This document shows positions 1 to 64,000 of a stretch of DNA of 64,000 bases, one piece after another. The first letter of the stretch is position 1. Each line of letters starts with the position of its first letter. The position numbers were made by a program, and so were the translations under genes. The stretch spans positions 1 to 64,000 of the forward strand of contig PNKH01000034.1 of assembly GCA_013822345.1 (NCBI GenBank). Direction: 5' to 3'. The stretch comes from Isosphaera sp. GTDB taxonomy: Bacteria; Planctomycetota; Planctomycetia; Gemmatales; Gemmataceae. The notes beneath the pieces are model-generated. The model did not search any database and was not told where the DNA came from. It was given only the letters and a program-made list of their open reading frames with translations.

Positions 1-779
1 AGCTTCTTCCCCGGGACGTCGGCCAGCGGCCGGGCAGTGCCGAACCCACCCGGGAAGGCGACGCATTGGGTCATCCGGCCGGTCGCCCGGTCGAACCAGA
101 ACACCCGCCCGACCGGCTTCTCGTCCTTGTCGTCCGCGGCCGGGGTGAACTGGCTGGCGATCAGCACCCTCGGCCCGTCGGTGCCGAGCACCCCGACGAG
201 CCCCTCGCGCGGGTCCGGCTTGCCCGGCAGTGAGAACCGCCACCCGACCTTCCCGTCCGGGCCGACCGCCACCGCCTCGCGGCTCCCGGTCACCACGACG
301 TGGTCGACACACCACTTCGCCTCGCCGGCCGGGACCGGGGTGCGGAACACGTCGAGGTCGCCGAGGAAGGGCGACCGGACCAGGGCCCGCGAGACGAGGA
401 CCGGGGTGTCGTCGGGTTCGGCCCCGACGAACGTGACGCTCAACGCCGTCGCGTGGATGAACCGGCCCGGGAAGCGGTGGACGGTTACCACCGGCTCGAC
501 GATCTCGGCCGGGTCGTCGGCGACCGGCGCCGGCGGGGTCGGCTCGGTACGGGGCAGCTGTGGTCCGGGCGGGTCGACTGCGGGAATAGCCGGGGGGCCA
601 GGCGGTAGGGCGGGGAGCACCGGGGCCGTCGCCGGCGGGGTCGGAAGCAGCGGGGCGGGCGGCTGCGCGGCCGCGGGCGTCCCGGGACCGGGGGCGAGAA
701 AGGTGCCGGCCGCGACCGCGGCGGCGAGCAGGACGGCGAGGGCCGTGCAGTTCCGGGCGCGGCCGAGGTGAGCCGCCAT
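1..779 (-). CDS. Exported proline-rich protein, C-terminus outside window
   Basis: The reading frame runs leftward off the window edge, so only about 259 N-terminal residues are visible. It starts at ATG 779 with a GGAGG Shine-Dalgarno about 8 nt upstream. Residues 1-38 form a secretion signal (basic start, Ala/Val-rich core, AAA-type cleavage region). Residues about 40-90 are a proline-rich linker. The rest contains short beta-strand-like segments such as VGWRFSLPGK and VFWFDRATGR that resemble propeller-blade repeats. I recognise no catalytic motif. It is probably periplasmic or surface exposed. The opposite-strand reading of this stretch has no RBS and atypical composition, so I treat it as a shadow. 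Confidence 0.65.
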   Translation of the reverse strand, partial: MAAHLGRARNCTALAVLLAAAVAAGTFLAPGPGTPAAAQPPAPLLPTPPATAPVLPALPPGPPAIPAVDPPGPQLPRTEPTPPAPVADDPAEIVEPVVTVHRFPGRFIHATALSVTFVGAEPDDTPVLVSRALVRSPFLGDLDVFRTPVPAGEAKWCVDHVVVTGSREAVAVGPDGKVGWRFSLPGKPDPREGLVGVLGTDGPRVLIASQFTPAADDKDEKPVGRVFWFDRATGRMTQCVAFPGGFGTARPLADVPGKK

Positions 780-967
780 CGTGCGTCCTCCTGACGGGAC
801 CGGGGTCGGCGGGGCCGCCGGACATTATTCCCCCTCGTGGCACCCTGCGAAAGGGCAGTCCGTCGTCTGGCAGGACCGGACGGCGCGAGGGCGGGCACGA
901 CGTTTGCACCGTCGTCCGCCTGCTCCACCCGCCACCCGGGCGGGCGGCCACGTCACGGAGGTGTCCC

Positions 968-1444
968 ATGACCCGCGTCCGGTTCGGACTCGTTGCCCTC
1001 GCCGCGTCCGCCGCCCTCTTCGCCACCGCCGCCGCCCAGGTCCCGACCCCCGCCCTCCCGAAGGCCGACGTCGACCCGAAGATGCCCCACTTCCTCGTCT
1101 GCGCCAAGGCGTGCGACGACTGCGCCCGCATCTGCGACCTGTGCGCCGCCCACTGCGCCAACATCGTCGCCGACGGGAAGAAGGAACACCTCGAGACCCT
1201 CCGGACGTGCCAGGACTGCGCGACCGTCTGTTCGGCCGCGGCGCGGGTGGTGGCCAAGGAGGGGCCGATGTCCGACCTGATCTGCGCCGCCTGCGCCGAT
1301 GTCTGCAAGCGGTGCGGGGACGCCTGCGAGAAGCACGCCGCCGACCCGATCATGAAGCGGTGCGCCGACGAGTGCCGGAAGTGCGAGAAGGAGTGCCGGG
1401 CGATGCTCGCCCACGCCAAGGCGACGCCGGCCACCCCGAAGTGA
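968..1444 (+). CDS. Exported four-helix-bundle copper-storage-like protein (Csp/DUF326)
   Basis: 158 residues with a secretion signal at about 1-23 (hydrophobic core, then ATAAAQ). The mature part carries 18 cysteines, mostly spaced CxxxC or CxxC along predicted helices (for example CAKACDDCARIC and CRKCEKEC). This is the hallmark of Csp/DUF326 bundles, which line a helical core with thiolates to hold many Cu(I) ions. The signal suggests a Csp1-like exported copper store or buffer rather than the cytosolic Csp3 type. GGAGGTG lies 5 nt before the ATG. It converges with the AAA+ gene, with only 17 nt between stops. No copper regulator or exporter is adjacent. Metal binding is inferred from the family. 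Confidence 0.85.
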   Translation: MTRVRFGLVALAASAALFATAAAQVPTPALPKADVDPKMPHFLVCAKACDDCARICDLCAAHCANIVADGKKEHLETLRTCQDCATVCSAAARVVAKEGPMSDLICAACADVCKRCGDACEKHAADPIMKRCADECRKCEKECRAMLAHAKATPATPK

Positions 1445-1461
1445 CGCGCCCGGACGCCGCG

Positions 1462-2622
1462 TCAGCGGTGGCCGTTCGCGGACGGGGCCGCGAACCCGAC
1501 GTTCCGGTCCCGCACCGCCAGCTCCGCCCGGTTCTCCCGGAACTGGTTCATCGCCCAGGCCCAGTCCCACGCCCCGGCCTCCAGGTGCCGCAGGATCAAC
1601 AGGTTCTTCACCTCCTCCACCTCGGCGAAGCTGAACCCGGCCGTCTCCCCGACCGCCGCCTCGGCGTCGATCCCGGCCCGCACCTCCGGGTGCCACCGCC
1701 CGACCAACTCCCGCCGCAGGGCCGCGTCCGGCGGGTCGAAGTGCATCACCAGGTCGAGCCGCCCCGGCCGCTTGAACGCCGGGTCGATGAGCGACAGCGG
1801 GCAGTTGGTGGTGAACACGTACACCACCCCCTCGTTCACCTCGATCCCGTCCAGGGCCGACAGGAACACCGCCTGGTCGTCCGTCTCCTTCACCGTGTTC
1901 CGGTCCCGCAGGGCCACGTCCATGTCGTCGAAGAAGATCACCCCGCGGCGGTGGACGGCGAACAGGTCCTTCACCTCGGCCGCCGGGTTGCACGCCCGCC
2001 GGGCCGCCTGGTAGGCGTCCGGGCTCACCTCCTTGTGCTCGTACCCGGCCCGCAGGCACTCGTTCTTCAGCCACCGGCAGGCGCTCGTCTTCCCGTTCCC
2101 CGGCGGGCCGGTCAGGAGGAGCCCGCGCTTCGCACGCCCGCCCAGCTCCTTGATCCGCCGCAGGTTCTGCCGGTCCAGGTACCCGACGGTGTTCTGCCGC
2201 AGCACCTCCAGCTGCCCGGCCGGCATGACCGGCGGCACCTCGCCCGGGCCGCGCTCCCGGCTCGCCCGCACCGCGAGCCGGAACAGCCGGACGTAGTCCG
2301 CCCGGGCGACGACGTAGAAGTCGTAGGCGTCGTCTGCGTAGTCGGTGTCGAGGTGGGCCACCACCCGCGCGAACCGGACCCCCTCGGCCGTGTACAGCCG
2401 GAGCCCGAACTTGGTCCCCGGGTAGAAGTGCCGCCCTCCGGTCAGCCAGTCCCGCAGCAGCACGCCCTGGAGCGGGACCAGCGGGCCGCGGGTGGCCGAC
2501 TTCAGGAGGAAGTAGGCGTAGGTGCCGGCGGTGAACGCGACCGGGTCGGTGAGGCCGGCCGCGGCCGCCGCGGCCTCGACCAGGCGGGGGTAGTCGGCGG
2601 TGTAACTGGCGAGTGGGGTCAT
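1462..2622 (-). CDS. AAA+ ATPase (FtsH/BCS1-like core)
   Basis: 386 residues from ATG 2622; a GTG 15 codons upstream gives an unlikely Arg/Pro-rich extension. An N-terminal region of about 165 residues without recognised motifs precedes a single AAA+ module. Its Walker A is GPPGNGKT (about 172-179), Walker B is VIFFDDMD (about 228-235), a sensor-1-like TTN follows, and PAFKRPGRLD matches the arginine-finger region of FtsH/BCS1-type ATPases. There is no protease domain and no clear membrane segment, so it is probably a cytosolic remodelling ATPase. Its substrate is unknown and the neighbours do not help. Confidence 0.8.
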   Translation of the reverse strand: MTPLASYTADYPRLVEAAAAAAGLTDPVAFTAGTYAYFLLKSATRGPLVPLQGVLLRDWLTGGRHFYPGTKFGLRLYTAEGVRFARVVAHLDTDYADDAYDFYVVARADYVRLFRLAVRASRERGPGEVPPVMPAGQLEVLRQNTVGYLDRQNLRRIKELGGRAKRGLLLTGPPGNGKTSACRWLKNECLRAGYEHKEVSPDAYQAARRACNPAAEVKDLFAVHRRGVIFFDDMDVALRDRNTVKETDDQAVFLSALDGIEVNEGVVYVFTTNCPLSLIDPAFKRPGRLDLVMHFDPPDAALRRELVGRWHPEVRAGIDAEAAVGETAGFSFAEVEEVKNLLILRHLEAGAWDWAWAMNQFRENRAELAVRDRNVGFAAPSANGHR

Positions 2623-2769
2623 GCGCGTGCCGCCCGGGGGGCGTGGTGCGTGGCGGCGGACCGACACGGCCGCCGGCCGGCGGGTTCGCGCCGGCCGGCG
2701 GTGTTGGCGTTGTCGCGGCCGCGGTTACGGAAATAGCATGTGGGGAAAGCCACACCCGAGGGGCCAACG

Positions 2770-3972
2770 ATGTCCACGTCCCGGTTCGACCTGAGCGTCC
2801 TGGAGAAGGCCCCGCGGGTGCCGGGGAAGCCGCGCCACAAGACCCGCGAGGTGAACGTCGGCGGGGTCGTGATCGGCGGGTCGAACCCGGTCGCCGTCCA
2901 GTCGATGACCACCACCGACACGTTCGACGTGGACGCGACGGTGAGGCAGATCCGCGCGCTGGAAGAGGCGGGGTGCGAGCTGGTGCGGGTGACGGTGCCC
3001 AAGCCGGAGGACGCCGGGGCCCTGACCGAGATCCGGAAGCGGATCGGCATCCCGCTGATCTGCGACATCCACTTCGACTACAAGATGGCGCTCGCCGCCC
3101 TCGACCACCCGGTGGACAAGATCCGGATCAACCCGGGGAACATCAACAAGGCCGGCGATGCGACTCACGACCGGTTCCGCCAGGTCGTCCGCAAGGCGAA
3201 GCAGCGCGGGTTGCCGATGCGGATCGGGGTGAACGCCGGGAGCCTGGAGACGGAGCTGAACCTGAAGTACGGGTTCCCGTGCCCGCCGGCGATGGTCGAG
3301 AGCGCCCTGCGGTACATCGAGGTGGCAGAGTCGGAAGGCTACCGCGACATCATCGTGTCGCTGAAGTCGAGCGACGTGCTGGTGGCGGTGGAGGCGTACC
3401 GGCTGTTCGCGCAGCTGGCGGACTACCCGACGCACATCGGCATCACCGAGGCGGGGAAGCCGCCGTACGCGGTGACGAAGTCGGCGGCCGGTCTGGCGCC
3501 GATCCTGCTGGACGGGATCGGCGACACGATCCGCATCTCGCTCTTGGGCGACCCGGTGCCGGAGATCGCGGCGGCGTTCGACATCCTCCAGGCGACGCAG
3601 CGGCGGGTGCGGCGGCCGGAGCTGATCGCGTGCCCGACGTGCGGCCGGCTGGCGATCGACCTGGAGGGGATCATCGCGGAGCTGGAGAAGCGGCTCGACG
3701 GGAAGGCGCTGCCGGTGAAGATCAGCGTCCTGGGTTGCGTGGTGAACGGCCCGGGGGAGGCGCGGGAGGCGGACATCGGGATCGCGGCCGGGAACGGCCA
3801 GGGGATGATCTTCCGGAACGGGGAGATGGTGCGGCGGGTGCCGGAGGCGGAGATCGTGGACGGGCTGATGGAGGAGCTGGCCCGGTGGGAGGCGGAGAAC
3901 GCCGGGAAGCTGCCGAAGGCGGGGGCGGCGGAGGGGTTGGGGCGGCGGAAGCTGCCGGTGGTGGCGGGGTGA
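2770..3972 (+). CDS. ispG: 4-hydroxy-3-methylbut-2-enyl diphosphate synthase (IspG/GcpE)
   Basis: 400 residues, the bacterial IspG size. It catalyses the reductive ring opening of methylerythritol cyclodiphosphate to HMBPP, the penultimate step of the non-mevalonate isoprenoid pathway. The N-terminal barrel holds QSMTTTDT and INPGNI. The iron-sulfur ligands are visible as Cys288 and Cys291 (CPTCGR), Cys323, and Glu330 in CVVNGPGEA. I chose ATG 2770, preceded by GAGGGG, over a GTG 30 nt upstream because MSTSRFDL is a more natural start. It begins about 150 bp from the divergent AAA+ gene. Confidence 0.97.
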   Translation: MSTSRFDLSVLEKAPRVPGKPRHKTREVNVGGVVIGGSNPVAVQSMTTTDTFDVDATVRQIRALEEAGCELVRVTVPKPEDAGALTEIRKRIGIPLICDIHFDYKMALAALDHPVDKIRINPGNINKAGDATHDRFRQVVRKAKQRGLPMRIGVNAGSLETELNLKYGFPCPPAMVESALRYIEVAESEGYRDIIVSLKSSDVLVAVEAYRLFAQLADYPTHIGITEAGKPPYAVTKSAAGLAPILLDGIGDTIRISLLGDPVPEIAAAFDILQATQRRVRRPELIACPTCGRLAIDLEGIIAELEKRLDGKALPVKISVLGCVVNGPGEAREADIGIAAGNGQGMIFRNGEMVRRVPEAEIVDGLMEELARWEAENAGKLPKAGAAEGLGRRKLPVVAG

Positions 3973-3981
3973 AGCGTCGGG

Positions 3982-3987
3982 TAGAAT
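3982..3987 (+). promoter_or_regulatory. TAGAAT, possible -10 element
   Basis: GTAGAAT lies 25 nt before the ATG of the small membrane gene at 4012, right after ispG. It resembles the GTACAAT boxes found before several other genes here. No -35 box is obvious in the GC-rich upstream sequence. Confidence 0.3.
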
Positions 3988-4011
3988 GGGGCGACCGCCC
4001 GAGGCCGCCCG

Positions 4012-4305
4012 ATGGAAATCAAGACGTGGGACCAGTTCCTGATCTGGCTCGGGATGCAGGTCCCGGTCGTGTTCGTCGTGGTTTCCGTCGCCCGGTGGTT
4101 GCTGCTCTACAGCGACCGGCGGCACGCCGCCGAACTCGCCCGCACCGACGAGCAACACGCTGCGGTGCTCGCCGAGAAGGATAAGCGGATCGCCGAGCGG
4201 GATGAGCGGATCAGGGACTTGGCGGCCGAGCTGAAGAAGGTGATGGAACTCCATTTCCCGTCGCTGAAGGAGCCGCGGGCCGGCGACCAAGGGGGGAAGT
4301 CATGA
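4012..4305 (+). CDS. Small membrane protein with coiled coil
   Basis: 97 residues. One transmembrane helix at about 16-33 (VPVVFVVVSVARWLLLY) is followed by a charged region rich in Asp, Glu, Lys and Arg with heptad-like spacing (EKDKRIAERDERI), predicted to be a cytoplasmic coiled coil. No family is recognised. The size and layout recall small phage-like spanins or holin-associated proteins, but nothing phage-like surrounds it, so I do not assign that. The stop overlaps the next start (ATGA), so the two genes are translationally coupled. Confidence 0.7.
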   Translation: MEIKTWDQFLIWLGMQVPVVFVVVSVARWLLLYSDRRHAAELARTDEQHAAVLAEKDKRIAERDERIRDLAAELKKVMELHFPSLKEPRAGDQGGKS

Positions 4306-4916
4306 CGGCCCTGGCCTACCTCGCGTCATTGGTGGTGATCGCCGGCGTCGTCGGCCTGTTCCTTTTCCCCCTGGCCCGTCGGAACGCCCGCCGGTCGAAA
4401 GCCCTCGCGGACGAGATCATCTCCCGGGCGGAGAAGCGGGCGGGCGACCCGCCGCCGCTCGAGCCGTTCGTCCCGTTGCCGCTGCCCGACTTCGACCCGC
4501 CGGACGCGGAGTTACGGATCACCATCGCGCGGCACCCGGAATCCGACGGCGACCGGCTGTCGAAGATCGCCGCCGACGTGATCCGGGAGGCGAGCCGCCT
4601 GGAAGAGTCGTTCGGCGGGGACGGCCTCGAGTACGACCAGGCCGGCAGCGTCGAGGAACCGACCAAACTCGTCCTGCGCCTCGTCCCGAACCGGGTCGAC
4701 TGGGAGACCCCGGACCGGCTCGGAGAGGTCGCCGACGAACTGAACTGCCGGGTCAAAAAGGCTCGGGTCGCGGCGACCCCGCCGCCGGACGACCTCCGCC
4801 ACCGGATCGACCGGGAGTTGCACCCGCCGCTGCCGCCCGAAGTCCGCGACGTCGAGGTGACGGTCGGGCCGTGGAGCGGACCGGCCAACGTCGCGGCCGC
4901 CGCGGTCCCGGCGTGA
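4302..4916 (+). CDS. Single-pass membrane protein, unknown function
   Basis: 204 residues. An N-terminal transmembrane helix (about 5-25) is followed by a basic stop-transfer (RRNARRSK) and a soluble domain of about 170 residues with no motif I recognise. It starts inside the stop codon of the preceding coiled-coil gene. The two probably act together at the inner face of the membrane, but their role cannot be read from sequence. Confidence 0.7.
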   Translation: MTALAYLASLVVIAGVVGLFLFPLARRNARRSKALADEIISRAEKRAGDPPPLEPFVPLPLPDFDPPDAELRITIARHPESDGDRLSKIAADVIREASRLEESFGGDGLEYDQAGSVEEPTKLVLRLVPNRVDWETPDRLGEVADELNCRVKKARVAATPPPDDLRHRIDRELHPPLPPEVRDVEVTVGPWSGPANVAAAAVPA

Positions 4917-5004
4917 CGGCCGGGCCCCGCTCTCATACCCGCTTCATGTCCCGACGGCTACACTCTTTGCACCGAGGCTGCCAACCCTCACGCGGGGTCC
5001 GACC

Positions 5005-5709
5005 GTGCGCGTGCTGCTCATCGAAGACTCCGCCCCCATCGTCCGGGCCGTCCGGCAGGGGCTGGAGGAGGAAGGGTTCGCCGTCGACGTGGCGGTCGAC
5101 GGCGAGGAGGGCGACGTCAAGGCGCGGGCCACCGCCTACGACGTCATCATCCTCGACCGCATGCTCCCCAAGGTCGACGACGGCCTCACCCTGCTCAAGA
5201 AGTGGCGGTCCGCCGGGATCACCACCCACGTCCTGATGCTCACCGCCAAGACCCAGTTCCCGGACCGCGTCGCCGGCCTCGACACCGGGGCCGACGACTA
5301 CCTGTGCAAGCCGTTCGACTTCTCCGAGCTGCTCGCCCGGGTCCGGGCCCTGGTCCGCCGCGGGCACCAGCAGAAGGACCCCGTCCTGCGGTGCTACGAC
5401 CTGGAGATCGACACCGCCGCCCGGACCGTCCGCCGGGCCGGGCAGGTCGTCCACCTGACCCCCCGGGAGTACGCCCTGCTCGAGTTCCTGGCGTTCCACC
5501 GCGGCAAGGTGGTCACCCGCAGCATGATCTGGGAGCACCTGTACGACGAGTACGACGAGAACACCTCGAACGTGGTCGACGTGTACATCCGGTACCTGCG
5601 GAACAAGATCGACAAGAACTTCGACCCGCCGCTCATCCTGACCCGGTGGGGCGAGGGGTACATGCTCCGCGGGGACGACGACCCGCCGGCCCCGAAGAAG
5701 GAGAAGTGA
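5005..5709 (+). CDS. OmpR/PhoB-family response regulator
   Basis: 234 residues, standard length. The receiver domain (1-115) shows the acidic pocket (Glu7, Asp8), phospho-acceptor Asp51 in VIILDRMLP, the Thr in LTAK, and Lys in CKPF. A winged-helix DNA-binding domain follows (about 128-222), with LTPREYALLEFL and the recognition segment NVVDVYIRYLRNKID. The start codon is GTG. A histidine kinase follows after 45 nt, so this is a conventional two-component pair. The signal and target genes are unknown. Downstream lies a lipoprotein that may belong to the same unit. Confidence 0.95.
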   Translation: MRVLLIEDSAPIVRAVRQGLEEEGFAVDVAVDGEEGDVKARATAYDVIILDRMLPKVDDGLTLLKKWRSAGITTHVLMLTAKTQFPDRVAGLDTGADDYLCKPFDFSELLARVRALVRRGHQQKDPVLRCYDLEIDTAARTVRRAGQVVHLTPREYALLEFLAFHRGKVVTRSMIWEHLYDEYDENTSNVVDVYIRYLRNKIDKNFDPPLILTRWGEGYMLRGDDDPPAPKKEK

Positions 5710-5754
5710 CGGCCGGCGCCCCGTCGCCCCTCGCCCGGCCGTCCGCCACCACCC

Positions 5755-7779
5755 ATGCGCTCGATCCGCCGGTCCTCACTCACGTACCTGATGCTCCTCC
5801 TCGGCCTGGCGATCGCCGGGGTCGGGGTGCTCGTGGACCGGTTCGCCCGGGCCGCGATCCGGGCCCGGGAGGACGCCGAGACGGAGCGGATCGAGCAGAT
5901 CTTCACCCTCCGGTGGGAGGCCGAGGTTCAGCGGCGGGACCAGGCGTACCGGGACCGCCGGCGGGAGGTCGAGGCGAAGTTCGATGTCCAGCTGCGGAAC
6001 GAGGCCAACATCCTCAGCCGGCAGGCCCGGTCCAAGGTGTGGGCCCTGCTGAACCCCGGCCGCCCGCCCGGCAAGGACCGCGACCCGCCCGGCAAGGAAC
6101 GCGACCCCGGGAGCGGTCCGGTGTTTCGGGCGGCCGAGGAGGACGCCAAGGAGTTCATCCCGCCGAAGCCCCGGTTCCTGCCGCCCTCGTCCGCCCTCGC
6201 GGCGGTCGGCGGGTCGGCGGCCGCCACGTCGGCCTCCGACCCCGGGGTCCGGAACACCTTGTGGCTGGCGTACGAGCTCCCGCGGACCCTGCCCCGCATC
6301 CAGGAGATGCTCGAGAAGTCCTACGAGGACGACCAGCACCCCGAGTTCTTCCAGGTCCAGGTGGTCATGGTCGAGCCGGGGCAGCCGGACCGGACGGTCG
6401 CGGTGGTCCGCCCGGACCGCGTCCCGGAAGACCTCCCGCTGGACGTGGCGGCCGTCGGGAAGGACCCGAACTTCGAGCGGGAGTACGACGACATCGAGAT
6501 CCCGGGACACGGGTCGTTCCGCCGGCTGGTCATGCCGGTCTCCGTCCCGTCCCTCTACCCCTACCTGATGGGGTTTCGGCTCCCCTCCCCCCCAGGGCTC
6601 CAGCCCGGGTCGGGCGGGTGGCCGGGGCCCGGCGGCCGGCTCCGGTACGACCTCGTCCTCCGCATCTACTTCCACTACGCCCGGCCGCGGAGCGACCTGG
6701 CCCACCAACTAGCCGAGGAGAAGCGGTCGCTGGACGCCCAGTTCGCCCGGCGGGAGGACGAGCGGCAGGACCGGGACGCCCAGGTCGCGGGGGTCCGGGC
6801 CGAGAGCCGGGCCGAACTGGCCAAACTGCGCACCCGCCTCGGGCTCATCGGCGCCGTCACCTTCGTCGCCCTGCTCGCCGGCGGGTGGGTCGTCGTCGGC
6901 CGCGGGCTGCGGCCGGTCGGCCGGCTGTCCGACGCCGTCAGCCGGGTGTCCGAGAGGGACTTCAGCCTGCCGCACGACGGGAAGGACCTGCCGGTCGAAC
7001 TGGCCCCGATCCACGCCCGCCTGACCCAGACGCTCGACCTCCTCCGGCGGGCGTTCTCCCGAGAGAAGCAAGCCGTGGCGGACATCTCGCACGAACTCCG
7101 CACCCCGATCGCCGCCCTGATGGCGACGCTCGACGTGGCCCTCCGCAAGCCCCGCTCGCCGGAGCAGTACCGGGCCACCCTGGAGGAGTGCCGGGTCATC
7201 TCCGCCCAGCTCGGCCAGCTGGTCGAGCGGATCATGACCCTGGCCAGCCTGGACGCCGGGAACGACCGCACCCTGGTGTCCCGGACCGACGCCGCCGAGC
7301 TGGCCGCCGGGTGCGCCGCGGTCATCCGCCCGCTCGCCGCGGCCAACGGCCTGGCCCTGACCACCCGCGTCGACGACTTCCTCGACCTGGACACCGACCC
7401 GGGGAAGCTCCGGGAGGTGCTGATGAACCTGCTGCACAACGCGGTCGAGTACAACCGCCCGGGCGGGACGATCGAGCTGGTCGCCCGGCGGGACGGGGCG
7501 GCGGCGGTGTTCGAGGTGCAGGACAGCGGGATCGGGATGCCGGCCGAGGTGCGGGAGAAGATCTTCGAGCGGTTCTACCGGGCCGACCCGTCCCGGCACG
7601 CCACCGGGGTGCACGCCGGGCTCGGGCTGGCGATCGTCAAGGAGTACGTGGCCCGGCTCGGCGGCGGCCTGTCGGTCGACAGCGCCCCCGGGGCGGGGAG
7701 CACCTTCCGGGTCACCCTCCCGGCCGCCCCGGCGGAGCCGGTCCCGGACGCCGTCGCCGAGCCGGCGGCCGCCCCCTGA
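5755..7779 (+). CDS. Sensor histidine kinase with large periplasmic domain
   Basis: 674 residues. TM1 is at about 9-27 and TM2 at about 362-382, and they enclose a periplasmic sensor region of roughly 330 residues that includes a Pro/Gly-rich low-complexity stretch. After TM2 come a HAMP linker, the HisKA dimerisation helix with phospho-acceptor His446 in ISHELRTP, and an HATPase_c domain with N box (NLLHNAVEYN), G1 (DSGIGM) and G2 (GLGLAI). The architecture matches OmpR-partner kinases. The sensor domain matches no fold I recognise. Codon use is like its neighbours. Confidence 0.93.
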   Translation: MRSIRRSSLTYLMLLLGLAIAGVGVLVDRFARAAIRAREDAETERIEQIFTLRWEAEVQRRDQAYRDRRREVEAKFDVQLRNEANILSRQARSKVWALLNPGRPPGKDRDPPGKERDPGSGPVFRAAEEDAKEFIPPKPRFLPPSSALAAVGGSAAATSASDPGVRNTLWLAYELPRTLPRIQEMLEKSYEDDQHPEFFQVQVVMVEPGQPDRTVAVVRPDRVPEDLPLDVAAVGKDPNFEREYDDIEIPGHGSFRRLVMPVSVPSLYPYLMGFRLPSPPGLQPGSGGWPGPGGRLRYDLVLRIYFHYARPRSDLAHQLAEEKRSLDAQFARREDERQDRDAQVAGVRAESRAELAKLRTRLGLIGAVTFVALLAGGWVVVGRGLRPVGRLSDAVSRVSERDFSLPHDGKDLPVELAPIHARLTQTLDLLRRAFSREKQAVADISHELRTPIAALMATLDVALRKPRSPEQYRATLEECRVISAQLGQLVERIMTLASLDAGNDRTLVSRTDAAELAAGCAAVIRPLAAANGLALTTRVDDFLDLDTDPGKLREVLMNLLHNAVEYNRPGGTIELVARRDGAAAVFEVQDSGIGMPAEVREKIFERFYRADPSRHATGVHAGLGLAIVKEYVARLGGGLSVDSAPGAGSTFRVTLPAAPAEPVPDAVAEPAAAP

Positions 7780-7794
7780 CCCGCGGTCCGGGTG

Positions 7795-7815
7795 CGCCGG
7801 CGCTCGGGCTCGGAC
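7795..7815 (+). repeat. Solo half-unit, repeat family H
   Basis: These 21 bp, 15 nt after the kinase stop, are identical to part of the right arm of the element at 51189-51249 (CGCCGGCGCTCGGGCTCGG plus AC). No inverted partner lies beside it, so it looks like an unpaired unit or the remnant of an element. Confidence 0.6.
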
Positions 7816-7861
7816 CCGGCCCCACTTCCCGACCCGTCTCGACCCGCGCCGCCCGCCGGGG

Positions 7862-7867
7862 TACAAC
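7862..7867 (+). promoter_or_regulatory. TACAAC, possible -10 element
   Basis: GTACAAC lies 26 nt before the lipoprotein ATG at 7894, in a GC-rich spacer. It matches the recurring GTACAAT motif of this window. No clear -35. Confidence 0.35.
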
Positions 7868-7893
7868 GTCCCCGACCCGAACGGAGGCGGCGG

Positions 7894-8730
7894 ATGCGGC
7901 ACACGAGCGCGTGGCGGGCGGCCGGGCTGGTCGCGGTGGCGGCGGTCCTCGGGTGCGGCCCGGGGAAGGAGATGCCGGACGACCTCCCGGCGCCGGCGGC
8001 CCCGACCGGACCCCCGCCCGACCCGTTCGGCCCGGCCCCGGCCGAGTCCGACCCGGAGGCCAGGGCGGTCCTGGTGCGGGCGGCCAAGGCGGTCGGCGTG
8101 AACGTCCCCGGCGGGCTGGCCCGGGCCAAGGTCAGCCGGGTGACCCGGACCGGGAAGTTCCAGTACAAGCGGCCGGAGATGATCGACGCGGGCAGCCGGG
8201 TCGAGGCCGTCTGGCCGGACCGGGGGCACGCGGTCCTGGACCTGGACAGCGTGAAGGCGACGTTCCGGTTCCGGGGCCGCCAGGGGTGGCACACGCAGGG
8301 CCTGGTCACCCAGGACGCGAACCCGGCCGACCTGGCCCGCATCATCCGGACCGACTTCCACGCCCAGCACTGGATCCCGCTCGGGCTGACCCTGGCGGAC
8401 GACAAGACGGTCGCGTTCGGGAGGGCGGCGACGGCCGGCGGGACGGCGGTCAAGGTCGCCGTCCCCGACCCGCCCGGGCTGCCGGTCTTCCTGGTCACCT
8501 TCGACGACAAGGCGGAGGTCCCGGTCCGGGTCGAGTACCACCCGGTCGAGCAGGGCGGGCGGGTCCACAAGGTGCTCGCGATGTCGGGCCACCAGCCGTT
8601 CGGCGGGTACTTCCTCCCGGCGGACACGAAACTCACCCAGAACGGCCGGCTCAGCGAGCACTGGACGACCAAGGGGTGGGAGTTCCCCGAGAGGCTGGAC
8701 GAGGCCCTGTTCGAGGCCCCGAAGGAGTGA
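7894..8730 (+). CDS. Lipoprotein, unknown function
   Basis: 278 residues. The signal ends in a lipobox (AVLGCGPG), so the mature protein starts at Cys21. Start ATG 7894 has GGAGGCGG 3-9 nt upstream; a longer upstream frame is Arg/Pro-rich and unlikely. The mature protein is beta-rich, with VSRVTRTGKFQ, VTFDDKAEVPVRVEYH and a closing region resembling outer-membrane lipoprotein carrier-like (LolA/LolB) folds. I make no firm assignment. It follows the two-component pair and may be co-regulated. An inverted repeat starts 4 nt after its stop. Confidence 0.8.
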   Translation: MRHTSAWRAAGLVAVAAVLGCGPGKEMPDDLPAPAAPTGPPPDPFGPAPAESDPEARAVLVRAAKAVGVNVPGGLARAKVSRVTRTGKFQYKRPEMIDAGSRVEAVWPDRGHAVLDLDSVKATFRFRGRQGWHTQGLVTQDANPADLARIIRTDFHAQHWIPLGLTLADDKTVAFGRAATAGGTAVKVAVPDPPGLPVFLVTFDDKAEVPVRVEYHPVEQGGRVHKVLAMSGHQPFGGYFLPADTKLTQNGRLSEHWTTKGWEFPERLDEALFEAPKE

Positions 8731-8734
8731 CGGC

Positions 8735-8794
8735 GGGAGGGCGAGGCTCCTGCCGAGCCGTGTGGCTCCGGCTCGGCAGGAGCCTCGCCCTCCC
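8735..8794. repeat. Inverted repeat, family E
   Basis: Perfect 26-bp arms (8735-8760 and 8769-8794) around an 8-nt loop, between convergent genes. The arm reads GGGAGGGCGAGGCTCCTGCC and on to GAGCCG. There is no T-tract, but position and stability make it a likely bidirectional transcript-end hairpin. Confidence 0.9.
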
Positions 8795-8803
8795 CCCTGC
8801 AGG

Positions 8804-10270
8804 TTACCGCGGCGGGTAACCCTGGACCGGCGGCGGGTCGGGCCGGGCCGGCAGCGCCGGCGGCCAGTCCGGGCGGTACGCCGGCAGCGGCGCCCCGGGC
8901 AGGTCCTTCAGCCCGGAGCTCGGCCGCAGCGCCCCGCCGACCCCGATCAGCTCCGGCCGGCGGGCGACCTTGTCCGCGAACACCTCGAAGTCCCGGGTGA
9001 TCTTCTCCGCCCGGGCCAGCACCCGGGCCAGCGACCCGGCCGCCTCGTCCAGGTTCTGGTACACCGTCGGGTCGGTCAGCAGCTTCTGCACCGACCCGTT
9101 CCCCCGCCCGAACGTGCCGAGCAGCCCCCGCACCTCGACCAGCGCCTTGTTCAGCTGCTCCGCCGAGTCGGTCACCGAGGCGACGATCGCCTCCCCCTTC
9201 GCCGCCAGCGGCATCGTCACCGCCCGCACGTCGGCCACCACCGCGTTGGCGTTGGTGAGCACCGCGTCGAGGTTCTTCAGCGACTTCTCCGCCCCGGCCA
9301 GCAGGTCCCCGAGGGCGTTCGCGATCCGCACGATCGACACCGCCACCCCGTTCACGTTCCGGATCAGCTCGGCGATCTGCTTGCGGTTCTCCGGGGACAA
9401 CACCTCGTTGACCGAGTCGAACGACTGGCGGGCGGACCGCAGGGTGCCGGCGACCTCCGGCTCGAGCCGGCGGACCGCCGCCCGGATGTCCTCGACCGCC
9501 GGGCGGGCGGCCCGGGCCAGGTCCTGCAGGTCGCGGACCAGGGCCCGGGCGTTCCCGGCGTCCGGCGGCTGGGCCGCCGCGAGACCGGCCGGCACCACCC
9601 CGCCGGGGTTCTCGGCCGGGGCGTCCGTCCCGAGGAAGTTCTGGATCCGCTCCAGCGTCTTGTTCGCCGCCGGGACCAGGCCGCGGACCGCCCGGAACGT
9701 CTCGCTCGCCTCGTCCAGGGCCCGCTCCAGCTTCGGCTGGACGGTCTGCAGCTTCTCCAGCGTCTCGAACGCCTTCGCCACCCGCTCCAGCGACTGCTGG
9801 GCGTTCGCCAGCACCCCGGACGCCGGGGTGAGCAGGCTCCGCGGGGTGATCGGCGGGAGCCCGGGGATGTCCGACCCCGGCGGCCACTCGTCCCCGCGCG
9901 GCACCGGCCGGCCGTCCTCCCCGGCCCGCGGGACGAAGTCGACCGCCGCGTCCCCGCTCAAGAGCCCCTTGGTGATCGACGCGTCCTCCGAGGTCCGCGG
10001 CAGGTACTTCCGGTCGACCCGGATGCGGACCCGGACCCGGCCGGAGTCCGGGTCGAGGTCGAGCGACTCCACGTCCCCGATCCGGATGCCGGACTTGCGG
10101 ACCGGGACGCCGGGGGAGAGGCCGGGGGCCTCGGGGAACAGGACGGAGTAGGTGGCCTTGTTCGAGAACAGCTCCGGGGCCCGGCCGAAGAACACGACGA
10201 GGCCGGCGAGGACGGCCAGCGCCCCCGCGACGAACAGCCCGAGCCGCAGCCGCAACCCCCGCTCGGCCAT
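8804..10270 (-). CDS. MCE/MlaD-domain lipid-transport protein
   Basis: 488 residues. An N-terminal membrane anchor (about 7-27) precedes an MCE/MlaD domain of about 100 residues (GLSPGVPVRKSGIRIGDVES is characteristic). A long helical C-terminal region with repeated Leu/Ala heptads follows, then a Pro-rich tail. MCE proteins form hexameric rings or tubes that move phospholipids between inner and outer membranes in complex with an MlaE permease and MlaF ATPase. Neither partner is in the window. ATG 10270 fits the domain start. The lipoprotein gene upstream is co-directional, separated by a family A inverted repeat. Confidence 0.88.
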   Translation of the reverse strand: MAERGLRLRLGLFVAGALAVLAGLVVFFGRAPELFSNKATYSVLFPEAPGLSPGVPVRKSGIRIGDVESLDLDPDSGRVRVRIRVDRKYLPRTSEDASITKGLLSGDAAVDFVPRAGEDGRPVPRGDEWPPGSDIPGLPPITPRSLLTPASGVLANAQQSLERVAKAFETLEKLQTVQPKLERALDEASETFRAVRGLVPAANKTLERIQNFLGTDAPAENPGGVVPAGLAAAQPPDAGNARALVRDLQDLARAARPAVEDIRAAVRRLEPEVAGTLRSARQSFDSVNEVLSPENRKQIAELIRNVNGVAVSIVRIANALGDLLAGAEKSLKNLDAVLTNANAVVADVRAVTMPLAAKGEAIVASVTDSAEQLNKALVEVRGLLGTFGRGNGSVQKLLTDPTVYQNLDEAAGSLARVLARAEKITRDFEVFADKVARRPELIGVGGALRPSSGLKDLPGAPLPAYRPDWPPALPARPDPPPVQGYPPR

Positions 10271-10313
10271 GACCGCACCCCCGGCCGGAACCCGCCGCGA
10301 ATCCGGTGCCGCT

Positions 10314-10427
10314 CCTGGACCGCGGCCGTCCCGGCCGCCCCACCGACCCCGCGCCGGCGCGCACGCGGGTCGTCCGTCCACGCCCCCGCGCCGCACCGGT
10401 GGGCGGCCGGGACGGCCGCGGTCCAGG
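10314..10427. repeat. Inverted repeat, family A
   Basis: 27-bp perfect arms (10314-10340, 10401-10427) with the GCGGCCGTCCCGGCCGC core and a 60-nt GC-rich centre, between two co-directional genes. Pairing could continue past a 1-nt bulge into ACCG. Confidence 0.9.
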
Positions 10428-10435
10428 AACGCCGG

Positions 10436-11032
10436 TCACTTCCCGGCCCGGATGCGGCGGAGGATGAGCTGCTCCAGGGCGTAGTCCCGGCCGACCCGGT
10501 ACCACCCGCGGGTCGGGGACGTGTCCGGCCCGACCACCTCGAACTGGCGGTCGACCGTCGCCGCCTCCTGGAACACCGCCACCCCGGCCCGGGCCGCGGC
10601 CGGCCGGTCCAGGTCCTCCAGCTCCTTCTCCACCACCACGTACACCTGGTACCCGCCCCGCTCCCCGGCCCGGATCTCGGCCGTCGCCGTCTGCCGGACC
10701 GTCTGGAAGGTGGCCATCAGCCGGCCCCGCGGGTCCGGGTTGCCGGGCTTGAAGAACTGCTCGTACCCCGGGGCGATCCGCGGGACGGACCGGATCCGGC
10801 CGTCGTACGGGTCCGGCGGGAGCAGCTCGAAGTAGTCGTCGAGCACGTCGATCGTCCGCTCGAACACCTCGTGGTACGCGCCCGGGGTCGGCCGCCCGGG
10901 GGACACCAGGACCGGGTTCTCGACCGGCCCGCCGGCCGGCCGGGCGGGGAGCGGGTTGTCCAGCGGCGGGGCGGTCGCGCACCCGGCGGCGAGCACGGAC
11001 GCGACCAGCCCGGCCGGCAGTCGTCGGCCCAT
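10436..11032 (-). CDS. Lipoprotein, planctomycete-type hypothetical
   Basis: 198 residues with a lipobox (VLAAGC, mature Cys18), then a Pro-rich linker. The C-terminal 130 residues form a compact domain with EVFERTIDVLDDYFEL, GYQVYVVVEKELEDL and a final GWYRVGRDYALEQLILRRIR. No catalytic motif and no family I can name. It lies upstream of the MCE gene on the same strand, so it may be part of the same envelope lipid-handling unit. That link is inference from position only. Confidence 0.75.
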   Translation of the reverse strand: MGRRLPAGLVASVLAAGCATAPPLDNPLPARPAGGPVENPVLVSPGRPTPGAYHEVFERTIDVLDDYFELLPPDPYDGRIRSVPRIAPGYEQFFKPGNPDPRGRLMATFQTVRQTATAEIRAGERGGYQVYVVVEKELEDLDRPAAARAGVAVFQEAATVDRQFEVVGPDTSPTRGWYRVGRDYALEQLILRRIRAGK

Positions 11033-11136
11033 CGGGCGCTCCGCAACGGGGTCCGGGGTCAGTCGGCGGGTATGCCACCGCCGGGGCCGGCCGTCAAGCG
11101 GAAGGAAATGGGTTTCCGGCCGGCCGGGGCGGGGCG

Positions 11137-11142
11137 TAGATT
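11137..11142 (+). promoter_or_regulatory. TAGATT, possible -10 element
   Basis: CGTAGATT sits 33 nt before ATG 11176 in the 143-bp divergent spacer. It resembles the GTACAAT boxes elsewhere. Weak on its own. Confidence 0.25.
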
Positions 11143-11175
11143 GGAGGGTACTCGGACTGCCCCCGGAGACCCGCC

Positions 11176-13050
11176 ATGCGCCGGCCCCGCCCCCTGACCG
11201 GTTCGGTCCTGCTGCTGTGCGGGTTGTCCGCGGCCCTGGCCGCCGGCCAGGACCCCGACGACCCGCCGGCCAAGGTCAAGCGGCAGCCGATCGTCAAGAA
11301 GGGGAAGGCCGCCCCCGAGCCGCCGGCCCTGAAGCTGTCCGACGAGGAGGCCCTGCGGAAGACCGGGCTGGACCCGGCCGACGGGCCGAAGCTGCTCGCG
11401 TACCTGAAGCAGCGGACCCCCGACGTGGTCGACCAGGGGCGGATCGTGGAGACGATCAAGGCGTTCGGGGCGGACGACTTCGACGACCGGGAGCGGGCGA
11501 CGGCCGAGGTCGAGCGGTACGGGGCGGCGGCCGCCGCGCTGCTCAAGAAGGCGGAGAAGGACCCGGACCCGGAGGTCGCGTACCGGGCCCGGCTGGCCCT
11601 GCGGCGGATGGAGAAGGTGCCGCACGCGGTGGCCACCACCGCCGCCGTCCGGGCGGTCGCCCGGCTCAAGCCGGACGGGGCGGCGGCCGCCCTCGTCGCG
11701 TACCTGCCGCTGGCCGACAGCGAGGCGGTGGCGGACACCATCCGGGAGGCGCTGGCGGCCCTGGCCGTGTCCGGCGGGAAGGCCGAGCCGGCGCTCGTCG
11801 CCGCCCTCACCGACCCGTCTCCGCTCCGCCGGGCGGCCGCGGCCGTCGCCCTGACCGAGGGCGGCGACCCGGGCGAGCGGGTCCGCATCAAGGACGCCTA
11901 CCCGAAGGTGCGGGAGGCGGTCCTGGCCGAGGCCGACCCGGAGGCGAAGTTCGCCGGGCTGTGGTCCCTGACCCTGACCACCCGGGAGGCGGAGTACCTG
12001 GGCGAGCTGGTCCGGCTCCTGCCGAAGCTCGGCCGCGGGCGGCTGTGGCAGGTCGAGGACCTGCTGCTCCAACTGGCCGGCACCCACCCGGACGGCGGGC
12101 GGTTCGGGAAGACGCCGGAGGCGGTGGGGAAGGCGTGCGACGCGTGGCTCGGGTGGTGGAAGGCGAAGGGGGCGAAGGCGGACGCCGAGCTGGCCGGGCT
12201 GAAGTACGTCGCCCGGATGCGCGGCCTGACCGACATCGTCGAGATGGACAACCGCGGGACCAACCAGGCCCGGGTGGTCGGGCTCGGACCGGACCTGAAG
12301 GAGCGGTGGCGGATCTCCGGGCTGAGCATCCCGACCGATGTCAAGGCGGCCCCGAACGGGAACCTCTGGGTGGTCGAGTCCGGCCAGAACCGGGTGACCG
12401 AGCGGGACCCCGCCGGGACCATCCTGACCACCCGGATGGTGTACAACCAGCCGGTGAACCTGGACTTCCTGCCGGACGGCGGGATGCTGGTCTTCTGCCG
12501 GAGCCAGGTGGTCCGGTTCGACAAGACCGGCAACCAGGTGTGGGCGGCCCAGCGACAGAACTACGACCTGATCGCCGGCCGCCACCTCCCGAACGGGGAG
12601 GCGGTGTTCCTGACCAACTACAACCGGGCACCGGGCCAGCCGGTGCCGGCGGGCCTGGTGCCGCAGAACCTGTTCCGGCTGGACGACAAGGGGGTCGAGG
12701 TGAAGGGGGCGGACCCGAAGAACCCGGTGCTGATCGGGTACGTCTTCATGCCCCAGTGGCTCGGCCTCGTCGGGGACGACCGGATCCTGGTGTGCGAGCG
12801 GGACATGACCAACCGGGCCCAGCCGGTCGACCAGGTGGCGGAGTACGAGGTGAAGACCGGGAAGCAGGTGTGGAAGCACGTCTGCCCGCAGGGCTCCGGC
12901 CCGACCTCGGCCCAGCGGCTGGTGAACGGGAACACCCTGATCTGCCTGATGAACCAGAACCGGCTGGTCGAGGTCGACCCGTTCGGGGCGGAGGTGTGGG
13001 AGTACCAGGCGAAGGACGGGCTGCAGGTCGGCCGGGGGTACCGGCGGTGA
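11176..13050 (+). CDS. Exported HEAT-repeat plus beta-propeller protein
   Basis: 624 residues with a signal peptide (about 1-24). Residues about 90-340 show HEAT-like helical pairs (for example VAYRARLALRRMEKV). Residues about 350-620 form propeller-like repeats with the motif 'G.LWVVESGQNRV', 'LPDGGMLVFCRS', 'VNGNTLICLMNQNRLVEVD', as in PQQ-like or arylsulfotransferase-type propellers. No enzyme residues are obvious. Combined HEAT and propeller layouts are common in Gemmata-type proteomes. It is probably a periplasmic scaffold or binding protein. It converges with the glycosyltransferase gene, with an 84-bp palindrome between them. Confidence 0.82.
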   Translation: MRRPRPLTGSVLLLCGLSAALAAGQDPDDPPAKVKRQPIVKKGKAAPEPPALKLSDEEALRKTGLDPADGPKLLAYLKQRTPDVVDQGRIVETIKAFGADDFDDRERATAEVERYGAAAAALLKKAEKDPDPEVAYRARLALRRMEKVPHAVATTAAVRAVARLKPDGAAAALVAYLPLADSEAVADTIREALAALAVSGGKAEPALVAALTDPSPLRRAAAAVALTEGGDPGERVRIKDAYPKVREAVLAEADPEAKFAGLWSLTLTTREAEYLGELVRLLPKLGRGRLWQVEDLLLQLAGTHPDGGRFGKTPEAVGKACDAWLGWWKAKGAKADAELAGLKYVARMRGLTDIVEMDNRGTNQARVVGLGPDLKERWRISGLSIPTDVKAAPNGNLWVVESGQNRVTERDPAGTILTTRMVYNQPVNLDFLPDGGMLVFCRSQVVRFDKTGNQVWAAQRQNYDLIAGRHLPNGEAVFLTNYNRAPGQPVPAGLVPQNLFRLDDKGVEVKGADPKNPVLIGYVFMPQWLGLVGDDRILVCERDMTNRAQPVDQVAEYEVKTGKQVWKHVCPQGSGPTSAQRLVNGNTLICLMNQNRLVEVDPFGAEVWEYQAKDGLQVGRGYRR

Positions 13051-13066
13051 CCCGCGGCGCCCGATC

Positions 13067-13150
13067 GTTTAGCCGCGACGCGGAGTCTGCGGAGCGGAGC
13101 GCGGCGTCGACGCCGCGCTCCGCTCCGCAGACTCCGCGTCGCGGCTAAAC
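13067..13150. repeat. 84-bp perfect palindrome, family B
   Basis: Two 42-bp arms with no loop, every base paired: GTTTAGCCGCGACGCGGAGT onward to the centre GTC/GAC at 13108/13109. It lies between convergent genes, 16 nt from one stop and 8 nt from the other. A second 84-bp copy lies at 41037-41120. Confidence 0.97.
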
Positions 13151-13158
13151 GGTTTAAT

Positions 13159-14844
13159 TTACGGCCCCGGCACCGCCCACGTCTTCGTGATCCGGTACAC
13201 CACCACCCGCAGCCGCGGCCGGTCCCGGCTGACGACCGGGCTGTCCCCGCCGTACAGGTTCGGCACCGTCCGCCCGAACACCCCGTCGTCCCACACGAGG
13301 TCCGCGACCGGCTCGGCGGCCCACGCCGGCGGGCGCGACGGGAACCGCTCGATGTCCGGGCGGTGGAACGACCCATCCTCGGGGTAGTCCGGCCGCACCA
13401 GCAGGTCGCCGGGCATCAGCACCCGTCCGGGGAACGCCGGCCGCATCCCCGCCCGCTCGCAGTAGAACTGGAACCCCCAGTGCCCGACGTACCACACCGT
13501 CGCCCCCGGGGGGCGGTCGGCGGTGACGGCCGCGGCCCGCTCGGCACACGCCTTCTCGGGGTAGGCGTCGAGCACGTCGAGGGCGGCGACGGCGACCCCG
13601 GCCGCGACCCCGAAGCCGACGACCCACCCCGGCGGCCGCCGCCCCGGTCGGTGCGCCGCCCGGGCCGCGACCAGGGCGCCGACCACGACCAGGCCGATCA
13701 CCCGCCGCGCCGCCGGGAACGGGGTGAGGGCGAAGTACCCGGCCAGCTCGACCAGCAGCCACCCGGCCAGGAACACGGACGCCCGGTCCCGCCGCACCCC
13801 CCACCGCCTCCCGAAACGGAGGGCCGACCGGACCGCACACCCGACGCACGCCGCGAGCACCAGCCACCCGACCGTCTGCCAGAACGCGACGGTGCCGGCG
13901 TGCGGGTCCCACTCCTCCGCGGCGAGCCGGGGAGGGACGAGGACGATCCGCACGAACCCGACGCACAAGGCAACCGCCGCCACGGCGAGGCCGCGCCGCG
14001 GCACCCCCAGCGCCCCCAGCGCGACCAGTCCGACGCCGACCCCGAGGCACCCGAGGTGACCGGCGAGCCCCGGGGCGAGGTTCGCCTTCTCCCACAGCGT
14101 CGCGGCCGGCTCCTGCTTCCGGAGGTGGTGGGCGAAGTGCGACTCGCCGTACTTCGCGACCGTCACCTGCTCCCACCCGACGAACCCCGCCGCCGCGACC
14201 CCGACGGCGACGGCCGCGAGGCCGACCCGGCGGTGCGTCAGGCCGTACCAGGCGACCACCACCGGGACGGGCAGTGCGCTGTACTTCGTCTGCATCGCCA
14301 GGGCGGCGAGCACCCCGGCCGCGGCCGCGAGCCGCCACGACCCGCGGTCCGCCGCCCGGGCGAACACCACCACCGCCGCCAGCCCGAGGCCGACGGCCGG
14401 CACGTCGAGCATCAGGTTGACCAGCGGCAGGACCGCCGGCGACAGCACGACGAGCGGCAGGAGTCGGGTGCCGGTCGCCCCGGCGAACCGGCGGAGGAGG
14501 TCGCCCGCCGACCAGGCGAACGCCCACACGAACGGGAACATCCACAACTTCAACGCCCAGACGTGCTCGCCGCACACCGCGACCCCGACGGCCAGCCAGT
14601 ACGGCACGACCGGCGGGACGAGTACGGTCATCGCCGGCTGCGGGGCGGTGTACCAGAACACCTCGAACCCGTAGGGGTCGAGCGGGTCCGCCGCGACGTG
14701 GCGGGCGTACATCAGGTACGCGGTGTCGTCGACCGCGAGGGGCTTGAGCGCGTTCGCCGCGGTGACGAGGAGGGCGAGGACGAGCGGCGAGCGGAGGGTG
14801 CGGGAGACGGTGCGGCGGAAGTCCGGGTGGGAGGGGGACGGCAT
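13159..14844 (-). CDS. Membrane glycosyltransferase, GT39/ArnT-like
   Basis: 561 residues with about 10-12 hydrophobic helices from residue 20 to about 410. The acidic N-terminal loop motif (LAVDDTAYLMYARHV) corresponds to the catalytic Asp region of lipid-linked-sugar GT-C transferases (GT39, GT83). A soluble C-terminal domain of about 130 residues follows. The family transfers sugars from polyprenyl phosphates to proteins or lipids outside the inner membrane; donor and acceptor are unknown here. ATG 14844 directly precedes MPSPSHPD. A longer frame upstream would overlap lipB. It diverges from lipB with only 51 nt between starts. Confidence 0.82.
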   Translation of the reverse strand: MPSPSHPDFRRTVSRTLRSPLVLALLVTAANALKPLAVDDTAYLMYARHVAADPLDPYGFEVFWYTAPQPAMTVLVPPVVPYWLAVGVAVCGEHVWALKLWMFPFVWAFAWSAGDLLRRFAGATGTRLLPLVVLSPAVLPLVNLMLDVPAVGLGLAAVVVFARAADRGSWRLAAAAGVLAALAMQTKYSALPVPVVVAWYGLTHRRVGLAAVAVGVAAAGFVGWEQVTVAKYGESHFAHHLRKQEPAATLWEKANLAPGLAGHLGCLGVGVGLVALGALGVPRRGLAVAAVALCVGFVRIVLVPPRLAAEEWDPHAGTVAFWQTVGWLVLAACVGCAVRSALRFGRRWGVRRDRASVFLAGWLLVELAGYFALTPFPAARRVIGLVVVGALVAARAAHRPGRRPPGWVVGFGVAAGVAVAALDVLDAYPEKACAERAAAVTADRPPGATVWYVGHWGFQFYCERAGMRPAFPGRVLMPGDLLVRPDYPEDGSFHRPDIERFPSRPPAWAAEPVADLVWDDGVFGRTVPNLYGGDSPVVSRDRPRLRVVVYRITKTWAVPGP

Positions 14845-14895
14845 GCGTGCTAAAATACCGGTGGCGGAGGCGACTTCCACACTACAGGGCGAGCG
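14845..14895. promoter_or_regulatory. 51-bp divergent promoter region (lipB / glycosyltransferase)
   Basis: Both genes must be driven from this short spacer or from within the neighbouring gene. GCTAAAATACC at about 14849-14859 is its only AT-rich patch and reads TAAAAT on the plus strand and TATTTTA on the minus strand, so it could serve as a -10 for either direction. Confidence 0.35.
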
Positions 14896-15627
14896 GTGAC
14901 CGACCCCCAGCACGACCCGGCCCGGGCGCTGTCCGCGTACCTCCTCGGCACCCTCGGGTTCGACGCCCTGCTCGCCCTCCAGCGGCGGCTCGTGTACGAG
15001 GCCGGCGGCCCGCGGCCGGTCGCCTCCCTCGTCGTCTGCGACCACCCACCCGGGATCACCGTCGGCCGGGAGGGGAGCCGGGCGCACATCCGCCCATCGC
15101 CGGAGCAACTACACGCCCGCGGGTGGCCGGTCCGGTGGGTCGGCCGCGGCGGCGGGGTCATGCTCCACCTCCCCGGACAGGTCGCGTGCTACCCGGTCCT
15201 GCCGCTCGCCGCCCTCGGGTTGACCCCCGCCGGGTACGTCGCCGGGCTGCAGGCGGTCGGCGTCGACCTGCTCCGGTGGTACGGGGTCACCGCCGAGCCC
15301 GACCCGGACCGCCCCGGGGTGCGGGCGAACGGCCGGCGCGTCGCCCACCTCGGGGTGGCGGTACGCGGCGGGGCGACGTGCTTCGGCCTGGTCGTCAACA
15401 CCGACCCCGACCTCCGGCCGTTCCGCGATGTCCGGTGCGACGGCGACCCCGCCCCGATGACCTCGATCGCCCGCGAGTCGTCCCACCGCGTCACCGTCCC
15501 CGGCGTCCGCCAGCGGTTCGTCGAGTTGGTCGCCGCCCGGTGGGGGTTCGACCGAATTTCTCTCTTCCACCAGGGACCCGGGGCCCTCCCCCGGCCGACG
15601 CCCCATGCTGCCGCTCACCGTCCTTGA
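14896..15627 (+). CDS. lipB: Octanoyltransferase LipB family, with altered active-site residues
   Basis: 243 residues. LipB moves octanoate from acyl-carrier protein to lipoyl domains. Family motifs are clear: RGGGVMLHLPGQ (about 84-95), GRRVAHLGVAV (146-156), FGLVVN (163-168) and the acyl-accepting Cys181 in DVRCDGD. However, the catalytic lysine of the usual GRKIA.LG motif is Arg148 here, and the conserved histidine of T.HG.ALN is Phe163. The protein may be a divergent active form or have a changed role. The start is GTG. Its end overlaps lipA by 23 nt. The LipB and LipA families are the basis of the call; activity is not certain. Confidence 0.88.
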   Translation: MTDPQHDPARALSAYLLGTLGFDALLALQRRLVYEAGGPRPVASLVVCDHPPGITVGREGSRAHIRPSPEQLHARGWPVRWVGRGGGVMLHLPGQVACYPVLPLAALGLTPAGYVAGLQAVGVDLLRWYGVTAEPDPDRPGVRANGRRVAHLGVAVRGGATCFGLVVNTDPDLRPFRDVRCDGDPAPMTSIARESSHRVTVPGVRQRFVELVAARWGFDRISLFHQGPGALPRPTPHAAAHRP

Positions 15628-16498
15628 CGCCCCGCCGCCGCGGACCGGCGGCCGGCTCCCCGGCTGGCTGAAGCGGCCGCTCCCGGCCGGGGACGGGAAC
15701 GCGTACACCCGCCACCTGCTCGACGACCTGCGGCTCGAAACGGTGTGCGAGAACGCGAAGTGCCCGAACCGGCCGGAGTGCTGGTCGCGGCGGGCGGCGA
15801 CGTTCATGGTGCTCGGGAACGTCTGCACCCGGCCGTGCAGCTTCTGCTCGGTCCCGAAGGGGGAGCCGCTGCACGTCGAGGACGACGAGCCGGCCCGCGT
15901 CGCGGAGGCGGCGGTCCGACTCGGGCTGAAGCACGTCGTCATCACCAGCGTGACCCGCGACGACCTGCCGGACGGCGGGGCCGACCACTTCGCCCGCTGC
16001 ATCCTCGCGGTCCGCGACCGCCTCCCGGACGCCGGCGTCGAGGTGCTGACCCCGGACTTCCTCGGCGACCCGGCCGCGATCGACCGCGTCACCGACGCCC
16101 GGCCGGACGTGTTCAACCACAACCTGGAGACGGTGCCGCGGCTGTACCGGGTGGCCCGCGGCCGGGCCGAGTACCGCCGCAGCCTCGACCTGCTCGACCG
16201 GGTGAAGCGCCGGGCCCCGGGCGTGGTCACCAAGGCGGGGCTGATGCTCGGGATCGGGGAGACGATCGACGAGCTGTTCGACGTGCTGGCCGACCTGCGG
16301 GCGGTCGGGTGCGAGGTGGTGACGCTCGGGCAGTACCTGGCCCCGACGCTGAAGCACAGCATCCCGGTCGCCCGGTACGTCCCGCCCGAGGAGTTCGACG
16401 CGATCGCGGCGAAGACCCGGCTACTCGGGTTCCGGAGGGTGGTGGCCGGGCCGTTCGTGCGGTCGAGCTACCACGCCGACGACATGGTGCCGGCGTGA
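15605..16498 (+). CDS. lipA: Lipoyl synthase (radical SAM)
   Basis: 297 residues, usual length. It inserts two sulfur atoms at C6 and C8 of protein-bound octanoate. The auxiliary cluster cysteines are Cys48, Cys53 and Cys59 (CENAKCPNRPEC). The radical SAM cluster cysteines are Cys74, Cys78 and Cys81 (CTRPCSFC). The C-terminal RSSYHAD supplies the serine that ligates the auxiliary cluster. All expected residues are present, unlike in LipB next door. It starts within lipB and its stop overlaps the start of the next gene (GTGA), so the three genes are translationally coupled. Confidence 0.97.
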   Translation: MLPLTVLDAPPPRTGGRLPGWLKRPLPAGDGNAYTRHLLDDLRLETVCENAKCPNRPECWSRRAATFMVLGNVCTRPCSFCSVPKGEPLHVEDDEPARVAEAAVRLGLKHVVITSVTRDDLPDGGADHFARCILAVRDRLPDAGVEVLTPDFLGDPAAIDRVTDARPDVFNHNLETVPRLYRVARGRAEYRRSLDLLDRVKRRAPGVVTKAGLMLGIGETIDELFDVLADLRAVGCEVVTLGQYLAPTLKHSIPVARYVPPEEFDAIAAKTRLLGFRRVVAGPFVRSSYHADDMVPA

Positions 16499-16725
16499 AG
16501 GTGGCGGTCGTGTTACCGGAGTTGGGGGCGGCGCGGGCGACGTTCAGCCTGTGGCACGTCCGGCCCGGGGACCGGGTGTTCGAGGGCGACCGGGTGGCGG
16601 AGGTGCTGATCCCCGGGGCCGCGGTGGATGTCCACGCCCCGGCCGACGGGGTGCTGGTCGAGCAGGCGGCGTTCCCGCAGGACGTGGTGTCGGCGGGGCA
16701 GGTGCTGGGGTGGGTCGAAGAGTAG
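16495..16725 (+). CDS. Lipoyl/biotinyl-like domain protein lacking the modified lysine
   Basis: 76 residues starting at the GTG that overlaps the lipA stop. The fold pattern of a free-standing lipoyl domain is clear: VAVVLPELG, then LWHVRPGDRVFEGDRVAEVL, then VHAPADGVLVEQAAFPQDVV and AGQVLGWVEE. In lipoyl domains the hairpin turn reads E..TDKA. Here the aligned turn is IPGAAV, so the lysine that carries lipoate is replaced by glycine. The protein cannot be lipoylated at that position. Possible roles are a decoy or chaperone for LipA/LipB or a structural swivel remnant. The TAG stop is the first three bases of the adjacent inverted repeat. Confidence 0.8.
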   Translation: MKVAVVLPELGAARATFSLWHVRPGDRVFEGDRVAEVLIPGAAVDVHAPADGVLVEQAAFPQDVVSAGQVLGWVEE

Positions 16726-16810
16726 GGTGCGTCGAGGCCCGCTTCGGGCCGAAGACGCACCGGCGCCGGGTGCTGCGTCGTCGGCCCGAAGCGGGCCTCG
16801 ACGCACCCTA
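16723..16810. repeat. Inverted repeat, family D (GTAGGG type)
   Basis: Perfect 28-bp arms (16723-16750, 16783-16810), TAGGGTGCGTCGAGGCCCGC plus TTCGGGCC, around a 32-nt centre. Each half also folds on itself (GGTGCGTC with GACGCACC at 16754-16761), as in REP units. The left end supplies the stop codon of the lipoyl-like gene. Confidence 0.93.
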
Positions 16811-16819
16811 CAAAACATC

Positions 16820-17467
16820 ATGCCCAGTCCTGTGTTCCTCTCGTTCGACGGCCTCGACGGCACCGGGAAGTCGACCCAGTGCCGGCTCCTCGTCGACTGG
16901 CTGGCCGGGCAGAAGGTGCCGGTGACCGCGTGCGCCGACCCCGGCGGGACGGCCGTCGGGCAGGAGCTGCGGAAGCTCGTGCTGTTCGGCCGGGAGCACC
17001 GGATCGCGACGGCGACCGAGGCGCTGCTGTTCATGGCGTCGCGGGCGCAGCTGGTGGACGAGGTGATCCGCCCGGCGCTCGACCGCGGCGAGGTGGTGGT
17101 GTCCGACCGGTTCAGCCTGGCGAACGTGGTGTACCAGGGGCACGCCGGGGGGATGGACCCGGCCGGGCTGTGGGCGGTCGCGGCGGTGGCGACCGGCGGG
17201 CTGGAGCCGGACCTGACGCTGGTGTTCGACGCCCCGCTGGAGGTGACGCTGGCCCGCCGGACGCGCGACGCCGACCGGCTGGAGGAGCGCGACCGGGAGT
17301 ACCAGCAGGCGGTGCGGCGGGGGTTCGTGTTCGAGGCGGGCCGCCGCCCGGACCGGCACCGGATCGTCGACGCCACCCCCGACCCGGACGCGGTCCAGCG
17401 GGTCGTCCGACGGGAGGTCGCCCGGCTGCTGGCGGGGCGCGGGTGGGACGTGTCGGCGGACGGTTGA
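16820..17467 (+). CDS. tmk: Thymidylate kinase
   Basis: 215 residues. It phosphorylates dTMP to dTDP. The P-loop is GLDGTGKS (about 10-17), the substrate motif is VVVSDRFSLAN, and the lid region is LARRTRDADRLEERDREY. Start ATG 16820 gives the canonical MPSPVFLSFDGLDGTGKST opening. It lies directly upstream of holB on the same strand, a common bacterial pairing. No good Shine-Dalgarno is visible because the preceding inverted repeat ends only 9 nt before the start. Confidence 0.95.
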   Translation: MPSPVFLSFDGLDGTGKSTQCRLLVDWLAGQKVPVTACADPGGTAVGQELRKLVLFGREHRIATATEALLFMASRAQLVDEVIRPALDRGEVVVSDRFSLANVVYQGHAGGMDPAGLWAVAAVATGGLEPDLTLVFDAPLEVTLARRTRDADRLEERDREYQQAVRRGFVFEAGRRPDRHRIVDATPDPDAVQRVVRREVARLLAGRGWDVSADG

Positions 17468-17474
17468 TTGACTC

Positions 17475-17533
17475 GACCGCGGCCGTCTCGGCCGCCGCTT
17501 CGGGTAGCCGGAGCGGCCGAGACGGCCGCGGTC
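17475..17533. repeat. Inverted repeat, family A variant
   Basis: Perfect 21-bp arms (17475-17495, 17513-17533) with a 17-nt loop, between tmk and holB. The core is GCGGCCGTCTCGGCCGC instead of GCGGCCGTCCCGGCCGC, and both arms carry the change, so pairing is kept. Confidence 0.92.
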
Positions 17534-17548
17534 CAGGGAAGGAACCAC

Positions 17549-18562
17549 ATGTCCTGGGACTGGGTCCGCGGGCACGCCGGGCCGAAGGCGACGTTCCGGG
17601 CGGCGGTCGACCGCGGCCGTCTCGGCCAGGCGTACCTGCTCGTCGGCCCGGACGGGGTCGGCAAGCGGCGGTTCGCCCGCGAACTCGCCAAGGCCCTCCT
17701 CTGCGACCGGCCCCCCGCTCCGCTCACCGCCTGCGACGCCTGCCCGTCGTGCGCGCAGGTCGAGGCCGGTACCCACCCCGACGTCCTGTCGCTCCGCACC
17801 CCGGAAGGAAAGCACGAACTCCCGGTCGACGAGATGCGGGCGTTCTGCGCCCGGCTCGCACGCACCCCCGTCCGCGGCGGCAGGAAGGTCGGGGTCGTCG
17901 AGGACGCGGACGACTTCAACGCGGAGGCGGCGAACGCCTTCCTGAAGGCACTGGAGGAGCCGCCGCCCGGGGCGGTGCTGCTGCTCGTCGCCACCGGCAC
18001 CGACCGCCAACTGCCGACGGTCCTGTCCCGCTGCCAGGTGGTGCGGTTCGGCCCGCTCGCCCCCGCCGACGTGGCCGCCGTGCTCGCCGAGCACGGGGTC
18101 GACGACCCGGCCCGGCGCGACCGCCTCGCCCGACTGTCCGGCGGGAGCGTGGCGCGGGCGCTGGCCCTGGACGACGAGGCGATCGGGGCGGTGCGGGAGG
18201 AGCTGGTCGGCGGGCTGACCGCGGACCGGCCGAACTTCGTGCGGATGGCCGAGGCGTGGGGCCGGTTCGTCGAGGACGCCGGGAAGGACACCGCCGCCCA
18301 GCGGACCCGGGCGTCGGCCGTGATCGGGTTCCTGGTCGACGCCCTGCGGCAGGCGCTCCGGCTCGCGGCCGGGGCGGCCGTCCCGGACCTCGACCCGGCG
18401 GACGAGGCCCGGCTGAAGGCGTTCGCCACGAAGCACGGGCCGGACCGGCTGCTCGAGCTGGTCGAGAAGTGCGTCGAGGCGGACTACCGGGTCGAGCGGC
18501 GGGTGCAGCTGGTGCTGGTGATCGAGTCGGTGCTGGAGCAGTTCACCCGCAAGTCCGCGTGA
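17549..18562 (+). CDS. holB: DNA polymerase III delta-prime subunit
   Basis: 337 residues. It is part of the clamp-loader complex that places the sliding clamp. The AAA+ core begins at WDWVRGHAGPK, with P-loop-like GPDGVGKRRFA (about 38-48) and a Cys cluster (CDACPSC), part of the zinc-binding module of DnaX and delta-prime proteins. The Walker B-like VVEDADDFNAEAANAFLK and SRCQVV (arginine-finger SRC motif) are typical. ATG 17549 is placed after the inverted repeat; the longer frame would read through it. Downstream is a solo repeat unit. Between 17607 and 17627 the coding DNA is identical to 21 bp at 17473-17493. Confidence 0.93.
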   Translation: MSWDWVRGHAGPKATFRAAVDRGRLGQAYLLVGPDGVGKRRFARELAKALLCDRPPAPLTACDACPSCAQVEAGTHPDVLSLRTPEGKHELPVDEMRAFCARLARTPVRGGRKVGVVEDADDFNAEAANAFLKALEEPPPGAVLLLVATGTDRQLPTVLSRCQVVRFGPLAPADVAAVLAEHGVDDPARRDRLARLSGGSVARALALDDEAIGAVREELVGGLTADRPNFVRMAEAWGRFVEDAGKDTAAQRTRASAVIGFLVDALRQALRLAAGAAVPDLDPADEARLKAFATKHGPDRLLELVEKCVEADYRVERRVQLVLVIESVLEQFTRKSA

Positions 18563-18576
18563 GCTCGGGGGTGGGT

Positions 18577-18616
18577 GGTGGGACTCGCCCGCAGAGCCGG
18601 GCTCGGCCCACCCTAC
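18577..18616 (+). repeat. Solo unit, repeat family D
   Basis: This 40-bp unit matches the right arm of the element at 47474-47514 over most of its length (GGTGGGACTCG...GGCTCGGCCCACCCTAC) and lacks an inverted partner. It folds on itself (GGTGGG with CCCACC), like a single REP unit. It sits between the convergent genes holB and 18628-18978. Confidence 0.75.
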
Positions 18617-18627
18617 GGGGGACCAAG

Positions 18628-18978
18628 TCACCGCCGCTTCCACTCGGCCCCGTCCTTCCACACGATCGTCTTTCCGCGGTCGCCGATCGCCCCGGTGTAC
18701 CCCTGCTCCCACCCCTGCTGGACCGACACCTTGTCCTCCGCCGTCAGGACGGCGGACGCCAGGTCCCCGCGCTCGTTCACCAGGAGCAGGACGCGGCCGT
18801 GCTGGAAGATCGCGCACGGCTGGTCCACCTTCCCGCCGTGGAACCACTCCCCGGCCCACCCGGCGGCCGCGGCGGCCGGCTGCCCGCCCGCGGCCGACGC
18901 CGCCCCGCCCAGCGCGAACAGCCCGCCGACCGCGGCCACCGCCTTCGCCGCCCCGCGGCGGTCCAGCTTCTTCCCCAT
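18628..18978 (-). CDS. Small exported protein, possible Tat signal
   Basis: 116 residues. The N-terminus (MGKKLDRRGAAKAVAAVGG) has paired arginines before a hydrophobic core ending in ASAAGG, which could be a Tat signal. The mature 85 residues contain VDQPCAIFQHGRVLLLVNERG and a Trp-rich end (GWEQGYTGAIGDRGKTIVW), which looks like a small beta domain of the type found in DUF-only planctomycete proteins. No function is assigned. ATG 18978 was chosen because upstream sequence is non-coding in composition. Confidence 0.65.
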   Translation of the reverse strand: MGKKLDRRGAAKAVAAVGGLFALGGAASAAGGQPAAAAAGWAGEWFHGGKVDQPCAIFQHGRVLLLVNERGDLASAVLTAEDKVSVQQGWEQGYTGAIGDRGKTIVWKDGAEWKRR

Positions 18979-19105
18979 CGGACAGGCCCCCGGAAGTACG
19001 TCGTGGTGTCGGGCGGTGACCCCGCCGACACCACCAGCGTACCTCATCCGGGGCGGGTGGGAACTGGGATTGGAACGGGACGCGGCGGAAGGTATGCCGG
19101 CGGGC

Positions 19106-19318
19106 ATGAAGCGGGTCGTCGTCCTCGCCGCGCTGGGATGCCTGGCCGGGTGCAGCAACGCCCCGGTCGCCGGGTTCCTCGACGCCGTCGCCCCGAGCCG
19201 GCCGGTCGGCCCGCGGCCCCCGGACCGCCCCCGGCCCGACGCGCCCGGCGGCGACCGCATCCCCCCGCGCCCGGACCTGTTGCCGCCGGTCGGCCCGCCG
19301 GCCCCGGGCGGGAACTGA
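19106..19318 (+). CDS. Very small Pro-rich lipoprotein
   Basis: 70 residues. The signal MKRVVVLAALGCLAGC ends in a lipobox (CLAGC), followed by a short Pro/Arg/Gly-rich tail with no domain. An in-frame ATG 12 nt upstream (19094) is an alternative start, with GGAAGG just before it. Tiny lipoproteins of this type recur in planctomycete genomes. It may be real, but the tail has low complexity and the gene could be a spurious frame. Its stop is 3 nt from the convergent CHAD gene stop. Confidence 0.5.
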   Translation: MKRVVVLAALGCLAGCSNAPVAGFLDAVAPSRPVGPRPPDRPRPDAPGGDRIPPRPDLLPPVGPPAPGGN

Positions 19319-19321
19319 CGG

Positions 19322-20260
19322 TCACCCCGACGGGCCGTCGAGCTTCAGCCCGGCGACCACCTTCGCCCACTCCTTCCGCCACGCCTGGAACGCGTCCCGC
19401 CCGGCCGGCACCTTCTCCCGCACCGCCCGCATCAGCCCCTCGAACCCGTCCTCGACCCGCAGCCAGTCGGCCGGCGCCGCCAGCCGCACCCGGTCCCGCA
19501 GGGCGGACAGCCGCTCCCACCCGACCGCCGCGTCCTGCACTTCCCCGAGCAACTCCTGGGCCTTCTCTACCGCCGGGTACACCACCTCCTTCACCCGCGG
19601 CGGGAAGCAGTCGGCGAAGATCTCCAGGGCGTACCGCAGCCGCTTCCCGAGGATGCGGAGCTGGTGCAGGTCGGCCGGGTCGGTCGGGTTCGCGTCGGCC
19701 GCGGCGGTGAACGCCCGGAGCAGCTCGCCGAACTGCACCGCGGCCAGCGTCCCGAGGGTGGCCGGCGGGTTCGCCCCGTCCGGGTCGCGGACCAGGTCCG
19801 GCAGGCCGTCGGAGACCTCGGCGAACCCCGGCCCGGCGGTCGCGGCCGCCTCGACCAGCCGGGCCTGGGCGGCCGCGCGCTCCCCGAGCGCGTACCCGGT
19901 GAGGAAGTCGCGGGCCGGCCGGCCGTCGGCCCCGGCGAGCGCCTTCGCCTTCGCCAGCCCGAGCCGGAACACGTCCCAGTCGCGGGCGTCCCCGGCCGCC
20001 CGGCGGATCGCCCGCAGGTGGTGCTTCGCCGCCCGCAGGGCCTTCCGCGGCAGGCAGTCCCCGAACGCCCGCAAGGCCGCCGCCGACCGCCGCGTCCCGA
20101 CCCGCAGCTGGTGGACGTACTCCGGGTCGTGGTACGGCTTCTCGACCGCCGGCGGCAGGTACTGCCGGACCACCCCGAACCGGGCCGTCAGCACCGCCCG
20201 GGCCGCCTCCGCCACCGGCATCCCGGGCACCAGGCCCGCCACCCACTTCCCGTCGGCCAT
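19322..20260 (-). CDS. CHAD-domain protein
   Basis: 312 residues covering two helical halves of a CHAD domain. The conserved basic/histidine motifs are visible: EYVHQLRVGTRRSAAALRAF (about 48-67), AIRRAAGDARDWDVF and LHQLRILGKRLRYALEIF in the second half. CHAD domains bind polyphosphate through these basic surfaces and often localise to polyphosphate granules or partner with CYTH phosphatases. No CYTH domain or polyphosphate kinase is nearby. It is co-directional with two GTPases, separated from them by a family A repeat that ends 13 nt from its start codon. Confidence 0.9.
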   Translation of the reverse strand: MADGKWVAGLVPGMPVAEAARAVLTARFGVVRQYLPPAVEKPYHDPEYVHQLRVGTRRSAAALRAFGDCLPRKALRAAKHHLRAIRRAAGDARDWDVFRLGLAKAKALAGADGRPARDFLTGYALGERAAAQARLVEAAATAGPGFAEVSDGLPDLVRDPDGANPPATLGTLAAVQFGELLRAFTAAADANPTDPADLHQLRILGKRLRYALEIFADCFPPRVKEVVYPAVEKAQELLGEVQDAAVGWERLSALRDRVRLAAPADWLRVEDGFEGLMRAVREKVPAGRDAFQAWRKEWAKVVAGLKLDGPSG

Positions 20261-20273
20261 CGGAGTCCCCTCT

Positions 20274-20387
20274 CCTGGAGCGCGGCCGTCCCGGCCGCTC
20301 CACGTCGGCGGCGCGGGGGGCGGACGGACGTCCCGCTTGGGCGCCGGCGCGCGGTCGGTGGAGCGGCCGGGACGGCCGCGCTCCAGG
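20274..20387. repeat. Inverted repeat, family A
   Basis: Perfect 30-bp arms (20274-20303, 20358-20387), CCTGGAGCGCGGCCGTCCCG and on to GCCGCTCCAC, around a 54-nt centre. It is between co-directional genes, 13 nt upstream of the CHAD start. Confidence 0.94.
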
Positions 20388-20397
20388 GCGGCCGCTC

Positions 20398-22263
20398 TCA
20401 CGCCCCGTACAACTCGGTCACCCGCGCCGACTGCTGCCGCTCGGCCAGCCAGTCCGCGACCTCCTTCGTCTCGGCGAGCAGGGCGTCCACCCGCCCGCGC
20501 TCGTCCCGCAGCGCCGCCGCGATCTCCGCCGGGACCGGCAGGTACACCCGGTCCATCTCGGCCGCCACCCGGGCCCCGAGCTTCTCCCGGAACCTCCCGC
20601 GAATCGCGGGCCAGCGGACCGGCAGGAGCAGCACGATGAGCATGTGGAGGACGACCACCACCAGCAGCGGGACGAGCACCACCAGGGCCATCTCGAACAG
20701 CCCGGGGACGTACTGCTGGACCATGAACTTCCACAGGAGGATGCCGGCGGTCGCGACCAGCGACACCTCCGGCAGCATGTTCGCTAGCGTCGTCAGGGTG
20801 CCGCGCAGGGCCCGCCGCCACCCGGTCGGGTGCGTCGCCTCCCGCTCGACCTCGGTCAGGGCGTCGATCAGCCCGCGGGTCATCCGGTCCCGCCAGTCCA
20901 TCCGCCCGACCGCCGCCGTCGGCTCGTTCAGCAGCCCGAGCGGGAACCCCTTCTGGTCGGCTTCCACCAGCAGCCGGTTGACCAGGGCGGCGGTCCGCTG
21001 GTCGAGCACCCGCTCCCCGGCCGTCCGGGCGCACTCCTGGACGAACGCCCCGAGGTTCCACTCGACCGGGGTCTCGACCTTCGCCCCCGGCAGCACCCGG
21101 CCGGCGAACGGGATGCGGTCCCGCAGGCTGCTCCGGGAGTACCGCATCCGGGTCGAGAACCGCAGGTACGCGGCCATCAGCCCGCGGTACCGCCGCTGGT
21201 CCTCGACGCTGAAGTGGTGCTCGACCTCCGTCTGGTACGGCTCCAGGGTGCCGACCAGCACGTCCGCCTGCACGTCCGCCTCGTCCGCCAGCACCCGCCG
21301 CCAGGCCGCCTGCACCTTCTCGGCCTCGGCCGTCAGGTCCGGCGGCCTCGCCGCGTCGACGGCGCGGGCGGCGGTGGCCAGGAGCTGCCCGACGCCGCGG
21401 GCCTTCACCGCCTCGATCTCCAGCCGGGTGAGACCGAGTTCGAGCCAGTTCCGCAAGAGGGTGAACTGCTCGCCGTCCGGCAGGTCCGCCGGCGGGGGCG
21501 GGGGCCACTTCCCGGAGTTCACCGCCGCGTCGAGCCACGCCTGGGCCGTGGTCCGGAACAGGAGCGGGTTGGCGAACCCCTCGTCCTTCAGGTCCTTGAG
21601 CAGGTCCTCGTCCGGCCGCAGCCCGCTCTCGCCGGTGACGCACCGGTCCCACTTGTTCAGGACGAACGCGAACGCCCGCCGGGCCCGCTGCTCCTTGAAC
21701 AGGTCCCACCCGAGCCGGTCGTGGTACTTCTCCTGCGACCCGACGTACAGGACGATGTCCGCGATCGGCAGTAGCGCCTTCAACTTGTCGCGGTTCGACA
21801 GGTCGTTGGAGTCGAGGTCCGGGGTGTCGACGACGACCTTCTGTTCGAGGCCGGCCCGGTCGTGCTGGACGAGCTTGCACAGCCGCAGGGCCGGGTCGAG
21901 GCGGTCCGGGCGGACGGAGTGGTGGAAGTAGACGACCGGGTCGCGGGTGGTCGGGCGGGTGAACGCGGCCTGCGCGACCGGGGCCCCGGCCAGGGCGTTG
22001 AACAGCGTCGATTTGCCGACCCCGGTCCCGCCCATGAGCATGACGACGAGCAGCGGGCGGTCGACGTCGAGGGCCTCGGCCTGGCGGCGGAGGTCGTCGG
22101 CGAGCCCTTCGAGTTCGGCCCGCTGGAGCATGCCGAGGGGGAACCGGCGGCGGCCGTCGAGCCACGCCCGGACCTGCCGCTCCAGCCCGCGCAGCAGGGG
22201 GGCCAGGGTGCGGAGCAGCGGCTGCGGCTCGGCGGTGTCGGGGACGGTCTCGGCGGCGGTCAT
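20398..22263 (-). CDS. Dynamin-like membrane GTPase, second of tandem pair
   Basis: 621 residues. G1 is GGTGVGKST (78-86), a conserved Thr in the switch I region is in FTRPTTRDP, G3 is DTPD (146-149) and G4 is NKWD (203-206). A long helical region follows, then two adjacent transmembrane helices (about 515-575, including LVVLVPLLVVVVLHMLIVLLL) and a helical tail. GTPase plus stalk plus paired TM helices is the plan of bacterial dynamin-like proteins that shape or tether membranes. Its start overlaps the stop of the upstream GTPase gene (ATGA), so the two are coupled and may form a heteromer. Confidence 0.82.
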   Translation of the reverse strand: MTAAETVPDTAEPQPLLRTLAPLLRGLERQVRAWLDGRRRFPLGMLQRAELEGLADDLRRQAEALDVDRPLLVVMLMGGTGVGKSTLFNALAGAPVAQAAFTRPTTRDPVVYFHHSVRPDRLDPALRLCKLVQHDRAGLEQKVVVDTPDLDSNDLSNRDKLKALLPIADIVLYVGSQEKYHDRLGWDLFKEQRARRAFAFVLNKWDRCVTGESGLRPDEDLLKDLKDEGFANPLLFRTTAQAWLDAAVNSGKWPPPPPADLPDGEQFTLLRNWLELGLTRLEIEAVKARGVGQLLATAARAVDAARPPDLTAEAEKVQAAWRRVLADEADVQADVLVGTLEPYQTEVEHHFSVEDQRRYRGLMAAYLRFSTRMRYSRSSLRDRIPFAGRVLPGAKVETPVEWNLGAFVQECARTAGERVLDQRTAALVNRLLVEADQKGFPLGLLNEPTAAVGRMDWRDRMTRGLIDALTEVEREATHPTGWRRALRGTLTTLANMLPEVSLVATAGILLWKFMVQQYVPGLFEMALVVLVPLLVVVVLHMLIVLLLPVRWPAIRGRFREKLGARVAAEMDRVYLPVPAEIAAALRDERGRVDALLAETKEVADWLAERQQSARVTELYGA

Positions 22264-24149
22264 GCGGTCTCCGGCGAGCGGGGGGCGTGAGCCCCCTGAT
22301 GCGCGGGCGGATCAGGGGGCTCACGCCCCCCGCTCGCCGGGGTCGCCGCCCACTCCGCGGCCTTCGCCCGAACGCGCTCGTCCAGCTTGCGGATCGTATC
22401 CGGCACCCGGCGGAGCACCTGCTGGAGCTTCTCGATCGACGACCCGCCGGTCGCCGGCCACTCGGCCAGCCACCCCGCCAGCGGCGCGGTCAGGGCGGTC
22501 GTGACCAGGTCCTCCCGCTGGCTCCGGACCCGAGTCCGGACGCCCTCCACGATCCCGCGGACGGCCAGTTCCGCCGCCTGGTGCGTCGCCGACACGCCGA
22601 GCGGGATGAGGATCAGCAGCGACCACCCGGGCGGCCAGGTGAGGTACAGGATCCCGCCGACCACCGCGAGGTCGACCGCCAGCTTCCCGCCGCGGAGCGT
22701 GTACAGCAGGGCCGGGTTCTTCTCCAGCGTGTCGACGAGCCGCTTCCCGGCCCGCTCCAGCTCGTCCGTCTCCTTCAGCTCGAAGTCGCGGAACTGCCCG
22801 GCGAACCGCTCCCGGGCCTGCGGCCCGAGTTCGGACTCGAACCGGACGGCGATCGCCTTCCACACCGGGTGCGTCGGTGCCCGCCGCAGGGCCTCCGCCT
22901 GCAGCCGGTCGAGCCACCCGGTCAGCGCCGCGGTCAGCACCGTCTGCTCCGGCAAGTTGTACACCTCCGGTCGGGAGACGAGCTTGCCGACGTAGTCGCG
23001 GGTCCACCGGTACGGGGTGCGGGCGAGCCAGATCAGCCCGCCGACGAGCCGGCCGGCGCCCGGCAGCTCCATCTGGTCCATCAGCTCGTCGCGGTACCGG
23101 TCGATCCGGTGGAACTGCTCGCCGGACAGGAACTCCTTCCGATACCGCTCCTCGAACTCGGCCCTCCCGGCGGCGACGGCCGCCTTCCAGGCGTCGAACT
23201 CGGCGAGATCGCGGCGGGCCACGTCGAGCAGCCCGTCCCCGGCGGTGGTGAGGTACTTCGTGGCGTTGGTGACGGTCCGGACGCGGGCGGCGGTGTCGGC
23301 CCCGGCCAGGGTGAGGATCTGGTTCAGGAGCGGGACGCGGTGCTTCGCCCCGGCCCCGGCCGGGTCGGTCCGCTCGGCGTGCGGCATCTGCGGGAAGGTG
23401 AGGACGGGGACCGCCGGGCTGGTGCCATCCGGCAGCTTCGGGAGGCGGCCGAGGATCTCCTGGCGGAAGTGCTCGGCGAGCGCGGCCGCGTCGGCCTCGC
23501 GCACCTTCGTGAGCACGACGACGACGGCCTTCCCGGCCTTCACGAGCAGGTGCAGGAACTGGGTCGGGACCTCGTCGTTGTACCGCTCGTCGGACGCGAC
23601 GTAGACGACCACGTCGGCGAGGGCGGCGACCTCCAGGAGCCGGCTGACGTACCCGGCGGACGCCCACGTCGTCATGTCCGGGCAGTCCCAGATGACGAAG
23701 TCGCCGAGCGGGGATTCGGCGTCGCCCGGGACGCGCTTCACCTGGTACACGTCCTCGTCGGCGTTGGCCGGCTTGTCCCCGGCGAGCCGGTGGAGCGGCC
23801 CCATGAACCCGATGTACGTCGGCCAGTGGAACGCCGGGCCGGGCGGGAGGAAGGCGGTCGGGTGGCGGGTGTACCCGGCCTGCGGGTTCGCCTCGGCGAC
23901 GACGGCCCCGGCGAGGAAGTTGACGACGGTACTCTTCCCGGCCCCGGCCCCGCCGACCACCGCGACGTGGAGCGGGCGGGCGGGCTGGCCTTCGAGGAAC
24001 GGCCCAATCACGTTGCGGGTGAGCGCCGACGCGAGCCGGAGGGTGCCGGCGTGGGCGGCCAGGTCCGGCTGCCGCCGGCAGTGGTCTTCGAGCCAGCGGA
24101 GGTCGTCGGCCAGCTCCCCGACGGCGGACCGGTGGTCGGTGGGTTCCAT
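22260..24149 (-). CDS. Dynamin-like membrane GTPase, first of tandem pair
   Basis: 629 residues. G1 is GGAGAGKST (66-74). The G3 equivalent is WDCPDMTTW. G4 is a weak TKVREAD instead of NKxD. A helical region follows, with hydrophobic segments near 480-530 (VVGGILYLTWPPGWSLLILI). It has the same plan as the next gene but is clearly divergent in sequence, so the two are distant paralogues. The last 25 residues (from about 604) are encoded by a perfect inverted repeat and look like an acquired tail. GTP specificity is uncertain because of the weak G4. Confidence 0.78.
   Translation of the reverse strand: MEPTDHRSAVGELADDLRWLEDHCRRQPDLAAHAGTLRLASALTRNVIGPFLEGQPARPLHVAVVGGAGAGKSTVVNFLAGAVVAEANPQAGYTRHPTAFLPPGPAFHWPTYIGFMGPLHRLAGDKPANADEDVYQVKRVPGDAESPLGDFVIWDCPDMTTWASAGYVSRLLEVAALADVVVYVASDERYNDEVPTQFLHLLVKAGKAVVVVLTKVREADAAALAEHFRQEILGRLPKLPDGTSPAVPVLTFPQMPHAERTDPAGAGAKHRVPLLNQILTLAGADTAARVRTVTNATKYLTTAGDGLLDVARRDLAEFDAWKAAVAAGRAEFEERYRKEFLSGEQFHRIDRYRDELMDQMELPGAGRLVGGLIWLARTPYRWTRDYVGKLVSRPEVYNLPEQTVLTAALTGWLDRLQAEALRRAPTHPVWKAIAVRFESELGPQARERFAGQFRDFELKETDELERAGKRLVDTLEKNPALLYTLRGGKLAVDLAVVGGILYLTWPPGWSLLILIPLGVSATHQAAELAVRGIVEGVRTRVRSQREDLVTTALTAPLAGWLAEWPATGGSSIEKLQQVLRRVPDTIRKLDERVRAKAAEWAATPASGGREPPDPPAHQGAHAPRSPETA
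22271..22340. repeat. Inverted repeat, family G, inside coding sequence
   Basis: Perfect 30-bp arms (22271-22300, 22311-22340), CCGGCGAGCGGGGGGCGTGA and on to GCCCCCTGAT, around a 10-nt loop. It lies wholly inside the 3' end of the upstream GTPase gene and is translated as its C-terminus. Confidence 0.95.
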
Positions 24150-24215
24150 GCGTTCAGTTTCGAGGTTGGCGCGACGGGTTTCAAGGCGACCCGGTCACGG
24201 GTCGCGCCTCAAGTG

Positions 24216-24276
24216 GGTGGGGCAGGCATTCCTGCCTGCCGAGCGAGACCCGGCAGGCAGGAATGCCTGCCCCACC
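24216..24276. repeat. Inverted repeat, family F
   Basis: Perfect 26-bp arms (24216-24241, 24251-24276), GGTGGGGCAGGCATTCCTGC plus CTGCCG, with a 9-nt loop, between thiO and the GTPase gene. A looser inverted match of GACCCGGTCACG flanks it at about 24188 and 24288. Confidence 0.93.
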
Positions 24277-24295
24277 AACCCGAGACATGACCCGG

Positions 24296-25360
24296 TCACG
24301 ACCGGAACGCGGCCGGGCCGCCGGCGTGCGGGGGGCGGTCGAGGGCGAACGCGGCCGGCGGGACGCACGTCGGCCGGCCGGTGAACAACTCGGTGACGAG
24401 TTGGGCGGTGCCGATCGAGAGTTGCACCCCGGCGCGGAAGTGGCCGGCGGCGACGAACACGTTGTCCCAGCCCGGCACGGGGCCGATGAACGGCAGTCCG
24501 TCGGGGGTGCCGGGCCGCAGCCCGGCCCAGCACCGGACCCGCTCGGCGGCCGCGAGCGCCGGGACGGTGCGGACGGCGAGCGCGACCAGGTCCGCGACTT
24601 CCGCCGCCGTGTTCGCCTTCTCGAACCCCGCCTCGGGTTCCTCGGTCGAGCCGACCAGGACGTGCCCGTCGACCCGGGGGACGAGGTACCGCTTGCCGAG
24701 CATCAGGACGCGGGTGAACGTCGGGGCCGGCGTCTTCAGCAGCACGATCTGCCCCCGGACCGGGTAGACGCCCCGGCCGGCCCACGCCCCGGTGGCGAGC
24801 AGCACCCTCCCGGCCCGGTCGCGCGGGACGCCCTCGACCGGGGTGTGCGGGTGAAGTCCCACCCCGAGCCGCTCGCAGCTGGCGATCAGCGCCCGCAGGT
24901 GCCGCGGGTTCCGCACCTGGGCGCAGCCCGGCAACAGGTACGCTTCGCCCGGCACGTCCCCGACCGCCGGCTCGAGCCGTCGCAACCCCTCCAGCGACAG
25001 CCGCTCGAACGCGATCCCCTCGTTCCGCCACACCGGCAACACGTCGGCCGCTTCGCCCGAGCCGAGGAACTCGACCCCGCCGCACCACAGGTAGCCGTTG
25101 TCGACCCCGGTGAGCTCCCGCAGCTCGGCCGAGAAACCGGGGAACCGCTCCGACCCGATCGCCCGCAGCACGTCGATCGGGGTGGCGGCGCCGGCCGGGT
25201 TGCCGGGCGGGAGGATCCCGGCCCCGGCCCACGACGCCTCCTTCCCGAGGTCGCCGCGGTCGAACACCTCGACCGCCAGCCCGGCCCGGGCCAGGTGGTA
25301 CGCGCACGTCAGCCCGATGATCCCGCCGCCGACCACCGCCACGTCCGGGTGCTTCGCCAT
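24296..25360 (-). CDS. thiO: Glycine oxidase ThiO-like FAD enzyme
   Basis: 354 residues of the D-amino-acid oxidase (DAO) fold. The FAD-binding Rossmann motif is VVGGGIIGLTCAYHLARAG (9-27), with Glu/Asp (VFDRGD) closing the first beta-alpha-beta unit. ASWAGAGIL is the conserved flavin-contact motif of the family. The C-terminal GLRPGTPDGLPFIGPVPG and VAAGHFRAGVQLS are typical of ThiO. ThiO oxidises glycine to the imine used in thiamine thiazole synthesis. No thiS/G neighbours are present, so a related amine oxidase role is possible. The start ATG 25360 has a TACAAT box only 6 nt upstream. Confidence 0.88.
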   Translation of the reverse strand: MAKHPDVAVVGGGIIGLTCAYHLARAGLAVEVFDRGDLGKEASWAGAGILPPGNPAGAATPIDVLRAIGSERFPGFSAELRELTGVDNGYLWCGGVEFLGSGEAADVLPVWRNEGIAFERLSLEGLRRLEPAVGDVPGEAYLLPGCAQVRNPRHLRALIASCERLGVGLHPHTPVEGVPRDRAGRVLLATGAWAGRGVYPVRGQIVLLKTPAPTFTRVLMLGKRYLVPRVDGHVLVGSTEEPEAGFEKANTAAEVADLVALAVRTVPALAAAERVRCWAGLRPGTPDGLPFIGPVPGWDNVFVAAGHFRAGVQLSIGTAQLVTELFTGRPTCVPPAAFALDRPPHAGGPAAFRS

Positions 25361-25366
25361 GCCGGG

Positions 25367-25372
25367 ATTGTA
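25367..25372 (-). promoter_or_regulatory. TACAAT, -10-like box immediately before thiO
   Basis: On the minus strand GTACAAT ends 6 nt before the thiO ATG. If used as a -10, the transcript would start at or near the start codon, that is, be leaderless. No Shine-Dalgarno is visible in this spacer. Confidence 0.4.
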
Positions 25373-25399
25373 CGGCCCGGCGGAGCGCGGCCGTCGCCT

Positions 25400-25511
25400 C
25401 TCCCTGGACCGCGGCCGTCCCGGCCGCCGGTATCCGGTAGGGGGGCTGCGGGAATACTCCGGAGCCCGCCGACCTGGGCACCGGCGGCCGGGACGGCCGC
25501 GGTCCAGGGAG
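25400..25511. repeat. Inverted repeat, family A
   Basis: Perfect 32-bp arms (25400-25431, 25480-25511), CTCCCTGGACCGCGGCCGTC and on to CCGGCCGCCGGT, between the divergent thiO and TIGR03067 genes. The 48-nt centre resembles that of the copy at 54537-54643 (GGTATCC, CTCCGGAG). A partial solo match (GAGCGCGGCCGTCGCC) is at 25384-25399. Confidence 0.94.
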
Positions 25512-25599
25512 CGCCCGGCGGTTGCCGTTGACGCCGCCGCGGGCCGCCGGCATACCCGCCGCCCGGTGCCGGATCACACAGGTTTCCGGGGGGTGTGCG

Positions 25600-26085
25600 A
25601 TGCGCCGGGTCGCGGGACTGCTGGGGGTGGCCGGGATGACGCTGACGCTGGCGGTGACGGCCCCCGGGGCGAACCCGGCCCCGGCCGACGACCTGGCCGC
25701 CGTCCAGGGGAACTGGAAGCCGCTCCAGTGCGAGTTCGAGGGCGTCCCGCAGATGCCGGCCGAGGTGATGAAGCAGGTCACCACCGTGTTCGACAAGGCC
25801 GAGTACCACCTGTACTTCGTCGACAAGGGGAAGGACGGCCAGCCGAAGGTCCTCCGGCTGGCGATGGCGACCGTCGCCCTCGACCCGTCCACCAGCCCGA
25901 AGACGATCACCTTCACGTTCGCGGACGGCCCGATGAAGGGGGAGAGGCGGCACGGGGTGTACGAGGTCGCCGGGAACCAGCTCAAGCTGTGCTACGGCCC
26001 GGCCGACAAGCCGCGGCCGACCGAGTTCAAGGCTCCGGCCAAGAGCGGGTACTTCCTCGAGACGTGGGCCCGGCAGGTGAAGTGA
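25600..26085 (+). CDS. Exported TIGR03067-domain protein
   Basis: 161 residues with a signal peptide (about 1-31). The mature protein opens with DDLAAVQGNWKPLQCEFEG, the signature of the planctomycete domain TIGR03067 (xxxLQGTWxxxxxExxG), and continues with FTFADGPMKGERRHGVYEV, a lipocalin-like beta pattern. The function of this family is unknown; it is probably a periplasmic ligand-binding or structural protein. ATG 25600 is preceded by GGGGGGTGTGCG. It is followed by mutS2 on the same strand after 72 nt. Confidence 0.85.
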   Translation: MRRVAGLLGVAGMTLTLAVTAPGANPAPADDLAAVQGNWKPLQCEFEGVPQMPAEVMKQVTTVFDKAEYHLYFVDKGKDGQPKVLRLAMATVALDPSTSPKTITFTFADGPMKGERRHGVYEVAGNQLKLCYGPADKPRPTEFKAPAKSGYFLETWARQVK

Positions 26086-26107
26086 CCCGCCCGGCGGGCC
26101 CGGCGCG

Positions 26108-26113
26108 TACAAT
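26108..26113 (+). promoter_or_regulatory. TACAAT, -10-like box upstream of mutS2
   Basis: GTACAAT at 26107-26113 lies 44 nt before ATG 26158, just after the TIGR03067 stop. It is one of two exact plus-strand copies of this motif noted before genes. No -35 is recognisable. Confidence 0.45.
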
Positions 26114-26157
26114 TCCCCGGCCCGAACCCCGCCGCCGGCGGGGGTGTCCTGCCGGGC

Positions 26158-28101
26158 ATGGCCGCCGTCGCCGACCCACCCGCCGAACCCGCCCTCATGG
26201 ACGCCCACACCCTCGACCTGCTCGGGTTCGACAAGGTGCGCGAGCTCTTGGCCGGGTACGCCGCCTCGGCCCTCGGCCGCGACCTCGCCCGCCGCGTCGA
26301 GCCGTCCACGGACGCGGCCGAGGTCCGCCGGGAACTCGGCCTGACCACCGAGATGGTGACCGCCCTCGGCCTCGGCCAGGCCCCGCCGTTCACCGGCCTG
26401 CACGACGTCCGGCTCCTCGCCCGCCGGGCCGCGATCGGCACCATGCTCACCCCCGAGCAGCTGGTCGACGTGGCCGAGAGCCTGAACTGCACCGGGGCGA
26501 TCTACCGCTACCGGGGGCGCCTGTCCGAACACCTCGTCGGGCTGATCGAACTCCTCGCCGGCGTCGAGGACCTGGGGACCGTCGGCAAGTCGATCGGCGG
26601 GTGCATCGACGCCCGCGGACACGTCCTCGACATGGCCAGCCGCGACCTCGCCGCCGTCCGCCAGAAGCTGTACGACCTGGACGAGCGGGTGAAGTCCGAG
26701 GTCCGCCGGCTGCTGAACAACCCGGAACTCCGCAAGATCCTCAGCTACCCGAACGCCACCGTCCACGGCGACCACTACGTCCTGCCGGTCGCGGCGAACC
26801 ACCGGCACAAGGTGCAGGGCGTCGTCCACCGGCTGAGCGGGACCGGCGAGACGGTGTTCATCGAGCCGGCGAGCATCGCCAACCTGAGCGTCGAGCGGGT
26901 CGGGCTGAAGGCGGACGAGGACCGGGAGGTGAAGCGGGTCCTGCGGCGGCTGTCGGGCGAGGTCGGGCGGGTGGCGAAGCCGTTGTGCTACGCCCTCGAC
27001 GTGATCGCCAAACTCGACCTGGTGACCGCCCGCGCCCGGTACAGCCGCGACTTCGACATGGACCCGCCGGACGTGAACACCGACGGCCGGCTCTGGCTCC
27101 GCAACGCCCGCCACCCGCTCCTCGAAGCCCTCTTCCGCAACGACCCCCCCGACTCACAACCGCCCGCCGCCCGCAAGGTCGTGCCGATCGATGTCCGGCT
27201 CGGCATCGGGTTCAACCTGCTGGTCATCACCGGGCCGAACACCGGCGGGAAGACGGTCACGCTGAAGACGACGGGGCTGTTGTGCCTGATGGCCCAGTGC
27301 GGGATGCACCTCCCCGCCGGCGAGGGGAGCCTGGTCCCGGTCTTCGACCACATCCTGGCCGACATCGGCGACGAGCAGAGCCTCGAGCAGTCGCTCAGCA
27401 CGTTCAGCTCGCACGTCACCCGCATCGCCGCGATCTTCGAGACCGCCACCGCCGACAGCCTCGTCCTGCTCGACGAACTCGGGGCCGGGACCGACCCGAC
27501 GGAGGGGGCGGCGCTCGGCCGCGCGATCCTCGACCAACTCGACCGGGTCGGGTGCCGGGCGATCGTCACCACGCACCTCGGCGACCTGAAGACCTACGCG
27601 TTCAACAACGAGCGGGCGGAGAACGGGGCGGTCGAGTTCGACGTCGAGACGATGCGGCCGACGTACCGGCTGCACATCGGCCAGTTCGGGATGAGCAACG
27701 CCCTGAAGATCGCCCGCCGGCTGAAGCTGCCGCGCGACCTGCTGAAGCGGGCCCACAAGTACCTGAAGCGGCGGAAGGGGAAGTCCGGCGAACTGGCCCG
27801 GCTACAGGAACTGCGGATCGAGGCAGAGCAGGCGAAGGTCGAGGCGCTGGCGGCGAAGCAGGCGGCCGACAAGGAGAAGGACGAGTTCGAGCGGCGGCGG
27901 ACGGCCCTCGACCGGGAGGCGGCGGAGAAGGCGGCGCTGACCGAGCTGCGGGCCGGGCTGAAGCCGGGGACGGTGGTCCGGGTGACCCGGTTCGACAAGA
28001 CCGGGAAGGTCGTCCGGGTGGACGCGAAGAAGCAGACGGTCAAGGTGAGCGTCGGGATCGGCGAGTGGGAGGTCCCGTTCGACGAGGTCTTCCCCGCCTG
28101 A
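26158..28101 (+). CDS. mutS2: MutS2-family ATPase without Smr domain
   Basis: 647 residues. The N-terminal core/clamp region starts near LLGFDKVRELLAGYA. The ATPase domain has Walker A GPNTGGKT (about 359-366), Walker B VLLDELGAGTDPTEG (about 436-450) and the ABC signature region STFSSHVTRI. A charged coiled coil (about 545-600) and a short KOW-like barrel (GTVVRVTRFDKTGKVVRVD) end the protein. Most MutS2 proteins are about 780 residues and carry a C-terminal Smr endonuclease; it is absent here, with no frameshift visible before the inverted repeat. It may act as a ribosome-rescue or recombination-control ATPase without nuclease activity. Confidence 0.92.
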   Translation: MAAVADPPAEPALMDAHTLDLLGFDKVRELLAGYAASALGRDLARRVEPSTDAAEVRRELGLTTEMVTALGLGQAPPFTGLHDVRLLARRAAIGTMLTPEQLVDVAESLNCTGAIYRYRGRLSEHLVGLIELLAGVEDLGTVGKSIGGCIDARGHVLDMASRDLAAVRQKLYDLDERVKSEVRRLLNNPELRKILSYPNATVHGDHYVLPVAANHRHKVQGVVHRLSGTGETVFIEPASIANLSVERVGLKADEDREVKRVLRRLSGEVGRVAKPLCYALDVIAKLDLVTARARYSRDFDMDPPDVNTDGRLWLRNARHPLLEALFRNDPPDSQPPAARKVVPIDVRLGIGFNLLVITGPNTGGKTVTLKTTGLLCLMAQCGMHLPAGEGSLVPVFDHILADIGDEQSLEQSLSTFSSHVTRIAAIFETATADSLVLLDELGAGTDPTEGAALGRAILDQLDRVGCRAIVTTHLGDLKTYAFNNERAENGAVEFDVETMRPTYRLHIGQFGMSNALKIARRLKLPRDLLKRAHKYLKRRKGKSGELARLQELRIEAEQAKVEALAAKQAADKEKDEFERRRTALDREAAEKAALTELRAGLKPGTVVRVTRFDKTGKVVRVDAKKQTVKVSVGIGEWEVPFDEVFPA

Positions 28102-28124
28102 CACCGGTCCCGGGAAAGAGTCGC

Positions 28125-28197
28125 CGGGCGAACCGCGACCGTGAGGGAGCGGGTGTGCGGAGGTGACACCCGCTCCCTCACGGTCGCGGTTCGCCCG
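28125..28197. repeat. Inverted repeat, family C
   Basis: Perfect 32-bp arms (28125-28156, 28166-28197) with a 9-nt loop GCGGAGGTG, between convergent genes. The outer ends read CGGGCGAACC and the loop-proximal ends GGGAGCGGGTGT. The copy at 56080-56144 has the same unit with inside and outside exchanged. Confidence 0.94.
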
Positions 28198-28208
28198 ACA
28201 CCCGGGTG

Positions 28209-28628
28209 TCACCGGCTCTTCAACTCGATGTCGTACCGCACCGACCGGGCGTCCGCGGAAACCACGAGTTCCAGCCCGCTCCGGGCCGCGTCCTGGTACT
28301 TGGTCGGCAGGAAGCTCACCACCGGCTTCCCCTCCATGTTCGGCGGCGTCTGCCAGCAGTCCACGCGGATCACGTACCGCCCCGGGAGCAGCCCGTCGCC
28401 GGCGGCGAACGTCGTGGCCCGGTAGTTCCCCTCCGCGTCGAACTCGGCCGTCCCCGGCCGGGACGGCCCGCCCTCACCCGTCGCGGCCGTGTTGAAGTAG
28501 ACGAACCCCGGGCCGGGCACCGGGCCGCCGTCCAGGGTCACCCGCCCTGAGACGGGCACGCACCGCCGCCCGTCGGCACACCCGGCCGGCACCGCCGCCA
28601 GCACGCACCAGGCGATCCGCCGCCCCAT
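28209..28628 (-). CDS. Lipoprotein with carboxypeptidase-regulatory-like domain
   Basis: 139 residues with lipobox VPAGC (mature Cys17). The mature part starts CVPVSGRVTLDGGPVPGPGFVYF, the typical opening of transthyretin/CarboxypepD_reg-like lipoproteins that accompany DUF1559 genes in planctomycetes, and ends with GRYVIRVDCWQ. It is probably a small beta-sandwich anchored in the outer or inner membrane. It lies 10 nt downstream of a DUF1559 gene on the same strand, clearly one unit. The pair at 42649-44092 has the same organisation. Confidence 0.85.
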   Translation of the reverse strand: MGRRIAWCVLAAVPAGCADGRRCVPVSGRVTLDGGPVPGPGFVYFNTAATGEGGPSRPGTAEFDAEGNYRATTFAAGDGLLPGRYVIRVDCWQTPPNMEGKPVVSFLPTKYQDAARSGLELVVSADARSVRYDIELKSR

Positions 28629-28638
28629 CGGGCACCGT

Positions 28639-29571
28639 TCAGTTTGGGTTCGCGACCTCGCCCCCGGCCCGCGTCCCAAGGCCGTTGTACACCCGGAAGT
28701 CGATCGTCACCGGGGCGAACCGGACGCTCCCGTCCCCCATCGCGAAGTTCGCCCCGCCGGGGTGGAGGCTCTTGAACCCGCACGTCCGGAACCAGTTCGT
28801 GTTCACCGCCGACTCCATGTGGTTCAGCGGGATCGACGTGCCGGAGAGCGGGAAGTTCTGGCTGAACAGCCCCAGGAAGGTGCAGTGGGCCGGGAGCGTC
28901 TCGCCGACCAGGAACGTCCCCGACAGCCCGTCGGTCACGTCGCGGACCCGGACCGACCGGGCCGAGGTGCGGCCGAAGATCCCGGCGAACGTCCCGGCCG
29001 GGGACCCGCCCCCGGCCTGCGTGCCGAAGTTCCACCCCTGGCAGCAGAAGTTGGTCGGCGACGGGGTGCCGTCCGGGCAGAACGGGCACTGGTCCATGTG
29101 CGTCGGCCCCATGCTCGCCGGGTACCACAGGGCGTGGGCCGGGGACGCGTTGTGGGTGGCGAACCGGGTCATCACCGGGTTCGCGGCGGCCGGGTCGCTC
29201 GGGCAGACGAAGAGCGGGACGGTCTGCCACACGGCGGCCGCGTTGACCGGGTTGCGGAGCCCCTGCGACACGGTCAGGTCCAGCGCGTCGGCCAGGTTCT
29301 TCTGCTCGGCGAACGGGAAGATGTCGACCGCCCAGTTCGGCCCGGTCGGGGTGCAGCAGACCCCCGACCCGTGCGGGAACCGGCCGTACGCCGACTCGAA
29401 GTTGAGGACCGCGACGGCGATCTGCTTGAGGTTGTTCTGGCACCGGGCGCGGGCGGCCGCCTCCCGGGTCTTCTGGACGGCCGGCAGCAGGAGACCGATC
29501 AGTACGGCGATGATGGCGACGACGACCAGCAACTCGATCAGCGTGAAGGCCCGGCGGGACGGGGTGTTCAT
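28639..29571 (-). CDS. DUF1559 protein with prepilin-type N-terminus
   Basis: 310 residues. The N-terminus RRAFTLIELLVVVAIIAVLI is a type IV pilin-like (class III) signal with Phe+1 and Glu+5, cut by a prepilin peptidase. It leaves a hydrophobic helix and a soluble domain. DUF1559 markers follow: QNNLKQIAVAVLNFE, CPSDP, and the C-terminal HPGGANFAMGDGSVRF (the H-x9-DGSVRF box). Such pseudopilins are expanded in planctomycetes, where their job is not established; they may build a pseudopilus or coat component. It is followed by a lipoprotein gene 10 nt downstream. Confidence 0.95.
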   Translation of the reverse strand: MNTPSRRAFTLIELLVVVAIIAVLIGLLLPAVQKTREAAARARCQNNLKQIAVAVLNFESAYGRFPHGSGVCCTPTGPNWAVDIFPFAEQKNLADALDLTVSQGLRNPVNAAAVWQTVPLFVCPSDPAAANPVMTRFATHNASPAHALWYPASMGPTHMDQCPFCPDGTPSPTNFCCQGWNFGTQAGGGSPAGTFAGIFGRTSARSVRVRDVTDGLSGTFLVGETLPAHCTFLGLFSQNFPLSGTSIPLNHMESAVNTNWFRTCGFKSLHPGGANFAMGDGSVRFAPVTIDFRVYNGLGTRAGGEVANPN

Positions 29572-29648
29572 CCAGCACCGCGGGAGAAGACGTGGGCGAG
29601 GGAAGAGTACCCGAGTCTACCCCACCCCCGGCCGGTCTGCCAACGCGA

Positions 29649-30287
29649 TTACGACACCCCGCCGCGAGACCCCAGCATCTCCGGCTTCACCTTCTCCAGG
29701 TAGCTGACCACGACCCCGAGCAGCAGCCCCTCGGCGGCGACCACCGGGAGGTGGGCGAGCAGCACCAGCCGGGCCAGCGTCCCCCAGTCCTCCGTCCCGC
29801 CGAACAGCAGCGCGAGGAAGTTCAGCCCGACCGCCCCGGCCGCCGCCCCGGCCCCGAGCACCGCCCCCCGCACGAACGGCGGCAGCCCCGCCGCCTTCAG
29901 CACCGGGTGGCACCAGCCCGCGACCACCGCCGGGACGGCGACGACGCAGGTGTTCAGGCCGAGGGCGGTCAGCCCGCCGTGCTGGAGGAGGAGGTGCTGG
30001 AGGAGCAGGCCGACGGCGACCGCGAGCGGGGCGCGGCGGCCGAGCACCACCCCGACCAGGCCGTTCAGGATCAGGTGGACGCTGGTCGGCAGGACCGCCA
30101 GCTTGACGTGGACGCTCGACCCGACGAAGAACGCCGCGGACAGCACCCCGACCCGCGGCACCTCGTCCTCCCGCAGCCGCCACAGGGCGGCGGCCAGGAG
30201 GACCGCCAGCCCGGCCCACCCGGCCGCCAACCACCCCCAGGCCAGCGCCCCGTCGGACAGGTGGACCGCGAAGAGTGACATCGGCAT
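29649..30287 (-). CDS. cbiM: CbiM-like energy-coupling-factor permease
   Basis: 212 residues, about six hydrophobic helices. The N-terminus HLSDGALAWGW matches the HxPDG/HLSDG region of CbiM/NikM, whose N-terminal amine and His ligate Co2+ or Ni2+. VHVKLAVLPTSVHLILNGLVG and LGLNTCVVA are further family segments. It normally works with CbiN, CbiQ and CbiO; none is in the window. Start ATG 30287 lies 5 nt after the stop of the preceding cytochrome gene, so the two are co-transcribed. Residues MPMS precede the histidine; a start at the internal Met is possible. Confidence 0.85.
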   Translation of the reverse strand: MPMSLFAVHLSDGALAWGWLAAGWAGLAVLLAAALWRLREDEVPRVGVLSAAFFVGSSVHVKLAVLPTSVHLILNGLVGVVLGRRAPLAVAVGLLLQHLLLQHGGLTALGLNTCVVAVPAVVAGWCHPVLKAAGLPPFVRGAVLGAGAAAGAVGLNFLALLFGGTEDWGTLARLVLLAHLPVVAAEGLLLGVVVSYLEKVKPEMLGSRGGVS

Positions 30288-30292
30288 GTCAC

Positions 30293-33200
30293 TCACTTCC
30301 CGCCGACGAGCGCGACCCGGGCCGGCGACCCGGCCGCGTCGTCCAGCTCGACCCGCAGATCCTCCGCCCGCCGCGACCGGTCGATCAGCAGCGTGACGGT
30401 CTGGACCCCGGCCTTCAGCTCGACCGTGGTGTCCGGCTTCGGCTCGACCGGCGTGGCGCCGACGTACACGGTCAGCCCGGCGACGGAGTTGAACTTCAGC
30501 CGGGCGGCCCCGGCCGTGGTCACGTCGAGGTTGAACCGCAGCACCGTCTGCTCGGCCGTGTCCTTCCAGACGGTGAACTTCGGGAGGGCGGCAAGCGGCA
30601 GGTCGCCGGACACCAGAGAGTACGCCGGCGACCACGCGAACGGGTTGTCCGGCTCGGCCGCGGCCGACACCCGGGTGCGGCGGAACAGGTTCCCGTTCTC
30701 GCCGGTCGCGTCGATCACCTGCCACCGGCGGACCACCCGGGCCTTGCTCGGGGCGTACGCCGTGCCGACCTTCCCGAGCGTCGAGAGGAACGCGACGAGG
30801 TCGGCGAACTCCTGCTTCGTCAGTGTGTCGGTCAGCCCCTCGGGCATGATCGACTTCGTGTCCGCGCGTTCGGCGACGTCCTTCACCGGGATGGTCACCT
30901 CCTTGTCCTCGGGGGTGCGGAGAACGAGCAGTCCGTTCGCCTCGCGGACCTTGATCCCGAGGTGGACCTTGTCGTCGGTGGTGACCACGCGGACCGCGTT
31001 GTAGCCCTCCTTCACCGCCTTGTTCGGCAGGAGCAGCGACTCGACGAGGTAGTCCGGCTGGGCACTCGCCCCGATGCTGGTCATGTCCGGCCCGACCTGC
31101 CCGCCGGCCCCGCCGTAGGCGTGGCACGCGAGGCACTGCAGTTCCTTCCGGCGGTACACCTGCTCGCCGCGGGCCGGGTCGCCCTTCGCGGCGTCGGCGA
31201 CGAGCGCCTGCACCTCCTCCGGCGTCGGCGGCTTGCGGGCGGCCGCGAGGTCGCCGGCCTTCGTGAGGGCGTCGGTCAGTTCCGGGACGTTCAGCGTGGA
31301 CGCCCGGACCGCCTGCAGGCCGAGCTTCGCCACGTCCGGGTTGAGCTTCTTCCCGGCGAGCGCCTTCGCCAGCGCCGGCACCCCCGCCTTGCGGCTCAGG
31401 AACGCGGCGTACAGGTCGACCAACTCCGGTTCCGGCCTAGCGTCCGCGAGGAACTCGGCCGCCTTCGCGGCGGCGGCCGGCAGGTCGAGACCGGCGAGGG
31501 CGGCGACCGCGAGCCGGCGGACCTCGGGCTTCTGCGTCGGGTCGCACAGCCCGGCGATGAACTCCTTCGCCTTCGCGTCCCCGAACAGGGCGATGCCTTC
31601 GAGCGCCGCAGCCACCTCGGCCGGCTCGGCGGCCTCGGGCAGCCTGGCGAGGGCCTCCAGGTCCTTCCGCAGCTCCTCGACCTTCCACAGGCCGATCAGC
31701 CGGGCGCCGGTGAGGCGGGCGGGGCGCTCGGGGGAGATGAGCAAGAGTCGGAACTTCCCGAGGGCCGGCGGCCGGGCGACCTTCCGCTGCCGGACGGACT
31801 CCTCGACCGCCCGCGCGAGTTCGGCCCGCTGTCCCTTGAGCAGGTCCTGCTCGGCGGCCGCCCGCTCCAGCACCCGGCCCAACTCGGCCGGCCCGCCGAT
31901 CTGGGCGAGGAGCAGGTACAGCCCGTGCAGGTTCTCCTTCGGCACCTTCCCGCCGTCGATCAGCGCCAGCACCGGCTTCACCGTGTCCTTGTTGCCGATG
32001 GCGTTGAGCGCGAAGGCGAGTTTCTTCGCGTCACCGCCGAACGTGAGCTTGCCGGCCTGGAACTCCGGCAGCCAGTACGGTTCGAGTTCGCGGACCGTCA
32101 GCCACAGGGCGTAGTCCAGCACCCGATCCATCGGCTTGTCGAGGACGGCGAGGGCCGTCCCGGCGGCCGACTTGCGGAGGCCCAGCGCCCGGACCGCCTC
32201 CAGGCGGACCCGCGGGCTGTCGTCGCGAACCAGCTTGTCCCACGCCTCGGGCTGGACGGCCAGCGGGGGGGCTTGGTGGGAAAGGCTCCGGACGCCCGCG
32301 GCCCGGACCGACGCGTCCTTCGCCATGAGCAACTTCAGGAGCAGGATCGGGTCGGCCGCGCCGATCCCCTCGTACACCCACGCCGCCTCGAGCAGGGGGC
32401 GCTCGGACTCCGGGGGCGGCTGCCCGGTGATCGACGGCGGGGTTAACTTCTCGACCCACGTCTTCAGCTCCGGCAGCACCGCGTCCTTTCCCCGCTCCTT
32501 CAGCACCCGCTTCGCCTGCTGCCGCGTCCACCCCTCCGGCGACTTCAACTGCTCCAGCAACTCCGGCACCGTCGCACCGACCAGCTTCGGCGGCTTCACC
32601 AGGTCGCGGCCCTTCGCCGTCACCCGCCAGATCCGGCCGTGCGTCTTGTCCCGCCGCGGGTCCCGGAAGTCTACCTCCCCGTGCTGGATGATCGGGTTGT
32701 ACCAGTCGGCGATGTAGAGCGCCCCGTCCGGCCCCATTTTCACGTCGATCGGGCGGAACGCCGGGTGCGTGCTCTTGATCACCTCCACCTGCTCCCGGCT
32801 CGCGAACGTGCTGCCGTCGTCGGACAGCTTGAACCGGCAGACCCGGTGCCCGCGGAAGTCGTTCGTGATGCAGTCGCCCTGCCAGTCGTCCGGGAAGTGC
32901 CGGCCGCTGACGACCTCCAGCCCGCAGTACTTCGGCGACCCCGGGTTCAGCCCGTGCAGGATTCGCTGCACGTGCGGCCCCTGGCTGGTCATGAAGTACG
33001 CCCCGGGGAAGGTGTGGTTGATCCCCTCCCCGCCGGCCCCGTCGGTCACCAGCGACTGGCCGTACTTGTCGAACGCGTGCCCCCAACTGTTCACCCACCC
33101 GCGGCAGAACACGTCGAGTTCCGTCTTGTCCGGGTTGAACCGCCAGATCCCGCCGGCGTTCAGCCGCTTCACCCCGTGCGGCGTCTCGACGTGCGAGTGG

Positions 33201-33745
33201 ATGTAGATCGACTGGTTGAAGTACAAGTGGCAGTCGGGACCCCAGCGGAAGGTGTGGATGATGTGGTGGGTGTCCTCGGTGCCGAACCCGGACAGCAGGA
33301 TCTTCTTCCGGTCCGCCTTCCCGCCCGGCTTCGACGCCGACAGGTGGACCAGTTCCGTGCTGTTCGCGACGTACGCCCCGCCGTCGCCCGGCTCGACCCC
33401 GGTCGGGATCAGCAGCCCGTCGGCGAACACCGTCGTCTTGTCGGCTTTGCCGTCGCCGTCGGTGTCCTCCAGGATCAGCACCTTGTCGTTCGCCTTCTCG
33501 CCCGGCTTGATCTGCGGGTACGTCTCGCTGGTGGCGACCCAGAGCCGGCCCTGCGGGTCCCAGTTCATCTGGATCGGCTTGGCCAGCAGCGGGTCGGCGG
33601 CGAACAGGTTCACCTCGAACCCCGGGGCGACGACGAACGTCTTGCGTTCCAACTCCGGGTCGGGGTCGGGCACGGTGGCCTTCGCCTGGCCGAACGCGGC
33701 CGACGGGACGAGGGCGAGCAGCAGGACGGCGAGGTGGTGTCGCAT
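30293..33745 (-). CDS. PVC-type c-type cytochrome with N-terminal propeller dehydrogenase domain
   Basis: 1150 residues with a signal peptide (about 1-21). The N-terminal half is a sugar-dehydrogenase-like beta-propeller of the PVC family (FEVNLFAADPLLAKPIQM, WDPQGRLWVATSETYP, DTDGDGKADKTTVFADGL, PDGALYIADWYN). A HEAT-like helical region follows (about 400-820). A haem c site CLACH (about 870) opens the cytochrome segment. A C-terminal beta domain ends the protein. Such proteins are large periplasmic or membrane-bound redox enzymes probably oxidising sugars or polysaccharide breakdown products; the substrate is unknown. It is downstream of an SGNH hydrolase, consistent with a degradation pathway. 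Confidence 0.92.
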   Translation of the reverse strand: MRHHLAVLLLALVPSAAFGQAKATVPDPDPELERKTFVVAPGFEVNLFAADPLLAKPIQMNWDPQGRLWVATSETYPQIKPGEKANDKVLILEDTDGDGKADKTTVFADGLLIPTGVEPGDGGAYVANSTELVHLSASKPGGKADRKKILLSGFGTEDTHHIIHTFRWGPDCHLYFNQSIYIHSHVETPHGVKRLNAGGIWRFNPDKTELDVFCRGWVNSWGHAFDKYGQSLVTDGAGGEGINHTFPGAYFMTSQGPHVQRILHGLNPGSPKYCGLEVVSGRHFPDDWQGDCITNDFRGHRVCRFKLSDDGSTFASREQVEVIKSTHPAFRPIDVKMGPDGALYIADWYNPIIQHGEVDFRDPRRDKTHGRIWRVTAKGRDLVKPPKLVGATVPELLEQLKSPEGWTRQQAKRVLKERGKDAVLPELKTWVEKLTPPSITGQPPPESERPLLEAAWVYEGIGAADPILLLKLLMAKDASVRAAGVRSLSHQAPPLAVQPEAWDKLVRDDSPRVRLEAVRALGLRKSAAGTALAVLDKPMDRVLDYALWLTVRELEPYWLPEFQAGKLTFGGDAKKLAFALNAIGNKDTVKPVLALIDGGKVPKENLHGLYLLLAQIGGPAELGRVLERAAAEQDLLKGQRAELARAVEESVRQRKVARPPALGKFRLLLISPERPARLTGARLIGLWKVEELRKDLEALARLPEAAEPAEVAAALEGIALFGDAKAKEFIAGLCDPTQKPEVRRLAVAALAGLDLPAAAAKAAEFLADARPEPELVDLYAAFLSRKAGVPALAKALAGKKLNPDVAKLGLQAVRASTLNVPELTDALTKAGDLAAARKPPTPEEVQALVADAAKGDPARGEQVYRRKELQCLACHAYGGAGGQVGPDMTSIGASAQPDYLVESLLLPNKAVKEGYNAVRVVTTDDKVHLGIKVREANGLLVLRTPEDKEVTIPVKDVAERADTKSIMPEGLTDTLTKQEFADLVAFLSTLGKVGTAYAPSKARVVRRWQVIDATGENGNLFRRTRVSAAAEPDNPFAWSPAYSLVSGDLPLAALPKFTVWKDTAEQTVLRFNLDVTTAGAARLKFNSVAGLTVYVGATPVEPKPDTTVELKAGVQTVTLLIDRSRRAEDLRVELDDAAGSPARVALVGGK

Positions 33746-33759
33746 GGGGGAGGTATGTG

Positions 33760-33820
33760 GTAGGGCACGCACCGCGTGCCGGGGTGGTCGATGCGGGTCG
33801 GCACGCGGTGCGTGCCCTAC
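33760..33820. repeat. Inverted repeat, GTAGGGCACGC type
   Basis: Perfect 21-bp arms (33760-33780, 33800-33820), GTAGGGCACGCACCGCGTGC plus C, around a 19-nt loop. Each arm is itself nearly palindromic (GGCACGC/GCGTGCC). It lies between two co-directional genes and its right arm contains the TAG stop of the SGNH gene. Confidence 0.92.
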
Positions 33821-34701
33821 TTGAGCGCCTTGCGGAGCTTGTCGATCTCGTCCTCGGCCTTGGCGACGAGCGGGTCGAACTCGGCGACCTCCTTCGCGTT
33901 CCGCCCCTGCTCGTGCTTCCGGAACCCGAACAGGTACGTCTCGTTCTGCGGCCGCCACCGGTGGAAGAACAGCTCGTTCTTGGCGACCACGGCCTTGCGG
34001 AGGGGGTCGAGCTTCTGCCAGTCGAGCTCGGGCACGGCCGGCGCGAGGGCCGCGACCGCGGCCGGGGCGGTGAGCCGGTAGCCGTCCTCGGTGAGGTGCA
34101 TGCCGTTGTCGGTCAGCCGCACCGGCGGCCGCCCGGCGAGTTCCTTCGCGAGGGCGGCGTTCGGGTCGATGAACCCCACCCCCCGCCTCCCGGCCACGGC
34201 CCGGACCGCCTCGGCGTACCGCCCGACATCCGCGTTCCGTTCCGCCGGGACCCCGGACTCGAACGGCAGGGGCGGGAACAGCACCACCCGGGCGCCCGCC
34301 GGCTTCAGGGCGTCGAGCAGCTTCTCCAACCCCTTCTCGAACTTCGGCAGCCCGTCCTTCCCCTCGAACGACTCGTTCGTGCCGTAGCTGACGAAGATGA
34401 CGGTCGGCTTCAGCTCCAGCGTCTGGTCGATGAGCTGCTTGAAGCACTTCTCGGCGTTCGCGAAGTCGAACCGGCCGCGGGCCTCGCCGTGGACCGTGTC
34501 CCCGCTCCACCCGAGGTTGCGGACGGTGATCCGCTTGCCGGGGTTCGCCGCGAGCAGGGCCGCCTCCCAGTACCCGTACCGCTGCTCCCGCTCGACCAGC
34601 GTCCCGCCGAGCCACACCACCCGGTCGCCGTCCTTGAACTCGAACGGCCTCGGGGCGTCCGGCGGGGCGGCCAGCACGGCCGCGAGAACAGGGAAGAACA
34701 T
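33817..34701 (-). CDS. Exported SGNH/GDSL-type hydrolase
   Basis: 294 residues with a short signal (MFFPVLAAVLAAPPDA). The SGNH blocks are visible: GDRVVWLGGTLVE (block I with the nucleophile region altered to GGT), NLGWSGDTVHGEARG (block II Gly), VIFVSYGTNES (block III GTNE) and GMHLTEDGYRL with the catalytic His (block V). The usual Ser of GDS in block I is replaced by a GGT sequence, so the active form is uncertain. Possible substrates are acetylated sugars or polysaccharide esters. GAGGTGA precedes ATG 34701. The TAG stop lies inside a repeat arm. Downstream is the PVC cytochrome. Confidence 0.85.
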   Translation of the reverse strand: MFFPVLAAVLAAPPDAPRPFEFKDGDRVVWLGGTLVEREQRYGYWEAALLAANPGKRITVRNLGWSGDTVHGEARGRFDFANAEKCFKQLIDQTLELKPTVIFVSYGTNESFEGKDGLPKFEKGLEKLLDALKPAGARVVLFPPLPFESGVPAERNADVGRYAEAVRAVAGRRGVGFIDPNAALAKELAGRPPVRLTDNGMHLTEDGYRLTAPAAVAALAPAVPELDWQKLDPLRKAVVAKNELFFHRWRPQNETYLFGFRKHEQGRNAKEVAEFDPLVAKAEDEIDKLRKALK

Positions 34702-34756
34702 CGGGTCACCTCGCGGGGGGCACCGGTTCAGCTTAATCGGACCGGACGGTCTCGGC

Positions 34757-34814
34757 GAGCCGGGAGCGTGAGCGCCCGGAGGGGGCGACCTCCGGGCGCT
34801 CACGCTCCCGGCTC
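34757..34814. repeat. Inverted repeat, family G
   Basis: Perfect 26-bp arms (34757-34782, 34789-34814), GAGCCGGGAGCGTGAGCGCC plus CGGAGG, with a 6-nt loop, in the spacer between divergent genes. It shares GCGAGC.GGG.GCGTGAGC.CCC with the element at 22271. Confidence 0.93.
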
Positions 34815-34925
34815 GACCGGCACGGTCGGCGTTGACACGGCCGCGGCGGCGGGTATTACTGTGCCGCTTCCACATGCGAACCACACCCCGCGGGCGCGGG
34901 ACTCTCACCCCAGGGACGGGGCCGG

Positions 34926-35573
34926 ATGCCGAACGCGGTGCGGTGGGTGCTGGCCGGGGTCGCCGTGGCCGTCGCGGTCGGGCCGCCGTTCGCCTACTTC
35001 CGGGCCCACTACGCCCACGCCAAGCGGCTCCGCGAGGTCACCCCCGGGAAGCTCTACCGGTCCGGCCAGATGACCGCCGACGGCCTCCGCGAGGTGATCG
35101 CCCGGCACGGGATCAAGACCGTCGTCAACCTCCAGCACGAGCAGCCCGACCCGCTCCTCCCGGACCGGTGGCTGGGCCGCGGCACGGTCCGCGAGAGCGA
35201 GCTGTGCCGGGCCCTCGGGGTGAAGTACGTCCTCCTCACCCCGGACATCATCCCGTTCGGGCTACCGCTCGACCAGGTCCCGCCGGTCGTCGACGACTTC
35301 CTCGCCGTCCTCGACGACCCGGCGAACCACCCGGTGCTGCTCCACTGCAAGGCCGGGCTGCACCGCACCGGCCGGCTCACCGCCATCTACCGGATGGAGT
35401 ACCAGGGCTGGTCCGAGGGCGAGGCGCTGCGCGAGCTGCGGGCCAACGGGTACGGGTTCAACGCGGCGTCCGAGGCGGACGAGTTCGTCGTCCGGTTCGT
35501 CCAGAACTACACCCCGCGGGCGCCGCGGCCGCGGCCGCCGGCGGCCCCGCCGCCGAAGGGGGTCGGGCCGTGA
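34926..35573 (+). CDS. Membrane-anchored dual-specificity-type phosphatase
   Basis: 215 residues. A hydrophobic N-terminal anchor (about 5-24) is followed by a DSP-fold domain: VTPGKLYRSGQM, IKTVVNLQHEQP, and the P-loop HCKAGLHRTG with Cys141 and Arg147 (HCX5R). The upstream general acid may be Asp107 in LTPDIIPFG. A Pro-rich tail ends it. Families with this plan dephosphorylate phosphotyrosine, inositides or phosphatidylglycerophosphate (PTPMT1-like). Its stop overlaps the start of an LptF/LptG-type permease, so a lipid or lipopolysaccharide phosphate is an attractive substrate, but this is inference. Confidence 0.88.
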   Translation: MPNAVRWVLAGVAVAVAVGPPFAYFRAHYAHAKRLREVTPGKLYRSGQMTADGLREVIARHGIKTVVNLQHEQPDPLLPDRWLGRGTVRESELCRALGVKYVLLTPDIIPFGLPLDQVPPVVDDFLAVLDDPANHPVLLHCKAGLHRTGRLTAIYRMEYQGWSEGEALRELRANGYGFNAASEADEFVVRFVQNYTPRAPRPRPPAAPPPKGVGP

Positions 35574-36670
35574 TCACGACCCTCGACCGGATGGTGCTCT
35601 TGTCGTTCGCCCGGTCCTACGCGATCGTCTGGACGAGCCTCATCAGCCTGTACATCGTGATCGACCTGTTCACCCACCTGGACGCGTTCGTGAACCGCCC
35701 CGGCGGGCTGCCGGCGGCCGCCGACGCCATCGTCCAGTACTACGGGGCCCGCGTCCCGCAGGTGTTCGACCTGATGGCCGAGCCGATCGCCCTGCTCGCC
35801 GCCACCTTCACCGTCTCCTGGATGCAGCGGAACAACGAGCTGCTCCCGCAGCTCTCCGCCGGGGTGCCGACCCGGCGGGTGATCCGCCCGGTCCTCCTCG
35901 GGGCGGCGGTCGCGATCGCCCTCGCCCCGCTGAACACCGAGCTCGTCATCCCGGAGGTGGCGGACGAGTTGGTCCGCAGCCGGGACGACCCGGACGGGGC
36001 GAAGGCGCAGCTGCTGATCGGGGCGTTCGACACGTCCGGGGTCCACCTGGAGGGGTCGGCCGGGTTCCGCAAGGACCGGCGGGTGGAGCGGCTGTACGTC
36101 ACCTTCCCGGAGGCGTCGCCGAGCGGGATGGCCCACCTGGCGGCGGCCGACGCGGTGTACGTCCCGCCGGGCGACGGCCCGATGTCCGGCGGGTGGCTCC
36201 TGACCGGGACGGTCCCCGAGTCGTTCCCGGACCCGGCCCCGACGAACCTGACCTCGCTCGGCCCCGGGCGGGCGTTCCTGAAGACCGACAACGCCGACTT
36301 CGACACCGTCTGCCGGGGCGGGACGTGGTTCGTGTACGCCCCGACGGCCCGGCTCCGGGAGATGCTGGCCGGGGACGAGCCGCGGCGGCAGGTGAAGGCG
36401 GCGGTGCTGTTCCACTCCCGGATCACCCGCCCGGTGGTCGGGCTGTTGTTCGTCGTCCTCGGGGTGTCGGTGATCCTGTGGGACCCGGGCCGGCACGTCG
36501 CCCTGAGCGCCGGCCTGTGCCTGGCGATCGGGGTCGGGTACTACGCCTGCGTCCTCGGGTGCGCCGCGCTGGGGAACTCCGCCCTGCTGTCGCCCCCGCT
36601 CGCCGCCTGGATCCCGGTCATGGTCGTCGGCCCCCTGGCCCTGGTGGCGTTCGACATGATCCACACGTGA
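35570..36670 (+). CDS. LptF/LptG-family permease
   Basis: 366 residues, six predicted transmembrane helices in two groups of three (about 10-120 and 280-366) with a periplasmic beta-jellyroll-like domain between (about 130-270). The first helices carry LDRMVLLSFARSYAIVWTS, typical of the YjgP/YjgQ (LptF/LptG) family, and MQRNNELLPQLSAGV, the coupling-helix region that docks on the ATPase LptB. With LptB it extracts lipopolysaccharide from the inner membrane. Only one permease is present, whereas LptF and LptG usually come as a pair. The start is GTG, overlapping the phosphatase stop by 3 nt. Its own TGA is inside the next repeat. Confidence 0.9.
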   Translation: MITTLDRMVLLSFARSYAIVWTSLISLYIVIDLFTHLDAFVNRPGGLPAAADAIVQYYGARVPQVFDLMAEPIALLAATFTVSWMQRNNELLPQLSAGVPTRRVIRPVLLGAAVAIALAPLNTELVIPEVADELVRSRDDPDGAKAQLLIGAFDTSGVHLEGSAGFRKDRRVERLYVTFPEASPSGMAHLAAADAVYVPPGDGPMSGGWLLTGTVPESFPDPAPTNLTSLGPGRAFLKTDNADFDTVCRGGTWFVYAPTARLREMLAGDEPRRQVKAAVLFHSRITRPVVGLLFVVLGVSVILWDPGRHVALSAGLCLAIGVGYYACVLGCAALGNSALLSPPLAAWIPVMVVGPLALVAFDMIHT

Positions 36671-36773
36671 GATTTCAGATTTCAGATTTGTGATTGACGA
36701 TTTCAAGACACGCGGACAACCGACGTGGTGTTTTTGAAATCGTCAATCACAAATCTGAAATCTGAAATCTCAC
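36667..36773. repeat. AT-rich inverted repeat, family J
   Basis: Perfect 40-bp arms (36667-36706, 36734-36773) around 27 nt. The arm contains a tandem ATTTCAG repeat and TGATTGACGATTTCAA and is only about 30% GC, unlike the surrounding DNA. Its first bases (GTGA) hold the stop codon of the LptF-like gene. Confidence 0.95.
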
Positions 36774-36867
36774 ACCCACTCCACCTTGACCCGCACCCCC
36801 GAGTCACGCTATCACGCCCATCTTGAACCCGGCGGCCGGCCCGCCGGGCGCCCGTAAGGAGTACGCG

Positions 36868-37956
36868 ATGCGGAAGATCACCCGCGGGACGGCCGCCCTC
36901 GCCCTCGGGGCGGCCCTGGCCGCGTCGGCCGCCGGCCAGGCCCCCGGCGCCCCCCAGCCGGGCCAGCCCCCGGCCGGCGGCGTCCCGGTCCCGGCGGTCG
37001 CCCCGAAGCCGGAGCCGCGCCCGACCGGGACGGCCGCCACGGTGAACGGCCAGGCGATCCCGGAGGTGGCGGTGTACCGGGCCCTGCGGAACTTCCCGGC
37101 GGAGCACCGGGACATGGCCCGCAAGGAGATCATGGCCCACCTGATCGAGAACGTCCTGATCGACCAGTACCTCGCGGCCATCAAGGTGGCGATCGACGAG
37201 AAGGACGTGGACAAGCTGATCGGGGAGCTGAAGACCGAGCTGACGACGGCCAAGAAGGACTACGTGAAGGAGCTGGAGGCGATGATGCTCACCGAGGCCG
37301 AGTTCCGGACCGAGGTGGCGGCCCAGATGCGGTGGGAGAAGTTCGTCAAGGACCAGGGAACGGACGCCGCCCTGAAGCAGCTGTTCGAGACCAGCCCGGA
37401 CGTGTTCGACGGGACCATGGTCCGGGCCCGGCACGTCCTCCTGACCCCCGGGGCGGACGAGGCGAAGCAGAAGGAGGCGGTGCAGAAGCTGAAGGGGATC
37501 AAGCAGGTCGTCGAGCAGGAGGCGGCCAAGGCCGTCGCCGCGCTGCCGCCGGCGGCCGACGCCCTGGCCAAGGAGCAGGCCCGGGCGGCCAAGACCGACG
37601 AGCTGTTCGCCGCGTACGCCAAGGAGTACTCGGCCTGCCCGTCGAAGAAGGACGGCGGGGACCTGAGCTACTTCCCCCGGGCCGGGGCGATGGTCGAGGG
37701 GTTCGCCAAGGCCGCGTACGCCCTCAAGCCGTTCGAGATGAGCGACGTGGTGGTGACCGAGTTCGGCCACCACCTGATCCTGGTCACCGCCCGGAAGCAG
37801 GGGGTGGCGAAGAAGTTCGACGAGGTGAAGGAGGACGTGCGGATGCTGTACGCCATGCGGCTGCGGGAGGCGGTCGTCGCCCAGATGAAGCCGAAGGCGC
37901 AGATCACCATGACCCCGACCCCGGCCGCCGCCCCGCCGGCCCCGCCGAAGAAGTGA
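36868..37956 (+). CDS. Parvulin-type peptidyl-prolyl isomerase (SurA/PrsA-like)
   Basis: 362 residues with a signal peptide (about 1-24), a Pro/Gly-rich linker, an N-terminal helical chaperone region (VNGQAIPEVAVYRALRNFPA) and a PpiC domain (about 185-320: MVRARHVLL, GGDLSYFPRAGAMVEGFAKA, VVTEFGHHLILVT). It is an envelope chaperone/isomerase aiding folding of outer-membrane or exported proteins. The parvulin domain carries an insertion of about 50 residues (Ala/Lys/Gln-rich) before SACPSKKDGG. ATG 36868 has AAGGAG 7 nt upstream. Confidence 0.9.
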   Translation: MRKITRGTAALALGAALAASAAGQAPGAPQPGQPPAGGVPVPAVAPKPEPRPTGTAATVNGQAIPEVAVYRALRNFPAEHRDMARKEIMAHLIENVLIDQYLAAIKVAIDEKDVDKLIGELKTELTTAKKDYVKELEAMMLTEAEFRTEVAAQMRWEKFVKDQGTDAALKQLFETSPDVFDGTMVRARHVLLTPGADEAKQKEAVQKLKGIKQVVEQEAAKAVAALPPAADALAKEQARAAKTDELFAAYAKEYSACPSKKDGGDLSYFPRAGAMVEGFAKAAYALKPFEMSDVVVTEFGHHLILVTARKQGVAKKFDEVKEDVRMLYAMRLREAVVAQMKPKAQITMTPTPAAAPPAPPKK

Positions 37957-37966
37957 CCGGTCCGCC

Positions 37967-38031
37967 GGACGCGTCTGCGACGCGTCGCTAACCGGGGGCT
38001 ACCTGGTTAGCGACGCGTCGCAGACGCATCC
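37967..38031. repeat. Inverted repeat, family I
   Basis: 27-bp arms (37967-37993, 38005-38031), one mismatch (GGAC versus GGAT), with an 11-nt loop, GCGTCTGCGACGCGTCGCTA core. It lies between the convergent parvulin and rluD genes, ending 2 nt from the rluD stop. Confidence 0.92.
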
Positions 38032-38033
38032 AG

Positions 38034-39074
38034 CTACCGGTACGGGCGGTGCCGCCGCAGGGCGTCGAGCACCGCCCGCATGTCCGCCGGCAGAGGCGCC
38101 TCCGCCTCCACCCACCCGTCCGTCCGCGGGTGCCGGAACCGCAGCCGGTACGCGTGCAGCGCCTGCCGGCCGATCAGCACCTCGTCCGCCGCCGACCCCG
38201 GGACCAGGTCGGACAGCTTCAACTGGTCGCGGCCGCCGTACAGCCGGTCGGCCAGCACCGGGCACCCGGCGTGCTGCAGGTGGACGCGGATCTGGTGCGT
38301 CCGCCCGGTCCGCGGCTGCACCTTCACCAGGGTGAACCCGCGGAACCGCTCCAGCACCTCGTAGTAGCTCAGCGCCGGCTTCGCGTCCGGGTCGGCCGAC
38401 ACGATCATCCGCAGCCGGTCGTGCGGGTGCTGCTTCAGCGCCGCCTCGATGTAGTCCGAGTCGCGGTCCAGCTCCCCCGCCGCGACCGCCACGTACTCCT
38501 TGAACACCTTCCGCGTCTCGAACTGCGTCGCCAGCGCCCGGTGGGTGGCGTCGTCCTTGGCCACCAGGATCACCCCGCTGGTGTCCTTGTCCAGGCGGTG
38601 GACGATCCCGGCCCGGAGGTGCCCGCTCCCGGTGCTCAGCTGTTCGCGAAAGTGCCACTGCAGGGCGTTCACCAGCGTCCCGGACCAGTTCCCCTTCGCC
38701 GGGTGGACGACCATGTCCGGCGGCTTGTTCACCACCGCCAACAACTCGTCCTGGTACAGGATGTCGAGCGGGATGTCCTCGGGGACGGGGATGTCGTGGT
38801 CCGGGGCCGGCATCTCGACCCGCAGCCGGTCGTTCCGCCGCACCTTGTAGCTCGCCTTCCCGGCCGGCCGGCCGTTCACCGCCACCCCGCCGGCCTCGAT
38901 CGCCCGCTGCACCTCCGACCGGCTGAAGTCGGCCCCGAGGTGCAGCAGCACGTACTGATCCAGCCGCATCCCCTCGGACCGGACCATGACGGTCAGCTCG
39001 AGGGGTTCGCGGAGCCGGACGCTCGGGGTGAGCGGGGCGGGTTCGGGCAGGTCGTCGTCCAGGTCGTCGGACAT
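38034..39074 (-). CDS. rluD: RluA/RluD-family pseudouridine synthase
   Basis: 346 residues. An acidic N-terminal extension (about 1-25) precedes an S4 RNA-binding domain (MRLDQYVLLHLGADFSRSEV) and the catalytic domain with HRLDKDTSG (Asp162 is the nucleophile), VQPRTGRTHQIRVHLQHAG and GWVEAEAPLPADM. The RluD subgroup modifies 23S rRNA helix 69 in other bacteria; which sites this one modifies is not known. A family A inverted repeat ends 6 nt before the start codon, so the leader is almost entirely repeat. It is co-directional with the upstream TPR-like gene. Confidence 0.92.
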   Translation of the reverse strand: MSDDLDDDLPEPAPLTPSVRLREPLELTVMVRSEGMRLDQYVLLHLGADFSRSEVQRAIEAGGVAVNGRPAGKASYKVRRNDRLRVEMPAPDHDIPVPEDIPLDILYQDELLAVVNKPPDMVVHPAKGNWSGTLVNALQWHFREQLSTGSGHLRAGIVHRLDKDTSGVILVAKDDATHRALATQFETRKVFKEYVAVAAGELDRDSDYIEAALKQHPHDRLRMIVSADPDAKPALSYYEVLERFRGFTLVKVQPRTGRTHQIRVHLQHAGCPVLADRLYGGRDQLKLSDLVPGSAADEVLIGRQALHAYRLRFRHPRTDGWVEAEAPLPADMRAVLDALRRHRPYR

Positions 39075-39080
39075 GGTGGT

Positions 39081-39134
39081 CCTGGAGCGCGGCCGTCCCG
39101 GATGCGGCCGCGGCCGGGACGGCCGCGCTCCAGG
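39081..39134. repeat. Inverted repeat, family A, short form
   Basis: Perfect 21-bp arms (39081-39101, 39114-39134) around a 12-nt centre that lacks the long loop of the other copies. It fills the space between the TPR-like gene stop (2 nt away) and the rluD start (6 nt away). Confidence 0.93.
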
Positions 39135-39136
39135 GG

Positions 39137-39943
39137 TCAGGGGCCGAACGGGCCGGTCGGGGCGAGCGGGCCGCCGGCCGGCGGGGTCGGGAACACCGGC
39201 CCCTGGTACCCGGTCAGGGCCCGCTGGACCCCCTCGAACCGGGTCGGGTTCTTCCGCAGCTCGTCGGCCAGCTTCTTCGAGTCGGTCGCCCACGGGGTGT
39301 CCGGGGCGGCCGCGGCGGACAACTGGTCGAGGTACTCGATCAGCCGGGGCACGCTCCCCTTGTACTCGTCCTTCGGCGGGGCGACCGGGCCGGCCCCGGC
39401 CGCCGGCGGGGCGGGCGGCGGGGCCGGCTTCTTGATCCCGATCAGGGCCGCCTCGGCCTTCGCCAGGCCGAGCAGGCACTCGGCCTTGAACACCGGGTCG
39501 TCCTTGAACTCCCCGAGCAGCTTGCCGAACGCCTCCCGGGCCTTCTCGACGTTCTCCTCCGCCGCCTGCCGCAACTCCGGCCGGTCCGACGCCAGCCGGT
39601 CCATCCCCTCCGGCCCGAGCCGGGCCCGGGCGACCAGCAGGGCGGACACCCGGGCGACCGGCGTCCCCTGGTTGTTCTTGTCGTTCGCCAGGTCCTCCAG
39701 CCGCCGGATGTCGGCCGCCTCCTCGAACTGCACCCACAGCTGCGAGGCGGCCTTCCGCGAAGAACTCGCGATGTACCACCACACCCCGATCGCCGCCCCG
39801 ACGATCAGCAGGACCGCCATCACCTTGTAGCTGACGAGCTGGCCCTGCTTGAACTTCGTCCACACCCCGCTGAGCCAGGCCAGGAGCGCATTCGGCTCCG
39901 CCGCCTTCTCCTTCGGGACGACGTTCTTCGGGTCGGCGCTCAT
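39137..39943 (-). CDS. Membrane-anchored TPR-like protein
   Basis: 268 residues. One N-terminal transmembrane helix (about 41-60: VMAVLLIVGAAIGVWWYIAS) follows a cytosolic stretch of 40 residues. The rest is helical with TPR-like spacing (AREAFGKLLGEF, AECLLGLAKAEAALIGI), then a Pro-rich linker and a Pro/Gly-rich tail. It resembles YfgM/ancillary SecYEG TPR proteins in size and layout, but no conserved motif proves it. It may hand exported proteins to periplasmic chaperones. It lies upstream of rluD and diverges from ftsY. Confidence 0.75.
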   Translation of the reverse strand: MSADPKNVVPKEKAAEPNALLAWLSGVWTKFKQGQLVSYKVMAVLLIVGAAIGVWWYIASSSRKAASQLWVQFEEAADIRRLEDLANDKNNQGTPVARVSALLVARARLGPEGMDRLASDRPELRQAAEENVEKAREAFGKLLGEFKDDPVFKAECLLGLAKAEAALIGIKKPAPPPAPPAAGAGPVAPPKDEYKGSVPRLIEYLDQLSAAAAPDTPWATDSKKLADELRKNPTRFEGVQRALTGYQGPVFPTPPAGGPLAPTGPFGP

Positions 39944-40075
39944 CGGGGGGCTCCGGGGCCGGCCGGCGCGACCGGCACAGCCGTTACGACACGTCTATTC
40001 GCTGGATGATAGAAGTCCGCGGCGGGGCGGTCAACGGGGGCCGCCGGCCGCGAGCCGGGGCCGCGGCCGCGTCCG

Positions 40076-40081
40076 TACAAT
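40076..40081 (+). promoter_or_regulatory. TACAAT, -10-like box upstream of ftsY
   Basis: GTACAAT at 40075-40081 lies 32 nt before ATG 40114, a normal leader length. No clear -35 at the expected 17-nt spacing. Confidence 0.45.
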
Positions 40082-40113
40082 GGGGCGGGGCGGGTCACCA
40101 CGGGGGGGCGGGC

Positions 40114-41028
40114 ATGCTCGGGCGGCTGTTCGGGAAGATCCGGTCCGGGCTGGCGAAGACGAAGAGCGTCTTCACCGGGGTGTTCGACCTGCTCCGCGGG
40201 AAGGGGAAGGTCGACCAGCCGTTCCTCGACCAACTGGAGCAACTGCTGCTCCGCGCCGATGTCGGCCCGCGGGCCACGGCGGAGATCGTCGACCAGGTCC
40301 GGCAGGCGTTCCGGGACAAGGAGGTGACCGGCGAGGTGGAGGCGTTCGTCAAGCAGCAGTTGCGCGACCTGCTGGCGACCGAGACGCCGGGGATCAACTG
40401 GGCCGCGGCCGGGCCGACGGTGGTGATGATCGCCGGGGTGAACGGGTCCGGGAAGACGACCTCGATCGCCAAGCTGGCGAAGCGGCTCCAGACGGACGGG
40501 AAGAAGGTGCTGGTGGCGGCGTGCGACACGTTCCGGGCGGCGGCGGTCGAGCAGTTGACCGTCTGGGCCGGGCGGATCGGGTGCGAGATCGTCAAGCAGG
40601 GTCAGGGGGCGGACCCGTCGGCGGTCGCCCACGACGCCTGCGAGAAGGCCAAGGCCCGCGGGTTCGACGTGCTGATCGTCGACACCGCCGGCCGGCTCCA
40701 CACCCAGACGCACCTGATGAAGGAGCTGGAGAAGATCCACCGGGTGGTGGCGAAGCAGGTCCCCGGGGCCCCGCACGAGGTGCTCCTGGTGCTCGACGCC
40801 ACCACCGGCCAGAACGCCCTGACGCAGGCGGAGCAGTTCTCGAAGTCGGTGAGGTGCAGCGGGATCGTGCTGTCGAAGCTGGACGGGACGGCGAAGGGCG
40901 GGGCGGTGTTCGCGATCAAGCAGAAGCTCGGGCTGCCGGTCAAGTTCGTCGGCCTCGGGGAGCAGCTCGACGACCTGGAGCCGTTCGACCCGGACGCGTT
41001 CGTCGGGGAGCTGTTCGAGAAGGAGTGA
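40114..41028 (+). CDS. ftsY: Signal recognition particle receptor FtsY
   Basis: 304 residues, the short form without the acidic A domain. N-terminal helices (LRGKGKVDQPFLDQLEQLLL) lead into the G domain: GVNGSGKTTS (G1, about 108-117), DTFRAAAVEQL (insertion box), DTAGRLHTQ (G3), SKLDGTAKGG (G4) and GLGEQLDDLEPFDP. FtsY is the SRP docking GTPase at the membrane. ATG 40114 was chosen because upstream frame residues are Gly/Ala-rich and do not match the family. It converges with a PPi-phosphofructokinase. Confidence 0.96.
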   Translation: MLGRLFGKIRSGLAKTKSVFTGVFDLLRGKGKVDQPFLDQLEQLLLRADVGPRATAEIVDQVRQAFRDKEVTGEVEAFVKQQLRDLLATETPGINWAAAGPTVVMIAGVNGSGKTTSIAKLAKRLQTDGKKVLVAACDTFRAAAVEQLTVWAGRIGCEIVKQGQGADPSAVAHDACEKAKARGFDVLIVDTAGRLHTQTHLMKELEKIHRVVAKQVPGAPHEVLLVLDATTGQNALTQAEQFSKSVRCSGIVLSKLDGTAKGGAVFAIKQKLGLPVKFVGLGEQLDDLEPFDPDAFVGELFEKE

Positions 41029-41036
41029 CGCGGCCC

Positions 41037-41120
41037 GTTTAGCCGCGACGCGGAGTCCTCGGAGCGGAGCGCGGCGAGTGGCTCGCGCTCCGCTCCGAGG
41101 ACTCCGCGTCGCGGCTAAAC
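41037..41120. repeat. Inverted repeat, family B, 84 bp
   Basis: 37-bp perfect arms (41037-41073, 41084-41120) with a 10-nt loop; same length and ends as the element at 13067-13150. Compared with that copy, TGC in the left arm is CTC here, and the right arm has the complementary change. Confidence 0.96.
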
Positions 41121-41136
41121 GGGGTGGGATTTCGAG

Positions 41137-42426
41137 TCACCCGACGACGTACCCGAACCGCTCGGCGAACTGGGCCGGGGTGAGCTTCACCACCGCGGCC
41201 AGCTTCTCCAGCCGGGCCGGGTCGTCGAAGTCGCCCTTCTCCAGCCGGATCATGTACCGCCGGGCCACCTCGTACGTCTCCCCGGCCACGTCCACCAGGC
41301 GGGGCCGCATCTTCTTGGTCGCCGGGTCGATCATCTCCTGGAACGGCCGCGGCACCATGCTCCCGCCGACGAACGTGATCACCACCCCGTTCCGGTCCGC
41401 CTCCGGGGAGAGCAGGAACTTCACCGCCCCGTACCCGAGGTTGCGGGTGTACTCGGCGTCGAACGGGATCGGGTCGGCACACCGCAGCTCGTACCCGAGG
41501 TCCTTGTCGACCATGTCGAACTTCAGCCCCAGCGCCGCGAGCCGCTCGGCCAGGAACGTCCGGACCATCCGGCCGAACTCGATCTCCCCGAGCCGGATGT
41601 GCCCGAACGCGTCCAGCTCGATGGTCCCGAACTTCCCCGGGTGGCTGGTCATGATCTCCTTCAGCCGCTCCTCCCCGATCTCCTCCAGCAGCCCCTCGGC
41701 CATCACCACCACGCCGTACCCCTTCCCCTGCGCCGCCTTCCGCTTGATCATCGACCCGATGATGATGTCGCAGACCAGCTCCAGCGACACCTCCCGGCCG
41801 GCGAACTCCTCGGCGATGATGGTGACGGTGGCGGCGGACGCCTTCCCGACCCCGAGGGCGAGGTGCCCGGCGGCCCGCCCCATGCTGACCACCAGGTACC
41901 AGCGGGTGGTGGTCTTGGCGTCCTCGTGCAGGTTCCGGGCGACCTGCACCCCGTAGTGGCGGGCGGTCTCGAACCCGAACGTCGGGATCCCGGGCGGGAG
42001 CGGCAGGTCGTTGTCGATCGTCTTCGGGACGTGGGCCACCTTGATCGCCCCGCCGGCGGTCGCGTACACCCGGCTGCCGCTGAACGCGGTGTCGTCCCCG
42101 CCGATCGTCACCAGGTACTTGACCCCGAGCCTGTGGAGCGAGTCGATCACGTTGGCCATGTGCTTCGGGTCCTTGGCCGGGTTGGTCCGGCTGGTCCCGA
42201 GGAGGCTGCCGCCCTTCTGGTAGAACGGGGCGACGTCCGGGATGGTGAGCGGGCGGACGTGGGAGGTGTCGCCGGCGGTCAGGTACTTGAACCCGTCCCG
42301 GACGCCGAGGACCTCGAGCCCCTGGTTGACGGCCTCGATGGTGACCGAGCTGATGACCCCGTTGATGCCCGGGGCCGGGCCGCCGCCGACCACGATGCCG
42401 AGCTTGCCGCGGGTGGACTCCGCCAT
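41137..42426 (-). CDS. pfp: Phosphofructokinase, pyrophosphate-type motif
   Basis: 429 residues. PFK-family signature GGGPAPGINGVISS opens the protein. The catalytic region has GGDDTAFSGS where ATP-dependent enzymes have GGDGS, and PKTIDNDL where they have PGTIDND. In established work on the family, the Asp of GGDD and the Lys of PKTIDND mark PPi-dependent enzymes. It phosphorylates fructose-6-phosphate reversibly using pyrophosphate. Length is nearer the group of longer PPi-PFKs. It converges with ftsY and is not in a glycolytic operon. Confidence 0.92.
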   Translation of the reverse strand: MAESTRGKLGIVVGGGPAPGINGVISSVTIEAVNQGLEVLGVRDGFKYLTAGDTSHVRPLTIPDVAPFYQKGGSLLGTSRTNPAKDPKHMANVIDSLHRLGVKYLVTIGGDDTAFSGSRVYATAGGAIKVAHVPKTIDNDLPLPPGIPTFGFETARHYGVQVARNLHEDAKTTTRWYLVVSMGRAAGHLALGVGKASAATVTIIAEEFAGREVSLELVCDIIIGSMIKRKAAQGKGYGVVVMAEGLLEEIGEERLKEIMTSHPGKFGTIELDAFGHIRLGEIEFGRMVRTFLAERLAALGLKFDMVDKDLGYELRCADPIPFDAEYTRNLGYGAVKFLLSPEADRNGVVITFVGGSMVPRPFQEMIDPATKKMRPRLVDVAGETYEVARRYMIRLEKGDFDDPARLEKLAAVVKLTPAQFAERFGYVVG

Positions 42427-42648
42427 GTGTGAACGCCCTTCGGTGGGACGACGAACGCCCGGGGGTGGGTGACGCCGAGAGACCGGGCCGACGGGGTCAG
42501 GATCGGGAAGCGCGAGGTGTTTTCAAGCCCGGGCGCGCCGCTACCCCGGCGGGCCGGGGTGGGGGTGCGTGCTACCCGTCGGTCGACCTGGAAGTTCTCC
42601 CGCTCGTCGCCCACGTCGACGCTGACCACTCCCGCCCACCGGCCCGGG

Positions 42649-43104
42649 CTACTTGCCCTTCAGCTCGAACGGGAACACGTTCTCCTTGTCCCCGACCTCG
42701 ACCGCGAGGTCGGAGTTGCGGTTGTACCGGTCGGGGATCTTCCGCACCTGCCACTCCTTCGGCACCGGCGGCGGCCCGACGTGCCCGGGCGGAACGGGGA
42801 TCGGGTCCGTCCGGCCGGTCGCGCTGATCCGCACCTGGTACCGGCCGTCCGCCAACCCCTCGTTTTGGGGGAGCCGGAACTCCCCGCCCTTGATGTCGGC
42901 GGACGTGCGGGTCGGCTGCCCGTCGAGCGGCTCGAACTCGATCAGCCCCTGGGCGACCGGGGTGCCTTCGAGCCGGACGGTCCCCGACACCTCCCGCCGG
43001 ACGACCCCGTCCCCGCACCCGGCCGCGAACAGGGCCGCGGCCAGAGCGGCCCACCACCCCGACGGCCCGGCCCGAGGCACGGGCCGTGAAACCTCACCTG
43101 GCAC
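42649..43104 (-). CDS. Lipoprotein accompanying DUF1559 protein
   Basis: 151 residues, GTG start with GAGGTGCCGC just upstream. A signal of about 29 residues ends in LFAAGC (mature Cys30). The mature protein has VSGTVRLEGTPVAQGLIEFEP and GRYQVRISATG, the transthyretin/CarboxypepD_reg-like pattern shared with the lipoprotein at 28209-28628. It starts 19 nt after the DUF1559 gene stop and is the last gene of the sigma-FecR-DUF1559 unit. Its role is unknown. Confidence 0.82.
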   Translation of the reverse strand: MPGEVSRPVPRAGPSGWWAALAAALFAAGCGDGVVRREVSGTVRLEGTPVAQGLIEFEPLDGQPTRTSADIKGGEFRLPQNEGLADGRYQVRISATGRTDPIPVPPGHVGPPPVPKEWQVRKIPDRYNRNSDLAVEVGDKENVFPFELKGK

Positions 43105-43123
43105 GCGGCACCTCGCTCCCGGG

Positions 43124-44092
43124 TCAGTAGTTGGTGTTGGTCTCCCCGCCGGCGGCGCTGCCGACGGCCCGCCAGGTCGCCAGGTCGATCGTGTTCGGGA
43201 CGAACCGCACGCTCCCGTCGGTCATCACCACGTTCACCCCGCCGAGGTGCCGGCTCCGGGCCGCCAGCCGGGTCGGCTCGCTCGACGACACGCAGTCCGG
43301 CACCCCGGGGAGCGGGGCCACGCACTGGCCGTCGCCCGACTTGATCACGTCCCGCTGCGGGTCGTTGGGAAGGAACCACGTCCCGACCCCGCTCGACCAA
43401 CCCCAGAGCACCGCCCCCCGCAAGTCCTGGTCGCTCGGGGCCTTGACCAGTTCGGACGCCAGCAGGGTGTTGCTCGCCCCGTCGGTGACGGCGGTGAGCT
43501 TGAGGGACGGGACCATCCCGGCCGCGTTGAACGGGAACTTGACCCGCATCGGCGGCGTCAGGAACCGCACCCCGCCGTAGTCCCCGGACCCGGCCCCGAA
43601 GATGTCCTGGGTGTTGACCGTGTTCCCGATGTTGGCCGCGTAGTTCCCCTTGCTCCCGGACCAGTGGTCCTGCCGGGCGACCGGGTCGCTCGGGCACTGG
43701 TAGGCGGCGACCGCGGCCCGGATCGCGGTCGCCGGCTGGTTGTAGATCTGCGGGTTGGACGGGAACACGTTCAGGGTCGGCATCGCCTGGTCCCCGATGC
43801 CCGCCGGGTCGTACTGCCGGAGGACGTTCTCCTGCTCGATGTACGGCAGCACCTCCACCGCCCACGTGCCCCAGGCGAACCAGTACGAGGCGTGGGGGAA
43901 CTTGTTCCGGACGTCGTGGTAGTTGTGCAGCCCGAGGCCGATCTGCTTCAGGTTGTTCTGGCACTTCGTGCGGGCGGCGCTCTCCCGCACCTTCTGCACG
44001 GCCGGCAGCAGTAGGCCGACCAGCACCGCGATGATGGCGATGACGACCAGCAGCTCGATCAGCGTGAACCCGGGACGGGAGCGACGGACCAT
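43124..44092 (-). CDS. DUF1559 protein with prepilin-type N-terminus
   Basis: 322 residues from ATG 44092. The pilin-like leader is MVRRSRPGFTLIELLVVIAI with Phe+1 and Glu+5. DUF1559 markers QNNLKQIGLGLHNYHDVRN, CPSDP and SRHLGGVNVVMTDGSVRFVP are present. It is cleaved and methylated by prepilin peptidase in other systems; assembly here is inferred. It sits 93 nt downstream of a FecR-type gene and directly before a lipoprotein, so it may be a target of the ECF sigma factor of this unit. Confidence 0.94.
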   Translation of the reverse strand: MVRRSRPGFTLIELLVVIAIIAVLVGLLLPAVQKVRESAARTKCQNNLKQIGLGLHNYHDVRNKFPHASYWFAWGTWAVEVLPYIEQENVLRQYDPAGIGDQAMPTLNVFPSNPQIYNQPATAIRAAVAAYQCPSDPVARQDHWSGSKGNYAANIGNTVNTQDIFGAGSGDYGGVRFLTPPMRVKFPFNAAGMVPSLKLTAVTDGASNTLLASELVKAPSDQDLRGAVLWGWSSGVGTWFLPNDPQRDVIKSGDGQCVAPLPGVPDCVSSSEPTRLAARSRHLGGVNVVMTDGSVRFVPNTIDLATWRAVGSAAGGETNTNY

Positions 44093-44185
44093 GGGAGAGG
44101 TCCTCCGGAGGAAAGGAACCGATGACGAACGGGCGGGCAGCACCAAGTCGCCCGCGAGCCGGCGATGAGACAGACGGACACCCCC

Positions 44186-45448
44186 TCACTCGGGGAACGG
44201 GGCCGGCTCCGCCCCGCGGGACACCCAGAACCGGTCGACCGTCACCCCGACATCCCGGTCGGAGCTGGCCACCACCAGGAACCCGACCAGCGGGCGCGGC
44301 ACGTCGGGGTCTTCCAGTTTTCTGCAATCCGCGAGCCGGACGTGGGCGGTGTGCCACCGCCCGGCCTCCCGGCCGCGCCACACCGGGGCCTCGTACACCA
44401 CCCCCGACTTGTGCCGCGGGTCGTGGCTCCGGGCCACCACCAGCAGGTGGTGGAACCCCGGCCGGTCGGCCCGGAACCGGACGCTCACCCAGGTGTCCGG
44501 GTGGACGGCGAACATCCCGTCGGTCCACCGCTTGACCAGCCGGACCTCGTGCAGGGGCGGCTTCCCCGGCCGCGGGACCGGGACCATCCGGACCGCCCCC
44601 GGGGAGCCGGGCGGGAGGTGGTCGTCGGCCGCCCGCCCGACCTCCCACTCCGCCGGCCGGGCCGGGTCGAAGACGACGGCGCAGGTGTCCGGGACGACCG
44701 GCCGGGGGAGCATCCGCACCTGCCCGTCGCAGGCCTCGGCGTGGTCCCCGGCCCCCATCTCGACGCGCCCCTCGCCGGTGTCGGCCAGCGTCGCCTGCCC
44801 CTCGACCACCCCGACCCGCGTCCTCCCCTCGGCCCGGGTCACCAGCACCTGCGTCCCGCTCGCCCGCACCTCCCCCTCCCGGGTCGCGATCCGGACCGGG
44901 TCGCCCGCCGGGCGGGTCGGCACCTCGGCCGCGATGTCGCCCCGGGCCATCTCCACCCGCGGCCGGCCGGCCGGGTCGACGGTGACGGCGGTGTTCCCGG
45001 CGAGGAACACCCGGGTGCCGTCCGGGAACCGGAGGGTGGCACTGCTCCCCAGGCCGACGGTCCGGACCGACTCCCCGGCCCGGACGCGGGCCCCGAGGAC
45101 GGCCCCCTCTTCCCCGACCCGCACCTCCCCAGCGTTGGCCTCCATCTCCGCCAGGAACGGCACCGCCGGCGCGGTCCCGGGGACGAGCAGCCACCCGCCC
45201 GCCACGAGTAGGGCCGCCGCCAGCCCGACCGCCCACGCGACCCCCGCCCGGCGGCGACGGACCGGGGCGGACCGGGTCGCCGGCGGGAAGTGGGCCGCCA
45301 GCCCGACCACCAGCACCGACACCTGCGTGAACACCTCCCGGGCGCGGGCCGAGTCCCGGAGGGCGGCCGACAGCTCGCCCGCCTCCGCGGCGGTCAGCTC
45401 GCCGTGGTAGTGCCGGGTGGCCAGGTCGGTCAGGCGGTCGTCGGTCAC
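44186..45448 (-). CDS. FecR-domain membrane protein (putative anti-sigma/surface sensor)
   Basis: 420 residues, GTG start overlapping the sigma gene stop (GTGA). The cytosolic N-terminus (about 1-75: VTDDRLTDLATRHYHGELTAAE) resembles anti-sigma heads. One TM helix follows (about 76-96), then a FecR domain (about 110-230: GEVRVGEEGAVLGARVRAGESVRT, TLRFPDGTRVFLAGNTAV). The C-terminal 190 residues look like a LamG/concanavalin-type beta domain that could bind carbohydrate. By analogy with FecR it senses a signal outside and controls the ECF sigma factor. Confidence 0.88.
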   Translation of the reverse strand: MTDDRLTDLATRHYHGELTAAEAGELSAALRDSARAREVFTQVSVLVVGLAAHFPPATRSAPVRRRRAGVAWAVGLAAALLVAGGWLLVPGTAPAVPFLAEMEANAGEVRVGEEGAVLGARVRAGESVRTVGLGSSATLRFPDGTRVFLAGNTAVTVDPAGRPRVEMARGDIAAEVPTRPAGDPVRIATREGEVRASGTQVLVTRAEGRTRVGVVEGQATLADTGEGRVEMGAGDHAEACDGQVRMLPRPVVPDTCAVVFDPARPAEWEVGRAADDHLPPGSPGAVRMVPVPRPGKPPLHEVRLVKRWTDGMFAVHPDTWVSVRFRADRPGFHHLLVVARSHDPRHKSGVVYEAPVWRGREAGRWHTAHVRLADCRKLEDPDVPRPLVGFLVVASSDRDVGVTVDRFWVSRGAEPAPFPE

Positions 45449-45981
45449 GGGGGCGATTCCTCCGGGCGGGTGGCGGACCGCTTCAGGTGTTGTTCCACGC
45501 ACTCCCGGAGCCGGCGGTGGAGCCGGGACAGGGTCTGGTACACGGCGTCGACCGACCGCCGGAGCCGGTCCGCCACCTCCCCGCACGACAGCCCGCCCTC
45601 GTACCGCAGCCGGAGCACCTCCCGCCCGGCCGCCGGCACCTTCGCCAGGCACCACTGGAGGGCCTCGACCCGGGCCGGCGGGTCGGCCGCCGGGGTGCCG
45701 GACCAGTGCGCCTCCAGGGCGTCGAGGGCCTCGTCGTCGAGGGTCCGGACCCGCCGCCGGCGGGCGGCGTCGACCGCCCGGTGGCGGGCGGCCCGCAGCG
45801 ACCACGCCAGGAGGTGGTCGGCGTCCCGGAAGTGGCCCGGGTGCTCGAGGGCGGCGAGGACGAGTTGCTGGAACACGTCGTCGGCGGCGTGCACGTCCCG
45901 CAACACGACCACGGCCGCGGCCGTCAGCCGGACCCGCTCGCGGAGGAGGACCTGCACGACGACGTTCGCGTCCAGCGGCAT
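45445..45981 (-). CDS. ECF sigma factor (sigma-70 family)
   Basis: 178 residues. Region 2 (DVHAADDVFQQLVLAALEHP and the following FRDADHLLAWSLRAARHRAVD) and region 4 (REVLRLRYEGGLSCGEVADR with VDAVYQTLSRLHRRLRE helix-turn-helix) are clear; there is no region 3 and no C-terminal extension. The overlap with the FecR gene fixes it as a sigma/anti-sigma pair. The unit has no separate sensor kinase. The spacer upstream contains an imperfect direct repeat at 46030-46055 that may be its promoter or operator. Confidence 0.93.
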   Translation of the reverse strand: MPLDANVVVQVLLRERVRLTAAAVVVLRDVHAADDVFQQLVLAALEHPGHFRDADHLLAWSLRAARHRAVDAARRRRVRTLDDEALDALEAHWSGTPAADPPARVEALQWCLAKVPAAGREVLRLRYEGGLSCGEVADRLRRSVDAVYQTLSRLHRRLRECVEQHLKRSATRPEESPP

Positions 45982-46029
45982 GCGCGCCTCGCACCGGCAA
46001 CACGCACGGGGCGGCGGGCTCCTGACACG

Positions 46030-46055
46030 ATCTTCACGGAATCTTCAGTACGGAA
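46030..46055 (-). promoter_or_regulatory. Direct repeat upstream of ECF sigma gene
   Basis: On the plus strand ATCTTCACGGA is followed at once by ATCTTCAGTACGGA, 49-74 nt before the sigma start on the other strand. It is the only AT-rich patch of this 142-bp spacer. It may be the autoregulated promoter region. Confidence 0.3.
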
Positions 46056-46092
46056 TGTGTTGGGGTGTGCGGAGGTGACGAGCGAAAGCCGT

Positions 46093-46118
46093 GCGGGCCG
46101 CCCCCCGTGGCGGCCCGC
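46093..46118 (-). terminator. Short GC hairpin after the cytochrome/monooxygenase gene
   Basis: 10-bp perfect stem GCGGGCCGCC/GGCGGCCCGC (46093-46102, 46109-46118) with a 6-nt loop, 5 nt past the minus-strand stop at 46124. No T-run follows, as with most hairpins here. Confidence 0.5.
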
Positions 46119-46123
46119 GGCGA

Positions 46124-47398
46124 CTACCGCGTCTTCTTCTTGCTCTCGACCTCGAAGTAGTGGCCGACGTTCGCCAGGAGCAGGGCGACCAGGTCGCCCT
46201 CACTCGCCACCTCCCCGCCGAGCCAGATCCCGCCCATCTCGTCGGTGCTGTTCTCGCCGTTCAGCACCCGCTTCGGCGGGGCGTTCGGGTTCCGCGGGTT
46301 GGCGGCGGTGTTGTCGAACTTCCACTCCGCCCGCAGCACCGTCCCCTTCGGCAGGATCACCGGGTCCTTGTACGCGTAGGTGTCCTGCCAGTTGAAGTCC
46401 CAGTCCCCGATCTTCAGGAGCTTCGCCTCCTTGCCGCCGGGCAGCTCCGCCCACAGCCGGCACTCCTTGCCGATCAGGTGCATGTGCGCCCACACGCTCC
46501 CGGCCTTCAGGTCGACCGGCAGGACGAACTTGTCCGTCCGGACGTAATTCGCGTCCCCCGGCGGGATGTCGATGTCCGTCGTCCCCATGAGCACCCCGAG
46601 CATGTGCTTCGTCGGCTTCTGCTTCGTCAGGTAGAGCCCGACCTCGGTCTGGTCGACCTCCTCCTTGCCGGTCGGGTGGTAGTGCATCTGGAGGACGAAG
46701 TCGGTCCCCTTCTTGATGGTGATGGCGCACCCGTCGCCGAACGGGCGGGGCGTCTGGCCGGGGACGAACCCGGGGGTGAACCCGGCCGGGACGAACCCCG
46801 GGCCGCCGAACCCGGCGTACCCGCCGGTCTTCGGGTCGACCTTCTTCCGGGCCGCCCCGCTCCCGTCGAGGATGCCGACCGCGTGGTGCGCCACCTTCAG
46901 GTTCCCCGGCCGCACCTCGACCGCCCGGACGTAGATCTCGGTCTTGATGTCGAGCGGGAAGACGAAGTGCATGTACACGTCGCGGCCCTCGGCCGGCACG
47001 GTGAACGGCTTCGGCATCTTCAGCACGATGTCGGGCTTGCCGAGCTGCCAGCCGGTCTTGAACGCGGGGAGTTTGGGGGTGTCCTTCGGGTCGCCCTCGG
47101 GGGCGCCGGCGTCGGCCCACGCCTTGAGGGTGGCGACCTGGCCGGCGGTGAGGGTGCGGGCGTCGAGGAACTCGCCGTGCCCGGCCTCCGGCTTCCACGG
47201 CGGCATCGACTTGTCGGCGGTCACGGCGGCGATCAGCTTCGCGCGCTTCCGGGCGTCGGCGAAGGTGGTGAGCGGGAACGGCCCGATCGCCCCGGGGCGG
47301 TGGCAGGTGGCGCAGTGGGTGAACAGGATCGGGGCGACGTCCTTGGCGAACGTCGGCGGGGCCGGGGCCGCCACGAGCAGGGCGAGCGTGGGGAACAT
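46124..47398 (-). CDS. c-type cytochrome fused to copper type II monooxygenase-like domain
   Basis: 424 residues with a short signal. A haem c site CATCH (Cys29-His33) lies right at the mature N-terminus, then a compact cytochrome c domain (to about 115: MPPWKPEAGHGEFLD, LTAGQVATLKAWADAGAPEG). The remainder resembles the two-domain PHM-type copper monooxygenase fold, with His-containing motifs AHHAVGI, MHYHPTG and WAHMHLIGKE as candidate Cu ligands. The enzyme probably hydroxylates a peptide or small substrate in the periplasm; the substrate is unknown. A redoxin gene lies upstream on the same strand. Confidence 0.85.
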   Translation of the reverse strand: MFPTLALLVAAPAPPTFAKDVAPILFTHCATCHRPGAIGPFPLTTFADARKRAKLIAAVTADKSMPPWKPEAGHGEFLDARTLTAGQVATLKAWADAGAPEGDPKDTPKLPAFKTGWQLGKPDIVLKMPKPFTVPAEGRDVYMHFVFPLDIKTEIYVRAVEVRPGNLKVAHHAVGILDGSGAARKKVDPKTGGYAGFGGPGFVPAGFTPGFVPGQTPRPFGDGCAITIKKGTDFVLQMHYHPTGKEEVDQTEVGLYLTKQKPTKHMLGVLMGTTDIDIPPGDANYVRTDKFVLPVDLKAGSVWAHMHLIGKECRLWAELPGGKEAKLLKIGDWDFNWQDTYAYKDPVILPKGTVLRAEWKFDNTAANPRNPNAPPKRVLNGENSTDEMGGIWLGGEVASEGDLVALLLANVGHYFEVESKKKTR

Positions 47399-47419
47399 GG
47401 GGAGCCTGTGGTAGTGGTG

Positions 47420-47514
47420 GTAGGGTGGGCCGAGCCGGCGCTTCGTCGGCGAGTCCCACCACCCCATAGCGCCGGTGGGACTCGTCGGCGAAACGCCGGC
47501 TCGGCCCACCCTAC
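47420..47514. repeat. Inverted repeat, family D
   Basis: 41-bp arms (47420-47460, 47474-47514), GTAGGGTGGGCCGAGCCGGC onward, with three mismatches, all transitions, and a 13-nt loop. Each half can also fold on itself (GGTGGG/CCCACC). It separates the co-directional redoxin and cytochrome-monooxygenase genes. Confidence 0.92.
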
Positions 47515-47527
47515 GAGATCAACGAGA

Positions 47528-48109
47528 TCACTTCCCGAACCAGATGTCGCAGCCGACGGCGGCGGGCCACGGGGTCGCGACCGGCTTGCCGGCGAGGACG
47601 GCGTCGAGGGCGTCGCGGAGGTCGCGGGTGGTCGGGTTCTCGCGCCGCTTCCCGCCGGCCTTCGGGTACCGGTCGTCGACCCGCCCGCGGTACACCACCT
47701 CCCCGGCCGCCGACACGACCACCACCTCCGGCGTGACGGTCGCCCCGAGCCGGCGGGCGAGGCTGAGGTCGCGGTCGAGGGTCGCGGGGCAGCCGAAGGC
47801 GTAGTCCGCCGCGTGCCTCGCGGCGTCGGCCGGGGTCAGGTCCGGGACGGGGTAGGCGACGAGGAACGACACCCCGCGCTTGCCGTACTCGGCGGCGATG
47901 CGGGCGACCTCGGGGGCGGAGGCGTTGGCGATCGGGCAGTCGGCGGCGACGAACACGACGCACGCCGCCTTCCCCGGCGCCCCGCCCGGCCAGGCGAACC
48001 GCCCGCCGCCGAGGGTACTGGCGCGGACCGGGGCCGGCCGCGGGGCCGGGGCGGGCTCGGCGGACCAGGCCGGGGCGCACCCGAGCAACGCGACCAGGGC
48101 CGTCCGCAT
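47528..48109 (-). CDS. Exported redoxin/thioredoxin-like protein
   Basis: 193 residues with a signal (MRTALVALLGCAPAWSAEP). The thioredoxin-fold part has KAACVVFVAADCPIANASAP, with Cys in the active-site position (DCPIAN), then FGCPATLDRDLSLARRLGA and VTPEVVVVSAAGEVVYRGRVDD. This AhpC/TSA-type domain with a one-Cys motif is the form often fused to or paired with cytochrome/copper-monooxygenase genes. Here the pair is split in two genes separated by a family D repeat. It may reduce or protect copper centres. Start ATG 48109. Confidence 0.85.
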   Translation of the reverse strand: MRTALVALLGCAPAWSAEPAPAPRPAPVRASTLGGGRFAWPGGAPGKAACVVFVAADCPIANASAPEVARIAAEYGKRGVSFLVAYPVPDLTPADAARHAADYAFGCPATLDRDLSLARRLGATVTPEVVVVSAAGEVVYRGRVDDRYPKAGGKRRENPTTRDLRDALDAVLAGKPVATPWPAAVGCDIWFGK

Positions 48110-48236
48110 CCGCCACCTCCGGGGTGTGCCGGTGATACCCGGGGGCCGCGGACCGGGTTTCGCGGTTGCCCTTCCCCCCGCCCGCCGCCGGCGGTATGTG
48201 CCCCGACCCCACCTCTCCGGGAAGGAGCCGTCCGGA

Positions 48237-51179
48237 ATGCGCCCTCGCCCGACCACCGCCCTGCTCGCCGCGGCCGCCGCCGCCGGCCTCGGGTTCGCCC
48301 TCGTCCCGGCCCGGGCCGAGCAGGTCCACCGGCACGGGTTCGGCGGGCGGGCCACCGTCCTGGTCCGCGGGGACGCCAACGTCCGGGCCGACGAGAACGA
48401 GCACGACGTGTCCCGGCTGGCGTTCCACAGCCAGCCGTCGAGCGAGCACCTGAAGCTCACCCTGGAGGCGGCCACCGGGGACGCCGGGTTCGTCCACTAC
48501 CAGTACGACACCCCGCCCGCCCCGGTCACCGGGCTGCTCACCGCCGGGGTGTGGGTCAAGGCCACCCGGCCGGGCGTCCAGCTCCGCGCCCGGGTCGTCT
48601 TCCCGAAGGAGCCGGACCCGGCCAACCCGCAGTCCGCCCTCACCATGCTGGTCGTCGGCAAGACCTACGAGAAGACCCGGCAGTGGGAGAAGCTGACCCT
48701 GGAGGACGTGCCCGACCTGGTCGCGAAGCACCTGCCGGTGTTGCGGGCGAAGACCGGGCGGGCGGTGAACGCCGACGGGGCGTACGTCGACCGGCTGGTG
48801 CTGAACGTGTACACCGGGCCGGGGGCGGTCGAGGTGTGGGTGGACGACCTGGACATCGGCCCGACCGCCGCCCCGCCGGCCCGCGACCCGACCGCCCCCG
48901 GGGTGCCGGTCAAGCAGACCCGGCCGCCGGACGACGGCCTGGCCCGCGGCCGGCAGGTCGACCAGCGCGGCGGGCAACTGTCGGTCGACGGCCGGCCGTT
49001 CCTGTTCCGGGCGGTCCGCCACACCGGCACCCCGCTCCACGTCCTCCGGCAGGCCGGGTTCGACACCCTGTTCCTCCCGCCGGACGCCGCCGCCGCCCTG
49101 CTCGACGACGCGAACCGGGACGGGTGGTTCGTGGTCCCGACCGTCCCGCTCGCCCCGGCCCGGGCGGCGGACGACACCCGCGTCTCGGCCGACCGGGCCG
49201 GCGGCGACCTCGCCCGGGTGCTGCGGCAGTTCGGCCGGGCCGACGTGCTCTTCTACGACCTCGGCGGGGGGCGCACCGCCGAGGACGCGGACGCCGTGTC
49301 CCGGACCGCCGAGGCGGTCCGCCAGGAGGACCCGCGGCGGCCCCGCGGGGCGGACGTGTGGGACGGGTTCGGGGCGTACGGGAACTACCTGGACGTGGTC
49401 GGGGCGCACCGGTGGCCGCTGTTCACCGGGCTCCCGCTGGACCGGTACCGGGACTGGCTGGCCCAGCGGCGGACCCTGACCGCCCGCCGGGCGACGTTCT
49501 GGACGTGGGTGCAGAACCACCTCCCGGACTGGTACGTCACCGCCGTCCTCGGGAAGGACCCGGCCGACCCGCTCCCGGACCCGGTCGGGCCGCACCCGGA
49601 GCAGGTGCGGGTGATGGCCCACCTCGCCCTGGCGGCCGGGTGCCGCGGCCTCGGGCTGTGGTCCGACCGGTACCTGGCCGACTCCACCCACGGCCGGGAC
49701 CGGCTCCAGGGGGCGGCCCTGCTGAACGCCGAGATCGACATGCTCGCCCCGGCCCTGCTCGCGGCGACCGAGCCGACCCAGTGGCTCGACACCAGCCACC
49801 CGCACGTCAAGGCGGCGCTGCTGCGCGGCACCCGCGGGGCGGTGCTGCTGCCGGTCTGGCTCGGCCCGGGCGGGCAGTTCGTCCCGGACCAGGCCGCCCT
49901 GGGGGAACTGTCCGTGCTCGTCCCGCTCGTCCCGGACGGGGCCGACCCGTGGCGGGTCGGCCCGGCCGGGGTCGAGTGCCTGGCGCACGCCGCGACGAAG
50001 GAGCCCGGGGGGACCCGGGTCGTCATCCGGGAGTTCGACACCGCCTGCCCGGTGGTGTTCACCGCCGACCGCCCGGGGCTGGTGGCGTGGTGGCAGGACT
50101 ACGCCCGGAAGTACGGCCGGCTGGCCGCCCGGTGGGCGCTGGACCTGGCGGCGGTGCAGTACGAGAAGACGGCGGCGGTGCACGCGAGACTGGCCGAGCA
50201 GGGGGTGCGGGTGCGGGACGCGGAGACGCTGTTCGCGAAGGCGGTGGAGTACCACACGGAGGCCCGCAAGAACTTCGCGGCCGGGCTGTACGACAAGGCC
50301 CACGCCGACGCCCTGCGGGCCGTCCGCCCGCTGCGGATCGTGATGCGGGACCACTGGCAGCAGGCGGCCGCCGCCCTCGACACCCCGACCGCCAGCCCGC
50401 ACGCGGTCAGCTTCTACAGCCTGCCGAAGCACTGGGAGCTGGCCCGGGAGGTGCGGTCGTCGCGGGTCGGGGAGAACGCCCTGCCGACCGGCGGGTTCGA
50501 GCCCGGGGGCGCGGTCCCGGCCGGCGGGGTGCGGGTGGACGCGATCCCCGGGTGGTCGGCCCGGTTCGGGACGCTCGACCCGGTGCAGGCGGCGGCCGGG
50601 GTGGTGCCGGCGGAGCCGCTGGCGGAGCGGCCGGAGCCGCGGAAGGCGGCGGTGCCGGTGAAGGGTCCGTTCGCCCCGAGCCGGCCGGTCGCCAGCCCGG
50701 ACGAGGGGTACGTGCCGCCGCAGCCGGAGTTGGGGAGCGGGGTGCTGAAGCTGGAGGTGCGGCGGCGGGAGGCGGAGAAGGACGGGAAGAAGCGCGACGG
50801 GCCGGCGGCCCCGCTGGAGCGGACGTTCCTGGCGGTGGACGGGCCGGCGGTGGCGCTGCCGGCCGGGACGCTGGTGCGGGTGAGCGGGTGGGTGAAGGTG
50901 CCGGCGGAGGTGACCGGGTCGGCGGACGGGGTGCTGTTCTACGACGACGCGGGCGGCGAGCCGTTGGGGGTGCGGGTGTGGCACCAGCCGACGTGGAAGC
51001 GGTTCCACCTGTACCGGCGGGTGCCGGCGACCGGGAAGATCGGGCTGACGGTGGCGCTGACCGGGGTAGGGGTGGCGTACTTCGACGACCTGCGGGTCGA
51101 GCCGCTGATCCCGGGCGACGGCCCGCCGGCGGACCCGGTCCGGAAGGTGGTGCCGGCGGGATACCCGCCGCGGCGGTGA
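48237..51179 (+). CDS. Large exported multidomain protein, glycosidase-like barrel possible
   Basis: 980 residues with a signal peptide (about 1-28) and AAGGAG upstream of ATG 48237. Residues about 30-220 look like a jelly-roll carbohydrate-binding domain (VDRLVLNVYTGPGAVEVWVDD). Residues about 230-560 have TIM-barrel-like features (GGQLSVDGRPFLFRAVRHTG, TLFLPPDAAAAL, FWTWVQNHLPDWY, LGLWSDRYLAD), as in GH42/GH5-like hypothetical proteins. A helical region (about 630-720) and a C-terminal beta-sandwich (LVRVSGWVKVPAEVTGS to YFDDLRVEP) follow. I cannot identify catalytic acids with confidence. It is probably a surface polysaccharide-active or binding protein. Confidence 0.8.
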   Translation: MRPRPTTALLAAAAAAGLGFALVPARAEQVHRHGFGGRATVLVRGDANVRADENEHDVSRLAFHSQPSSEHLKLTLEAATGDAGFVHYQYDTPPAPVTGLLTAGVWVKATRPGVQLRARVVFPKEPDPANPQSALTMLVVGKTYEKTRQWEKLTLEDVPDLVAKHLPVLRAKTGRAVNADGAYVDRLVLNVYTGPGAVEVWVDDLDIGPTAAPPARDPTAPGVPVKQTRPPDDGLARGRQVDQRGGQLSVDGRPFLFRAVRHTGTPLHVLRQAGFDTLFLPPDAAAALLDDANRDGWFVVPTVPLAPARAADDTRVSADRAGGDLARVLRQFGRADVLFYDLGGGRTAEDADAVSRTAEAVRQEDPRRPRGADVWDGFGAYGNYLDVVGAHRWPLFTGLPLDRYRDWLAQRRTLTARRATFWTWVQNHLPDWYVTAVLGKDPADPLPDPVGPHPEQVRVMAHLALAAGCRGLGLWSDRYLADSTHGRDRLQGAALLNAEIDMLAPALLAATEPTQWLDTSHPHVKAALLRGTRGAVLLPVWLGPGGQFVPDQAALGELSVLVPLVPDGADPWRVGPAGVECLAHAATKEPGGTRVVIREFDTACPVVFTADRPGLVAWWQDYARKYGRLAARWALDLAAVQYEKTAAVHARLAEQGVRVRDAETLFAKAVEYHTEARKNFAAGLYDKAHADALRAVRPLRIVMRDHWQQAAAALDTPTASPHAVSFYSLPKHWELAREVRSSRVGENALPTGGFEPGGAVPAGGVRVDAIPGWSARFGTLDPVQAAAGVVPAEPLAERPEPRKAAVPVKGPFAPSRPVASPDEGYVPPQPELGSGVLKLEVRRREAEKDGKKRDGPAAPLERTFLAVDGPAVALPAGTLVRVSGWVKVPAEVTGSADGVLFYDDAGGEPLGVRVWHQPTWKRFHLYRRVPATGKIGLTVALTGVGVAYFDDLRVEPLIPGDGPPADPVRKVVPAGYPPRR

Positions 51180-51188
51180 CGCAACGAA

Positions 51189-51249
51189 GTCCGAGCCCGA
51201 GCGCCGGCGAGGGTCTTGCGCGGACCCTCGCCGGCGCTCGGGCTCGGAC
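51189..51249. repeat. Inverted repeat, family H
   Basis: Perfect 27-bp arms (51189-51215, 51223-51249) with a 7-nt loop TTGCGCG. The arm is GTCCGAGCCCGAGCGCCGGC plus GAGGGTC. It lies between convergent genes, 9 and 8 nt from the two stops. Confidence 0.95.
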
Positions 51250-51257
51250 GGGGCGTG

Positions 51258-52322
51258 TCAGTCCCGCCGGAGCTTCAGCAGCGCCGCCGCGTCCCACACC
51301 GTCACCGCCCCGCTCGACCCGCCGGCCGCCAGCCGGTCGCCGGTCGCGTCGAAGCAGACCTGCGAGACCCCGTGCGGGTCGGCGGTCAACTTCGCCAGCA
51401 CCTCGCCCGACCCGACATCGATCAGGAACAGGTTCGCCGCCCCCCTTCCGTCGAAGGTGCCGCAGGCGAGGTGCTTCCCGCCGGGGTGGAACGCGACCGC
51501 CGCCGCCGTGAACCGCCCGAGCGGCGGGAGCTGGCGGACCGGCTTCCCGGTCGCCGCGTCGTACCACACGACCGACCCGTCCCCGAACCCGGCCGCCACC
51601 AGCTTCCCGTCCGGCGAGTGGGCCAGGGCGTCCGCCGGGAAGGCCGTCTTGACCGTCACCCGGGCCGGCTGCCCGGCCAGCGACCAGAGGTCGATCCGGA
51701 ACCCGCCGTCCCCCCGGACCCCGACCGCCAGCCGCCGGGCGCGCGGGTCGAGGGCCCGCCCCTTGACCTCGTCCCCCGCGTCCACGACGCGGACGAGGTC
51801 GCGCCCGGACTGCTTCCCGAAGTCCCACTCCCGGAGCGCCGGCCGCTCGAAGTCGGGCCGGTCGAGCAGGAACGCGGTCTCGCCCTTCGGGTCGAGCCAC
51901 ACGCCCGAGTCCCCGAGCAGGCGGGGCACCTTCACCGCGCCGTCACCTGGCGGGGCGGGCTTGCCGGGCGGGAGCGGCAGGAACTTCAGGTGGCCGTCCG
52001 CCGCGTAGGCGATCCACGTCCCGTCCGGGCCGACCGCGCACGCCACCGCCCGGAACGTACAGCCCCCGCCCGTGACCACCGCCGACGCGACCGCCTTCCC
52101 GGTCGCCGGGTCGTACGCCCCGAGGGCGGCGTCCGCGGGGCCGGCGAGCAGGTCGCGCGGGTCGGCATGGCGGACGGCCACCGCCCCGCCGGGGGTGAAC
52201 GCCAGCCACTGGACGTTGGTCACAGCGGCCCCGCCGGCCTTCTTGACCGAGAACGTGTGGAGCGGCTTCGGGCCGGCGCCCTGGGCCGCCAAGCACCACA
52301 CCCCCAGGCACAGCGCGGTCAT
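51258..52322 (-). CDS. Exported WD40-type beta-propeller protein
   Basis: 354 residues with a short signal (MTALCLGVWCLAAQGAG). WD40-like blades recur: SPDGKLVAAGFGDGSVVWYD, FHPGGKHLACGTFDG, and a final SSGAVTVWDAAALLKL. About five to seven blades. It is a scaffold or interaction protein with no enzymatic motif, a common type in planctomycetes. It is followed 25 nt upstream in sequence by the HEAT-repeat gene on the same strand, so they may form a unit. Confidence 0.85.
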   Translation of the reverse strand: MTALCLGVWCLAAQGAGPKPLHTFSVKKAGGAAVTNVQWLAFTPGGAVAVRHADPRDLLAGPADAALGAYDPATGKAVASAVVTGGGCTFRAVACAVGPDGTWIAYAADGHLKFLPLPPGKPAPPGDGAVKVPRLLGDSGVWLDPKGETAFLLDRPDFERPALREWDFGKQSGRDLVRVVDAGDEVKGRALDPRARRLAVGVRGDGGFRIDLWSLAGQPARVTVKTAFPADALAHSPDGKLVAAGFGDGSVVWYDAATGKPVRQLPPLGRFTAAAVAFHPGGKHLACGTFDGRGAANLFLIDVGSGEVLAKLTADPHGVSQVCFDATGDRLAAGGSSGAVTVWDAAALLKLRRD

Positions 52323-52347
52323 CGCCCCTCCCGGTTGACGGAGCCGT

Positions 52348-54519
52348 TCACCTCACCCCGGCCTTCTTCGCCGCGGCCGGGTCGACCGCCTTCAGCGCCG
52401 CGGCGGCGGTCGCCGCGAGTTGCGCGTCCGGGTGGGCAAGCAGCTTCACCAGCTCCGGCACCGCCGCCTTCGCCGCCGGCCCGACCCGGCCGAGCGCCCG
52501 CACCGCCATGTACCGCTCGTTGTCGCCCCAGGTTCCGTCCAGGTTCGCGTCCTCCAGCGTCCGCACCAGCAACGGCACCACCCGCTCGTCCTTCGCCGTC
52601 CGCCACAGCGTCTCGGCCGACGTGATCCGCACCCGGTAGCTGCGGTGGCTCAGCCCGCGGGCTGCCTCCTTCTCCCCGGCCTTGTCCTCGGCCACCAGGA
52701 CCAGCGCCAGGGCGGCGTGCGCCCGGACCAGCGCGTCCGGGTGGTCGAGCTTCCGCCGCAGCACCCCGGCGGCCGCCTCCCGGTCCGCCGGCCCGATCAG
52801 CCCGACCGCCTCGCACGCCGCGGACTGGACCGGCCCCGGCTCGTCCCCGTCGAGCAGCGCGAGGAGCGGCCCGACCGCGTCCGCCGCCCCGGGGCCGACC
52901 CGCCCGAGCGCCTCCGCCGCCGACCACCGGACGGCCGCGAACGGGTCGAACAGGGACCGCACCAGGTCCGGCACGGCCGCCTTCGCGTCCGGGCCGAACT
53001 CGATCCCGAGGTCGGCCGCGGCCAGCTCCCGGATCAACGGGTCGGGGTCCTTCAGCAACCCCGCCGCGGCCGGCAGGGCGGCCGCCGAGCCGTCGATCTT
53101 CCACAGGGCGGTGGCGGCCCTCAGCCGCACCCCGTGCTCGCGGTCGTCCAGGAGGGCGGTGAGGTTCGGGACCGCGGGCTTCCCGGCCGCTCCCAACTGG
53201 GCCAGGATCGCGGCGGCCTCCAGGCGGCGGCCGGGGTACGGGTGGTCGAGGCGGGCGGCGACCGCGGCCACCGCCTCGGGCTTCGGGTCGAGCCGGCAGG
53301 CGGCGACCGCCGCCCAGAACGCGGTCTCCGGCTCGTCGTCCTTCGCCGCCGCCCGGAGGGCGTCGGCCGCGCCCGCGGCGGCCGGCCCGAGTTCCGCCAG
53401 CGCGATCACGGCCCGGGCCCGGACCCGGGCGTCCTTGTGGGCGAGCAGGGCGGCGAGCCGCGGGACCGCGTCCTTCGACCGCGCCCCCAGCAGCCGGGCC
53501 GCCACGACCGCGACCCCCGGGTCTTCGGACTTCAGCCCCCGTTCCAGGGCCGCGTCCGTTTCCGGACCGGGGTCGATCCGCGCGAGGAAGTGGCCGACCG
53601 ACCGCCACACCACGGGCGGCGCGTCCTTCCCGGCGAGCATCCCCCGCAGGACCCGGGCCGCCTCGGGGTCGCGGCCGACCAGCCACAGCGCCGCGGCCGC
53701 GGCCGGACGGACGGCGCCGTCGGTCTTCTCGCCGGCGATCAGCTTCTTCAGCGCCGGGACGGCGTCCTTCGCGGCCGGCCCGACCGCCCCGACGACGGGG
53801 ACCACCTCCGCCGCGGCCTCGGGCAGCAGGGCCACCAGGTCCGGGACCGCAGGGGCCGCGTCGGGTCCGAGGGTGGCGAGGAACAAGGCCGCCGAATCCC
53901 GGGCGGCCTGGTCGCCCGTCTTCAAGACCGCCGTCAGCACGGGGGGCACGTCCTTCGTCCCCGCGTCCAGCCGGACGAGCGCGCCGGCGGCCGCCAGACG
54001 GACATCCAACGACTCGTCGGCAAGGGCCTTCGTCAGCGCGGGAACCGCCGAGTACCCCTCGATCCGCCCGAGCGCCCCGGCCGCCGACGCCCGCACCTTC
54101 GCGTCCGGCGCGGTGAGCAGCCGGACGACCGCCGGGACGGCCGGGCGGGCGTCGGCCCCGATCTGGGCCAGCACGATCAACCGGGTCCGCTTCGCGTCCT
54201 CGTCCCCGGACCACAGCCCCGCCGTCAGGGCCGGGACCGCCTTCGGCCCGAGGTCGACGAGCACCCGCAGGAGCGTGGTGTTCACCTTCTTCGAGCCGGC
54301 CGCGGCCGCGACGAGGGCGTGGGCCACCTCGTCCGTCCGGCCGGCCAGCGCCCGGACCGCGTCCACGGCCCGGCGGGAGGCGTCCGCGTCCTCCGCCCCG
54401 ATCTGCTTCACCCACTCCGCCAGCGGCTTGCCGTCGTGGACCGGCTCCTTCGGCGGGTCGGCCGCCGGCGCGGCGGCGGGAAGGAGAGCGGCGAGAACGG
54501 CGAACGACAAGCGCGACAC
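52348..54519 (-). CDS. Exported HEAT-repeat protein
   Basis: 723 residues, GTG start at 54519 with AGGAGG 6-11 nt upstream. The signal is VSRLSFAVLAALLPAAAPAA. The rest is a long array of about 15 HEAT repeats with the typical pairs (DAKVRASAAGALGRIEGYSA, DPFAAVRWSAAEALGRVGP, DAQLAATAAAALKAVDP). It is a superhelical scaffold; ligand unknown. It is preceded by a DUF1570 gene and a family A repeat, and followed by the WD40 gene. Repeats are diverse in sequence, so this is not a recent tandem expansion. Confidence 0.9.
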   Translation of the reverse strand: MSRLSFAVLAALLPAAAPAADPPKEPVHDGKPLAEWVKQIGAEDADASRRAVDAVRALAGRTDEVAHALVAAAAGSKKVNTTLLRVLVDLGPKAVPALTAGLWSGDEDAKRTRLIVLAQIGADARPAVPAVVRLLTAPDAKVRASAAGALGRIEGYSAVPALTKALADESLDVRLAAAGALVRLDAGTKDVPPVLTAVLKTGDQAARDSAALFLATLGPDAAPAVPDLVALLPEAAAEVVPVVGAVGPAAKDAVPALKKLIAGEKTDGAVRPAAAAALWLVGRDPEAARVLRGMLAGKDAPPVVWRSVGHFLARIDPGPETDAALERGLKSEDPGVAVVAARLLGARSKDAVPRLAALLAHKDARVRARAVIALAELGPAAAGAADALRAAAKDDEPETAFWAAVAACRLDPKPEAVAAVAARLDHPYPGRRLEAAAILAQLGAAGKPAVPNLTALLDDREHGVRLRAATALWKIDGSAAALPAAAGLLKDPDPLIRELAAADLGIEFGPDAKAAVPDLVRSLFDPFAAVRWSAAEALGRVGPGAADAVGPLLALLDGDEPGPVQSAACEAVGLIGPADREAAAGVLRRKLDHPDALVRAHAALALVLVAEDKAGEKEAARGLSHRSYRVRITSAETLWRTAKDERVVPLLVRTLEDANLDGTWGDNERYMAVRALGRVGPAAKAAVPELVKLLAHPDAQLAATAAAALKAVDPAAAKKAGVR

Positions 54520-54536
54520 GGGCGGTCCTCCTTTGT

Positions 54537-54643
54537 CCTGGACCGCGGCCGTCCCGGCCGCCGGTATCCCGTTCGGGAGGCTCCGGAGTTCCCGCGGAGC
54601 CGCATGAATCGGGTGCCGGCGGCCGGGACGGCCGCGCTCCAGG
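54537..54643. repeat. Inverted repeat, family A, hybrid arms
   Basis: 28-bp arms (54537-54564, 54616-54643) with one mismatch: the left arm reads CTGGACCGCGG, the right arm matches CTGGAGCGCGG. Both forms occur as matched pairs in other copies. The 51-nt centre resembles that at 25432-25479. Confidence 0.93.
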
Positions 54644-54647
54644 TGGT

Positions 54648-56048
54648 TCACTTCGCCACGGTCCCGTCCGGCTGGAGGGCGAGCAGGTACTTGTGCCACG
54701 CCGCCTCGAACGCCGGCAACTCCTGCCCGACCAGCTTCACGAACGCGGCCCGCGGGTCGCCCCCGCCGTTCACCGCCACCAGGTACTCGCGGAACCCCTT
54801 CGTCCCGACCGCCCGCCGCCCGAACGTCAGGTAGTACGCCAGCCCCCAGCTCGACAGGTACGCCCGGTCGGCCGCCGCCTTCTGGTCCGCGTGGGCCGCC
54901 AGGAACGCGTCCTTCCCGGTCGTCAGCAGGTCGGCCAGCGGCACCACCCGGCCGGCCCCGGGCTTCCCCTTCAGCCAGTCCTTCACCCGGGCCAGCCGCT
55001 CCTTGTCCGGGGCGTCGGCCCGCAGCTCCCCGGCCTCCACCACCGCCGTCTCGAACACCTGGGCCAGCCCCTCGTTCAGCCACCGCGGCAGCTCCCCCGT
55101 CCCCTTCCCGGCCTTCACCCCGTCCGGCCCGAGCGGCGGGTAGGCGAACGTCCCGGCGTAGGCGTGGAACGCCTCGTGGTGGAGGACCGCGAACACCCGG
55201 GCGGTGGCGGCGTCGAACCTCGCCCCGTTCTGCCGGTCGGCCCCCCACACCCGCCGCCGCTCCGCGTCGACCGCCTTCAGGTGGCGGGACAGTTCCCCCT
55301 CCTTGTACAACTTCCGCACCGCCTCCTCGTACTTGTCCAGGGCGGCGAGCTGCTGGGAGTGGTGGATCCGGGCGGCCTGCAGCTCGGTCCCGAGCCGCCG
55401 CAGCTCGCTCCCGCACAGCACCCGGTTGCCGGCCGGGTCGAACACCGCCGGGTGGAGCAGCCCGGCCCCGCCGAGCGGGCCGAGCAGGTCCCGGTACTCG
55501 TCCCGGTCGGTGGCCAGCAGCACCCGGGTCGGGCGGGCGTCCTTCGCCGCCGGCGGGAGGAACCGGGCGAACGCCGCGTACACCTGCTCGAGCCGGACGG
55601 CCGACCGCCGGGCCAGCTCCTCCGACCCGGTCGAGTCGAGGGTGAAGTAGTCGGACGTGTACCGCCGGGCCTCGCCCGGCTTCCCCGGCCAGTCGGTGGC
55701 GACCAGCTCCAGGGCCTCCATCCGGGCCCGCTCCCCGGCCGCGTCCTGGTCCAGGTCGGCGAGCCGCTTCGCCAGCACCGCCCGGTCGGCCTCCGACAGC
55801 CGCTTGACCGCCGCCACCTCGGCCTTGGAGAAGGTGCTGGTGAAGGTGACGGTCGGGCGGCCGGGCGGGCGGGACACGGACCGGAACCGGATCCCGTCCG
55901 GGGCCTCGTGCAGGATCAGCCCCTTCACGCTGTTCCCGTTGGCCAGGGACAGCTCGTCGAACGCCCAGTTCGACAGCCCGGGCGGCTGCCCGGGGGCCGC
56001 GGCCGGGGCGAGAACGGCCAGCGCGGCGGCCGCGGCGAAGTGCCTCAT
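54648..56048 (-). CDS. DUF1570-type exported metallopeptidase-like protein
   Basis: 466 residues with a signal peptide (about 1-20). The catalytic-like zinc motif HEAFH (291-295, within FAVLHHEAFHAYAGTF) and a downstream Glu in WLNEGLAQVFE (Glu326) match the gluzincin pattern HExxH...E. DUF1570 proteins in planctomycetes share this layout. Ala/Leu-rich helices surround it. Peptidase activity is plausible but unproven. It precedes the HEAT gene on the same strand with a family A repeat between. Confidence 0.85.
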   Translation of the reverse strand: MRHFAAAAALAVLAPAAAPGQPPGLSNWAFDELSLANGNSVKGLILHEAPDGIRFRSVSRPPGRPTVTFTSTFSKAEVAAVKRLSEADRAVLAKRLADLDQDAAGERARMEALELVATDWPGKPGEARRYTSDYFTLDSTGSEELARRSAVRLEQVYAAFARFLPPAAKDARPTRVLLATDRDEYRDLLGPLGGAGLLHPAVFDPAGNRVLCGSELRRLGTELQAARIHHSQQLAALDKYEEAVRKLYKEGELSRHLKAVDAERRRVWGADRQNGARFDAATARVFAVLHHEAFHAYAGTFAYPPLGPDGVKAGKGTGELPRWLNEGLAQVFETAVVEAGELRADAPDKERLARVKDWLKGKPGAGRVVPLADLLTTGKDAFLAAHADQKAAADRAYLSSWGLAYYLTFGRRAVGTKGFREYLVAVNGGGDPRAAFVKLVGQELPAFEAAWHKYLLALQPDGTVAK

Positions 56049-56079
56049 CGTCGGGTCCCTGGGGGCCGGGGGTGGGCGT

Positions 56080-56144
56080 CACCCGCTCCCTGACGGTCGC
56101 GGTTCGCCACCGCCGGGCGAACCGCGACCGTCAGGGAGCGGGTG
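56080..56144. repeat. Inverted repeat, family C, opposite topology
   Basis: Perfect 29-bp arms (56080-56108, 56116-56144) with a 7-nt loop. The outer ends read CACCCGCTCC and the loop side GGTTCGCC, the reverse of the element at 28125-28197. The one substitution (CTG for CTC) is matched in the other arm. Confidence 0.94.
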
Positions 56145-56245
56145 TCGGCGCGGCGGCGGGTGACGCCCGCCGCCCCCACGCCGACCAGCCCCGGGTGTCT
56201 ATCAATCCCATTGTGGGCCGCGGTCCGGCCGGGGGGAAGTGTGCG

Positions 56246-56869
56246 ATGTCGACCGACCTGGTGGTGGCGGTGACCGGGGCGAGCGGCTCACCCTACGGCG
56301 TGCGGCTGGTCGAGGTGCTGCTCCGCGCCGGGCGGACCGTGCACCTCACCGTCAGCCCGGCGGCGGTCGAGGTGTTCGACCGGGAGGTCGGGCGCGCCCT
56401 CAAGCTGCCGGAGGGCGAGTTCGACCCGCTGGCGTTCCTCGGCCCGGCGGCGGACGGGCTGGACGTGTCGCGGCTGCGGTACCACCACTTCCGGAACTTC
56501 GGGGCGGGGATCGCGAGCGGGTCGTTCCCGACGGCCGGGATGGCGGTCTGCCCGTGCAGTATGGGGACGCTGGCGGCGGTCGCCCACGGGGTGTCGGAGA
56601 ACCTGATCCACCGGGCGGCGGACGTGCACCTGAAGGAGCGGCGGAAACTGGTGCTGGTGCCGCGGGAGACGCCGCTCGGCTTGATCCAGCTGCGGAACAT
56701 GGCGGCGGTGGCGGAGGCCGGGGCGGTGGTGCTGCCGGCGATGCCGGGGTTCTACACCCGCCCGCGGAGCGTCGCCGACATGGTCGACTTCGTGGTGGCC
56801 CGGGTGTGCGACCAGCTCGGGGTGGACCACCGGCTGGTGGAGCGGTGGGGCTCGGGAGAGAAGGGGTGA
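56246..56869 (+). CDS. ubiX: Flavin prenyltransferase UbiX
   Basis: 207 residues, usual length. It prenylates FMN to make the cofactor of UbiD decarboxylases. VAVTGASGSPYGVRLVEVLL (N-terminal phosphate-binding motif), the SGSFPTAGMAVCPCSMGTLAAVAHG segment and the C-terminal LVPRETPLGLIQLRNM and MPGFYTRPRSVADMVDFVV match the family. No ubiD is in the window. The last residues EKG and stop codon lie inside an inverted repeat arm. Confidence 0.95.
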   Translation: MSTDLVVAVTGASGSPYGVRLVEVLLRAGRTVHLTVSPAAVEVFDREVGRALKLPEGEFDPLAFLGPAADGLDVSRLRYHHFRNFGAGIASGSFPTAGMAVCPCSMGTLAAVAHGVSENLIHRAADVHLKERRKLVLVPRETPLGLIQLRNMAAVAEAGAVVLPAMPGFYTRPRSVADMVDFVVARVCDQLGVDHRLVERWGSGEKG

Positions 56870-56956
56870 ACGGGTGAGAGAGTAAAGGGGTGAGAAGACC
56901 GGGGTCGTCTTCGTCTTCGTCACCCCTTCACCCTCTCACCCGTTCACCCCTTCTCT
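56857..56956. repeat. Inverted repeat, family K
   Basis: 37-bp arms (56857-56893, 56920-56956) with two A/G mismatches, AGAGAAGGGGTGAACGGGTG onward, around 26 nt. Purine-rich on one strand. The left arm contains the last codons and TGA of ubiX. Confidence 0.92.
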
Positions 56957-57032
56957 TGCAACGCCGCGGGGCGGCGACCGCGGTTGAGCCCGCGGCGGCG
57001 GCCGGGTATCGTCCGGGGAAGGAGGACCACAC

Positions 57033-57626
57033 ATGGCGTCTGCCGTGTTCCAGGTGCGGGTGCCGTCCGGCCCGCCGCGGCCGCTGCGGTGGACGGTCGA
57101 GCAGTTCCACGCGCTCGGGGACCTCGGGTGCTTCGAGGGCCGGCGGGCGTGGCTGCTGGACGGGGTGATCGTCGAGGAGGGGCCGATGAACCCGCCGCAC
57201 CGGATCGCGCTGGAGCTAACGGACGGGGTACTGCGGACGGTGTTCGGGGCCGGGTGGCGGGTGTGCGTCCAGATGCCGCTGGTGGTCGGGCCGGGGACGG
57301 ACCCGGAGCCGGATGTCGCGGTCGTCGCCGGGAGCGTCCGCGGCACCACCGCCCACCCGACGACCGCCGCCCTGGTGGTCGAGGTGGCGGACTCGTCCCT
57401 CACCGACGACACCACGATCAAGGCTGAGAAGTACGCGACCGGGGGGATCCTCGACTACTGGGTGGTGGACGTGGACGGGCGGCGGCTGCTGGTGTTCCGC
57501 GACCCGGCCCCGATCCCGGACGGCGGGGCGGCGTACCGGACCAGGCTCGTCTTCGCCCCGCCGGACGCGGTCGCCCCGCTCGCCGCCCCCGCCTCCCCGG
57601 TCGCCGTCGCCGACCTCCTGCCCTGA
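57033..57626 (+). CDS. Uma2-family (DUF820) restriction-endonuclease-fold protein
   Basis: 197 residues. Motifs of the family are present: WTVEQFHALGDLGCFEGRRA, WLLDGVIVEEGPMNPPHR, EPDVAVVAGS, and the catalytic-type VVEVADSSLTDDTTIKAEKYA followed by ILDYWVVDVDGRRLLVFRDP. The PD-(D/E)xK core is in D..E.AD...K. These proteins are very abundant in planctomycetes and cyanobacteria; whether they cut DNA in vivo is unknown. It stands alone between ubiX and a HAD protein, without a transposase or toxin partner. Confidence 0.9.
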   Translation: MASAVFQVRVPSGPPRPLRWTVEQFHALGDLGCFEGRRAWLLDGVIVEEGPMNPPHRIALELTDGVLRTVFGAGWRVCVQMPLVVGPGTDPEPDVAVVAGSVRGTTAHPTTAALVVEVADSSLTDDTTIKAEKYATGGILDYWVVDVDGRRLLVFRDPAPIPDGGAAYRTRLVFAPPDAVAPLAAPASPVAVADLLP

Positions 57627-57664
57627 CCGCGAACCCGCCCCCGGCCGCCCGCGTACCCGCCGGT

Positions 57665-58168
57665 ATGCGGATCTCGTTCGACCTCGACGACACCCTCATC
57701 TGCTACCAGCCCGGGGCGCTCCACGAGCCGGGCCGGCCGCCGTGGTGGCTCCGCCCGTGGGTCCGCGAGCCGCTCCGCCTCGGGGCCGCCGGCCTCCTCC
57801 GCGACCTCGCCGCCGCCGGCCACGACCTGTGGGTCTATACCACCTCGTACCGCGGCCCGGTCGCCGTCCGGTGGTGGCTGTGGTGCCACGGGGTGCGGCT
57901 CGGCGGGGTGGTCAACCAGGCCGCCCACGAGCGGCGCGTCGGCCGGCGCGGGCCGAGCAAGGTGCCCGCCCGGTTCGGCATCGACCTCCACGTCGACGAC
58001 AGTTGGGGGGTGTGGGTCGAGAACGGCGGGGCCGGGGTGTGCGTCGTCCGGCCGGACGACCCGGACTGGGCCGACTCGGTCCGCGCCGCGGTCGCCCGGG
58101 TCGGGCGGAACCAGCGGCCCGCCGCCCCGCCCGACCTGCCCGAGGCGTACCGCCACCTCGCCGGGTAA
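57665..58168 (+). CDS. HAD-superfamily phosphatase-like protein
   Basis: 167 residues. The HAD motif I is FDLDDTL (5-11) with Asp6 and Asp8 in nucleophile/acid positions. A motif II-like TTS (VYTTSY) follows, Lys in PSKVPARFGI (motif III) and acidic DLHVDDSWGV (motif IV). Small size suggests a cytosolic phosphatase with minimal cap; substrate unknown. It starts 38 nt after the Uma2 gene. Confidence 0.82.
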   Translation: MRISFDLDDTLICYQPGALHEPGRPPWWLRPWVREPLRLGAAGLLRDLAAAGHDLWVYTTSYRGPVAVRWWLWCHGVRLGGVVNQAAHERRVGRRGPSKVPARFGIDLHVDDSWGVWVENGGAGVCVVRPDDPDWADSVRAAVARVGRNQRPAAPPDLPEAYRHLAG

Positions 58169-58269
58169 CGTCTTCAACAATTCCGGCGGTTTCCTCTGGC
58201 ACCGGCCGACCCCGGCGGGTATGCGGCCGGCACCCACGGACCACCCGTCCCGCCACGCACGGAGGCGCC

Positions 58270-59586
58270 ATGCCCCGGAAGTTCGCGCTCGGCCTCGGCC
58301 TCGCCGGGGCCCTGGCCGGCCCGGCCGCCGCCCAGTTCGCCGCCGACCGCCCCCCGGCCCCGCCGACCGCCCCGGTCTCCCCCTCCACCCCGCCCCTCCT
58401 GCCGCCCGGCGTCCGCCCGGCCGGCCAGGCCCCGACCGGGTTCAACGCCATCGAACCGCCCGACGGGCGGCCGGCCGCGCCGCCGCCGGTCGACCTCGAG
58501 ATCCGGTCCGCCCTCGGCCCGGACCACCCGTGGGCGGTCAAGCCGGAGCACGGGGCGTTCTTCATCTGCGTGAAGAGTTACTCCCGCCCGAGCCGCCCGA
58601 CCGCGGAGGACAACGGCCCGTCCGCCCGGACCCTGGCCGAGGAGCTGGCCCAGGACATCCGCGACAAATACCGGGTGCAGGCGTTCCTGTACGAGTATAT
58701 CTCCGAGGAGCGGAAGGCGGAGATGGCGGCGGTCGCCGCCGCCCGGGAGCGGGCCCGGGTGTTCGCCGGGCAGACCCCCAAGTACAAGGAGGAGACCATC
58801 CTGAAGGGGGCGGAGTGGCTCCCCCCGGACAACCGGGTGCGGTACAAGACGGTGAACTACCGGGACCAGATCGCGGTGCTCGTCGGCGGGTTCGAGTCGG
58901 ACAAGGCCGCCCGCGAGGCCCTGGCCAAGGTCCGCACCTGGCCGGCCCCGGCGAACAAGAACCTAATGGACGGGGTGGCCATCGGGCGGACCGGGCGGGA
59001 CGGGAAGCAAGAGGTAGCGACCGACCACCTGAACCCGTACCTGACCGCCCACGTCGTCCCGAACCCGGCGGTCGCCCGCCCGGCCGCCCCCGCCGCGGGG
59101 GCGGCGTTCGACGACTTCCTGGTCACCCTGAACGAGGGGAAGCGGTACAACCTGCTGAAGGCGACCAAGGGGTGGACGCTGGCGGTGAAGTCGTTCACCT
59201 CCCCGGTCCAGATCGTGAGCCGGGACTCGGACGGGAAGGGCGGCGGCGGGCTGATGCGGACGTTCGGGGTGGACAAGGAGAAGGACGCGCTGCGGGCCGG
59301 GGCCGAGCAGGCCGAGAAGCTGGCCGAGGCGCTGCGGGGGATGACCGACCCGGCCGGCCGGCCGCTCAACCTGGAGTCGTTCGTCCTCCACACCCGGACC
59401 GCCAGCCTGGTCACCGTCGGCCAGTTCGACGGCCCGCACGACCCGGCCCTGGTCAGCACCAAGCGGCTCCTGTCCTCGATCACCCCGCGGGTGAGCGAGG
59501 ACAAGTCCGGGCAGCGGCCGGTGGCCAACGCACCGACCCTGTTCGGCAACCTGACCCCGATCCCGATCCCGCGGGCGGCGAAGTGA
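58270..59586 (+). CDS. Exported protein of unknown function
   Basis: 438 residues from ATG 58270 with GGAGGCGCC just upstream. A signal (MPRKFALGLGLAGALAGPAAA) and a Pro-rich region precede two related alpha/beta segments: GAFFICVKSYSRPSRP to QIAVLVGGFESDKAAREAL, and GWTLAVKSFTSPVQIV to LVTVGQFDGPHDPAL. The two halves look like tandem SPOR-like or 'sporulation-related' beta-alpha-beta modules, which bind glycan in other proteins, but I am not sure of this. A Pro/Ala-rich linker separates them. Confidence 0.8.
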   Translation: MPRKFALGLGLAGALAGPAAAQFAADRPPAPPTAPVSPSTPPLLPPGVRPAGQAPTGFNAIEPPDGRPAAPPPVDLEIRSALGPDHPWAVKPEHGAFFICVKSYSRPSRPTAEDNGPSARTLAEELAQDIRDKYRVQAFLYEYISEERKAEMAAVAAARERARVFAGQTPKYKEETILKGAEWLPPDNRVRYKTVNYRDQIAVLVGGFESDKAAREALAKVRTWPAPANKNLMDGVAIGRTGRDGKQEVATDHLNPYLTAHVVPNPAVARPAAPAAGAAFDDFLVTLNEGKRYNLLKATKGWTLAVKSFTSPVQIVSRDSDGKGGGGLMRTFGVDKEKDALRAGAEQAEKLAEALRGMTDPAGRPLNLESFVLHTRTASLVTVGQFDGPHDPALVSTKRLLSSITPRVSEDKSGQRPVANAPTLFGNLTPIPIPRAAK

Positions 59587-59602
59587 CGGCGGCGGGCCGG
59601 GG

Positions 59603-59660
59603 CCCGAGCGCGAGCGCGAGCGAGGGTCTGCGCTCGACCCTCGCTCGCGCTCGGGCTCGG
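59603..59660. repeat. Inverted repeat, family H
   Basis: Core arms of 17 bp (59612-59628, 59636-59652) with a 7-nt loop; the left arm has an extra GAGCGC repeat relative to the right, which continues as GGGCTCGG. It has the same plan as the element at 51189-51249, with CGAGCG replacing CCGGCG in both arms. It lies between convergent genes. Confidence 0.85.
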
Positions 59661-59675
59661 ACCCCGCCACGGGCG

Positions 59676-60839
59676 TCACCGCGCGACGCGGCGGACCACG
59701 GCGGCCGCGGCCCACAGCAGCACCAGCCCGCCGGCGACGGCCGCCGCCCCGAGCCACCACGGGGTGTGGGTGACGACCCGGTGGACCGGCGGGCGGGCGA
59801 CCGGGGACGGGTCCGCCGACGGCTCGAAGTACACCTCGTCCGTCCCCGGCCGCGGGGCGGACGCGTCCTCGAACTCGGTCAGCCACCGCTCGGCCGGAGG
59901 TCCGTCGCCGGGCAGGTCCCCGGCCCGGGCCAGGGCCGCCCGGTCCGGGTCGGCGACCGGCCCGGCCCACACCGTCTTCCCCGGCCAGGCCGCCGCCCCG
60001 TCCCCGAGCTTCCCCGCCACCCGCCCGTCCGACACCACGTACACCCGGAGCGTCCGCGGGACGGCCGCGGCCCGCCCGTCCCGCTGGTCGGCCGGCTCCC
60101 GGTACGGGAAGAACGGCCGGCCGGCCTCCACCTTGAACGACATCCGGACCGCCGCCGACTGGGCCCCGAGGCCGCGCGGCGGGCCGCCGGCGTCCCGCCC
60201 GGTCGCCCCGCGCGCGGGGTCGGCCCGGGGCCCCTCGGGCGGCGGGCCGGCGAGCTTGAACGCGGTCACCACCCACCCGGCCGCGGCGTACGGGCGGAGC
60301 CACGCGGTCAGCGCCGGCCGGGCCGTGTACCCGTTGGCGAGCAGCCACTTGAGCACCCCCCCGGCCGCGTCGTCCGGGTCCCGCCCCTTCTCGAACCCGA
60401 GGACGGCCGCGTCCAGGTCGCCGACCCGCTTCTGCTCCAGCACCACCGCCCCCGCCCCGCCCGGGGCGGCCGCCTCCCGGGCCGTCCTCGGGGCGAGGCC
60501 ACCGCACCCGAGGTTCAGCCCGACCTCGTGGCGGGTCAGCACCTTGGGGGCGGTCAGGTCCTGCAGGCTGTCGAACAGCCCCGGGTCGGCCGCCTCGACC
60601 TTCGGCTCGGCCGGGGTCGGGACCAGGAACCCGAAGTCGTAGGCGGTGCCGACGAACGTGGCCCGGCGGACGAAGTGCTCGGTCTTCGACCCCGCGTCCC
60701 AGACGACCAGGGCGGTCTCGTCCGCCACGTCCACCCGGTCGCCCGGGCGGAACGCCCCGGCGCACCCGCTCACGTCGGGCGGGGCGGCGGCGACGCCGGC
60801 CGCGAGGAGGACCGCGAGCACCGTGCCGAGGCGGGTCAT
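59676..60839 (-). CDS. Exported DUF2330-type membrane protein
   Basis: 387 residues with a signal (about 1-21) and a C-terminal transmembrane helix (about 360-382, LGAAAVAGGLVLLWAAAAVV) followed by Arg. DUF2330 features: early CAGAFRPGDRVDVADETALVVWD, YDFGFLVPTPAEPKVE, LLANGYTARPALTAWLRPYAA, GWVVTAFKL. The topology is exported domain plus C-terminal anchor. Function is unknown. ATG 60839 overlaps the stop of a possible small upstream gene. Confidence 0.85.
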   Translation of the reverse strand: MTRLGTVLAVLLAAGVAAAPPDVSGCAGAFRPGDRVDVADETALVVWDAGSKTEHFVRRATFVGTAYDFGFLVPTPAEPKVEAADPGLFDSLQDLTAPKVLTRHEVGLNLGCGGLAPRTAREAAAPGGAGAVVLEQKRVGDLDAAVLGFEKGRDPDDAAGGVLKWLLANGYTARPALTAWLRPYAAAGWVVTAFKLAGPPPEGPRADPARGATGRDAGGPPRGLGAQSAAVRMSFKVEAGRPFFPYREPADQRDGRAAAVPRTLRVYVVSDGRVAGKLGDGAAAWPGKTVWAGPVADPDRAALARAGDLPGDGPPAERWLTEFEDASAPRPGTDEVYFEPSADPSPVARPPVHRVVTHTPWWLGAAAVAGGLVLLWAAAAVVRRVAR

Positions 60840-61009
60840 CGGGGGGCCTCCGGTTCGGGGGCGCCGGCCGCCCGGGGCGGGGCGAGCGCCGGCTCGGCGT
60901 CGTCGTGGTCCCCGAGGTGGCACCCGTGGGCGAAGAGCGCCACGGCGACCAGCACCGGGAACAGCAGCCGGCCGCGAACCCGGCCCGGTCTAGCGCGACC
61001 AACGACCAA
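60836..61009 (-). CDS. Possible small lipoprotein-like peptide upstream of DUF2330 gene
   Basis: 57 codons from TTG 61009 to a TGA overlapping the DUF2330 start (ATGA). It has a basic start, a hydrophobic stretch (LLFPVLVAVALFAHGC) and a short His/Asp/Pro-rich tail, as in minimal lipoproteins. The coupling to the next gene supports it. The start is uncertain: it lies in a heptamer tandem repeat, and no ATG or good GTG is in frame. Low confidence. Confidence 0.35.
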   Translation of the reverse strand: MVVGRARPGRVRGRLLFPVLVAVALFAHGCHLGDHDDAEPALAPPRAAGAPEPEAPR

Positions 61010-61035
61010 TGACCAATGACCAATGACCAATGACC
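60997..61035. repeat. Heptamer tandem repeat GACCAAT
   Basis: Five tandem 7-bp units (first one GACCAAC) plus GACC, 57% AT in a roughly 70% GC region, between the esterase stop and the possible small gene. Seven bases times three gives a 7-residue period if translated. Confidence 0.9.
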
Positions 61036-61047
61036 GGTCGCGGACCA

Positions 61048-61962
61048 CTACTTCTTCCCCTTCAGGTGGGTGTCGAGGAACTTGAACACCGCCTCGGTCG
61101 CCTTGGCCATGTCCTTGTCGCCCCACCCGCCGTGCCCGGCCAGCGGGACCGTCACCAGCTCGGCCGTCGCCCCGGCGTCGGTCAGGGCCTTGTGCAGCAC
61201 CTCCGAGTGCTTGACCGGGACGATCAGGTCGAAGGTGCCGTGCAGCAGCAGGACCGGCGGGGCGGCCTTCGACACGTAGGCCAGCGGGGACGCCTTCTTG
61301 TACACCTCCGGGTCGGTCTTGGCCGCCTTGCCGAACACCGGCACCAGGTACGCGTCCTCGATCCCGGGGGTGCCGGCGTACAGGGCGAGGTCGGTCGGGC
61401 CGAAGAAGTCGACCACGCACTGCACCTGCCCGCTCTCCTTCAGGTGGTCGCCGACGTCGAACCCGGCGTCCTTGCCGGCCAGCCCGAGCAGCAGCGCCAG
61501 GTGCCCGCCGGCGGAGAACCCGGCGGCGGCGAACCGGTCCGGGTCGATCTTGTACGCCTTGGCGTTGGCCCGGAGGAACCGGACGGCCGCCCGGGCGTCC
61601 TCGGCCATGGCCGGGAACTTGTGCTTCGGGGCGAGCCGGTACGACACCGCGGCGGCGACGTACCCCTTCTCGGCGGCCAGCTCGATCCAGCTCGGCCCCG
61701 CCTTCCCGTCCTTGCCCCTGCGACCGGCGGTGAACTCGCCCCGGCCGCCGAGCGTCCACGCCCCGCCGTGGAGCATGACGACGCACGGGAACGGGCCGTC
61801 GCCGGGCGGGACCGCGATGTCGAGCTGGAGCTTGTCCCCGCCGACGGTGGCGTAGGTGACGTTCCGCTCGACGGCGACGGCCGGGGCAGGGTCGGCGGCC
61901 GGGAGGACGGCCGGGGCCAGGCACAGGGCGAGGACGCCGGCGGGACGAAGGAACCGGGACAT
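61048..61962 (-). CDS. Exported alpha/beta-hydrolase, esterase-type
   Basis: 304 residues with a signal peptide (about 1-23). The oxyanion motif LHGGAW (64-69) and the nucleophile elbow GFSAGG with Ser150 place it in the hormone-sensitive-lipase/BD-FAE group. Acid and base are probably Asp in GTFDLIVPV and His in LAGHGGWG. Substrates may be acetylated or feruloylated polysaccharides. A TACAAT box lies 27 nt upstream of ATG 61962. The DUF1501 gene is upstream on the same strand. Confidence 0.92.
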   Translation of the reverse strand: MSRFLRPAGVLALCLAPAVLPAADPAPAVAVERNVTYATVGGDKLQLDIAVPPGDGPFPCVVMLHGGAWTLGGRGEFTAGRRGKDGKAGPSWIELAAEKGYVAAAVSYRLAPKHKFPAMAEDARAAVRFLRANAKAYKIDPDRFAAAGFSAGGHLALLLGLAGKDAGFDVGDHLKESGQVQCVVDFFGPTDLALYAGTPGIEDAYLVPVFGKAAKTDPEVYKKASPLAYVSKAAPPVLLLHGTFDLIVPVKHSEVLHKALTDAGATAELVTVPLAGHGGWGDKDMAKATEAVFKFLDTHLKGKK

Positions 61963-61989
61963 CGGGGACTCCGGGACGGGGCCGGCGGT

Positions 61990-61995
61990 ATTGTA
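61990..61995 (-). promoter_or_regulatory. TACAAT, -10-like box upstream of the esterase gene
   Basis: CTACAAT on the minus strand ends 27 nt before ATG 61962, just after the DUF1501 stop. This suggests that the esterase gene has its own promoter. Confidence 0.4.
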
Positions 61996-62012
61996 GGCGA
62001 TCCGCGCCCCGC

Positions 62013-63443
62013 TCACGCGAGCGCGTTCTCGACCACCCGCCCGCCGACGTCGGTCAGCCGCTCGTCCCGGCCGGAGTGCCGGTACGTCAGCTTCTCGTGG
62101 TCCAGCCCCAGCAGGTGCAGGACCGTCGCGTGGAAGTCGTTCACCGACACCAGGTCGTCGACCGCGTTCAGCCCCCACGCGTCGGTCGCCCCGACCACCG
62201 CCCCGCCCTTCGCCCCGCCCCCGGCCAGCCACATCGTGTACCCCAACGGGTTGTGGTCCCGCCCCTTCCCGCCCTGACTGTTCGGCGTCCGCCCGAACTC
62301 GCTGCACCACACCACCAGCGTGTCCCTCAACAGCCCCCGCTGCTTCAGGTCCTTCAGCAGCGCCGCGACCGGCCGGTCGACGTGCCCGCACATCGTCTCG
62401 TGGTTCGCGTTCACGTCGTCGTGCGCGTCCCACTGCGTCACCAGCGGCCCGCCCCCGCTGTACACCGTCACGAACCGCACCCCGCGCTCCAACAGCCGCC
62501 GCGCCAGCAGCAGCCGGGTGCCGAAGTCGGCGGTCTTCGGGTCGTCGAGACCGTAGGCGGTCTTCGTCGCCGCCGTCTCCTTCGCCAGGTCGACCGCCTC
62601 CGGGGCGTGCCGCTGCATCCGGAACGCCAGCTCGTAGCTCGCCGCCCGGGCGTCGAGGTCGGCGTCCCCGGCCGGCGCGTTCAGGGCGTTCAGCTTGCCG
62701 ACCAGGTCGAACGCCCGGCGGTTCTGCTCCCCGGACACGTCGGCCGGCGGGCGGAGGTTCTGGATCGGGCTCGGCCCGGGGCGGAACCGCGTCCCCTGGT
62801 ACACCGGCGGGAGGAACCCGGCCGACCAGCACGGGGCCCCGCCCTCCGGCACGCCCTCCGGCTGGGTCATCACGCAGTACGCCGGCAGGTCGTCGCTCAC
62901 GCTCCCGAGGCCGTAGGTGACCCAGCTCCCGAGACTCGGGTGGCCCATCAGGGTCCGGCCGCTGTGCAGCTCGTACATCGCCGGGGCGTGGACGGTCGAC
63001 GCGCACCAGCACGACCGGAGGAAGCAGATGTCGTCGGCGCACCCCGCCAGGTGCGGCAGGAGGTCCGACAGCTCGACGCCGCTCTGCCCGTGCTTGGCGA
63101 ACTTGCGGGTACTCGGCAGGATGACTTCGTCGCCCTTGGTGAACTGGCTCTTCGGCCGGCCGGTCGACTCGGGGAGCGGCTTGCCGGCCCACTTCGCCAG
63201 GGCCGGCTTCGGGTCGAACAGGTCCATCTGGCTCGGCCCGCCGACCAGGAACAGGAACACCACCCGCTTCGCCTTCGCGGGGAAGTGCGGGTCCTTCGCC
63301 GCGAGCGGGTTACGGCCCGGCTTCGCGTCGGCCGCCCGGGCGTCCCGTGCCGCGAGCCAGTTCAGGGCGACGCCGCCGAGGCCGCCGCCGGCCCGGAACA
63401 GGAAGTCGCGGCGGGACCGGGCGGGGGTGAGGTGCGCACTCAT
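62013..63443 (-). CDS. DUF1501 protein with Tat signal
   Basis: 476 residues. The N-terminus has a twin-arginine signal ([20 protein letters not shown]). DUF1501 blocks follow: [74 protein letters not shown] and [17 protein letters not shown]. This is an alkaline-phosphatase/sulfatase-superfamily-like fold expanded in planctomycetes, usually paired with a DUF1553/cytochrome protein that is not present here. Its activity is unknown. ATG 63443 precedes MSAHLTPA. Confidence 0.95.
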
Positions 63444-63537
63444 GTTCCCGAGGTTACCGCCGCGCCCCGGGGGGTGCAAGAACGCGCCCCCCGTATGGTA
63501 TCCCCGGCCGACACGTCACCCCGACTCGGAGTCCGCC

Positions 63538-63933
63538 ATGTTCTGGGCAGTCCTGATGGCCCGCGTCCTGCTCGGCGGGATGTTCCTGCTGGCCGGGGTG
63601 AACGCCCTCCTGCCGACCCCGTTCTTCGACATCCCGCCGCCGCCGACGGACGCGGCCAAGGCCCACCTGAAGCTCCTCGCCGTCGACTCGCACTACCTGA
63701 AGGCGGTGAAGGTGCTGGAGGTGGCCGGCGGGCTGCTGGTGCTGTCCGGCCGGCTGGTCCCCCTGGGCCTCGTGATCCTGGCCCCGATCGCGGTGAACGT
63801 CCTGTTCCACGAGATCTTCCTGGTCGGCCAGGCCGGCCCGGGGCTGGCCCTGGTAGTGCTGTGCGTGGCCCTGATCTGGGCGTACCGGTCGCACTTCGCC
63901 GGGCTGTTCGCCTTCAAGCCGAGGATCGGGTAA
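63538..63933 (+). CDS. DoxX-like small membrane protein
   Basis: 131 residues with four hydrophobic helices (MFWAVLMARVLLGGMFLLAG, then LKAVKVLEVAGGLLVLSG, VPLGLVILAPIAVNVLFHE, GLALVVLCVALIWAY). The pattern ARVLLGGMFLLAGVNAL at the start and the conserved HEIFL match the DoxX/SURF4-like family. Function of these small integral proteins is not well defined. ATG 63538. Confidence 0.8.
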   Translation: MFWAVLMARVLLGGMFLLAGVNALLPTPFFDIPPPPTDAAKAHLKLLAVDSHYLKAVKVLEVAGGLLVLSGRLVPLGLVILAPIAVNVLFHEIFLVGQAGPGLALVVLCVALIWAYRSHFAGLFAFKPRIG

Positions 63934-63942
63934 CCTGGACCG

Positions 63943-64000
63943 CATGGCCGCCGCCGTCTTCCTCGCCGTCCTGGCCGCCCCGCCGGCCCCGATCGCGTCC
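63943..64000 (+). CDS. Start of a gene cut by the window edge
   Basis: Nineteen codons are visible from ATG 63943 (MAAAVFLAVLAAPPAPIAS), which read as a signal peptide. The rest is outside the window. It may be a spurious frame, as only the signal-like part can be seen. Confidence 0.4.

Follow-up and report, generated by a model that had tools for sequence, protein, structure and literature searches.

The Locus and Its Gene Order

Lipoylation is a central and conserved process in which few proteins are of unknown role. In the window (the whole stretch of 64,000 nucleotides from Isosphaera sp. analysed in this work), the genes lipB and lipA are followed by a short gene whose product resembles a lipoyl domain deprived of its acceptor lysine. 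This raises the question of what such a protein might do beside two genes of lipoylation. A preliminary description of the same DNA had put forward a binding partner, a regulator or a decoy of lipoylation, and each of these putative roles is possible. The features to be considered are the following (window coordinates):

14896..15627, plus strand: gene of a LipB-family pseudo-octanoyltransferase (family matches, alignment to 2qhs and 1w66)
15605..16498, plus strand: lipA, lipoyl synthase, apparently intact (motifs, TIGR00510)
16495..16725, plus strand: small gene, coding for a lysine-less free-standing lipoyl-fold protein of 76 amino acids (ORF, Pfam, AF2)
16495..16498, plus strand: GTGA, the 4-base overlap between the start of the small gene and the lipA stop codon TGA (direct reading)
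16820..17467, plus strand: tmk, thymidylate kinase, a conserved downstream neighbour used for orthology
17549..18562, plus strand: holB, DNA polymerase III delta', a conserved downstream neighbour used for orthology

The gene order is lipB, lipA, the small gene, a hairpin repeat (16722-16811), tmk and holB. Direct reading confirmed both the small open reading frame, running from GTG at 16495 to TAG at 16725, and the overlap of its start with the lipA stop, as previously described.

The hairpin repeat upstream of tmk starts at the stop codon of the small gene; its 20-base end pattern occurs in two exact copies (its arms) and two weaker ones, with 0.44 expected in the window. Long hairpins are also found at 17462-17546 and 20274-20387, and a perfect palindrome of 86 bases, with arms of 43 bases and no spacer, lies at 13066-13151.

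Fold of the Small Protein

The Pfam model Biotin_lipoyl (PF00364) matched the small protein with 30.1 bits (cut-off 22.1), and the AF2 model, obtained with 51 orthologues as input, has a lipoyl fold with a mean pLDDT of 97.3. Foldseek and VIA matched this model to E2 lipoyl domains and to BCCP/biotinyl domains, VIA giving Z 12.8 and rmsd 1.2 over 69 aligned positions with 2ejf_C, and Z 11.3 and rmsd 1.7 over 76 aligned positions with 1qjo. These data (PF00364, AF2, Foldseek and VIA) place the protein in the barrel-sandwich lipoyl/biotinyl fold, and the profile match together with the predicted fold bears out the lipoyl-type strand pattern noticed beforehand. The NCBIfam models retrieved were those of E2, E1-beta and carboxylase proteins, all far below their cut-offs; GcvH (PF01597) was absent from the Pfam matches at E <= 1, and no PHROG family was matched at E <= 0.01.

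At the hairpin turn, the position of the lysine is occupied by Gly41 in the motif IPGA (codon 16615-16617), Pro-Gly-Ala standing where lipoyl domains have Asp-Lys-Ala; the absence of the acceptor lysine, as first read, is therefore correct. The small protein shares with E2 lipoyl domains (PF00364) the fold, the length and the signatures GD-x-V-x-x-G-D and AP-x-x-G, but, unlike them, it is free-standing, with neither an acceptor lysine nor an attached catalytic domain, and it possesses an Arg33 that is invariant in 51 members from Gemmataceae.

Conservation in Gemmataceae

Close orthologues, defined by E <= 1e-12 in a search of 95 Gemmataceae genomes, were present in 51 of them; the weaker matches, which were read in part, were mostly frames of E2 length. 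None of the 51 orthologues has a lysine at the turn, where PGA is the commonest sequence and RGA, AGA, GSA, ESA, GAA and others also occur; no conserved Lys, Cys or Ser was found at this turn among the 51 proteins. Invariant residues are W20, G25, G31, R33, E36 and G52, and all 51 frames are open. A lipA gene lies on the same strand within the fetched stretch for 49 of the 51 small genes, at a distance of 25 bp or less in 42 of the 49. The other same-strand neighbours are lipB (45), tmk (43) and holB (38); since many of the fetched stretches are short, these neighbour counts are lower bounds. Thus, both the conserved lack of the lysine and the conserved synteny with lipA, on which the preliminary description had asked for a check of the orthologues, were found.

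The dN/dS ratios (NG86) range from 0.03 to 0.32 for the small gene (14 pairs, every pair well under 1), from 0.06 to 0.26 for LipB (13 pairs) and from 0.00 to 0.17 for LipA (13 pairs), single values being rough because dS is very high or very low in some pairs. The small protein and the LipB that accompanies it are under purifying selection. The number of orthologues, their closeness to lipA and these ratios indicate that the small gene is no product of chance.

A recent loss of the lysine in this genome is ruled out by the 51 close orthologues that also lack it. A drift away from lysine due to high GC content is disfavoured as well, because in the same genome the lysine is retained by five E2-type lipoyl domains, by GcvH and by two LplA-type paralogues of LipB. 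Moreover, 23 of 24 long-frame matches from twelve other members of the class (some representing the same protein twice) keep the lysine, and the remaining one (L371) aligns only in part.

The Other Lipoylation Proteins of the Same Genome

The five E2-type domains, distributed over four proteins, have TDKA, TDKA, SDKA, GSKA and TDKA at the turn, and the separate GcvH has ESVKS. A second GcvH-like protein (L271) has the turn ETQKA. Two further proteins, LplA/LipM-like, keep the family lysine (GGVKFSG and GGSKIAG); in NCBIfam both are nearest to LplA models, far below the cut-off, and either of them might be a LipM, judging from its motifs.

The LipA of the window matched TIGR00510 with 362.5 bits (cut-off 310.25) and has the motifs CENAKCPNRPEC, CTRPCSFC and RSSY. 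It also displays the LipA motif Cx3Cx2C. The patterns Cx4Cx5C and RSSY are given as LipA motifs in PMC12246082. Judging from these matches, LipA looks intact.

The LipB-Family Protein

LipB is an enzyme with a Cys/Lys dyad, formed by Cys169 and Lys135 in Escherichia coli and by Cys176 and Lys142 in Mycobacterium tuberculosis (PMC9307952). The alignment of the window protein to 2qhs and 1w66 revealed that Arg148 replaces the catalytic lysine (codon 15337-15339) and that the catalytic Cys181 (codon 15436-15438) and the RGG loop are kept. The structural model (pLDDT 92.7) has 2qhs and 1w66 as its best Foldseek matches; PF21948 gave 85.3 bits, and TIGR00214 75.8 bits, below the cut-off of 83.55. 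This cut-off fails to separate dead from intact LipBs, because a dead relative (L052) passes it with 93.3.

The loss is widespread in the class Planctomycetia, the catalytic lysine being absent in 86 of the 89 LipBs whose residues were read and kept in three (G025, G071 and G099); G027 and G036 also have a LipB, outside this count. It is replaced by R (30), Q (24), P (11), L (11), M (5), T (2), C (1), H (1) and V (1). The cysteine is also absent in 48 of these 86 proteins and kept in 38, all from Gemmataceae; since these 38, the window protein included, still have it, a residual activity of lysine-less LipBs is possible. All 27 LipBs called with the lysine, the three exceptions of the class included, have the cysteine in its motif context. 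The earlier reading of LipB as a working lipoylation enzyme was hence abandoned, in view of Arg148 and of the many relatives lacking both residues. In this light, the locus is better interpreted as a pseudo-substrate accompanied by a pseudo-enzyme than as a decoy acting on working enzymes.

The PGQ motif, like R59 and G60 of the RGG loop, is invariant among 32 dead LipBs. The same source reports that the RGG loop of E. coli LipB is required for full activity, that K135A is among the inactive mutants, and that the catalytically inactive K135A/C169A still binds octanoyl-ACP, with about 36 uM (PMC9307952). The retained RGG loop and the binding reported for the double mutant suggest that a non-catalytic LipB can retain ligand binding. 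Overall, the window protein resembles the LipB octanoyltransferases (TIGR00214; PDB 2QHS, 1W66) in fold, RGG loop, PGQ motif and adjacency to lipA, and differs from them in its score under the TIGR00214 cut-off and in belonging to a class that has mostly lost the lysine and, in 48 cases, also the cysteine.

Carriers in the Deeper Planctomycetota

In 392 genomes sampled from the phylum, a profile search retrieved, outside the class, short free-standing relatives of the small protein, many of which have DKA, EKT or SKA at the turn. The lysine is present in 30 of 117 tabulated carriers. All 123 carriers (these 117 and six found later) end 40 residues or less past the domain and are therefore distinct from E2 proteins. 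The order lipB-lipA-carrier-tmk is found in a lysine-bearing lineage (L227), the order carrier-holB in two others (L233 and L268), and the order E3-lipA-carrier-holB in L244. Sequence, together with the common neighbours lipB, lipA, tmk and holB, indicates that these carriers are orthologous to the small protein. In the deep Planctomycetota the acceptor lysine is mostly present in the carrier, and the LipB there has its Lys/Cys dyad. The possibility, raised at the beginning, that orthologues with a lysine would betray a recent loss here therefore stands in its first half, for the deep Planctomycetota, and fails in its second, the loss being old and common to the class Planctomycetia.

Outside Planctomycetia, the carrier lysine was lost in family f79 (G239, G283 and G307) and in G401, which has its genus code (g266) in common with the lysine-bearing G463 and G446; LipB was not found in these four genomes at E <= 1e-8. 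Family f79 (L236, L237 and L244) represents a second lineage in which the carrier lacks its lysine; lipA adjoins, and no LipB was found. Another family, f48 (L228, L229 and L231-L234), has lysine-bearing carriers with acidic C-terminal tails; holB adjoins in L233, and lipA was not found near these carriers in the fetched stretches.

Coupled State of Carrier and LipB

The comparison of the two proteins genome by genome revealed that, where the carrier lysine is present, LipB has both its lysine and its cysteine (25 of 25 genomes), and that, where it is absent, the LipB lysine is absent as well in 85 of 86 genomes, the 85 including G001, in which lipA and the small gene are frameshifted. A first tabulation had given 24 genomes with both lysines, 79 with neither, one with the lysine only in LipB (G025) and one with the lysine only in the carrier (G246). 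The last case turned out to be an alignment artefact due to an insertion: the frame reads ...LAKIAAIG... and ...VPCG..., and LipB is intact. Likewise, a lysine-less carrier was located elsewhere in the genome in six cases in which the dead LipB had appeared to stand alone (G125, G238, G295, G384, G416 and G458).

The exceptions are G025, in which LipB has the lysine and the carrier has none, and G408, with a dead LipB and no carrier detected. In addition, lysine-bearing carriers occur without a detected LipB in G446, G471, G351 and G419, and with only a LipB fragment in G215, and no carrier was detected in G071 and G099, two members of the class with a canonical LipB. On the LipA tree of 131 genomes the carrier lysine changes twice, and the 85 of 86 genomes do not represent 85 independent events, because within Planctomycetia the coupled loss falls essentially on a single branch. 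The cross-genome correlation is strong but rests on few independent events. The sequences show that in the class Planctomycetia the acceptor lysine and the catalytic lysine of LipB were lost together, and that enzyme and substrate very probably degenerated as a pair.

Joint Presence and Linkage

A profile of the dead LipBs (A2), searched against the 95 Gemmataceae genomes at E <= 1e-20, matched 52 of them, one being G071, which has a canonical LipB. LipB and the small protein are both present in 50 genomes and both absent from 43, one genome having the small protein alone (G047, in which the contig stops inside lipA) and one LipB alone (G001, the frameshifted case). The pair is present or absent as a whole even within genera: in g15 (both in G036 and G037, neither in G038 and G039), in g20 (both in G044, neither in G045 and G046) and in g28 (both in G061 and G063, neither in G060, G062 and G064-G066). 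It is also kept where LipB is not beside lipA (G004, G027, G036, G037 and G049). In G031 the LipB-like and the small gene (L057, L163) adjoin with no lipA between them, and lipA was not found in this genome at E <= 1e-20, a finding at odds with a role on LipA only.

A quick LipA tree of 131 genomes places 12 changes of each of the two traits within Gemmataceae. Counting well-supported branches, there are only three independent co-changes of presence, all in the same direction (sign test, p 0.25), a number of pairs with which significance cannot be reached.

In G001 (L333), decay or sequencing errors have broken lipA and the small gene into pieces in several frames; the LipB frame is open. In G071 (L160), which lacks the small protein, a single open frame of 544 codons covers both LipA and the canonical LipB, perhaps as a natural fusion; inspection by eye of the frames at the fetched loci showed no clear fusion of the small protein to LipB or to LipA.

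Comparison with Known Systems

Lysine-less lipoyl folds are found in other contexts too, and pseudo-enzymes as such are familiar. In titles and abstract openings of a mostly non-subscription literature, no description of a dead LipB paired with a dead carrier was found. LplB, the partner in the archaeal bipartite ligase, is the accessory domain of that ligase and does not have a lipoyl fold. The archaeal LplA-LplB ligase shares with the window pair the association of a protein of lipoyl-transferase fold with a small partner (PMC10332631), but, unlike in the window pair, the ligase is active.

Small lipoyl-fold proteins acting as first octanoyl acceptors are reported in the GcvH relays, LipM-GcvH-LipL in Bacillus and LIPT2-GCSH-LIPT1 in humans (PMC10332631, PMC12246082), and this is the role suggested for the ancestral lysine-bearing carriers. 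The window protein differs in being encoded with lipB-lipA, and the GcvH family was not among its Pfam matches at E <= 1; the form present in Planctomycetia is unable to bear a group at the position of the usual lysine. LbpA of sHdr sulfur oxidation likewise has a lipoyl fold, stands alone and is encoded near dedicated lipoylation genes (PMC6067878, PMC10332631); it differs in being GcvH-like and linked to sHdr genes. Furthermore, the co-occurrence of LipB and LipM is reported to be very rare in a survey of GTDB (PMC10332631); dead LipBs may account for part of it.

Possible Explanations for the Pair

According to these data, we can depict the following scenario for the origin and the role of the pair. 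The ancestor of the small protein would be a dedicated lipoyl carrier, free-standing and with its gene in a cassette of the order lipB-lipA-carrier-tmk-holB. In the deep Planctomycetota, LipB presumably octanoylates this carrier, after which LipA would insert sulfur. After the coupled loss in Planctomycetia, the dead pair would have stayed folded and selected, other LplA/LipM-like transferases presumably having taken over octanoylation. At present the two proteins might form a stable pseudo-enzyme:pseudo-substrate heterodimer acting in lipoylation without catalysis; it could dock onto LipA or onto octanoylated E2/GcvH or, alternatively, sense octanoyl donors via the retained RGG-loop pocket. 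We give an even chance to this account as a whole, in which an ancestral carrier and its LipB turned into a pseudo-substrate/pseudo-enzyme pair that is most likely a non-catalytic accessory complex of lipoylation. A physical complex of the LipB-like protein with the carrier is somewhat probable; that such a complex acts on LipA or on lipoylation is a more tentative proposal.

The closeness of the small gene to lipA might instead point to a LipA subunit or chaperone, which would mimic a lipoyl domain and permanently protect or position LipA, LipB being a bystander. The same-strand arrangement (49 of 51) and the short distances (42 of 49 within 25 bp) agree with it, but lipA occurs without the small protein and without LipB (A2 search) in 31 of the 95 Gemmataceae genomes, G071 also does without the small protein while having a canonical LipB in one frame with lipA, and the small protein tracks LipB even when unlinked and, in G031, in a genome with no detected lipA. 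We consider this reading unlikely, and prefer the LipB:carrier pair mainly because the small protein tracks LipB more than LipA. A decoy or brake, in which the lysine-less domain fills the lipoyl-domain site of LipA or of active octanoyl/lipoyl transferases and so limits lipoylation, appears quite improbable: the protein does have the fold of a real substrate domain minus the acceptor, and at the usual place it is unmodifiable, but co-producing an inhibitor with LipA would presumably carry a cost, and neither the accompanying lysine loss of LipB nor the joint absence of both proteins would be explained.

The pair might also still be catalytic, LipB using Cys and Arg and the small protein carrying an acyl or other group elsewhere or non-covalently. 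The 38 lysine-less LipBs of Gemmataceae that keep the cysteine and the lysine of the G025 LipB would fit this possibility; it is nevertheless very unlikely, given the loss of activity reported for E. coli K135A (PMC9307952), the 48 of 86 LipBs that lack the cysteine too, and the lack of a conserved Lys, Cys or Ser at the turn of the 51 small proteins. Finally, both genes could be decaying remnants carried along by the operon, as the lost catalytic residues, the 43 of 95 Gemmataceae genomes with neither of the pair and the frameshifts of G001 might suggest. Such an explanation is hardly credible in the face of dN/dS values well below 1 in all pairs tested, of 51 open frames out of 51 with six invariant residues (W20, G25, G31, R33, E36 and G52), and of the persistence of the pair across the class members examined.

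Implications

The presence of a gene annotated as lipB in a planctomycete genome need not mean octanoyltransferase activity. The intact ancestral form of the pair predicts a dedicated lipoyl carrier outside GcvH. We tentatively propose, at somewhat less than even chances, that the permanent association of a pseudo-octanoyltransferase with a lysine-less carrier represents a new accessory complex of Planctomycetia, derived from an undescribed GcvH-independent relay still active in the deeper Planctomycetota. The locus would offer a clean natural case of a pseudo-enzyme and a pseudo-substrate kept together under selection across a bacterial class, and it suggests, for a large group of planctomycetes, that an essential pathway includes a non-catalytic partnership not described so far.
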